DNA of 30,726 bases from a virus: the IMG/VR virus record IMGVR_UViG_3300020187_000133, positions 1 through 30,726 of that record; one strand, 5' to 3'. Position 1 is the stretch's first letter; each line of letters opens with the position of its first letter. Made by a program: the position numbers and the translations under genes. The notes below the pieces were generated by a model. That model was not told the origin of the DNA and made no database searches. It saw only the letters and a list, made by a program, of their open reading frames with translations. Positions 1 through 30,726 of the stretch are shown piece by piece.

Positions 1-87
1 GAGGTGTGGTTTTTATATGGTGTGTCGGTACTTTGTCTTTTTATGTTGGCGTTGCTTATGCATACGCTTGCGGGTGACTACGAATGA
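1..87 (+). CDS. Small membrane peptide, 5' truncated
   Basis: An open frame enters from the left edge and ends at TGA 85-87. The visible 28 residues are strongly hydrophobic (FLYGVSVLCLFMLALLMHTL) followed by a short polar tail, GDYE, which suits a single transmembrane helix. The start lies outside the window, so length and function are unknown. Its stop overlaps the next ATG (ATGA at 84-87), which supports a real gene in a coupled series. Confidence 0.45.
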   Translation, partial: EVWFLYGVSVLCLFMLALLMHTLAGDYE

Positions 88-203
88 GCCGCGAACTAGC
101 CAACAAAATATTAGACAGGATTCGAGATGGTGCAATCTACCCTCCTCACGTCGTTAACCAAGCCCTCGAAGCAACGGGCGACTTGGAAATCCCCATTTAC
201 TGA
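84..203 (+). CDS. Small phage protein, possibly the N-terminal part of a split gene
   Basis: This 39-residue frame starts MSRELANKILDRIRDG, a predicted amphipathic helix, and stops at TGA 201-203. It begins inside the stop of the preceding frame (ATGA). The next gene overlaps it in the +1 frame, and the two protein sequences look like consecutive parts of one protein: here ...GDLEIP, there FTDEQRAHFEKI. Two readings are possible: a genuine short gene, or the first part of a longer protein joined by +1 frameshifting or broken by an indel. No catalytic motif is visible and I do not recognise a function. Confidence 0.5.
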   Translation: MSRELANKILDRIRDGAIYPPHVVNQALEATGDLEIPIY

Positions 204-438
204 TGAGCAACGTGCCCACTTTGAAAAGATTGCCGCCCAGCAAAAGCGAATTGACGATATGGCAACGGCGAGGGAGTTGGTGCAGATGTTCTATGCCAGA
301 GACAAAGACGGGCGCAACGCTTGGCTACGTGAGGCGCTTAACCGTATCGCCAGTAAGCGGGGGGCTGGGCACACCAACAATATACGCACTTGCATGACCG
401 AAATAAGGATAAACGAGTATCAAAATGATATTCTGTAA
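127..438 (+). CDS. Hypothetical charged phage protein
   Basis: The frame gives 103 residues. From about residue 26 it looks like real coding sequence: a predicted helical stretch with FTDEQRAHFEKIAAQQKRID, then a block around RELVQMFYARDKDGRNAWL and RIASKRG. The first 25 residues are basic, low in structure and overlap the gene at 84-203, so the annotated ATG at 127 may not be the true start. It may be translated by frameshift from the upstream frame or from another start. No enzyme motif is visible. It lies upstream of an HTH gene and a recombination module, as small early phage genes often do. Function unknown. Confidence 0.5.
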   Translation: MVQSTLLTSLTKPSKQRATWKSPFTDEQRAHFEKIAAQQKRIDDMATARELVQMFYARDKDGRNAWLREALNRIASKRGAGHTNNIRTCMTEIRINEYQNDIL

Positions 439-455
439 TTTAAAGGAGAAAACAA

Positions 456-800
456 ATGATTGAAAACAAAATTGATTTAAAACTTGTTGTTGCTTTGAAA
501 ATGGCTAGAAACGCTATTAGCCTTTCCCAACAAGAAGTTGCCAACCTTACAAATATTTCAAAAACAACAATTGCAAGATTTGAAACGCTTGATGGGAATA
601 TTGACTCCGCTCAGTTAATTAAATTATTGAAGTTGTATGTTAGTTGGGGCGTAAATATAGATGTCTTATCTGCGAATGGAATAACTGTTACTGTATCTTC
701 TGACGGATTAAAGAGGATTCACGAGTGGATGCAAACAGATTGTCTACGCAGAAAAGATCGTGGTGTAAAAAAGAAAAAGTTGAAAGTAAGCGTAGATTGA
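456..800 (+). CDS. XRE-type helix-turn-helix DNA-binding protein
   Basis: This 114-residue protein carries a Cro/C1-type helix-turn-helix at about residues 22-45 (SLSQQEVANLTNISKTTIAR), followed by more helices and a lysine-rich tail (KKKKLK). It probably binds operator DNA as a phage regulator. A strong ribosome binding site, AAAGGAGAA, precedes the ATG by about 6 bases. The gene is AT-rich: a hand count over 481-600 gives 35% GC, against 47% over 1201-1320. That suggests later acquisition. No operator could be assigned. A solo antitoxin-like role is an alternative, but no toxin partner is adjacent. Confidence 0.8.
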   Translation: MIENKIDLKLVVALKMARNAISLSQQEVANLTNISKTTIARFETLDGNIDSAQLIKLLKLYVSWGVNIDVLSANGITVTVSSDGLKRIHEWMQTDCLRRKDRGVKKKKLKVSVD

Positions 801-817
801 GGTGAGAACTAGCGAAC

Positions 818-1228
818 ATGAAAATATTAATCAAGGACAGCGCAACTGGTCTGATTCAAATCAGAGAGGTCTGGCAGCGAATGAAGCAGGCGCTGGATAG
901 CGGTGTGCCATTGGTAATGGAAATAACGCGAGAAAACAGGTCGCTACCTCAAAATGCTCTGATACACTCAATCATCAGCCAAATAAGCGCGCAAACCCAG
1001 CATCTTGGTTCTACTTGGGATGCTGAATCTTGGAAGCGGCTTCTGGTTGATGCATACACCAGAGAGATTGGGCAAAATTCGGGGCAAGTCATTCCCAATT
1101 TGACAGGGGATGGTATTGTCCAGTTGGGGCTTCAAACACGAAAATTTACAAAAGCACAAGCATCAGAGTTTTCAGAATGGTTGATGGCTTGGGCGGCTCA
1201 GAACGGAGTAACCATCAATGAAGGGTAA
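818..1228 (+). CDS. ninB: NinB-like recombination mediator
   Basis: This 136-residue protein matches the NinB family (lambda Orf), which binds single-stranded DNA and helps load recombinase during phage recombination. The family hallmark is RSLPQNALIH at residues 41-50, where the proteins read R-x-x-x-Q-N-A-x-x-H. It is followed by the helix WKRLLVDAY (72-80) and a C-terminal helix containing SEFSEWLMAWAAQNGV. Length is typical (about 140). A GAGGTGAG ribosome site lies upstream. It overlaps the next gene by 11 bases, and that gene and the RuvC-like gene after it form one recombination module. Assignment is by sequence pattern. Confidence 0.82.
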   Translation: MKILIKDSATGLIQIREVWQRMKQALDSGVPLVMEITRENRSLPQNALIHSIISQISAQTQHLGSTWDAESWKRLLVDAYTREIGQNSGQVIPNLTGDGIVQLGLQTRKFTKAQASEFSEWLMAWAAQNGVTINEG

Positions 1229-1520
1229 AACCCGCACTACGTCAGAAAAGTCGCTACAAGACCGTATCGCCCAATTGGGTTGTATCGCTTGCCTAAAGGA
1301 CGGCGTATTTAACGATCAAGTGTCAATCCACCACATTGATGGCCGAACCAAGCCAGAGGCGCACACAAAGGTCTTGCCGCTGTGCGCTGGCCACCACCAA
1401 GACGGCACGGGGTACGCGGGGCTAATAGCAGTCCACCCTTGGAAAAAACGCTTTGAGCAACGATACGGCGGTCAGTACGCTTTACTGGATGAAGTTATGC
1501 GGATGATTAACGACCAATGA
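1218..1520 (+). CDS. ref: Ref-like (RecA-dependent) HNH-type nuclease
   Basis: This 100-residue protein resembles the nuclease domain of phage P1 Ref, a RecA-dependent endonuclease that cuts at D-loops. Visible metal and catalytic residues are C22 and C25 (CIAC), the HH pair at 38-39 in SIHHIDGRT, C56 with H59-H60 (LCAGHH), and H73 in VHPWKKRFE. The layout Cys pair, HHIDG, CxxHH, HPW fits Ref. It starts inside ninB (11-base overlap) and its stop overlaps the RuvC-like start by 4 bases, so the three are probably translationally coupled. It is shorter than P1 Ref, apparently just the nuclease domain. A generic HNH nuclease is the alternative. Confidence 0.8.
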   Translation: MKGKTRTTSEKSLQDRIAQLGCIACLKDGVFNDQVSIHHIDGRTKPEAHTKVLPLCAGHHQDGTGYAGLIAVHPWKKRFEQRYGGQYALLDEVMRMINDQ

Positions 1521-1969
1521 AGATCTTAGGCATAGACCCCGGCTTTAGTGGGGCATGGGGCATGATTGACTGGCACGGCGACTTTGTGGCTTGTGGCGAT
1601 ATGCTCAACGATAGTAAGCAGTTACTAACCAACGACATACACAGAGAGATCAGCCAAGCAAGGGATGGCTGTGATCTGGAAATGTGCGTGGAGGCTGTAC
1701 ACGCTATGCCGGCACAGGGTGTTGCATCAACGTTTAAGTTTGGCTTGGCGTTTGGTATGGCCTTGGCAATGACACAGCGAATTAACGCGCCCACCCACCT
1801 AGTGACGCCTCGCAAATGGAAAAAGGACTTGGGGCTGTCTAGCGACAAAAACGATTCTTTGGCGATGGCAAGGGAACTTTGGCCTAACGCCCCACTCGAA
1901 CGAAAAAAAGATAATGGACGGGCTGAAGCATTATTGCTTGCACATTGGCTACGACTTGAGTTAAACTGA
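1517..1969 (+). CDS. RuvC-like Holliday junction resolvase
   Basis: This 150-residue protein has the RNase H fold signature of RuvC-type resolvases: ILGIDPGFSGAWG at the N-terminus with D7, VEAVHAM with E59, and the C-terminal acidic cluster KKDNGRAEALLLAHW with D132 and E137. These would bind the two metal ions that cleave four-way junctions. The length is slightly below bacterial RuvC (about 170), as in many phage versions. It overlaps the Ref-like gene by 4 bases (ATGA) and ends just before a terminator, so it closes the recombination operon. It may resolve replication or recombination intermediates before packaging. Confidence 0.85.
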   Translation: MKILGIDPGFSGAWGMIDWHGDFVACGDMLNDSKQLLTNDIHREISQARDGCDLEMCVEAVHAMPAQGVASTFKFGLAFGMALAMTQRINAPTHLVTPRKWKKDLGLSSDKNDSLAMARELWPNAPLERKKDNGRAEALLLAHWLRLELN

Positions 1970-2000
1970 ATTTCTCCTTTCGGTGTTTAACGACTCCGTT

Positions 2001-2029
2001 TGCCTGCCCTTGCGGTGGGCATTTTTTTT
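2001..2029 (+). terminator. Rho-independent terminator after the recombination module
   Basis: TGCCTGCC pairs with GGTGGGCA across a 5-base loop (8 pairs, two of them G-U), followed by a run of eight T at 2022-2029. It lies 32 bases past the RuvC-like stop and separates the early-type module from the next gene. Confidence 0.8.
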
Positions 2030-2038
2030 GGTTAAAAT
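2010..2038 (+). promoter_or_regulatory. Weak candidate promoter upstream of the cysteine-rich gene
   Basis: TTGCGG (2010-2015), a 17-base gap and TAAAAT (2033-2038) give a weak sigma70-like arrangement, partly inside the terminator. It lies 22 bases before the ATG at 2061 and would restart transcription after the terminator. Only the -10 element is a good match. Confidence 0.35.
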
Positions 2039-2060
2039 GGTAAAAACTATTGGGGCTTGC

Positions 2061-2498
2061 ATGGGCTTACTATCAATCGAGATCACTTCTGAGGAAGATG
2101 ACGCGCCGTTAATTACAAAAGAGCAGAACGCTGAAACGCGCACTTTTGTGATGGAAAAATGGATGTTTGGCCCTGAAAAGACCAAGGCTAACAACTCCGA
2201 GTATTGGCGCGATATATCTGTCTACTGGCGTACTAGCCCAGATCAAGCCAAGCGCAACCTGTGCGCTAATTGCGAATACTTTAACGACAGCCCGGATATG
2301 CTTGCCAAGATGGAGGTTGTCCCTGAAGACAAGTATGACCGTGATGGCGGTGGCCGTGGCTGGTGTTCTAAGTGGGACTTCATTTGCCACAACTTACGCA
2401 CCTGCAAGGCATGGGAAGAAGCCGAGCAGGAAATGGAAGAAGGCTCAGATTACTCTAACGGAGAAGATGATGGGAACTACGAATCAGAAGATGCCTAA
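2061..2498 (+). CDS. Cysteine-rich, possibly metal-binding protein
   Basis: I place the start at ATG 2061 (145 residues) because the longer frame opening at 1983 runs through the terminator. Five cysteines sit in the middle: C68 and C71 in LCANCEYF, C102 in GWCSKW, C109 in FICH and C115 in RTCKAW. The spacing CxxC-x30-C-x6-C-x5-C, together with the aromatic residues, suggests a small zinc or iron-sulfur binding fold. The C-terminus after residue 120 is very acidic and likely disordered. It is the first gene of the packaging-side block. A similar pattern occurs in uncharacterised phage proteins; the function is unknown. Confidence 0.7.
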   Translation: MGLLSIEITSEEDDAPLITKEQNAETRTFVMEKWMFGPEKTKANNSEYWRDISVYWRTSPDQAKRNLCANCEYFNDSPDMLAKMEVVPEDKYDRDGGGRGWCSKWDFICHNLRTCKAWEEAEQEMEEGSDYSNGEDDGNYESEDA

Positions 2499-2607
2499 GC
2501 AAGGCAAGCCAGCAAAGTCATTGCGTGAGTACGGCGAGGCTATGATGAAGGTCAAGCCCCGTGAGATGCCAAAGCGTAATATGCGTGCAAAGAAAAACAA
2601 GGGATAA
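2470..2607 (+). CDS. Small basic protein (45 aa)
   Basis: The tail of this frame, MPKQGKPAKSLREYGE and then KPREMPKRNMRAKKNKG, is lysine and arginine rich and suggests nucleic acid or acidic-partner binding. Starts at ATG 2467, 2470 or 2491 are in frame. The sequence CGGAGAAG just before 2470 acts as a plausible ribosome site. It overlaps the end of the cysteine-rich gene by 29 bases and stops 2 bases before the polyvalent gene, so it sits inside a compact operon. Function unknown. Confidence 0.6.
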   Translation: MGTTNQKMPKQGKPAKSLREYGEAMMKVKPREMPKRNMRAKKNKG

Positions 2608-2609
2608 AT

Positions 2610-4520
2610 ATGCCCTCCTTGCTTGATGACCCAGAAGCCTACGCATTTGCCGCACAGATAGCGGAAGACCGTAGGCGCAAGCTAACCAACCAACAGGCGC
2701 TAAACGCCATCTTGCAAGGCGTTGGCGATTTGCCATACACTTTACTTGGCGCACCTGTTGAAATTAGCACTGGGTTGTTAAGGGCAGGCGGAATGGCTCA
2801 AGGCGAGCAAGCAGGCGGCATTGATTACTTCAAGAGAAAAGCTACCGAGTTAGGCATTCGACCACCAGACTCTGATAACCCAACGATGCGCGATATGCGT
2901 ATGGGTGCTGAGATTGCTATGGGCGGTGTTGACCCCACAAGAGTCGCAAGGGCTGGCGGCGCTGTCGCTGGTGCTGTGGCGAGAGAGGCAAAACCCATTA
3001 TTGGTGACGCCTTAGAAAATTACATGGCGAAGTCTGGCTTGGCTCCAAGAGTTGCGCCAGAGGGTGGGTTGCTTGGCGGTAAGGCGTTTGATGTGTCAAA
3101 AACAGACGCATCTGATATTTTTGGCGCTGGTGCTGAAAAGGTTATCTACAAAGACCCCAACAGCGGTGGATACATCCAAGTCCTGACCCGACCAAATCAG
3201 CCAGCATCTGTAACTGCTTTGGAAGTTCCAGAGGCTTTCCGTAAACAAGGTATCGGTGGCAGTCTCCAAGAGCAAGCATTAAAAGACTTCCCGAATATGC
3301 AGGGTCAAGTATCATCCAAGTCGGCGGCAAGAAGTGCCTACAAACAAGGACGTAGACCTGTGGGTCAGCCAGACGCAACGTTAGATGACGTTCTAAAGAT
3401 GATTGATGACGATTCCTCTGTGAACCTTGTTTCTCCGACTAGACAACAAGAGATGAGTGGCGCACAAGGTGGGTTGTTAAGTGCAACACCTGTAAACGAT
3501 GTGGCAGACACATTGATTTATCACGGAACATCACCAAGCGCCGCAAAGTCAATTGAGAAAGCTGGCTTTGATGTAGCACAAGCGGCAGACGGGACGATAT
3601 GGTTTACGACTAACCCTGCCATTGGTGAAGTCGCGGCAACGGCTAAAGGCGCTGTTGTAAGTAGAAGTTTAAATGAATCGAATCTAAAACTAGCCACTTG
3701 GGATGATATAGACAAATATTCTGTGGATGAATTGATTAACATGGGTTATGACGGGGTTAAGATGCCGTCTGGAAACGAGACAACGTATCAGATTTTTAAC
3801 CCTGAAAAGTTGACAAAATTAAGCAACAAGCCAGCCGCGCCGCAAGCAGAGGCATTAAAGACTGCTCAAAAAAATGCCGCTTTGCCTGTTGAGAAAGGCG
3901 GTCTTGGTCTACCAAAAGACAATACGCCAATGGACAGAGCTAAGGCGATGGGCGGTAAAGACATGGTTCATTTTTCTAGGTCTGGCGGTGATTACACAGA
4001 GCTTGATTCTGGCAAGTTTGCTGTTGCACCTTTTGATGCTGTTGGGACTCATGTTGGTAGCCCACAAGCGGCAATGGATAGATTTAGGAACACAACCGCG
4101 ACAACAGACCAAATTAAAGGTACTACATACCCAGTCACTATTTTGGGCGACAGACCCTTGATGAACCAAAACGGTATGCCTTGGGGAGAAGACGACTTAA
4201 ATGCTTTTTTACGCAAAGAGGGTGGGCATACGTTGTCAGATGTTAATGGCGCAAAAATGACTTATCAAGATATGAATACGGAGTTGCGAAAAAAATTGTT
4301 TGAAGAACAGGGTTATTCATACATTCCATATTTTAATGAAGTAGAGGGTAAAGGTAGTATTAGCTACATTGTCCCACCAAAAAACATTCGTTCACAGTTT
4401 GCCGCATTTGACCCAATGCGTAAAAATGAATCAAATATCTTGGCTGGCGCTTTGCCGTTTGGCATACTAGGTGCAGACGAAGAAACAAAGAAAGATATGC
4501 AAAGTCTGTTAGGATATTAA
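2610..4520 (+). CDS. Polyvalent-type protein with GNAT-like and ADP-ribosyltransferase-like regions
   Basis: This 636-residue protein looks like a modular polyvalent protein of the kind predicted to be injected with phage DNA. The N-terminal 120 residues are helical, with small-residue runs (AGGAVAGAVAREA). Residues about 185-245 resemble a GNAT acetyltransferase core, with the acetyl-CoA loop R211-K-Q-G-I-G216. Residues about 300-402 resemble an ART-PolyVal ADP-ribosyltransferase: YHGTS (H305), GTIWFTTNP (328-336) and YQIFNPEKL (393-401). Residues 448-604 form a second region with VHFSRSGG, DAVGTHVGSPQAAMDRF and the closing motif NIRSQFAAFDP, also reminiscent of polyvalent ART-like modules. 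It lies just before the terminase. Enzyme activity is inference: the fold calls rest on short motifs, and key residues may be degenerate. Confidence 0.7.
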   Translation: MPSLLDDPEAYAFAAQIAEDRRRKLTNQQALNAILQGVGDLPYTLLGAPVEISTGLLRAGGMAQGEQAGGIDYFKRKATELGIRPPDSDNPTMRDMRMGAEIAMGGVDPTRVARAGGAVAGAVAREAKPIIGDALENYMAKSGLAPRVAPEGGLLGGKAFDVSKTDASDIFGAGAEKVIYKDPNSGGYIQVLTRPNQPASVTALEVPEAFRKQGIGGSLQEQALKDFPNMQGQVSSKSAARSAYKQGRRPVGQPDATLDDVLKMIDDDSSVNLVSPTRQQEMSGAQGGLLSATPVNDVADTLIYHGTSPSAAKSIEKAGFDVAQAADGTIWFTTNPAIGEVAATAKGAVVSRSLNESNLKLATWDDIDKYSVDELINMGYDGVKMPSGNETTYQIFNPEKLTKLSNKPAAPQAEALKTAQKNAALPVEKGGLGLPKDNTPMDRAKAMGGKDMVHFSRSGGDYTELDSGKFAVAPFDAVGTHVGSPQAAMDRFRNTTATTDQIKGTTYPVTILGDRPLMNQNGMPWGEDDLNAFLRKEGGHTLSDVNGAKMTYQDMNTELRKKLFEEQGYSYIPYFNEVEGKGSISYIVPPKNIRSQFAAFDPMRKNESNILAGALPFGILGADEETKKDMQSLLGY

Positions 4521-4561
4521 CAAAACCTATCAACATCACCAACCCAATAGGGAGTGAAACA

Positions 4562-4849
4562 ATGAATAAACAAACCGAAAATAATCGCGGCAGACCTAAA
4601 GGGTCACCAAACAAGTCCACAGCGGCTGTTAGGGACGCGATGGCTCTCTTTGCAGAGGGTAACGTACATAAGCTAGAGGAATGGATTGCGGACGTTGCAG
4701 AGGGCGCTGATGGCAGGCAAGCCGATCCAGCAAAGGCGGCTGACTTATTCCTAAAGGCCATCGAGTACCACATTCCCAAGTTAGCCCGCACCGAGGTTAC
4801 TGGCGAGAACAACGGCCCAGTGGAGATGAAGATTACATGGATGAAGTAA
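4562..4849 (+). CDS. terS: Terminase small subunit (putative)
   Basis: This 95-residue protein directly precedes and overlaps the large terminase (13 bases). It begins with a basic stretch, RGRPKGSPNKST (residues 9-20), followed by helices and the ending AIEYHIPKLARTEV, a pattern common in small terminase subunits of short-tailed phages. It would recognise the packaging site on the concatemer and guide the large subunit. A GGGAG ribosome site precedes the ATG. At 95 residues it is near the low end for the family. Position plus the RGRPKG and PKLARTE patterns make the call. Confidence 0.75.
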   Translation: MNKQTENNRGRPKGSPNKSTAAVRDAMALFAEGNVHKLEEWIADVAEGADGRQADPAKAADLFLKAIEYHIPKLARTEVTGENNGPVEMKITWMK

Positions 4850-6099
4850 TCGAAATCCAGTACGCTCCAAGGGAGCAACAGCAGCAGATTCACGACCTAA
4901 TGGACAGCAAGCGTTTTGCTGTGGTGGTCGCTCACCGCAGGATGGGCAAGACTGTCTCAGCAATCAACCACCTTATTAGGGACGCTGTACTGAACCACAA
5001 TGAAGCACCCCGGTACGCCTACATTGCTCCAACGTACAGCCAAGCCAAGCGGATTGCTTGGGACTATCTGGTCAAGTATGTAGAACCACTGGGGGCGGTT
5101 GCCAACATTGCTGAATTGCGGGTTGACTTCTGGGGTAGGCGCATCCAGCTATACGGCTCAGACAACCCTGAAAGTCTGCGGGGCCAGTATTTTGATGGCG
5201 TCATCTTGGACGAGATTGGCGACCAGAACCCAAAGATATGGACAGACATCATTAGGCCAGCACTAGCCGACCGTAAGGGCTGGTGTTTGTTTATTGGTAC
5301 GCCCAAGGGTCACAACCACTTCAAGGAACTGCGGGAGAGGGCTACCAAGGACGAGGGTTGGGGCTTGCTGGAGTTCAAAGCCTCTGAGACCAACGTGGTG
5401 GACGCCCAAGAGTTGCAGGCGGCTAGGGTTGAGATGGGCGAGGACAAGTACCGCCAAGAGTTTGAGTGTTCCTTTGATGCCGCCGTGGAGGGTAGCTACT
5501 ATGGCCAGATCATTAATAAGCTGGAAGACGACAATCATATTCAGTCAATCCCGAGAGACGATATATGTCGGACTGTTACGGCTTGGGACTTGGGTATGGG
5601 TGATTCGACTTCCATATGGGTGGCTCAAATCGCTGGCTCGGAGATTCGCCTCATTGATTACTACGAAAACCACGGTGTAGGCTTGGACAACTACGTCAAG
5701 TGGCTACGAGACAACGATCACCACAAGGCAGAGCATATCTTGCCTCACGACGTACAGGTTCGGGAACTAGGGACAGGCAAAAGCCGTTTGGAGGTACTTC
5801 AGGATGCAGGACTTGAGATTAGGGTTGCACCGCGTATGTCAGTCGATGACGGAATCCAAGCCGTGCGCCGATTGCTCCCAAGGTGCTGGTTCAATGTGCC
5901 ACAGGTGCAAATCGGACTCAATTGCCTACGCAACTACCGTAGGGCATACGACGAAAAGCGTAAGATTTTCTTTGAGCGCCCACTACATGACTGGTCAAGC
6001 CACGGCTCTGATGCCTTTCGGTATCTCGCTATTGGCCTAGACGAAACAGCGTCAACGTGGGGTGAATCTATTAACAAACCAGCAAGGTGGGTCGTTTAA
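4837..6099 (+). CDS. terL: Terminase large subunit
   Basis: This 420-residue protein has both motor and nuclease domains. The ATPase has a Walker A-like AHRRMGKT (32-39), Walker B GVILDEIGDQ with D125-E126, and the coupling motif IGTPKG (153-158). The nuclease domain has D251 in AWDLGMGDST, D305 in LPHDVQ and D392 in GSDAFRYLA, the usual acidic triad of the RNase H fold. It drives DNA into the prohead through the portal and cuts the concatemer. Length is normal for compact terminases. It overlaps the small subunit and its stop shares bases with the next start (TAATG). Confidence 0.97.
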   Translation: MDEVIEIQYAPREQQQQIHDLMDSKRFAVVVAHRRMGKTVSAINHLIRDAVLNHNEAPRYAYIAPTYSQAKRIAWDYLVKYVEPLGAVANIAELRVDFWGRRIQLYGSDNPESLRGQYFDGVILDEIGDQNPKIWTDIIRPALADRKGWCLFIGTPKGHNHFKELRERATKDEGWGLLEFKASETNVVDAQELQAARVEMGEDKYRQEFECSFDAAVEGSYYGQIINKLEDDNHIQSIPRDDICRTVTAWDLGMGDSTSIWVAQIAGSEIRLIDYYENHGVGLDNYVKWLRDNDHHKAEHILPHDVQVRELGTGKSRLEVLQDAGLEIRVAPRMSVDDGIQAVRRLLPRCWFNVPQVQIGLNCLRNYRRAYDEKRKIFFERPLHDWSSHGSDAFRYLAIGLDETASTWGESINKPARWVV

Positions 6100-6272
6100 T
6101 GTACTTAATGCCGCAAGGAAATACCGAGGCCAGACTAAGAGAATGTGAGCGACGTTTACACGCTTTGGAAAATATGTTAAATAGCTTACAATTGGACAAC
6201 AAGCCAAAGCGGGGCAGACCGCCAAAGGAACAAGATGGACACGAATCTACTAAAGGCGATTCTCGAATCTGA
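6099..6272 (+). CDS. Small coiled-coil protein with AT-hook-like motif
   Basis: I choose ATG 6099 (57 residues), which overlaps the terminase stop as TAATG and has AAGGTGG upstream; an ATG at 6087 is also possible. Residues 9-32 form a leucine-spaced helix (RLHALENMLNSLQL) and residues 35-43 read KPKRGRPPK, which contains the GRP core of an AT-hook-like DNA-binding motif. The gene overlaps the portal start by 38 bases. Its place between terminase and portal suggests a role around packaging, but that is inference. Confidence 0.6.
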   Translation: MYLMPQGNTEARLRECERRLHALENMLNSLQLDNKPKRGRPPKEQDGHESTKGDSRI

Positions 6273-8346
6273 GATTGATGACGCCATTGGTTTTTTAGAA
6301 ACCGAAACAGTAGCTGACCGCAAATACGCACTTCAGTCATACCTGCGCCAGCCTTATGGCAACGAGGTGGACGGCAAATCAGCAATCGTTACAGGCGAGG
6401 TGGCAGAGGCTATTGACGGCGCATTGCCTGCGTTGGTGCGTATCTTTACAGCATCTGATGAGGTGGCTCAGTTTGACCCCGTATCTCCCGGCGACGAAGC
6501 TGGAGCCAAGCAAGCCACAGACTATTGCAATCACATTCTCCTAAAGGACAACGACGGCGTTATCCTGTTCCACGATTGGTTTAAGGACGCGCTGTTAGAA
6601 AAGAACGGCATTGTCAAGGCTTACTGGGAAGACAAGGAAGACGTTACTAAGGAGACCTATGAGGCTCTAAGCGACGATGAGTTGGCCATGCTGTTGTCCG
6701 ACAAGGACATTGAGGTTGTCGAGCAAGATAGCCAAGAGTTCCCTGTCCTAGACCAAATGGGTATGCCAGCAATTGGCCCAGACGGTATGCCTGCTGTGTA
6801 CGGCATCCACAACATGACAGTCAAGAAGAAGTCTACTTCTGGTCGAGTCAAGATTGAGAACGTCCCGCCAGAAGAATTCATTATCAGCAAGAAAGCCCGC
6901 AAGATGGCTGACGCGCCATTTGTGGCTCACCGTCGGATTATCACTCGCGGCGACTTGATTGCTATGGGCTTTGATAAGGACGTAGTTGAGGGCTTGCCTT
7001 TAGGTGAGACGCTCAGTTATAACCCAGAGCGAGTTATCCGCTACGAGCAGGGTGAGCAGCCTGAAGACAATCAAAGCCTTGACCCTGCAATGCAAGACAT
7101 TGAGGTGTTTGAGTGCTACATCCGCGCTGACATGGATGACGATGGCATTGCTGAGTTGCGCCAAGTCTTTTACGCTGGTAACGAGATTCTGAGCGAGGAA
7201 GAAACGGACTATGTGCCGTTCTACTCCATTTGCCCAATACCAATTCCGCACAAGTTCTTTGGTCAATCATTCGCAGACCGTACAACGGACATCCAGCTAA
7301 TCAAGACGACTATCCTGCGTCAGATGCTGGACAACCTGTATCTGACCAACAACGCCCGTGTGGTGGCTGTTGAGGGGCAGGTTAACCTTGATGACCTGCT
7401 GACATCTACGGCTGGTGGAGTTATTCGTGCGAAGTCACAGGGTGCTGTTACGCAGTTAAACGTGCAGTCTATTGCGGCTCAGTCATTCCCAATGCTGGAA
7501 TACCTAGACCAGACCGCAAGCAAGCGCACAGGCGTTTCTGATGCTTCTCAGGGTCTTGACCCATCTATCCTGCAAAACGTTACGGCAGCAGCAGTTGCGT
7601 CAATGCAGCAGGCTGGGGCTGGCAAGATCGAGATGGTCGCTCGGATATTTGCTGAGACAGGCGTAAAAGACCTGTTTAGGGGCATTATGCACTTGGTCAC
7701 CAAGTACCAGAACAAAGAGCGCATTATCCGATTGCGTGGCGATTACATTGCTGTTGATCCACGTTCTTGGGCGTCTGAGTATGACATCTCTGTTAACGTA
7801 GGCTTAGGCGCTGGAAACCGCCAAGAGCAGATGGCCATGCTTGGCTTGATTGTCCAGAAGCAGGAGCAGTTGCTTGGTGCTTACGGCTTGGGCAACCCAT
7901 ACGTCAGCCCAGCCCAGTACCGCAATACACTGGGTCGCATGGTCGAGGCGGCAGGCTTCAAGGACTCCGCTGAGTTCTACAAGGCCATTCCTCCAGAGTT
8001 GGATCAGCAGTTGCAGAACCCACCTCCACAGCAACAGCAGGTTGACCCGATGGCTCAAGCGGCTATGGCTAAGATGCAGGCTGACATTCAGGCATCACAG
8101 GCCAAGGCACAGGCAGACCTGCAAACCCAGCAGGCCAAAGCACAGGCTGACATCCAACTAGCCCGTGAGAAAGCTGCGGCTGACTTGCAACTACAGCGTG
8201 AGAAGTTTGCCGCTCAGATGGAGTTTGACCGCCAGAAGATGGTGGCTGAGTTGCAGATGAAGCAACAGGAGTTTGAGGTTGAGGCTCAGATCAAGGCTTC
8301 CAAAGTCGCGGCTGGGATTACATCTAACGTAGAGATACCGGGATAA
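6235..8346 (+). CDS. Portal protein
   Basis: This 703-residue protein lies directly after the terminase and has the size and pattern of podovirus portals: an N-terminal region with LRQPYGNEVDGKSAIVTGEV, a central stem and clip region (VNLDDLLTSTAGGVIRAKS), and the block TGVSDASQGLDPSILQN. The last 100 residues, from about residue 597, are a glutamine and alanine rich coiled coil with near repeats of QAKAQAD, probably the crown or barrel helix extending into the capsid. The dodecameric ring is the DNA channel and binds terminase and then the adaptor. An AAGGAAC ribosome site precedes the start, which lies within the preceding gene. Confidence 0.92.
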   Translation: MDTNLLKAILESEIDDAIGFLETETVADRKYALQSYLRQPYGNEVDGKSAIVTGEVAEAIDGALPALVRIFTASDEVAQFDPVSPGDEAGAKQATDYCNHILLKDNDGVILFHDWFKDALLEKNGIVKAYWEDKEDVTKETYEALSDDELAMLLSDKDIEVVEQDSQEFPVLDQMGMPAIGPDGMPAVYGIHNMTVKKKSTSGRVKIENVPPEEFIISKKARKMADAPFVAHRRIITRGDLIAMGFDKDVVEGLPLGETLSYNPERVIRYEQGEQPEDNQSLDPAMQDIEVFECYIRADMDDDGIAELRQVFYAGNEILSEEETDYVPFYSICPIPIPHKFFGQSFADRTTDIQLIKTTILRQMLDNLYLTNNARVVAVEGQVNLDDLLTSTAGGVIRAKSQGAVTQLNVQSIAAQSFPMLEYLDQTASKRTGVSDASQGLDPSILQNVTAAAVASMQQAGAGKIEMVARIFAETGVKDLFRGIMHLVTKYQNKERIIRLRGDYIAVDPRSWASEYDISVNVGLGAGNRQEQMAMLGLIVQKQEQLLGAYGLGNPYVSPAQYRNTLGRMVEAAGFKDSAEFYKAIPPELDQQLQNPPPQQQQVDPMAQAAMAKMQADIQASQAKAQADLQTQQAKAQADIQLAREKAAADLQLQREKFAAQMEFDRQKMVAELQMKQQEFEVEAQIKASKVAAGITSNVEIPG

Positions 8347-8349
8347 AAC

Positions 8350-9789
8350 ATGGCAACAGCACCTACATTTACGCCAGCAGAAGTTGCAATGGGACAAGAG
8401 TTCTTTGCAAGCAACCCAACAGCAAACCAGATTTATGGTCGAGCAAGTGAAATTGGCTTTTCACCAGAACAAGTTGCTGGGTTGTATCAGCAATCAATGG
8501 GTGGCGACTTTACCGGTCTTTTGGGTGGTGTAACTGATTACTTGGGTGGCACTGGTCAAACCCTTGGTGGCGGGTACACAAGTGGTCTGTATGCGCCAGA
8601 GTTGACGCAATTTACGCCAACGCAAATTAGAGACGCGGCTCAAAGCAGGACACCAGAAGGCGGGGATGTGCGTCAGACATTGCTTGATTACGGCACAGGG
8701 GCTGGTTATAACTTTGACCAAATGGATCAGATGCTAGGACTTGCTCCCGGTTCTACGGCGGCTTATAGCGGTAGCCAGTCGGTAGCACCAGTAGCACCAG
8801 TAGGCGTTGACAGCATTGTCAATCAAATTGCAGGCACTTCAGCAGCCCCAGCAACTATCAATGCGCCTCAAGCAATGGGGACGTACGATACAAGCAACTA
8901 CTTTGATCGCTACTTCCCTGTCAGCATAACTGGTGGCGGGACTAACCAGACCACTGGATTGAGTAACGTATCTGGTCAGTCAAGCCTTGCCGACATCTTG
9001 GCTAATATCCAAGGCCAGTACACACCTCAGCAATTTACACAATCTGGTGGTAGCTATGGGGCTGGTCGATTCTTGCCTGCTGACATGGCTCCCGGAATGG
9101 TTAACACCGCTGGCGGCACAGGATTTACTCCTACCGAGGTTTCTAAGGCTACCGAGTACTTTAGTCAGGTTACAGACCCACAGCAGATTTTTGAGCGTGC
9201 TGATGAGATCGGCTTATCTGGTACGCAGTTGGCTGATTTGTTCTCCAAGTCTACAGGTGCAAATTACAACGATGTGTTGCAATCAATCAATAACTGGTCT
9301 GAGGCTACTGGGAATTCTTTAGATGGCGGATACACGCCGGGGTCATCACCTTGGTTTGAGCCAGCGTCTTTTGAGCAATATAGCCAAAGCCTTATTGATG
9401 AATCATTGGATCAAGCTGTTGCAGAAACAATGGGCGTTAGTGGCGGATCATCTGGAGACATTGAAGCTGGCGCTCCTAGTGCATGGTCAGGCATGACAGA
9501 ACAAGAGCGCGGTGCTTGGGTTCAAGCTAATCCCGGCAAATATGTTGCTGGCAAAATGGCGGCAGTAGCACTATTGCCCGGAGGCCAATTGTTAGCAATG
9601 CAACAAGACCCTTACATGGGGATGTCATTGGCTGAGTACGGTGTTGGTAAGGCCGGCAATATTGCGATGGGTGGCTTGTTAGATGAAGGCAAGGGAGCGC
9701 CAGTAGTAACGTCTTCTGGAAACACGGTTAGCGCAATGGAAGCTGCCGTGCAAGCAGCATTGGATCCAGATAATGAATATTCTCCATAA
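8350..9789 (+). CDS. Virion-region protein with duplicated 60-residue module
   Basis: This 479-residue protein has low charge and is rich in Gly, Ser, Thr and Gln. A module appears twice: residues 7-70, beginning FTPAEVAMGQEFF with IYGRASEIGFSPEQVAGLY, and residues 259-325, beginning FTPTEVSKATEYF with IFERADEIGLSGTQLADLF. Each copy is followed by a GGYTxG motif. Helix-rich modules alternate with glycine-rich linkers. It lies 3 bases after the portal and before the scaffold, so it is probably a virion or head-inner protein. I do not recognise the family. A Gly-rich segment near residue 400 (VALLPGGQLLAMQ) might contact membranes. Confidence 0.72.
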   Translation: MATAPTFTPAEVAMGQEFFASNPTANQIYGRASEIGFSPEQVAGLYQQSMGGDFTGLLGGVTDYLGGTGQTLGGGYTSGLYAPELTQFTPTQIRDAAQSRTPEGGDVRQTLLDYGTGAGYNFDQMDQMLGLAPGSTAAYSGSQSVAPVAPVGVDSIVNQIAGTSAAPATINAPQAMGTYDTSNYFDRYFPVSITGGGTNQTTGLSNVSGQSSLADILANIQGQYTPQQFTQSGGSYGAGRFLPADMAPGMVNTAGGTGFTPTEVSKATEYFSQVTDPQQIFERADEIGLSGTQLADLFSKSTGANYNDVLQSINNWSEATGNSLDGGYTPGSSPWFEPASFEQYSQSLIDESLDQAVAETMGVSGGSSGDIEAGAPSAWSGMTEQERGAWVQANPGKYVAGKMAAVALLPGGQLLAMQQDPYMGMSLAEYGVGKAGNIAMGGLLDEGKGAPVVTSSGNTVSAMEAAVQAALDPDNEYSP

Positions 9790-10012
9790 ATCAGAACGCG
9801 CCCAACACCTACTTGAAGACGGGTTTATCACAGAAGTCATTAATGAATTGAAAAATTCAAAGATTAATGACATAATGAACACTAATGAGGGCGATGTAGA
9901 GGCAAGAGAACGTGCTTACACCGTCATCAAGACTCTTGACTTGATCTATGGGCATATTGAAAGCCTAGCGGCTGATACCAAGATTAAGGAAAAGAAGTGG
10001 AAGATTTTGTAG
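9773..10012 (+). CDS. Small helical protein before the scaffold
   Basis: This 79-residue, charged, mostly helical protein starts 17 bases inside the preceding gene. The block ARERAYTVIKTLDLIYGHIE looks like a conserved helix pair. It sits between the portal-side gene and the scaffold, where small head-assembly proteins often occur. No signal peptide or metal motif is visible. No strong ribosome site is seen, so translation probably depends on coupling with the upstream gene. Function unknown. Confidence 0.65.
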   Translation: MNILHKSERAQHLLEDGFITEVINELKNSKINDIMNTNEGDVEARERAYTVIKTLDLIYGHIESLAADTKIKEKKWKIL

Positions 10013-10065
10013 CATTTGGGCTACAACCGTTAGCAGACGGATTCTGTTGATAACTGGACTGACTT

Positions 10066-11046
10066 ATGGATGACACCAACCCTAGCGGGAGTGAACCATT
10101 AAATGTAAATTCTGCGGCATCTGCCTTTCTTGGGCTAATGGGTGACGATAGCGGAGCCGATGAGGGCCAACCTGCTGAAGAACCTGTAGACGAGCAAGAC
10201 GATGTTGTTGAAGCATCTGACGACGATTCCGAGGTGGAATACACCGAAGACTCTGAGGATGATGTGGAAGAAGCTGTTGATGCTGAGCCTGAGACTAAAA
10301 AGTTTAAGGTGAAAGCGGCTGGCGAGGAAATTGAGGTAGAACTTGATGAACTTATTAGCGGCTACCAGCGGAGCAAGGATTACACACAAAAGTCACAAGC
10401 ACTAGCCGATCAGCGAAAAGAAGTGGAAGCACGACAATCGCAGTTGGCAGATGTGCAAAAAGAGCGTGAGGTTTATGCCCAGCGCCTACAAGCAATTGAC
10501 CAGTTCCTTGGTCAGCAAATGGGCGCACAGGAAGACCTCGCAACTCTAAAGGAGATTGACCCAATCGGCTATGCCGTGAAGGTTGCCGAGCGTAGTGAAC
10601 TTGAGAAGCAACGCGCCGTAATTCAATCTGAGCAGCAACGCCTTGCCCAAAAGCAACAAGCGGAGCGCAACGAGCAGTTACAGACGCACTTGCAACGAGA
10701 GTCACAATTGATGTCTCAGGCTATCCCAGAGTTGGCTGGAGAAAAGGGAAATAGCGTTAAAAAGGAAATTATGTCCTACGCTAAGTCACTTGGATTCAGC
10801 GACCAAGAGTTGGGTGCGATTTATGACCACCGCGCGGTGTTAGCTTTGTACAAGGCGATGAAGTACGAGAATCTTCAGAAGTCTAAGCCTGATGCACTAA
10901 AGAAAGTGCAGTCAGCACCTAAGACCATGAAGGCAGGTTCTTCTAACCCTCCTACGAAGTCATCACAAGATAAACAGGTGATGCAGAAGTTGCGTCAAAC
11001 GGGCAAAGTCCGTGATGCAGCAAATGCTTTTGAACGATTCTTGTAA
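10066..11046 (+). CDS. Capsid scaffolding protein
   Basis: The 326-residue protein immediately precedes the major capsid gene. Residues about 25-85 are extremely acidic (runs of D and E), residues 85-110 contain KVKAAGEEIEVELDELISGY, and residues 110-215 form a long glutamine and glutamate rich coiled coil. The C-terminus is basic, with a final ANAFERFL helix, as expected for the capsid-binding end of a scaffold. Scaffolds shape the prohead and leave before or during packaging. No protease motif is seen in it. Composition and position support the call. Confidence 0.88.
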   Translation: MDDTNPSGSEPLNVNSAASAFLGLMGDDSGADEGQPAEEPVDEQDDVVEASDDDSEVEYTEDSEDDVEEAVDAEPETKKFKVKAAGEEIEVELDELISGYQRSKDYTQKSQALADQRKEVEARQSQLADVQKEREVYAQRLQAIDQFLGQQMGAQEDLATLKEIDPIGYAVKVAERSELEKQRAVIQSEQQRLAQKQQAERNEQLQTHLQRESQLMSQAIPELAGEKGNSVKKEIMSYAKSLGFSDQELGAIYDHRAVLALYKAMKYENLQKSKPDALKKVQSAPKTMKAGSSNPPTKSSQDKQVMQKLRQTGKVRDAANAFERFL

Positions 11047-11068
11047 TTAAATTTTTGGAGTATCAAAA

Positions 11069-12016
11069 ATGGCTATCTATCAAACATATACCGCTAAAGG
11101 TCAGCGCGAAGACCTGTCAGACATTATTTATAACATCAGCCCCACTGACACGCCTCTTATGTCTTCCATTGGCAAGACTAAGGCTACGGCTGTTTTGCAT
11201 GAGTGGCAAGTTGACTCATTGGCCGCTGCGTCACTGAGCAATGCCGCTGTTGAAGGTGCAGACGCATCGTCAGCTACTCTGGCTGTTACAACCCGTGCTG
11301 GCAACCGTACCCAGATTTTCCAGAAGACAATCCAGATTGCTGGTACTTTGGAAGCTGTGGACAAAGCAGGCCGGAAGTCCGAAAAAGCCTACCAATTGGC
11401 CAAAGCCTCATCTGAGGTTAAGCGCGATATGGAATTGACCCTGTTAAGCAACCAAGTTGCATCAAACGGAAATAGCACTACCGCTCGCACGCTAGGTGGT
11501 TTGCAGGCATGGCTAAACACCAATGGTGATTTCGGTACTTCTGGCGTGGCTGGTGCTTCTGGTACTACCGCCCGCACAGAAGGCACTGACCGCACCTTTA
11601 CGGAAGACATCCTAAAGACTGTTGTTAAGGAAGTCTATACCGCCGGTGGCAACCCCAAAGTCTTGATGGTCAACCCTGCACACAAGCAGACCGTCTCAGG
11701 CTTTGCCGGTATTGCTGCACAGCGTTACATGGCTCCTAGCAACGAAGCAACGACCATCATTGGCGCGGCTGACGTTTACCTCAGCGATTTTGGCACGATG
11801 TCTGTCGTCCCTAACCGCTTTATGAACGCCACCAACGCTTGCGATGAGACGGCTTTTGTTGTTGACCCAGATATGCTGGCAATCGCTTATCTGCGTCCTT
11901 TCTCTACGAATGAACTTGCCAAGGCAGGTGATTCTGAGAAGACGCAATTGATCTGCGAAGCAACTTTGGAAGTCAAGAACGAAGCTGCCCACGGCATCAT
12001 TGCTGACTTGTTATAA
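11069..12016 (+). CDS. Major capsid protein (SU10/HK97-fold type)
   Basis: The 315-residue protein is the likely main shell subunit. Features include the N-terminal stretch with LSDIIYNISPTDTPLMSSIG, WQVDSLAAAS (hand region), the alpha-helical spine AYQLAKASSEVKRDMELTLL, and a C-terminal part with VLMVNPAHKQTVSGFAG, DVYLSDFGTMSVVPNRFM and ending LEVKNEAAHGIIADLL. This is the pattern of the phage SU10-like capsid family (HK97 fold). A TTGGAG ribosome site precedes it, and a strong terminator follows, consistent with high expression of the head block. No protease cleavage site is obvious. Confidence 0.93.
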   Translation: MAIYQTYTAKGQREDLSDIIYNISPTDTPLMSSIGKTKATAVLHEWQVDSLAAASLSNAAVEGADASSATLAVTTRAGNRTQIFQKTIQIAGTLEAVDKAGRKSEKAYQLAKASSEVKRDMELTLLSNQVASNGNSTTARTLGGLQAWLNTNGDFGTSGVAGASGTTARTEGTDRTFTEDILKTVVKEVYTAGGNPKVLMVNPAHKQTVSGFAGIAAQRYMAPSNEATTIIGAADVYLSDFGTMSVVPNRFMNATNACDETAFVVDPDMLAIAYLRPFSTNELAKAGDSEKTQLICEATLEVKNEAAHGIIADLL

Positions 12017-12033
12017 GTTGACTAGATAGGAAG

Positions 12034-12064
12034 AAGCCTCAGATCAAAAGTCTGGGGCTTTTTT
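12034..12064 (+). terminator. Strong Rho-independent terminator after the capsid gene
   Basis: AAGCCTCAGA (12034-12043) pairs with TCTGGGGCTT (12051-12060), ten pairs with one G-U, around a 7-base loop. A T run spans 12059-12064. It ends the capsid transcript 18 bases after the stop codon. Confidence 0.92.
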
Positions 12065-12081
12065 CTTTATTGAAAAACGGC

Positions 12082-12087
12082 TAAAAT
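12082..12087 (+). promoter_or_regulatory. Candidate -10 element giving a possible leaderless transcript
   Basis: TAAAAT lies 6 bases before the ATG at 12094. Transcription would begin at or next to the A of ATG, so the mRNA would have almost no leader. No ribosome site is seen. No good -35 element is present, so confidence is low. Confidence 0.35.
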
Positions 12088-12093
12088 GTCAAT

Positions 12094-12405
12094 ATGGAAA
12101 ATACTGAATTTCGCAAAACAGTTGGACACGCTGACGGTGATGGTGGTGTTATCTTTGAGACACGCCAAGACGTAAGCGGGATTATTGAGCAGAACCAAAA
12201 AGAGTTTAATCTTTACGATGAGCGTGCTAAATGGTCAGGTGAAGTTTATGGCAACAAGGTGGCCTCCATCCCTTTGACTGTTATTGATGACTTGAACAAT
12301 CAGGGCATCATGCGTGGGTTTCATGTGCTGGACGAAAAGCGTTTCCGTTCATGGCTAAACAACCCTGACAATCGTTTCTTCCGCACTAGACCGGGGAATA
12401 TATGA
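12094..12405 (+). CDS. Connector or virion-assembly protein, unknown
   Basis: The 103-residue protein is charged and mixed in secondary structure. The C-terminal half carries IPLTVIDDLNNQGIMRG and FRSWLNNPDNRFFRTRPG. It follows the capsid terminator and overlaps the adaptor gene by 4 bases, so it is the first gene of the tail-connector block. Proteins of this size here often help head completion, but no family is recognised. It may be translated from a leaderless mRNA. Confidence 0.7.
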   Translation: MENTEFRKTVGHADGDGGVIFETRQDVSGIIEQNQKEFNLYDERAKWSGEVYGNKVASIPLTVIDDLNNQGIMRGFHVLDEKRFRSWLNNPDNRFFRTRPGNI

Positions 12406-13016
12406 GCCTAAGTACCTATGCAGACCTGAAAACATCGGTCGCCAATTATCTTGCTAGGACTGATCTCACAGACCAGATACCTGACTTCATTTCGCTTGCC
12501 GAGCGCCGCATCTTGAGAGAGGTGCGTATTCGTCAGATGCTGGTTTCTTTGGACTTAACAGCCACGGCTGGAAGCAACAAGATCGCCCTGCCTGCCAACT
12601 TCTTGGAGGCCAGAGACTTGGTAGTAGTTGGCAACCCAACTAAGCCGATGAACTACTTGTCTCCATCGGCACTGTCACGAAACTCGCTAAGTTCCGTGTC
12701 TGGGCAACCAGCAAATTACACAATATTGGCGGAGGAGTTTCAGTTAGCCCCGTCTCCAGACTTTGCCTACACCCTAAGTTTGCTGTACTTTGCAAAGCCA
12801 ACGTCATTATCCGATGACAACCAATCAAACATTTTGTTAGTAAATCTGCCAGATATGTTGCTATATGCGGCATTGCTTGAGGCAGAGCCTTACCTGATGA
12901 ATGATGCTCGCTTGGCTACATGGGTATCTATGTATGAGCGTGCCTCTGTGTCTGTTGAGAAGTCTAACGAGACTGGTCAATATTCTGGCGTCCCCTTGGC
13001 AATCAAGGCAGTTTGA
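12402..13016 (+). CDS. Head-tail adaptor protein
   Basis: This 204-residue protein starts in the stop of the previous gene (ATGA). The N-terminus MSLSTYADLKTSVANYL with FISLAERRILREVRI is the helical bundle typical of SU10 and P22-gp4-like adaptors that bind below the portal ring. The middle contains the beta-rich PANFLEARDLVV, and the C-terminus is helical with a flexible tail for the portal interface. It would bridge the portal and the nozzle protein encoded 9 bases downstream. Synteny and the AERRILREVR signature make the assignment fairly secure; the exact subfamily is not certain. Confidence 0.85.
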   Translation: MSLSTYADLKTSVANYLARTDLTDQIPDFISLAERRILREVRIRQMLVSLDLTATAGSNKIALPANFLEARDLVVVGNPTKPMNYLSPSALSRNSLSSVSGQPANYTILAEEFQLAPSPDFAYTLSLLYFAKPTSLSDDNQSNILLVNLPDMLLYAALLEAEPYLMNDARLATWVSMYERASVSVEKSNETGQYSGVPLAIKAV

Positions 13017-13025
13017 AAGTAAAGC

Positions 13026-14468
13026 ATGGCAACACAGCGCATAAGTTTTAATGAATGGTTGCCAGATCAGCCGGGCTTGGCTGGCTCTCTAACTGAGGCG
13101 AAGAACGTCATCTCTCAGGCGGTAGGCTATGGGCCACTGCCACTTCCTACGCCAATTGCTAATGGCGCAGGTGAAACCTTATACACACTGCACCACACAA
13201 GAGACTCGACTAACGAGGCCGTGATTGTGGCGGCTGGGTTGCAAAACGTGTACTCCATATCCTCAATTGGGGACTTTACTAATATATCTGGCACAACATA
13301 CTCAACACCTAACGACAGTCGCATCCGGTTTACGCAGTTTGGCTCCAACACCATTTTTACTAACAACGCTGACAAGCTGCAATACTTCAATGTAAACACA
13401 TCGACACAGTTTGCGGATGTGGCTTCTGACGCTCCTGTGGCTAAGTACATTACGGTTGTTCGTGACTTTGTGGTTGTTGGCAACACATTAGAGGGTGCAA
13501 CGAGATACAGCAACCGAGTGCGCTGGTCTGGCATCAACGATGAGACAGAGTGGACATACTCACAAACGACTCAGGCTGACTATCAAGACGTTCCTGACGG
13601 CGGCAACGTTGTAGGCATTACTGGTGGCGAATTTGGTCTAATCCTGATGGACAAGGGTATCTCCCGAATGTCCTACGTTGGGACTCCTTTTATATTCCAG
13701 TTCGACAACATTAGTCGCGGGATTGGTTGCTTGTCAGAGAACAGCATTGCTCAATATCAGGGTATTACGTTCTTCCTGTCAGACGATGGGTTCTATATGT
13801 GCGACGGCCAGTCCGTTAAGGCCATTGGCTCCGAAAAGGTTGACCGTTGGTTCTTTGATAACGTTGACCTGACGGTGCTAAATACAATGTCTGCGGCGCT
13901 TGACCCAATCCGCAAGCTGGTGGTGTGGAACTTCTTGTCATCAGGCTCACTCCGTAAGCTGTTAATTTACAACTTCAAGACAGGGCGCTGGACTAATGCT
14001 GATGCGGTGACGGACTACATTGCAGACGCCTCCACTGGAACTGTTACGCTTGAGCAACTAGATCAGATTTCTGTATCCATAGATGCCCTAGACCAATCAC
14101 TAGATTCGCCTGCCTATGTTGGCAACCAGAGTTTCCTTGGCGGGTTAAAGGATGATGACGTGTACGCCTTTACTGGCCTACCCAGAAGCGGCGTTATCAT
14201 TACTGGGGACGTAGATGTGGGCGCTAACTCGCTCATCACGCTTGCAAGGCCACAGATTGATAACGGCTCGGCTAATGTGGCCGTGGCGTCTCGCTATCGA
14301 TTGGATGTTGAACCGTCCTATGGCACGCCTGTGGCGGCTAATAACGAGAATAGGGTGTCACTCAGGAACTCTGGTCGCTACCACCGAATAAAGGTTGAGC
14401 CGACAGGAGATAGTTGGCAAAATGCTGTGGCAATTGATATTGACATCGTGCCAAGCGGGGGTCGCTGA
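13026..14468 (+). CDS. Tail nozzle (stabilisation) protein
   Basis: The 480-residue protein matches the beta-propeller nozzle proteins of short-tailed phages (P22 gp10 and T7 gp12 types). Signature blocks are FNEWLPDQPGL at the N-terminus, RVRWSGINDETEW, FGLILMDKGISRMSYVG, GCLSENSIAQYQGITFFLSD and DRWFFDNVDL. Repeated WxxG-type strands over the middle fit propeller blades. A variable domain around residues 340-385 may be an insertion at the tip. It closes the tail tube below the adaptor. The next gene starts at its stop (TGATG overlap). Confidence 0.9.
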   Translation: MATQRISFNEWLPDQPGLAGSLTEAKNVISQAVGYGPLPLPTPIANGAGETLYTLHHTRDSTNEAVIVAAGLQNVYSISSIGDFTNISGTTYSTPNDSRIRFTQFGSNTIFTNNADKLQYFNVNTSTQFADVASDAPVAKYITVVRDFVVVGNTLEGATRYSNRVRWSGINDETEWTYSQTTQADYQDVPDGGNVVGITGGEFGLILMDKGISRMSYVGTPFIFQFDNISRGIGCLSENSIAQYQGITFFLSDDGFYMCDGQSVKAIGSEKVDRWFFDNVDLTVLNTMSAALDPIRKLVVWNFLSSGSLRKLLIYNFKTGRWTNADAVTDYIADASTGTVTLEQLDQISVSIDALDQSLDSPAYVGNQSFLGGLKDDDVYAFTGLPRSGVIITGDVDVGANSLITLARPQIDNGSANVAVASRYRLDVEPSYGTPVAANNENRVSLRNSGRYHRIKVEPTGDSWQNAVAIDIDIVPSGGR

Positions 14469-15262
14469 TGTTTCGTACCGTACCAGTATTTGGAGCAGAC
14501 CAACGTGTAATGTCAGAGGTCGTTCGTGGAATCATGGACGGCAAGACAAACAATACTGGCACAATAACATTTGATACTGGTGGCGCTACAACGACCGTAA
14601 TCAATGACGCTCGCATTGGTGGCGACTCTAAGATCATACTGATACCTTACAGCCTGTCTGCGGCGGCAAGCAACAACTACCCCTATGGGACATTTGAGGA
14701 GAGGGCAGATATTACATTTGCCACAGCCAACACTCCGCAAGTGTTGTCATTAACTAATGCGGATTTCTTGGTTGGCACTTCTTTGGCGGCTAACAAGATA
14801 ACCGTCGCATACTCTGGCGTTTACGATCTAACCGTTTCGGCGTTGTTTGTGAATCAAAGTGTGCAAATTCATGAATCTTTCTTGTGGATTAGGGTTAACG
14901 GCACAGATGTGCCTCATACAGCTACAAAATTTAGCGTTGTTGAGAGCCACGGCGGTATAGATGGCTATATGCCTATTTCAATACACCACCCGATAGAACT
15001 TAGTGCAAATGATTATGTTGAAGTTGTTGCGGCGGTAGACAACACAAGCGTTTATCTTGAGGCTTACGCGGCGCAAACTACCCCATTTGTTAGGCCATCC
15101 ATTCCGTCGTTAATGGCTAATATATCGATGATTGACCCGTCACAGACTGCTGGCACGGCGCATGAGCCTTATATCGTATCCGTTGGCAAAGGAACAGCCA
15201 CTGTGTCGCATTTTGCTAATTCTGTAATTGGTAAAACTTACGCTTATGTCATTGTGGGATAA
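14468..15262 (+). CDS. Jelly-roll or C1q-like virion protein
   Basis: This 264-residue protein starts MFRTVPVFGADQRVMSEVVR and continues with glycine and threonine rich strands. The central stretch YSGVYDLTVSALFVNQ, SFLWIRVNGTDVP and NDYVEVVAAVDNTSVYLEAY follows the strand pattern of C1q/TNF-like jelly-roll domains, common in trimeric phage tail and host-contact proteins. No enzyme residues were seen. Because it directly follows the nozzle (overlap TGATG), it may cap or decorate the tail. Its fold is inferred from pattern only. A candidate promoter follows it for the next block. Confidence 0.65.
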   Translation: MFRTVPVFGADQRVMSEVVRGIMDGKTNNTGTITFDTGGATTTVINDARIGGDSKIILIPYSLSAAASNNYPYGTFEERADITFATANTPQVLSLTNADFLVGTSLAANKITVAYSGVYDLTVSALFVNQSVQIHESFLWIRVNGTDVPHTATKFSVVESHGGIDGYMPISIHHPIELSANDYVEVVAAVDNTSVYLEAYAAQTTPFVRPSIPSLMANISMIDPSQTAGTAHEPYIVSVGKGTATVSHFANSVIGKTYAYVIVG

Positions 15263-15280
15263 GCAAATGATTGATATAAT
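15252..15280 (+). promoter_or_regulatory. Sigma70-like promoter with extended -10
   Basis: TTGTGG (15252-15257), a 17-base spacer and TATAAT (15275-15280) form a good promoter. The triplet TGA just upstream of the -10 box gives the extended TGn element. It would drive the three internal virion genes and perhaps the fibre block. It overlaps the end of the preceding gene and is the best promoter in the window. Confidence 0.7.
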
Positions 15281-15306
15281 GACTCTAGGACGACCGCCTA
15301 CGAGTC
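15281..15306 (+). other. Hairpin at the predicted 5' end of the transcript
   Basis: GACTCTAGG pairs with CCTA-c-GAGTC across the loop ACGACCG, with one bulged C. It begins immediately after the TATAAT box, so it spans the likely transcription start. It could stabilise the 5' end of the mRNA or act as an operator. An AAAGGA ribosome site follows before ATG 15329. Confidence 0.5.
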
Positions 15307-15328
15307 CATTCTTTGAAAGGAACTGACT

Positions 15329-16105
15329 ATGGCAGTCGAATACCAAACCACCACCACAGAGCCTAGCGCGGTACTAAAGCCGTATCTGCAATATGGCTTG
15401 ACTGAGGCGCAACGCCTTTACCAAGAGGGTGGAACGCCCACTGTAGGTGCATCGGACATCACCCAGCAGGCAATGCAAGCGGCTCAAAACCGCGCCATGA
15501 TGGGTTCACCGTTACTTGGCTCTGCACAGGCTCAACAGCAAGGCACGATCCAAGGCGATTACTTGTCTGGCAACCCATTCTTTCAAGGTGCATTCCAGCC
15601 AGCGGCACAGCAGGCCACTAGCGCGTTTAATCAGGCTATTGGCAACATTGGCTCACAGGCTTCCCGCGCTGGTCGATACGGCTCTGGTGCTATGCAGAAC
15701 CTGCAAACACAGGCGGCTGGTCAATTGGCTCAAGGTCTGACAAACACTGCTGGGCAGTTGGCTTACCAAAACTATGCCCAAGAGCGTGCTCGCCAAGAAG
15801 CGGCGGCTGGCAATGCACCTATGATGGCGCAGGCTGACTACGGCGACATCCAGCAATTGATGAATGTGGGTCAGTTGGGTGAGCAGTACCAACAGCAGGC
15901 ATACAACCAACCCCAGCAGAACCTGACAAATTTCCTTGGCAACATCCAAGGCTTGCCGCTTGGTCAGTCAACAAATACCCCCTACTACACAAACCCAACA
16001 GCTAACACGCTGGGCACATTGTCAGGCATTGCTGGTATCGGCTCATTAGTTAACCAAGCTACTGGCGGTGGTTTCGGTAACTGGTTGAGCGGAAAGCTGT
16101 GGTAA
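15329..16105 (+). CDS. Internal (ejection) virion protein, Ala/Gln-rich
   Basis: The 258-residue protein is rich in alanine, glutamine and glycine, with long helices (ITQQAMQAAQNRAMM, then QNYAQERARQEAA) and a C-terminal segment TLGTLSGIAGIGSLVNQATG that is hydrophobic and glycine rich, perhaps membrane-active. This composition is typical of proteins ejected with DNA by short-tailed phages to form the trans-envelope channel. It is the first gene after the strong promoter and is followed by two other candidate ejection proteins. No enzyme motif is seen. Confidence 0.72.
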   Translation: MAVEYQTTTTEPSAVLKPYLQYGLTEAQRLYQEGGTPTVGASDITQQAMQAAQNRAMMGSPLLGSAQAQQQGTIQGDYLSGNPFFQGAFQPAAQQATSAFNQAIGNIGSQASRAGRYGSGAMQNLQTQAAGQLAQGLTNTAGQLAYQNYAQERARQEAAAGNAPMMAQADYGDIQQLMNVGQLGEQYQQQAYNQPQQNLTNFLGNIQGLPLGQSTNTPYYTNPTANTLGTLSGIAGIGSLVNQATGGGFGNWLSGKLW

Positions 16106-16114
16106 GGAGTTAAT

Positions 16115-17326
16115 ATGGCTGGATTATTAGATTTCGGGTCGAACCCATACGCAGGTCTTTTGTCAGAGGAAGACTTAGCAGGCGCACGTCGCCAAGCAAC
16201 GACTGATGCTTTGTTGAAACTGTCATCGGGATTGTTCCAAGCTGGCGCTCCATCACGCACACCACAGAGTCTTGGCGCGGCATTGGTTGGTGGCTTGCAA
16301 GGCGTTGGCGCTGGTTATCAGGGCACACTACAGCAAGCGGCACAGCAGAAGCTGATGCAACAAAAGTTGCAGGCTGACTTGCAGGCCAAGAAGCGTACAG
16401 CAGAGGCTCAGAACCTAGTTGGTGGCCTTTATCGCCCCGCACAAGCGGCTACGCAAGGCATTATGGATAGCCCTGACGTTGTTGTGCCTCCAAGACCAGC
16501 GACTCCCGGTGGCATTAACCAAGATGTAATGAGCCAGTTGATGGCACTTGGCCCAGAGGGTCAAAAAGCCATTATGGATCGCTTGAAAATGCAGAAGATG
16601 ATGCAGGGTGAAGCGTTTAATTTAAGCCCCGGTGATGTTAGGGCGCGAACCGACATTTTTGGTAACACAACGCCTGTTGCGTCTGGCGCTCCAAAGGTCG
16701 TTGATCCTAAGTTGGCTTCTGATTTTGCGAAAGCTGTTGATTCTCTTGGGTATCAGCGTAAAAATGCAAGCGAATACTCTGAGCAAGAGCGTGCCGCAAT
16801 TAATAAAAAAATGAATGAATTTGCTCAAGCAAATCGTCAAATCATTATGAATGAAGGCCAAAGAGGTTTTCAAAATACATCTGACTTAAAAAAGCAATTT
16901 GCTGGGGAGCCAATTTACAAGGCTTACGAAGACATGAGGATGTCTTACGGTCAAGTTGCATCCGCAATAGATGCTGGCACACCAATCGGAGACGTTGGTG
17001 GCGCGACCAAGATCATGAAGCTACTTGACCCCGGCTCAGTGGTAAGAGAGTCTGAGCTTGGCATGGCAATGGCGGCTGGTGGTCGTATGGATCGACTTAA
17101 AAATTATTTTAAACAGTCTATAGACGGAACAAAGCTTACAGCAACTCAGCGGAAAGATTTTAAGTCTTTAGCTTCTGAACTTTACAACGTTGCGGCCAAT
17201 TTGTATAACTCAAAAAGAACCGAATATTCTAATCTGGCAAAGGCTTTTAACCTTAATCCAAATTTAGCCCTTGGAAATTCAGCCAAAATTCAAGGTGAAA
17301 TTAAGCGAATTGGGTGGGAACAATGA
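16115..17326 (+). CDS. Internal (ejection) virion protein
   Basis: This 403-residue protein begins with a flexible segment and continues with a glutamine-rich coiled coil (LQQAAQQKLMQQKLQADLQ, about residues 70-90). The C-terminal third has the pattern IMKLLDPGSVVRESELGM followed by YNVAANLYNSKRTEYSNLA, frequently found in phage ejection proteins. A GGAG ribosome site lies in the 9-base gap after the previous gene. Its stop overlaps the next start by 4 bases. It probably joins its neighbours in the internal ejection machinery. No lytic-transglycosylase motif is visible. Confidence 0.75.
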   Translation: MAGLLDFGSNPYAGLLSEEDLAGARRQATTDALLKLSSGLFQAGAPSRTPQSLGAALVGGLQGVGAGYQGTLQQAAQQKLMQQKLQADLQAKKRTAEAQNLVGGLYRPAQAATQGIMDSPDVVVPPRPATPGGINQDVMSQLMALGPEGQKAIMDRLKMQKMMQGEAFNLSPGDVRARTDIFGNTTPVASGAPKVVDPKLASDFAKAVDSLGYQRKNASEYSEQERAAINKKMNEFAQANRQIIMNEGQRGFQNTSDLKKQFAGEPIYKAYEDMRMSYGQVASAIDAGTPIGDVGGATKIMKLLDPGSVVRESELGMAMAAGGRMDRLKNYFKQSIDGTKLTATQRKDFKSLASELYNVAANLYNSKRTEYSNLAKAFNLNPNLALGNSAKIQGEIKRIGWEQ

Positions 17327-19299
17327 CCGACATCAAAATAAAATTTGCAGATGGCGAAGAAATTATTTACGAAAACGCTCCTTCATCTGTAACTGCGGAT
17401 GAAGTTATAGCAAGAGCGCAAAATGAGTTCCCAAGCAAACAAATTTCCTCTGTTGAAAAACTTAAAACAACAGAGGCTCCTATTGCGCCAGTAGCTGCTA
17501 AAGACCCTTTGATGGCAAACGGAAGGGTTCCAACCGTAAATGAAATGATTGCGCCTGAGCTTGATAAACTTAGCGGTGGCGAAGTTGTTGCTGGCGATGA
17601 CTTTTTAAGGCAACTAGGTTTGTTTGGTCGTTACGCGGCTGGTGCTGCCACGGCTATACCAGAAATGGTTTCAGACCCGTTTTCCAATATCGTAAATGCA
17701 ATGGCTGGTCGTGAAGTAATGACGCCTATTGCAAAAACAAGACAGCGTGTGTTAGAGGCGATAAACGCTCCTAAGCCACAAACACAACAAGAGCGCGTGA
17801 TTGGCGACATTACTCAAGCTGGCTTGTCGCTTGCTGCTCCTGCTGGTATTGCTCAAAAAGTTGAGGCGGTTCCACAGGCTTTAAAATCATTGTTGCTTGA
17901 GGCTCCTATTGTACAAAGCGCATCAGCCATTGCCGCCCCATCTCTGGCTTCAACAGCTAGAGAGTATGGCGATGTTGGTGAAGCTGGTCAAATCGGTTTA
18001 GGGCTGATTGGCTCAATTGGCGCTGGTGGCGTCACTGGTGGCGCTCCAAAGTTGGCTCAATCTGTATCAAACATTGTCAAACCATTTACAGAAGCTGGCA
18101 GGGAGGTTGTTGCTGGCAATGTGTTGCGTCAACTTTCACGCGACTCAGAGCAAGCGATTGAGTCTGGTTTAGCGTATAAGCCATCAATACCGGGCTATTC
18201 ACCAACTACCGCACAAGCAACACGCGATGTTGGTTTGATTGGGGCAGAGACAACCATTCGCGGCCTTGACCAAACAGGCAAGTTCGGGAAGCAAATTAGC
18301 GATGCAAACAAGGCTCGCATGGTTATCCTTGACCGCATGGCTAAAGACAAAGATGATTTGGTGTCAGCTATTGCTAAAAGAGATCAGGTTTCTGCTCCGC
18401 TGAGAGAGCAAGCATTTGCAAACTCAAAGGTCTCGCCAGAAGTATTCCAAAACGCAATTACGCTTACTGTTAACAAAAAGATTGACAGCATCCTTGCATC
18501 TCCAGCAGGGAAGCGCAGTAGCGTTATGTCTGTAATGAATGATGCAAAATCTGACATTGCACGCGCTGAGTCTCCAGCAGAGTTGTATGAGATACGCAAA
18601 GATTTGAGAATGGCCGCGCAAGGTCTGTTGGATAAAGCGGAAAGGCGAGGCCCAAATGCAGGTGCATACAAAGCCTCAAAAAAGGAACTAGAGCAAGTTA
18701 TTCAATCTGTTGATGATTTACTCGAATCTTCTGCCCCCGGCTATAAAGAATACTTACGCAAGTACGCGCAATCAAGCAGAGGCATTGAACGATTAGAGGC
18801 GGCTCAGGACTTTAGGGGCAAGGTGTTGACAACAACACCAGACCCGTCAAATGTTGGTGAATATTTGATTTCACAGCCAAAGTTCACCACTGCAATCAGA
18901 AACGCACAAAAAGACACCAACCTATCAAAGACACAGCTATCTGTCTTGGAGAAGGTATCCAAGGACTTGGATGATGGTGTTTTGAATCGCGCCGTTAAGG
19001 TTCCCGGCTCAGATACATTCAAAAATTTGAGTACAGCAAACATTATTGGTGGGATAATTGGCAAGCAGATTTATGGCGAGGTTTCACCCGGCTTGTCAAA
19101 ACTTGTTGCCCCAATGAACTGGCTTTACAACGGCACTGATGATGCGATTCGTGAGTTGTTGGTTGACGCAATGTTAGACCCTAAGTTGGCATCAAGGTTG
19201 ATGAGTACTGCCAAGACAACAACGCTTGAGCCTTTGAGTAATGAATTGAAGCGTAAAGCACTTTCACTTGGCTATGGAGCCGCATTTGGTTTGGAGTAA
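17323..19299 (+). CDS. Large internal (ejection) virion protein
   Basis: I choose ATG 17323 (658 residues), which overlaps the preceding stop as ATGA; a start at 17314 adds three residues. The first 40 residues (KIKFADGEEIIYENAPS, ADEVIARAQNEFP) form a small beta-helix motif common at the start of phage injected proteins. The rest is helical with hydrophobic alanine-glycine segments (LGLIGSIGAGGVTGGAPK, around residues 227-245) that could insert in membranes. C-terminal regions have many basic helices. No catalytic motif was seen. It is probably the largest partner of the ejection complex. Confidence 0.74.
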   Translation: MTDIKIKFADGEEIIYENAPSSVTADEVIARAQNEFPSKQISSVEKLKTTEAPIAPVAAKDPLMANGRVPTVNEMIAPELDKLSGGEVVAGDDFLRQLGLFGRYAAGAATAIPEMVSDPFSNIVNAMAGREVMTPIAKTRQRVLEAINAPKPQTQQERVIGDITQAGLSLAAPAGIAQKVEAVPQALKSLLLEAPIVQSASAIAAPSLASTAREYGDVGEAGQIGLGLIGSIGAGGVTGGAPKLAQSVSNIVKPFTEAGREVVAGNVLRQLSRDSEQAIESGLAYKPSIPGYSPTTAQATRDVGLIGAETTIRGLDQTGKFGKQISDANKARMVILDRMAKDKDDLVSAIAKRDQVSAPLREQAFANSKVSPEVFQNAITLTVNKKIDSILASPAGKRSSVMSVMNDAKSDIARAESPAELYEIRKDLRMAAQGLLDKAERRGPNAGAYKASKKELEQVIQSVDDLLESSAPGYKEYLRKYAQSSRGIERLEAAQDFRGKVLTTTPDPSNVGEYLISQPKFTTAIRNAQKDTNLSKTQLSVLEKVSKDLDDGVLNRAVKVPGSDTFKNLSTANIIGGIIGKQIYGEVSPGLSKLVAPMNWLYNGTDDAIRELLVDAMLDPKLASRLMSTAKTTTLEPLSNELKRKALSLGYGAAFGLE

Positions 19300-19303
19300 G
19301 TAA

Positions 19304-21628
19304 ATGGCAAAGACAAAGATTAGCGAATACGACGCTACAGCGGCGAATAACACCGACGTTGAATCGGTAAACATTGCCGAGGGTTGCGCTCCCAGCGGGA
19401 TCAACAACGCAATCCGTCAGATAATGAGCCATCTGAAGGACTTCCAAACGGGCACAAGCGACGATAGCTTGACTGTTGGGGGCAACCTTACGGTAGACGG
19501 CTCAACGACGCTCACAGGCGCTTTAACAGCCTCTGGTGGTGTGTCTGGTACGGTCACGTCATCCAACGCCACGATTACTGGTGGAACGATCAACGGGACT
19601 ACGATTGGGGCTTCTACCCCAGCGGCGGTAACGGCGACTAACCTTACGGTTAACACGGCGGCAACCATTGCTTCTGCTGACATTAACGCAGGCACTATTG
19701 ACGGTGCGGTGATTGGCGGGACATCGGCTCAGGCTATTACTGGTACGAACATCACAGCCAACACGGGCTTTTCTGGCCCACTGACAGGCGCTGTTACTGG
19801 TAACGTAACAGGCAATGTAACAGGCGACTTAACAGGCAACGTCACTGGCAACGTTACGGGTAATGTGACGGGCAATGTGACTGCGGCCTCTGGTACTTCT
19901 ACGTTTGACAATGTGTCCATCACTGGTGCGTTGGACATGAATTCGGGTACTGCCGCCACCATTACTGGCCTGTCAAGCCCTACAAACGATTCTGATGCGG
20001 CCACCAAGGGTTATGTTGACGGGTTAGTCCAAGGCATTGACGCCAAGGCTTCTGTGGTTGCGGCCACCACCGCTAACATAGCATTGTCTGGGGAGCAGAC
20101 GATTGACGGGGTATCGGTAGTTGCTGGCAACCGAGTGCTAGTAAAAGACCAAAGCACGGCTTCAGCAAACGGCATTTATGTTGCCGCAGTAGGCGCTTGG
20201 GCACGGTCTACTGACGCAGACACATGGGATGAACTGGTTTCAGCCTTTGTCTTTGTTGAGGGCGGAACAGCAAACGCTGACAACGGCTTTACTTGCACAA
20301 ACAACGCGGGTGGCACGCTAGGCTCCACAGCAATCACTTGGGTGCAGTTTTCTGGCGCAGGTCAGATCACAGCGGGTAATGGTCTTACAAAGACAGGCAA
20401 CACCTTAAACGTAGAAACAGCATCTGCTAGTCGCATTGTGGTCAACGGGGACAACATTGACTTGGCGTCGTCTGGCGTAACACCCGGCACATACCAGTCT
20501 GTTACTTTTGATGCTTACGGTCGTGCCACGGCGGGAACAAACCCCACGACGATTGCTGGCTACAACATTTCAGATGCCTACACAATAGCGCAAATAGATA
20601 CGCTCTTTGGGTCAACAACGTCAGCCGCTGATTCAGCCGCCGCCGCAGAGTTAGCTAAAACCGCTGCACAAAACAGCGCCACAGCCGCATCTGGTAGCGC
20701 CACACAGGCGTCAGGCTTTGCAGACGACGCAAGTGATTCAGCGGATGCTGCTGCGGCTTCCTACGATGCCTTTGATGACCGCTACTTAGGCTCCAAGGCT
20801 TCTGCGCCTACTCTGGACAACGACGGTAATGCGCTGTTAACTGGTGCTTTGTACTGGGATACCACTGCCGAGCAAATGCGTGTTTACACCGGCTCTAGCT
20901 GGGTTGCTGCAGGCTCTGCTGTTAACGGCACATCTAACCGTCAGGTCTACACGGCTACGGCAAGCCAGACAACCTTTGCGATTACATATGATGTAGGTTT
21001 TGTTGATGTCTACCTAAACGGCGTAAAGCTAATTGTTGGCACAGACTTCACGGCTACTAGCGGTACAAACATTGTTTTAGCTACAGGCGCAACGGCTGGT
21101 GACTTGGTTGACATTGTTGCCTACGGTGCTTTTGAGGTTGCTGATACCTACTCACAAGCCGCTGCTGATGCTCGGTTTGCTACAACGGCTCAAGGTGCTT
21201 TGGCTGACTCTGCCTTACAGAGTGCTGACATTGGTGTCTCTGTACAAGCCTATGATGCTGACACAACCAAGAATGACGTAGCCAACACATTTACAGCCAC
21301 CCAGACCTTTGGCACTAGTGTGGTTGAAAAGAAGGTGGCAATGGGTGCTAACGACATCGATCTGTCTGCTGGCAACTACTTCACCTACACACTGTCAGGC
21401 GCACAAACACTAACGGTCAGCAACGTGGCCTCTAGCGGCTCTGTGAGCGCATTTGTGCTTGAGGTGACCAATGGTGGCTCTGCGGCCTTAACGTTCTTCT
21501 CAGGTGTAACTTGGGCGGCGGCAACGGCTCCCACGCTAACAGCCGCTGGTGTTGACACACTGGCATTCTTCACCTCAGACGGTGGCACGACATACAGAGG
21601 CTTTGTCCTCGGACTGGGGATGGCGTAA
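19304..21628 (+). CDS. Tail fibre protein with GNVT repeats
   Basis: The 774-residue protein begins MAKTKISEYDATAANNTDVE, a virion-attachment type N-terminus, then a beta-rich low-complexity shaft of Gly, Thr, Asn and Val. Residues 166-193 hold seven tetrads of GNVT (one GDLT). Residues about 235-330 contain the phage fibre motif YVDGLVQGIDAKASVVAAT with NGIYVAA. An alanine-serine rich helix follows at about 440-490, then a C-terminal beta domain with GSSWVAAG and VYLNGVKLIVG. It is likely a homotrimer contacting host surface glycans. The last codons overlap the next fibre start (TAATG). Confidence 0.86.
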   Translation: MAKTKISEYDATAANNTDVESVNIAEGCAPSGINNAIRQIMSHLKDFQTGTSDDSLTVGGNLTVDGSTTLTGALTASGGVSGTVTSSNATITGGTINGTTIGASTPAAVTATNLTVNTAATIASADINAGTIDGAVIGGTSAQAITGTNITANTGFSGPLTGAVTGNVTGNVTGDLTGNVTGNVTGNVTGNVTAASGTSTFDNVSITGALDMNSGTAATITGLSSPTNDSDAATKGYVDGLVQGIDAKASVVAATTANIALSGEQTIDGVSVVAGNRVLVKDQSTASANGIYVAAVGAWARSTDADTWDELVSAFVFVEGGTANADNGFTCTNNAGGTLGSTAITWVQFSGAGQITAGNGLTKTGNTLNVETASASRIVVNGDNIDLASSGVTPGTYQSVTFDAYGRATAGTNPTTIAGYNISDAYTIAQIDTLFGSTTSAADSAAAAELAKTAAQNSATAASGSATQASGFADDASDSADAAAASYDAFDDRYLGSKASAPTLDNDGNALLTGALYWDTTAEQMRVYTGSSWVAAGSAVNGTSNRQVYTATASQTTFAITYDVGFVDVYLNGVKLIVGTDFTATSGTNIVLATGATAGDLVDIVAYGAFEVADTYSQAAADARFATTAQGALADSALQSADIGVSVQAYDADTTKNDVANTFTATQTFGTSVVEKKVAMGANDIDLSAGNYFTYTLSGAQTLTVSNVASSGSVSAFVLEVTNGGSAALTFFSGVTWAAATAPTLTAAGVDTLAFFTSDGGTTYRGFVLGLGMA
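19799..19882 (+). repeat. Seven-unit 12-base coding repeat (GNVT)
   Basis: Seven tandem 12-base units encode GNVT, with the third reading GDLT. Most units use different synonymous codons (for example GGTAACGTAACA, GGCAATGTAACA, GGCAACGTCACT), so protein identity is kept while DNA identity is not. GPLT and GAVT precede it, extending the pattern upstream to 19775. Confidence 0.9.
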
Positions 21629-23562
21629 TGGCAGTAAGAGACGTAGTTCAAGCCGCCGCTGGTGTTGGCGGTGGGGGTGAGTATGTTGAAGATGTGTTCT
21701 CAACGTATTTGTACGAGGGGTTGGGGAACGGCGGCAATGTTACCGTATCAAACGGTGTAAATTTATCCGAAGAAGGCGGTCTTGTATGGGCGAAACAACG
21801 ATCAGGTAACGGAGCGCATGCCCTTGTTGATACTGTTCGTGGCGCAAACCAAGTTTTGCTTTCATACGACACAAGCGCAGAATTTACACAATCAAGTATT
21901 TCTGCTTTTTCAACGACTGGATTCACAGTTGCTAACGGGTCTGCTCTTGTTAATGCCGCCTTCCAAGACTACGCCTCATGGAGTTTCCGCAAGAGTCCAA
22001 ATTTCTTCGACGTTGTGACGTGGACGGGTGATGGTGTTGATGGGCGGGAAATTTCCCATAACCTTGGGTCTGTTCCGGGGATGGTTATTGTTAAATGCAC
22101 AAACGATGCAACTAGATGGGCTACATGGCATCGGTCGTTGACAGCCGGGCATATGGTGGTGCTTGAGACTACAGGTGCAGAAATCTTAATATCAGGGTCG
22201 TCTGGTGGTGGAGTTTCAAGTGCAGATGCGTCCACGTTTACCGTTAATACCGGGACTTCTCTTAATTGGGTCAATGGATCAACTAAAACCTACGTAGCCT
22301 ACCTCTTCGCACATGATGCAGGTGGCTTTGGCGACGATGGCGAGCAGAATGTAATTAGCTGTGGGAGTTATACGGGGACGGGTGTAGCCGACAATGCCGT
22401 TAACATAGGATGGGAACCTCAATGGCTTCTGTGGAAACCAGCGACAAGCACAGGTGACTGGCAGATAGTTGACGCTATGCGTGGCTTTACAGCTTCTGGC
22501 GTTGGTGTAAATAGACTAGAGCCAAATACATCAGACGCAGAAGCATTAACCGGTATCCCTTATTGCGATATATCATCCACTGGCTTTGTCCAAAGTGGTT
22601 CCTCAGGTACAAATAATGCCTCTGGACAAACATACATCTACATAGCCATCCGCCGCCCGATGAAAACTCCGGAGTCTGGGACTGAGGTGTTTGCTATAGA
22701 CCAGGGCGACGGTGTATCTACTTCCCCCCAATACATATCAAGTTTCCCTGTAGATATGGCTATAAATAAATATATATTAGAGGGGGGTAACAGTTTACTA
22801 TGTTCGAGATTGACTCAAGGGAAATATCTAAAAGCCAATGATACATCAGCAGAGGTTAGTAATGGATCTATAGTATTTGATTTTATGAATGGCTGGAGAG
22901 ATGTCATAACGTCAACAAATTGGTATTCCTGGATGTTCCGCCGTGCCCCATCTGTATTCGACGTAGTTTGCTACACGGGGACGGGTGTTGCAGGTCGCAC
23001 TGTAAATCACAACTTAGGTGTGGCGCCTGAGATGATGATTGTAAAGAAACGCAATAATGCACGAGACTGGAAAGTTTACCACTCTGCTTCAGGAAATGGT
23101 AAAGCGTCTGAGCTAAATGCGACTGGTGTTCCAGTTGATAGCCCCGCTTTTTGGAATGACACAACACCTACAAATAGTGTTTTCAGTGTAGGTTCTAGTG
23201 ACACAGTTAATGGAAGTGGTGACACTTTCATCGCCTATCTCTTCGCAAGCCTACCCGGGGTATCTAAGTGCGGCTCCTATAGCGGAACTGGTGCTGACTT
23301 AAATGTAGACTGTGGCTTCAGTGCTGGCGCAAGGTTTATATTAATTAAACGCACAGACAGCACAGGCGACTGGTATGTGTGGGACAGCGCACGGGGCATC
23401 GTAAGTGGTAACGACCCATATTTGCTACTAAACAGCACAGCGGCTGAAGTGACCAGCACTGACTACATTGACCCATTGGCATCAGGCTTCACAGTTACAT
23501 CATCAGCACCTGCGGCTTTGAATGCAAGCGGTGGCTCCTTCATCTTCCTTGCAATATCGTAA
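21628..23562 (+). CDS. Tail fibre or adhesin with duplicated beta module
   Basis: The 644-residue protein starts with a short adaptor-like MAVRDVVQAAAGVGGGGE. It then shows two related halves of about 300 residues. Each has an RKSPNFFDVVTWTG or RRAPSVFDVVCYTG block (D128 and D445), a HNLG motif, YVAYLFAHD or FIAYLFAS, a CGSYTGTG or CGSYSGTG block (V242 and V545) and a STGDW motif. These resemble phage tail modules of the DUF7483 kind. The 14-base sequence ACGGGGACGGGTGT recurs exactly at 22372 and 22975. No depolymerase catalytic site was recognised. It likely binds the host surface. Confidence 0.78.
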   Translation: MAVRDVVQAAAGVGGGGEYVEDVFSTYLYEGLGNGGNVTVSNGVNLSEEGGLVWAKQRSGNGAHALVDTVRGANQVLLSYDTSAEFTQSSISAFSTTGFTVANGSALVNAAFQDYASWSFRKSPNFFDVVTWTGDGVDGREISHNLGSVPGMVIVKCTNDATRWATWHRSLTAGHMVVLETTGAEILISGSSGGGVSSADASTFTVNTGTSLNWVNGSTKTYVAYLFAHDAGGFGDDGEQNVISCGSYTGTGVADNAVNIGWEPQWLLWKPATSTGDWQIVDAMRGFTASGVGVNRLEPNTSDAEALTGIPYCDISSTGFVQSGSSGTNNASGQTYIYIAIRRPMKTPESGTEVFAIDQGDGVSTSPQYISSFPVDMAINKYILEGGNSLLCSRLTQGKYLKANDTSAEVSNGSIVFDFMNGWRDVITSTNWYSWMFRRAPSVFDVVCYTGTGVAGRTVNHNLGVAPEMMIVKKRNNARDWKVYHSASGNGKASELNATGVPVDSPAFWNDTTPTNSVFSVGSSDTVNGSGDTFIAYLFASLPGVSKCGSYSGTGADLNVDCGFSAGARFILIKRTDSTGDWYVWDSARGIVSGNDPYLLLNSTAAEVTSTDYIDPLASGFTVTSSAPAALNASGGSFIFLAIS

Positions 23563-23580
23563 CAAATTGGAGAATTAAAA

Positions 23581-23985
23581 ATGAGTAAAGCAAGAGACTT
23601 AGCGGACGTAGTAGTACCTACTGGGGCGGTTGTGGGTACTACTGACTCGCAAACACTATCTAGTAAAACAATTACAGGCTTGATTGCTGACGGGGCTATC
23701 ACTGAAGAAGTCTACACGTTAACTGGTACAGCAATTGACCCTGCTAACGGGACAATCCAAGTCAAGGCTCTATCAGCGCCAGTGACGTTTACAGACTCAG
23801 TTAGTGCTGGTCAGAGCGTGGTGTTGATGATTACCGGTGGTGACTCAAACGCTATTACATGGCCTACAATGACATGGGTGACTAGCGGTGGCAACGTGGC
23901 TCCTACGTCTACGGCTAGTGACACCTTTGTACTGTGGAAGATCAGCACTACTTTGTACGGTGCTTATGTAGGGAACTATGTATGA
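23581..23985 (+). CDS. Small fibre or collar-type protein
   Basis: This 134-residue protein starts MSKARDLADVVVPTGAVVG, then SQTLSSKTITG, a beta-rich N-terminus typical of marine and freshwater phage fibres. The remaining stretch has VTFTDSVSAGQSVVLMITGG and a WPTMTWV block and ends in a tryptophan-containing strand region. A GGAG ribosome site lies upstream. Its stop overlaps the next start (ATGA). It may be a trimeric tip or adaptor for the larger adjacent fibres. Function is inferred only from context. Confidence 0.7.
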   Translation: MSKARDLADVVVPTGAVVGTTDSQTLSSKTITGLIADGAITEEVYTLTGTAIDPANGTIQVKALSAPVTFTDSVSAGQSVVLMITGGDSNAITWPTMTWVTSGGNVAPTSTASDTFVLWKISTTLYGAYVGNYV

Positions 23986-26072
23986 GCAAGTTAGCTAAGG
24001 TGTTACAGGCTGCTGCTGGTAATGCTGGCGGTGCTGTTGAACCTGTCGGCATTGACTTTGATGGGACTAATGATTACCTGAACCGGTCGAGTGATTTGGT
24101 GGGAAATGCGGATGGGAAGACGTTTACGTTTTCGGCTTGGGTTTATAAAACAGACGCAACTGGATACGTTTATAGTTCTGGAACATCAAATCAATTTATT
24201 GTCTATACGAGTAATGACAGGGTTTCCGTATTGGGTAAAAACTCAGGAAATACTTATATATTAAGCGCAGAAACTGGCACAAACAAAATTCCAAGAAATA
24301 CTTGGACGCATATAATTATTAGCATGGATTTATCTAATGCTTCAAATAGATATATTTATGTAAATGATGTAAGCCAGAGCATAACTGCCAGTACGTATAC
24401 TAATGATAGTATTGACTTTACCAATAGCTCTCACGAAATAAATACAAGCGATAATAGCAATGATATTTTTGGCCGCCTCGCCGGTGTCTACCTAGATTAC
24501 ACCTACCGTGACCTCTCAGTAGAGGCCAACCGCCGTGACTTCATTGATGATGATGGCTTGTACGTCACACCACCTACTAGCGGTATTATCAGCGTTCCAC
24601 TAGATGACCCAGAGGACATTGGTTACAACGCTGGCACTGGTGGAGACTTTACCGTGAATGGCGTAATGGCTAGATCAGGGCGTGGGCCTAATCAGTACAA
24701 TGCGGCGGCATCATCAATGTTTACATCAGGTCAAAATGTAACTCTTGCTAATGTAGGATTAACGACTACTGGGTATACCATTAGTGCAAACGTCAAAACA
24801 ACATTAGGAGTATCAGTTATACCATTCTGGGTTAACGGTAGTGGTACAAACTATCAAACCCAGATGATGGTTATGGGAACAACGGGTGTTCTTAGATTAA
24901 ACGTGTATGACTACGCAACCTCTACAACTGTTATGCGGATAACGGCAGACACTGCCCTTGTCGCCGATAGATTTTATAATATACAGATGGTTGTTGATCC
25001 CGCTTCAACCGCTAATACTAAGTTTTATGTAGATGGTGTTCAAGTTGCAACAACGGTGTTAATTTTTGTAACTAGAACAAATCACATATTGACATACACG
25101 GCACAGGTGTATGGTACTTCCGGTACGTTTTCAGATGTATATTTTACAGACGGGAAAATTGATTTATCTACAGACAACCCGTTCTACGACACAGACACAA
25201 ATAAGCCCAAGTACTTAGGCGAGTCTGGTGAGTTACCTACAGGCTCATCACCACTGGTCTACCTACCCCTACGAGGCAATGATGCTGGCAAAAACTTAGG
25301 CACAGGTGGCAACTTCACAGTTAACTCAGGCCCGTTCACAGGTGCGAGGGGGCCTAGTGAGTTTTTGGCTAGGAGTGTAGAGGGAGATAACAGCACTGGA
25401 TATTTGAGCAGAACATCTCTTACAGGGGCAACAAGTAGTAAAACATTAACTTTTGTTTGTGCGTTTTATTCAGATGCTGCTGTTACTGCGCCCCGTCTTT
25501 TAAGTATGAATGATACTGGGGCTGCTGGCGATGAGTTTCACGCTTACAAACAAAACGTAGACTCGTCATTTAGATTAACTACTCGTAGCTCATCGCCTGC
25601 CGCTAATAACTTAGCCGTTAATACATCCACAAATTCAGCATCAAATAATACTTGGCATATAGTTCTTGTGTCTGTAGATTTGAGTGACACAGGTAAAAGA
25701 CATTGCTACATAGATGGGGTTAGCGACGGTACATTTACAACTTATGTTGACCAACCTATTAGTTTTGATTCAATGGATGTAGTAGAAATAGGCAGGGATT
25801 TTGACGGTCTAAATTATTGGCCGGGATACATTGGTTTTATGTATATGTCCACCTCCTACATAGACTTTTCCCAAGAAGCCAACCGCCTAAAGTTCGTAGA
25901 TGGCCTTGGGTATCCAGTAGACCTTCAACCAGCCATTGATGCAGGTGATATTGCTACTCCATTAATCCATATGAAGTTCGATGACACATCCGCACTGGGC
26001 ACTAACTCTGGCACAGGTGGCGATTTCACAGTTAATGGCACAGTGACCGCTGGCGCAGACGTGTCAGTTTAA
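23982..26072 (+). CDS. Triple LamG-like lectin tail protein
   Basis: The start at ATG 23982 (696 residues) overlaps the previous stop; a longer frame at 23934 lies inside the previous gene. The N-terminus MSKLAKVLQAAAGNAGG resembles that of the fibre at 21628. Three LamG/concanavalin-like beta-sandwich regions follow (about 23-165, 263-395 and 472-630), with patterns such as FDGTNDYL, FTFSAWVYK, WTHIIISMDLSN and FYVDGVQVAT. They are joined by related linkers bearing EANRRDFI or EANRLKFV and GTGGDFTVNG. The LamG cores are AT-rich and the linkers are not (hand counts 30% and 52% GC over 120 bases each). It is likely a glycan-binding host-recognition protein. Confidence 0.85.
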   Translation: MSKLAKVLQAAAGNAGGAVEPVGIDFDGTNDYLNRSSDLVGNADGKTFTFSAWVYKTDATGYVYSSGTSNQFIVYTSNDRVSVLGKNSGNTYILSAETGTNKIPRNTWTHIIISMDLSNASNRYIYVNDVSQSITASTYTNDSIDFTNSSHEINTSDNSNDIFGRLAGVYLDYTYRDLSVEANRRDFIDDDGLYVTPPTSGIISVPLDDPEDIGYNAGTGGDFTVNGVMARSGRGPNQYNAAASSMFTSGQNVTLANVGLTTTGYTISANVKTTLGVSVIPFWVNGSGTNYQTQMMVMGTTGVLRLNVYDYATSTTVMRITADTALVADRFYNIQMVVDPASTANTKFYVDGVQVATTVLIFVTRTNHILTYTAQVYGTSGTFSDVYFTDGKIDLSTDNPFYDTDTNKPKYLGESGELPTGSSPLVYLPLRGNDAGKNLGTGGNFTVNSGPFTGARGPSEFLARSVEGDNSTGYLSRTSLTGATSSKTLTFVCAFYSDAAVTAPRLLSMNDTGAAGDEFHAYKQNVDSSFRLTTRSSSPAANNLAVNTSTNSASNNTWHIVLVSVDLSDTGKRHCYIDGVSDGTFTTYVDQPISFDSMDVVEIGRDFDGLNYWPGYIGFMYMSTSYIDFSQEANRLKFVDGLGYPVDLQPAIDAGDIATPLIHMKFDDTSALGTNSGTGGDFTVNGTVTAGADVSV
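24633..26035 (+). repeat. Related linker repeats in the LamG protein
   Basis: A 26-base segment encoding GTGGDFTVN occurs three times: 24633-24658, 25299-25324 and 26010-26035. The last two agree at 24 of 26 bases (GGCACAGGTGGC, then TTCACAGTTAA); the first shares about 20 of 26 with the second. Each lies just after a LamG region. Confidence 0.8.
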
Positions 26073-26100
26073 TTCAACAGACTAACGAAAGGAATCAATC

Positions 26101-26610
26101 ATGTCTGAATATCGTAATCGCTCAACAGGCGAAGTTAAATCACAAGGGGCTATTCGCAAGAGTATGCCTAACACATCCCTGCCACGGGTATGGACTAGCT
26201 CCATCTGTGACAGCCTTGGTATTGACCCAGTGTTAGAGGCTCCTGCGCCCACACCATCTGGAGAATATAAGTCAGTCGGTCGCAATGGTGTTGTTCAAGA
26301 CGCTAACGGCAACTGGGTCTTTGCGTGGGTTGAACGGGATATGTTCTCTGACTACGTTAATGACGAGGGTGTGACTGTCACCAAGGCAGAGCAGGAACAA
26401 GCGTACACAGCCCGTAAGGATGCAGAGGCCGCTACGGCTGTTCGTGCAGAACGTGACAAGCTAATCGCCTCCTGTGACTGGATGGCTATCAAAGCCTTTG
26501 AGGGCGGCACAACGGTGTCTGCTGAGTGGGCAACCTACCGCCAAGCCTTGCGTGACGTAAGCGCACAGGCGGGCTTTCCTAACGACATCACATGGCCTGA
26601 GAAGCCATAA
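26101..26610 (+). CDS. Tail-assembly (Phage_tail_APC-type) protein
   Basis: This 169-residue protein has a C-terminal block RAERDKLIASCDWMAIKAFE followed by AEWATYRQALRDVSAQ and FPNDITWPEKP, the signature of phage tail assembly chaperone-like domains seen at the ends of fibre operons. The N-terminal half contains a small beta region (SGEYKSVGRNGVVQDANGNW). An AAAGGA ribosome site precedes it. It probably assists folding or attachment of the fibres encoded upstream, or is itself a minor tail protein. No catalytic motif is visible. Confidence 0.82.
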   Translation: MSEYRNRSTGEVKSQGAIRKSMPNTSLPRVWTSSICDSLGIDPVLEAPAPTPSGEYKSVGRNGVVQDANGNWVFAWVERDMFSDYVNDEGVTVTKAEQEQAYTARKDAEAATAVRAERDKLIASCDWMAIKAFEGGTTVSAEWATYRQALRDVSAQAGFPNDITWPEKP

Positions 26611-26651
26611 TTTGTTAGAATCTTGATAATGAATTAACACCGAGCAAAGCC

Positions 26652-26840
26652 ATGTCTGACGAAGTAAAACTAACTGAAGCGCAAATTGATGCTATCGTTG
26701 ACAAAGCCGTCGAAAAGACATTTCAACGAATGTATCAACAGGTAGGGAAGTCAGTTTTGACAAAGCTGACGTGGCTTGTTGGTGTGTCAGTCGTGGGTCT
26801 ATTTATGTGGCTGGGAGGCCATAACTCATTGCCTAAGTAA
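26652..26840 (+). CDS. Small single-pass membrane protein of the lysis region
   Basis: The 62-residue protein has a charged N-terminal helix (KLTEAQIDAIVDKAVEK) and one hydrophobic helix at about 38-55 (TKLTWLVGVSVVGLFMWL) followed by a short polar tail. This is the shape of a pinholin, antiholin or small accessory membrane protein. It is the first of four consecutive membrane proteins before the endolysin. Its stop TAA shares an A with the next ATG (TAATG). Weak -10-like elements TAGAAT (26616) and GATAAT (26625) lie upstream, with no clear -35 or ribosome site. Confidence 0.65.
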   Translation: MSDEVKLTEAQIDAIVDKAVEKTFQRMYQQVGKSVLTKLTWLVGVSVVGLFMWLGGHNSLPK

Positions 26841-27295
26841 TGCTGGCTGAACTCGCAATTGCGAATGCGGCCTTCTCAGTTATAAAGGAGGCCTTTCAAC
26901 ACTCAGGCTCGATACTTGATGCCGCCGGCGCGCTTTCACAGTATTTTGACTCAAAGTCATCACTGCAAAAGAAAGTCAACGAAAAAGGCGGGAACAAGTC
27001 TGATTTGCAAGAATGGATTGCGTTGCAACAACTTGAGGCTTGGGAAAAGGAGCTTCGGGAAATGCTTATTTACTCCAATGGGCCACCGGGACAGTGGGAC
27101 TCTTGGTTGGCGTTTCAGGCCGATGCAAAACGCAAGCGGGACGACGAGGCAAAAGCACTAGCTTTGGCGGCATACAAACGCAAGCAAAAGATTTGGGCTT
27201 GGATTAACGGCTTTTTGATTACTGCGTCTGTCCTGACCGGGGTGATAATTATTGCTGGCCTCATTTGGCTGATTGCAACCAAGGGGGATGTTTGA
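26840..27295 (+). CDS. Membrane protein with amphipathic N-terminus
   Basis: This 151-residue protein is helical. Residues 1-45 contain a hydrophobic-helix region (LAELAIANAAFSVIKEAF), residues 55-115 are charged with LQEWIALQQLEAWEKELR, and residues 119-147 form a strong transmembrane helix (FLITASVLTGVIIIAGLIWL). The tail is short and basic. It lies in the lysis cassette between a single-pass protein and an EF-hand membrane protein and overlaps the latter by 3 bases at 27293-27295. It may be a holin, antiholin or regulator. I do not recognise the family with certainty. Confidence 0.65.
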   Translation: MLAELAIANAAFSVIKEAFQHSGSILDAAGALSQYFDSKSSLQKKVNEKGGNKSDLQEWIALQQLEAWEKELREMLIYSNGPPGQWDSWLAFQADAKRKRDDEAKALALAAYKRKQKIWAWINGFLITASVLTGVIIIAGLIWLIATKGDV

Positions 27296-27609
27296 TGACC
27301 GACGAGTTTTTAAAAGCAGACATCAATGGCGATGGCGTCATCAGCCCAGAAGAATTTCAGCTTGAGATACGCCGTAAGCGTTTGGAGATTGAAGACGCCG
27401 ATGCACAGCGCGACCAGATTCGACGCATGGTTTGGTTTGTGTTGTTCGGTATGCTTGGCTACCCTTTGTTCGTGATTGGCTCTAGCCTACTTGGTCTGGA
27501 CAAGGCGTCAGACATCTTGGGGTCTATGGCCACAATCTATTTCCCATCGACCAGTTTAATACTGGCGTCGTTCTTTGGCGCGTCTGCGTACCAGGCCAAG
27601 AAAGGTTAG
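27295..27609 (+). CDS. EF-hand membrane protein, putative holin-like
   Basis: Start at ATG 27295 (104 residues), at the stop of the preceding gene. Residues 9-20 read DINGDGVISPEE, a textbook EF-hand loop: D9, N11, D13, S17 and E20 are the calcium ligands, and G14 and I16 sit at positions 6 and 8. A charged helix (RRKRLEIEDADAQRD) and two transmembrane helices at about 45-68 and 76-98 follow. It lies directly before the 3TM-type holin. Calcium could control its conformation, but that is inference, and a single EF-hand often needs a partner for affinity. Confidence 0.72.
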   Translation: MTDEFLKADINGDGVISPEEFQLEIRRKRLEIEDADAQRDQIRRMVWFVLFGMLGYPLFVIGSSLLGLDKASDILGSMATIYFPSTSLILASFFGASAYQAKKG

Positions 27610-27611
27610 CT

Positions 27612-28007
27612 ATGCTCCAAGCATTGATCGGCCCTGTCACGGGTCTGTTAGACAAGTTTGTTGAAGACAAAGACCAGAAAGCGGCACTGGCTCACGAAAT
27701 TGCAACGATGGCTGAAAAGCAGGCGCATGAGTCTGCGATGGCACAAATTGAAGTTAACAAAGCGGAGGCACAAAGTGGTTCAATATTTAAAGGCGGTTGG
27801 CGTCCATTTATTGGTTGGGTTTGCGGCATGGCATTCGCTTACCACTTTATATTACAGCCTGTCTTACTTTTTGGAGTAGCGGTTACAGGCGTTGAGATAC
27901 CAGCACTGCCAGAGTTTGATATGAGTAGCCTGATGACCGTCCTAATGGGTATGCTTGGCCTTGGTGGACTGCGTACATTTGAAAAGCAGAAAGGGTTAAC
28001 CAAATGA
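27612..28007 (+). CDS. Holin of the 3TM (GTA-type) family
   Basis: The 131-residue protein has an N-terminal charged helix with KDQKAALAHEIATMAEKQ, then GGWRPFIGWVCGMAFAYHFI (residues 61-80), a membrane-entering helix, and a second hydrophobic region ending MLGLGGLRTFEKQKG. These match the GTA/phage 3TM holin family, including the GGWRPFIGW and LRTFEK motifs. It would assemble in the inner membrane and release the M15 endolysin encoded next, whose start overlaps its stop by 4 bases (ATGA). Confidence 0.9.
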   Translation: MLQALIGPVTGLLDKFVEDKDQKAALAHEIATMAEKQAHESAMAQIEVNKAEAQSGSIFKGGWRPFIGWVCGMAFAYHFILQPVLLFGVAVTGVEIPALPEFDMSSLMTVLMGMLGLGGLRTFEKQKGLTK

Positions 28008-28462
28008 AACTATCAGCCTCGTTCTCTTTGAACGAACTAACCAAGTCAGATACGGCTATCCGACATGACATTGACAACACGCCATCCATGCAGGTCATCG
28101 AAAACTTGCAGGATCTGGTAGACAATGTATTGCAGCCTTTGCGAGAAAAGTTTGGCCCTATTGTTGTCACTAGCGGCTATCGCTCACCTGCCGTCAATAC
28201 AAAGATTGGTGGCAGTGCGACCAGCGACCACTGTCACGGCTATGCCGCAGACTTTGAGGCTTTGGGAGTGGACAACCGAGAACTGGCGCTGTACATCCGC
28301 GACAACCTCCAGTTTAAACAGTTGATCTTGGAATTCTATCGTGATGGCGTCCCCGACTCAGGCTGGGTGCATTGCTCATTCCAAAAAGACGCAAACAAGG
28401 GTCAAGTCCTGACCGCCAGCAAAGTGAACGGTCGGACTCAATACACCAACGGCATCAGTTAG
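28004..28462 (+). CDS. M15-family peptidoglycan endopeptidase (endolysin)
   Basis: The 152-residue protein is a zinc D-Ala-D-Ala-type peptidase of the M15 family. The motif SGYRSPAVNTKIGGSATSDH runs into SxHxxGxAxD with H76, G79 and D83, and the last zinc ligand is H123 in WVHCSF. These residues match the hedgehog/M15 fold used by many phage endolysins that cut peptidoglycan cross-links. It has no signal peptide, so holin release is expected. Its stop overlaps the convergent zinc-ribbon gene on the other strand by 8 bases. Confidence 0.92.
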   Translation: MKLSASFSLNELTKSDTAIRHDIDNTPSMQVIENLQDLVDNVLQPLREKFGPIVVTSGYRSPAVNTKIGGSATSDHCHGYAADFEALGVDNRELALYIRDNLQFKQLILEFYRDGVPDSGWVHCSFQKDANKGQVLTASKVNGRTQYTNGIS

Positions 28463-28625
28463 GTTTCTGAGTCTTTCTAGCGCCACCTTGCTTGGCGACC
28501 TCCACGCGCTCCACAGTTGTAAATTTGTGCATATTGCCGCACTCGACAGTCCTGCGCCGCGTGTTGTCTTGTCGCATCCTTGATTCGAGTACGGTTGTCC
28601 ATGCTCCGCATTGTGGGCATTTCAT
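28455..28625 (-). CDS. NrdR-like zinc-ribbon protein (56 aa)
   Basis: Read on the minus strand from ATG 28625, the 56-residue protein is MKCPQCGAWTTVLESR, then RRRTVECGNMHKFTTVERVE. Cys3, Cys6, Cys29 and His33 could hold one zinc ion. The pattern of CPxCG, RRR, Cys and FTTxER is very like the zinc-ribbon head of NrdR, which represses ribonucleotide reductase genes, but the ATP-cone is absent. The ATG overlaps the MazG stop (ATGA), and it ends 8 bases inside the endolysin gene. It may regulate host or phage nucleotide genes. It is under 60 codons and easy to miss. Confidence 0.72.
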   Translation of the reverse strand: MKCPQCGAWTTVLESRMRQDNTRRRTVECGNMHKFTTVERVEVAKQGGARKTQKPN

Positions 28626-28924
28626 TCTTTGACGAATACCCCGTTAGGCAGTAGCGTGCCCTTGCGGTCTTTAATCTGACCGTATGCGGCATCCATGCAC
28701 GAAACCAAGTCAATATCCTTGATGGCGCAGTAGTTGACCAAGCAGACCATTACATCACCCACGGCGTCGATGATTTCGTCCCTGTTGTTCTTGATGGTTG
28801 CGTCTGCCAGTTCACCCATCTCAGACACGGCTTTAAGCAACTGAGCCTCGGCTGTGCTGTTCTGAATAATGCGGCGTGTTTCCGACCATTGGACTATCCG
28901 CATCTCTACATTCGCGTAACTCAT
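28622..28924 (-). CDS. MazG-like nucleotide pyrophosphohydrolase
   Basis: The 100-residue protein has the MazG-family helical core: E35 and E38 in SEMGELADA, then E50 and D53 in RDEIIDAVGDVMVCL, the ExxE and ExxD pair that binds magnesium. Such enzymes hydrolyse nucleoside triphosphates to monophosphates and may clear (p)ppGpp or damaged dNTPs. It overlaps its neighbours by 4 bases on each side, which points to coupled translation. It is one domain long, as in many phage MazGs. The next gene is an NrdR-like zinc ribbon, which suggests a shared nucleotide-pool function. Confidence 0.85.
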   Translation of the reverse strand: MSYANVEMRIVQWSETRRIIQNSTAEAQLLKAVSEMGELADATIKNNRDEIIDAVGDVMVCLVNYCAIKDIDLVSCMDAAYGQIKDRKGTLLPNGVFVKE

Positions 28925-29103
28925 ACTTTTTCCTTTCGACCGTCTTTGTAAACCAGTGTGTTGTTTCGACGGCTGGGATGCTCTTGATGGTCATCAGCGC
29001 CCGGTCTGACGGCTGGCATTGATAACTCTGGGCACAAGTACACACCAGACATTTTTGAAAACGATTGCGATTGTGCAACCTCGATTTGCTTGCGTAAATC
29101 CAT
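28921..29103 (-). CDS. Small conserved-looking phage protein (60 aa)
   Basis: I choose the start at 29103 because GAGGAAAA lies 8 bases upstream; the same frame extends upstream but has no better site. The 60-residue protein reads MDLRKQIEVAQSQS, then VRPGADDHQEHPSRRNNTLV and YKDGRKE. The block RPGADDHxxHPSR with YKDGR looks conserved in phages. Its function is unknown. Its stop overlaps the MazG start by 4 bases (ATGA), and its start is 1 base after the preceding stop. Confidence 0.62.
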   Translation of the reverse strand: MDLRKQIEVAQSQSFSKMSGVYLCPELSMPAVRPGADDHQEHPSRRNNTLVYKDGRKEKV

Positions 29104-29104
29104 T

Positions 29105-29263
29105 TTAGTTTTCCTCATACTGTAAAAATTCTTGTTGTGCGTCAGAGTCCATCTGAGCAAAAGTCTCAAAGTGGTTTTCCCCGCAGCACCCAAACGATAC
29201 CTTTGGCGTGCCGCAGTAACAGCAGTACTCTGTGCCGTCCTCCATCAGTTCCTCTTTAGTCAT
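29105..29263 (-). CDS. Small zinc-finger-like protein (52 aa)
   Basis: The 52-residue protein begins MTKEELMEDGTEYCCYCGTP and has CC-x-C at C14, C15 and C17, then C26, C27 and H31 (GCCGENHFETF). Two CC pairs and a histidine suggest one zinc site, probably a treble-clef or ribbon. It starts inside the stop of the preceding gene (ATGA), with AGGGG upstream, and ends 1 base before the next start. Function unknown; perhaps DNA, RNA or protein binding. Confidence 0.66.
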   Translation of the reverse strand: MTKEELMEDGTEYCCYCGTPKVSFGCCGENHFETFAQMDSDAQQEFLQYEEN

Positions 29264-29424
29264 GCTATGCCCCTATCAAAAAACAATTTAAAACGTTTTA
29301 GGAGCGTCTGTCGGCGCCCTAGCAGTACGGTTTGCCACCAAATATCTAGTTCGCTCATGTGCGACCTTTTAGGCGGCTCATAGCGGCATCCGATAACAAC
29401 GCGGCCTGTGTTGTAGCCGTTCAC
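29260..29424 (-). CDS. Small basic protein with GTG start (54 aa)
   Basis: The frame opens at GTG 29424 and reads MNGYNTGRVVIGCRYEPPKR, then MSELDIWWQTVLLGRRQTLL and a basic tail. The start overlaps the previous stop as GTGA and the stop overlaps the next start as ATGA, so it lies perfectly inside a chain of coupled genes. This strongly supports the GTG start. The sequence GRVxIGxxYEPP followed by a helix looks like a family of short phage proteins. Function unknown. Confidence 0.65.
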   Translation of the reverse strand: MNGYNTGRVVIGCRYEPPKRSHMSELDIWWQTVLLGRRQTLLKRFKLFFDRGIA

Positions 29425-29504
29425 GATAAGGCCACCACTGCGATGGCTGGGAGGGTCATTATTGCCGCTACAACCACGGCTGAAAATACGTCGTTTAAAG
29501 TCAT
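29421..29504 (-). CDS. 27-residue hydrophobic membrane peptide
   Basis: ATG 29504 opens MTLNDVFSAVVVAAIMTLPA and the peptide ends IAVVALS, a single hydrophobic helix across nearly all of its 27 residues. GGAG lies 5 bases upstream. Its start overlaps the previous stop as ATGA and its stop overlaps the next start as GTGA, which makes a real gene likely despite the size. It may be a membrane-acting small protein. Function unknown. Confidence 0.55.
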   Translation of the reverse strand: MTLNDVFSAVVVAAIMTLPAIAVVALS

Positions 29505-29695
29505 TTTGTCTCCAATGCCAACTTGAGGTCAGCTAGGTCTTCTGAGTGGTAATCAAAGCCAAGGCCGTCTAGCATATCAGCGTGAACGGCTCCCCACAGC
29601 AAAAAGTCTTCACCCCACGCTGTCTTACGCACCGAGTACAACTCCACCATGTCGCTTGCTTGTGGGTGCTGGCGTACCAGAATTTTGTCTTTCAT
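29501..29695 (-). CDS. Hypothetical acidic protein (64 aa)
   Basis: The 64-residue protein starts MKDKILVRQHPQASDMVEL and contains AWGEDFLLWGAVHAD and a C-terminal acidic helix (SEDLADLKLALETK). It lies 14 bases after the 200-residue gene, with AAAGGGAT as ribosome site, and its stop overlaps the following 27-residue gene by 4 bases. No motif is recognised. It is part of the minus-strand operon. Confidence 0.68.
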   Translation of the reverse strand: MKDKILVRQHPQASDMVELYSVRKTAWGEDFLLWGAVHADMLDGLGFDYHSEDLADLKLALETK

Positions 29696-29709
29696 TTCAG
29701 TTATCCCTT

Positions 29710-30312
29710 TTATACAAAAACTTTTGGTCGAGCAATGATGGTTTGCTTAACCCCATCTCGGTCTTGATGCTCTTTAACGGTTGCAACCATTTTGGCTGTA
29801 AAGCCTTTGGTTGGAAAAGCCAGTGAAAACCCTTTGTAGATCACTACGTTCTTATTTTCGTCTTCACAGATATGCAGACATTGAGTGCCATAAGCACTGT
29901 CAATCGTAATAACGTGAACACAAGTCAAAGTAATGTCAACGCGCAAGCCTACCTTTCCAACCCACTGGCTTTTTGCGCCCTGTTCGGCGCGCTCTTTAGC
30001 AAACTTTTCGCGCATAACTTGGCGGCGATCAATGCCGCTTAAAACCGCTGAACATTGTTTCTTAGTCAATTTGCCAAACGTATCAAACGATTTAGCCATT
30101 GAGCCAATAAAGTTTTCTTTGTAAACAACAGTTCCATCGTCTAAATCAAACACACGACCGTCTTGAATGGTCTCCTCAATTTCTTCTGCGCGGTGGGTGT
30201 TGATGCGCCATGTCTTTTGGGCGTTTTGAATGATGTTGCGCTTGATGGCGGCGACGTATGCCGCCTCATTCTCGATGTGATTTGTAGACCAAGTGCGCTG
30301 TGCTGTTGTCAT
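29710..30312 (-). CDS. Conserved-looking phage protein of the minus-strand operon (200 aa)
   Basis: The 200-residue protein begins MTTAQRTWSTNHIENEAAYV. The middle contains KSFDTFGKLTKKQCSAVLSG and IDRRQVMREKFAKER, both probably helical. The last 90 residues are beta-rich (GKVGLRVDITLTCVHVITID, LHICEDENKNVVIYKG and VATVKEHQDRDGVKQTI), which suits an OB-like nucleic-acid-binding domain. An AAGGAGAT ribosome site lies 8 bases before ATG. The operator-like palindrome and -10 element sit directly upstream. It probably acts in early phage DNA metabolism, but no function is established. Confidence 0.72.
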   Translation of the reverse strand: MTTAQRTWSTNHIENEAAYVAAIKRNIIQNAQKTWRINTHRAEEIEETIQDGRVFDLDDGTVVYKENFIGSMAKSFDTFGKLTKKQCSAVLSGIDRRQVMREKFAKERAEQGAKSQWVGKVGLRVDITLTCVHVITIDSAYGTQCLHICEDENKNVVIYKGFSLAFPTKGFTAKMVATVKEHQDRDGVKQTIIARPKVFV

Positions 30313-30328
30313 TTTGCTATCTCCTTTT

Positions 30329-30365
30329 GTGTTGCGATGTGTTTATTCTACACACACCACAACAC
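30329..30365 (-). promoter_or_regulatory. Operator-like inverted repeat around a -10 element
   Basis: Two 14-base arms, GTGTTGCGATGTGT (30329-30342) and ACACACCACAACAC (30352-30365), are complementary at 12 of 14 positions and separated by 9 bases. On the minus strand the 9-base centre contains TAGAAT (30350-30345), a -10 candidate that leaves about 25 bases of leader before the 30312 start. A repressor binding here would block transcription of the 200-residue gene and the small genes after it. The 47-residue ribbon-helix-helix gene ends 14 bases away and is the obvious candidate binder. Confidence 0.7.
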
Positions 30366-30379
30366 TTAAGAATAGGTGT

Positions 30380-30523
30380 TTACCCTAATGCCAACCCTTT
30401 TTTAACCAAATACACAATCTGCCCTGAAACAGACCGTGATTCAGCTATTGCTTGCGCCTTGACCTGTTCGTACAAGTCAATCGGAAAGCGGAGGGTCACG
30501 AATTTAAATAAAAGATTTACCAT
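30380..30523 (-). CDS. Ribbon-helix-helix (Arc-type) DNA-binding protein, 47 aa
   Basis: Starting at ATG 30523, the 47-residue protein reads MVNLLFKFVTLRFPIDLYEQ and then SVSGQIVYLVKKG. The strand VTLRFP followed by a helix (LYEQVKAQAIAES), a turn (RSVSG) and a second helix (QIVYLVKKGLA) is the classic Arc/MetJ fold that reads DNA as a dimer. An AAGGA ribosome site lies 6 bases upstream. It is 9 bases downstream of an SSB-like gene. It probably represses the minus-strand operon, perhaps through the palindrome at 30329. Confidence 0.75.
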   Translation of the reverse strand: MVNLLFKFVTLRFPIDLYEQVKAQAIAESRSVSGQIVYLVKKGLALG

Positions 30524-30532
30524 TTGTATTCC

Positions 30533-30726
30533 TTAAAACGGCATATCGTCGTCAATTTCGGGCGATGCTGGCATTGGCTTGGCTACTGGTTTTGCTATTT
30601 GCTGGTCTTTTGGCTTAAAGCTAAACGACATAAACTTCTTGCCGTTAGTGGAAGTCTTGAGCCATGCGCTCATCCACACCTCTTGGCCTCCAACCATTGC
30701 GGAGCCGTTGTAATCCGGGTGGTTGT
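30533..30726 (-). CDS. SSB-like or DUF736-like DNA-binding protein, 5' truncated
   Basis: The gene enters at the right edge, so its start is missing. The visible 63 residues contain NHPDYNGSAMVGGQEVWMSA and WLKTSTNGKKFMSFSFKPK, the strand pattern of the small DNA-binding proteins DUF736 and phage SSB-like families, followed by a proline-rich linker and the ending IDDDMPF. That acidic tail is very close to the DDDIPF tip of bacterial SSB, which recruits replication and repair proteins. This points to a phage single-strand-binding role. Stop at 30533; the RHH gene starts 9 bases on. Confidence 0.7.
   Translation of the reverse strand, partial: NHPDYNGSAMVGGQEVWMSAWLKTSTNGKKFMSFSFKPKDQQIAKPVAKPMPASPEIDDDMPF

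Follow-up and report, generated by a model that had tools for sequence, protein, structure and literature searches.

A phage polyvalent protein with GNAT-like and ADP-ribosyltransferase-like domains encoded in a hypervariable modular slot next to the terminase genes

Why would a phage place a single polypeptide with an acetyltransferase-like (GNAT) region and two ADP-ribosyltransferase (ART)-like regions just ahead of its terminase genes? The question was raised by a 30,726-nucleotide stretch of viral DNA (IMG/VR record IMGVR_UViG_3300020187_000133; here, the window), in which the original prediction described one 636-residue polyvalent protein with a defined series of motifs. The gene, P0001, starts with ATG and runs for 636 codons with zero internal stops, the reverse strand in register has stops throughout, and every motif lies at the predicted residues and in the predicted order: between RKQGIG and IRSQFAAFDP (Table 1) come YHGT (304 to 307), IWFT (330 to 333), TYQIF (inside 389 to 396), and VHFSR (453 to 457). 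All module comparisons with measurable dS gave dN/dS values of 0.06 to 0.16, which indicates purifying selection; two direct comparisons of the first ART-like domain (A1) of the window were saturated. The intact ORF and dN/dS rule out a frameshift or pseudogene, and chance occurrence of the motifs is ruled out by identity to relatives, constraint, and fold.

Table 1. Features of the P0001 locus in the window. L numbers denote loci of relatives.
Feature	Position	Strand	Details
Hairpin and T-run, terminator-like	2001..2030	+	After RusA-type resolvase gene; conserved in L014/L016
Cys-rich upstream neighbor	2061..2498	+	Homologues annotated "high potential iron-sulfur protein"
Polyvalent protein gene P0001, 636 aa	2610..4520	+	ORF call, dN/dS constraint
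N-terminal module, residues 1-148	2610..3053	+	95% identical to L014-L016
Block replaced relative to L014-L016	3054..4526	+	Homology ends at 3053 (codon 148), returns at 4527
GNAT-like module, residues ∼160-277	3087..3440	+	Relatives, model, structure searches, weak Pfam matches
RKQGIG, acetyl-CoA loop of GNAT motif A, residues 211-216	3240..3257	+	Same form in relatives
ART-like domain A1, residues ∼298-408	3501..3833	+	H305, W331, E390; model, relatives
Entry linker of C-terminal slot (AQKNAALPVEKGGLGLPKDNTPMDRAKAMG), residues ∼409-451	3834..3962	+	Conserved in slot homologues
ART-like domain A2, residues ∼452-602	3963..4415	+	H454, H481, E579; model, slot homologues
Exit motif IRSQFAAFDP, residues 593-602	4386..4415	+	Nearly invariant in slot homologues
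Small terminase subunit (likely)	4562..4849	+	Position; weak family matches only
Terminase large subunit	4837..6099	+	Family match
Portal protein	6235..8346	+	Family match

P0001 gave zero matches above cut-off to Pfam, PHROG, or NCBIfam, which leaves relatives and predicted structures as the basis for the GNAT and ART calls. In PDB sequence searches, the whole protein returned chance matches only (cytochrome b562 and L30e), the A1 profile matched only the W-F repeats of virginiamycin lyases, and the A3 profile had no match. Because one alignment had placed A1 fragments onto A2, the domains were modeled separately with AlphaFold (A9, residues 153 to 411; A8, residues 405 to 636). Model A9 had a pLDDT of 82 and a pTM of 0.46, a low value that is expected if its domains are not fixed relative to each other. 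Its residues 153 to 282 form a compact fold with consistent GNAT matches at Z 6.7 to 8.2 over many rows, among them 6ia6 (Z 8.2, rmsd 3.9, 92 aligned) and RimI 2cnm_A (Z 7.0, rmsd 4.1, 99 aligned); Z-scores of 6 to 8 by themselves are no proof of a fold, and the VIA-align values of 7 to 8 show many unrelated rows agreeing on one fold but do not indicate close kinship. The GNAT region remains below the curated cut-offs (PF14542, 16 bits versus 30; PF13673, 14 versus 23.6), and a search for relatives with the window sequence alone found none; with L024 added, nine were found. RKQGIG fits the Q/R-x-x-G-x-G/A loop, which reads RGQGIG, RGQGVG, or RGQKIG in relatives, and the loop and Y244 are preserved in GNAT relatives. 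A standalone "putative acetyltransferase" (gp49, 9934 to 10398) is encoded between the tail tubular B and internal virion protein B genes of Pelagibacter phage HTVC203P (L124), whose terminase large subunit (TerL) is related.

Residues 298 to 404 modeled as an ART fold, matching Tpt1 (8tfz_A; Z 7.3, rmsd 3.4, 82 aligned) and diphtheria toxin (7k7b_B; Z 7.0, rmsd 3.4, 102 aligned). Model A8 (pLDDT 85, pTM 0.80) had the anti-CRISPR AcrIF11 as its top Foldseek match in the PDB (6kyf; E = 8.4e-4, probability 0.99), the sole match below an E value of 0.001, followed by ART toxins of the RES/ParT type. By VIA, A8 matched residues 1422 to 1599 of a cyanophage A4 pre-ejectosome protein (9k3a_B; Z 7.4, rmsd 4.4, 124 aligned), ParT (6d0h_A; Z 6.1, rmsd 4.2, 125 aligned), and also diphtheria toxin and tankyrases. 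Structure prediction and fold searching, the check proposed with the original prediction, recovered one GNAT fold (∼153 to 282) and two ART folds (∼298 to 404 and ∼448 to 602), in the order predicted.

ART enzymes require a histidine (or arginine) on the first strand, an aromatic or polar second residue, and an acidic third residue. Among 19 A1 sequences, H305 and W331 are kept in all, with W331/F332 at the second ART position, and E390 is acidic in 15; D387 is present in 16 of 19 relatives and is S in the window. Across the C-terminal slot, H454 is retained in 69 of 73 domains, position 481 is H, W, F, or Y in 68 of 73, and position 579 is E or D in 43 of 51 ungapped rows. In the models, E390 and E579 sit in a hairpin ahead of a late strand, where AcrIF11 has D115/E116. 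A1 and A2 retain NAD-site residues under purifying selection. Polyvalent ARTs have an H-Y-D active site (PMC5512222); A1 and A2 share the histidine, carry W/F and H, respectively, at the second position, and have E390 and E579 at the third. The ART-PolyVal model PF18760 matched neither P0001 nor its A2 domain. L107, 57% identical over A1, matches this model exactly at A1 (37.1 bits versus a cut-off of 31.2), and 37 of the 73 slot domains match it at E ≤ 0.05, partly below cut-off; these relatives support the polyvalent character ascribed to P0001.

Given the unusual active sites, neither the ART folds nor the GNAT fold might be catalytic; their role in the virion or ejection channel could instead be one of binding or structure. 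The second position, W/F in A1 and His in A2, departs from the canonical H-Y-E/D set, and the GNAT model is minimal, with much of the helical N-terminal part typical of this fold missing. We consider loss of catalysis improbable: the first histidine has persisted despite a diverging slot core, the second position is nearly always aromatic or His and the third mostly acidic, and AcrIF11 is active with a noncanonical H-F-H-D set (PMC12421852).

BLAST of pieces of P0001 against 100+ loci revealed a mosaic of four modules, every one of which recurs in other architectures, as expected of a polyvalent protein. The N-terminal module, possibly a virion-targeting part, is shared with L014 to L016, whose other ∼350 residues are unrelated to P0001. 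The GNAT module is 64 to 69% identical to its counterparts in L024 and L113 to L121, where different modules come after it; the linker and A2 (residues 409 to 606) are 67 to 83% identical to L001 to L029, where other modules come before them. A1 is 48 to 66% identical to L095 to L111, within proteins of 216 to 2593 residues. Giant carriers of A1-type ARTs are encoded at L103:3439-11217 (2593 aa) and L107:2472-7022 (1517 aa); in both, the ART adjoins a long phrog_9880 region, and L103 also has LPD22. A further central module (YRGSH...YRAVP...INAGDWVTLTKEYAKDHGE), ART-like by eye, recurs in L113, L114, L115, L118, L119, L004, L011, and L125.

These modules are exchanged between close relatives, something that the original prediction was not in a position to detect. 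Window DNA is 93% identical to L014 up to the end of the N-terminal module, unrelated across the replaced block, and homologous again 7 bp past the stop codon (Table 1). Among pairs of loci with TerL identities of 93 to 99.99%, the polyvalent protein aligned over <70% of the shorter protein in 59% of 92 pairs, and in 70% of 153 pairs with TerL identities of 80 to 93%; the portal and the upstream Cys-rich protein did so in 0% of 28 to 61 pairs per TerL class. L113/L052 and L113/L039 have no detectable shared polyvalent sequence at 95 to 96% TerL identity. At the C terminus, the site of exchange has recognizable borders: pairwise identity averages 70% across 30 residues of the entry linker and 98% for the exit RSxFAAFDP, while the cores between them form at least five groups that BLAST does not connect. 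That the gene is a hypervariable modular slot is the novel part of the finding here. A plus-strand gene at 8350 to 9789, between the portal and scaffold genes and without a family match, is a second variable spot, since its identity to the L014 counterpart is 61%, compared with 92% for the portal.

Wholesale swapping of enzyme parts among near relatives suggests a fast-changing slot for weapons aimed at the host. The same place holds ParB-like and other, unassigned domains in some relatives, as it would if the locus were a general cargo (moron) site, picking up toxin or metabolic domains of unrelated kinds that share no purpose. That explanation strikes us as very improbable, given the conserved linker and exit motif, the repeated recruitment of ART-type cores, the strong constraint, and the constant gene neighborhood.

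The relationship to AcrIF11 extends beyond the A2 fold. Six slot homologues match the AcrIF11 model NF052490 (E = 1.5e-9 to 8e-8), at 33 to 39 bits relative to an equivalog cut-off of 50; a profile built from these six finds 6kyf in the PDB (E = 2.4e-5), and their invariant DE aligns over the catalytic D115/E116 of AcrIF11. The AcrIF11-like cores are C-terminal domains of larger phage proteins in L046, L049, L053, L087, L092, and L093, and they are possible virion-borne anti-CRISPR relatives; the L053 gene lies between those for TerL and portal and that of L049 after an ejection-region gene. The window A2 had no sequence match to NF052490 and is not an AcrIF11 member. AcrIF11 (6kyf, 8dwq), which inhibits CRISPR and ADP-ribosylates Csy1, is the top Foldseek match of the A2 model and is related to the six slot homologues, but it is a small standalone protein and A2 is part of a larger one. 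We tentatively entertain, as an idea we regard as doubtful, that the C-terminal slot is a dedicated exchange site for virion-borne ARTs that disarm host defenses upon entry, that AcrIF11-type enzymes and polyvalent ART cassettes belong to one pool, and that A2 is an antidefense enzyme drawn from it. A literature search pairing both terms found no link between AcrIF11 and polyvalent effectors.

The window carries the late genes of a P22-like podovirus, namely, TerL, portal, scaffold, coat, an ejection-protein match, tail fibers, holin, and endolysin. Among named phages, TerL matches best that of an uncultured Manatee Spring phage (64%), followed by Methylophilales phage Venkman (62%), which makes a betaproteobacterial host a reasonable guess and no more. 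Neither the C-terminal domain nor TerL found a relative among GTDB genome contigs, so no prophage host was identified, and a plasmid search found no match. Venkman and ctXG6705, the nearest named phages by TerL, have no polyvalent gene before the terminase, which marks it as accessory.

Upstream, a hairpin separates the NinB, Ref, and RusA recombination genes from a unit of Cys-rich, polyvalent, small terminase subunit (TerS), and TerL genes and is the likely boundary between the two groups. Overall, scans for terminator patterns found no more than in shuffles, so this call rests on the conservation and position of the hairpin. In ∼40 loci, the Cys-rich gene (CANC...GWC...ICHNLRTC) lies ahead of the polyvalent gene, and its product is possibly a partner of the polyvalent protein. 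In MW202879, as judged by eye, it follows a gene for a protein resembling the product of window 17314 to 19299 and precedes one for a 504-residue protein resembling the L014-type polyvalent protein. We rejected an ORF at 2167 to 2607 as a full-length gene; the 1983 frame is conserved over the overlap in ∼40 loci. Between the Cys-rich and polyvalent genes, a plus-strand ORF at 2491 to 2607 encodes 38 residues of basic character (MPKQGKPAKSLREYGEAMMKVKPREMPKRNMRAKKNKG); tblastn found no match to it at an E value of 0.01 in the loci compared.

P0001 adjoins the TerS, TerL, and portal genes; like other polyvalent proteins, it is encoded near virion genes by a phage with portal-terminase packaging. 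The original prediction placed it before the terminase and outside the ejection cluster, which holds for this window but not for relatives beside tail or ejection-region genes: L063, where the polyvalent gene comes directly after a 17314-type gene; L126; and MW202573, where it lies between the tail adaptor and stabilization protein genes. Other relatives (L053, L081, and L036) lie between TerL and portal. ARTs encoded near terminase and portal genes have been interpreted as head packaged or, alternatively, as shielding packaging components from immunity (PMC9503650). In a rival reading, with which this alternative agrees, the same enzyme domains would be made late and act unpackaged inside the infected cell, for example, on host factors, a competing phage, or packaging components. 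The position of P0001 in the window, before the terminase and away from the ejection genes, fits such a role, as do the relatives between TerL and portal. With the three relatives that adjoin tail or ejection-region genes and the match of the A2 fold to a solved pre-ejectosome protein weighing against it, we judge intracellular action without packaging rather unlikely.

The reading that we favor, and consider probable, is that P0001 is a polyvalent effector with exchanged modules that is packaged and ejected. Judging from its place in the late unit, it would be made late, alongside the packaging and head proteins; the gene positions suggest that it would then enter the capsid and be ejected with the DNA. 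In the first minutes of infection, its GNAT and ART parts may acetylate and ADP-ribosylate host proteins, which could be defense components or core machinery. The speed at which modules turn over, together with the connection to AcrIF11, suggests host-defense targets, and the fast replacement of ART cores may mirror changing host targets, probably defense systems. Packaging and delivery have been proposed previously for the polyvalent class (PMC5512222, PMC9503650).

P0001 is best classed among the polyvalent proteins, as a new member of a group in which GNAT beside ART has already been described (Iyer et al. 2017, PMC5512222), and is not a categorically new system. Like them, it combines at least two domains of unrelated predicted activity, here a GNAT fold and two ART folds, in one polypeptide. 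Unlike the published members, its domains score below the published family models, it has two ARTs of different subfamilies after a compact GNAT, and its group exchanges whole modules between close relatives. With ART-PolyVal PF18760, the kinship runs through L107 and the slot homologues; A1 and A2 differ in lacking a direct match and in having W/F or H, not Y, at the second active-site position. The proposed mode resembles that of T4 Alt, a head-carried ART injected with DNA that modifies host proteins (PMC5512222), with packaging inferred for the window protein; Alt, however, is of a different clade, with an R-S-E active site and no GNAT. In polymorphic toxin systems (PMC3482391), too, recombination exchanges effector cassettes behind conserved parts, but the core of the window slot is flanked by both a conserved linker and an exit motif, its context is a phage rather than a secretion system, and no immunity gene was identified.

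What is novel is an ART slot that has defined bounds and is swapped rapidly, whereas the adjacent terminase and portal genes hardly change. Our analysis ties AcrIF11, a characterized anti-CRISPR enzyme family, to polyvalent effectors. If the favored reading is true, one phage family offers a defined site at which host-directed modules outpace neighboring genes in turnover, and because the slot has recognizable borders, new anti-host or antidefense ARTs could be harvested from it systematically.
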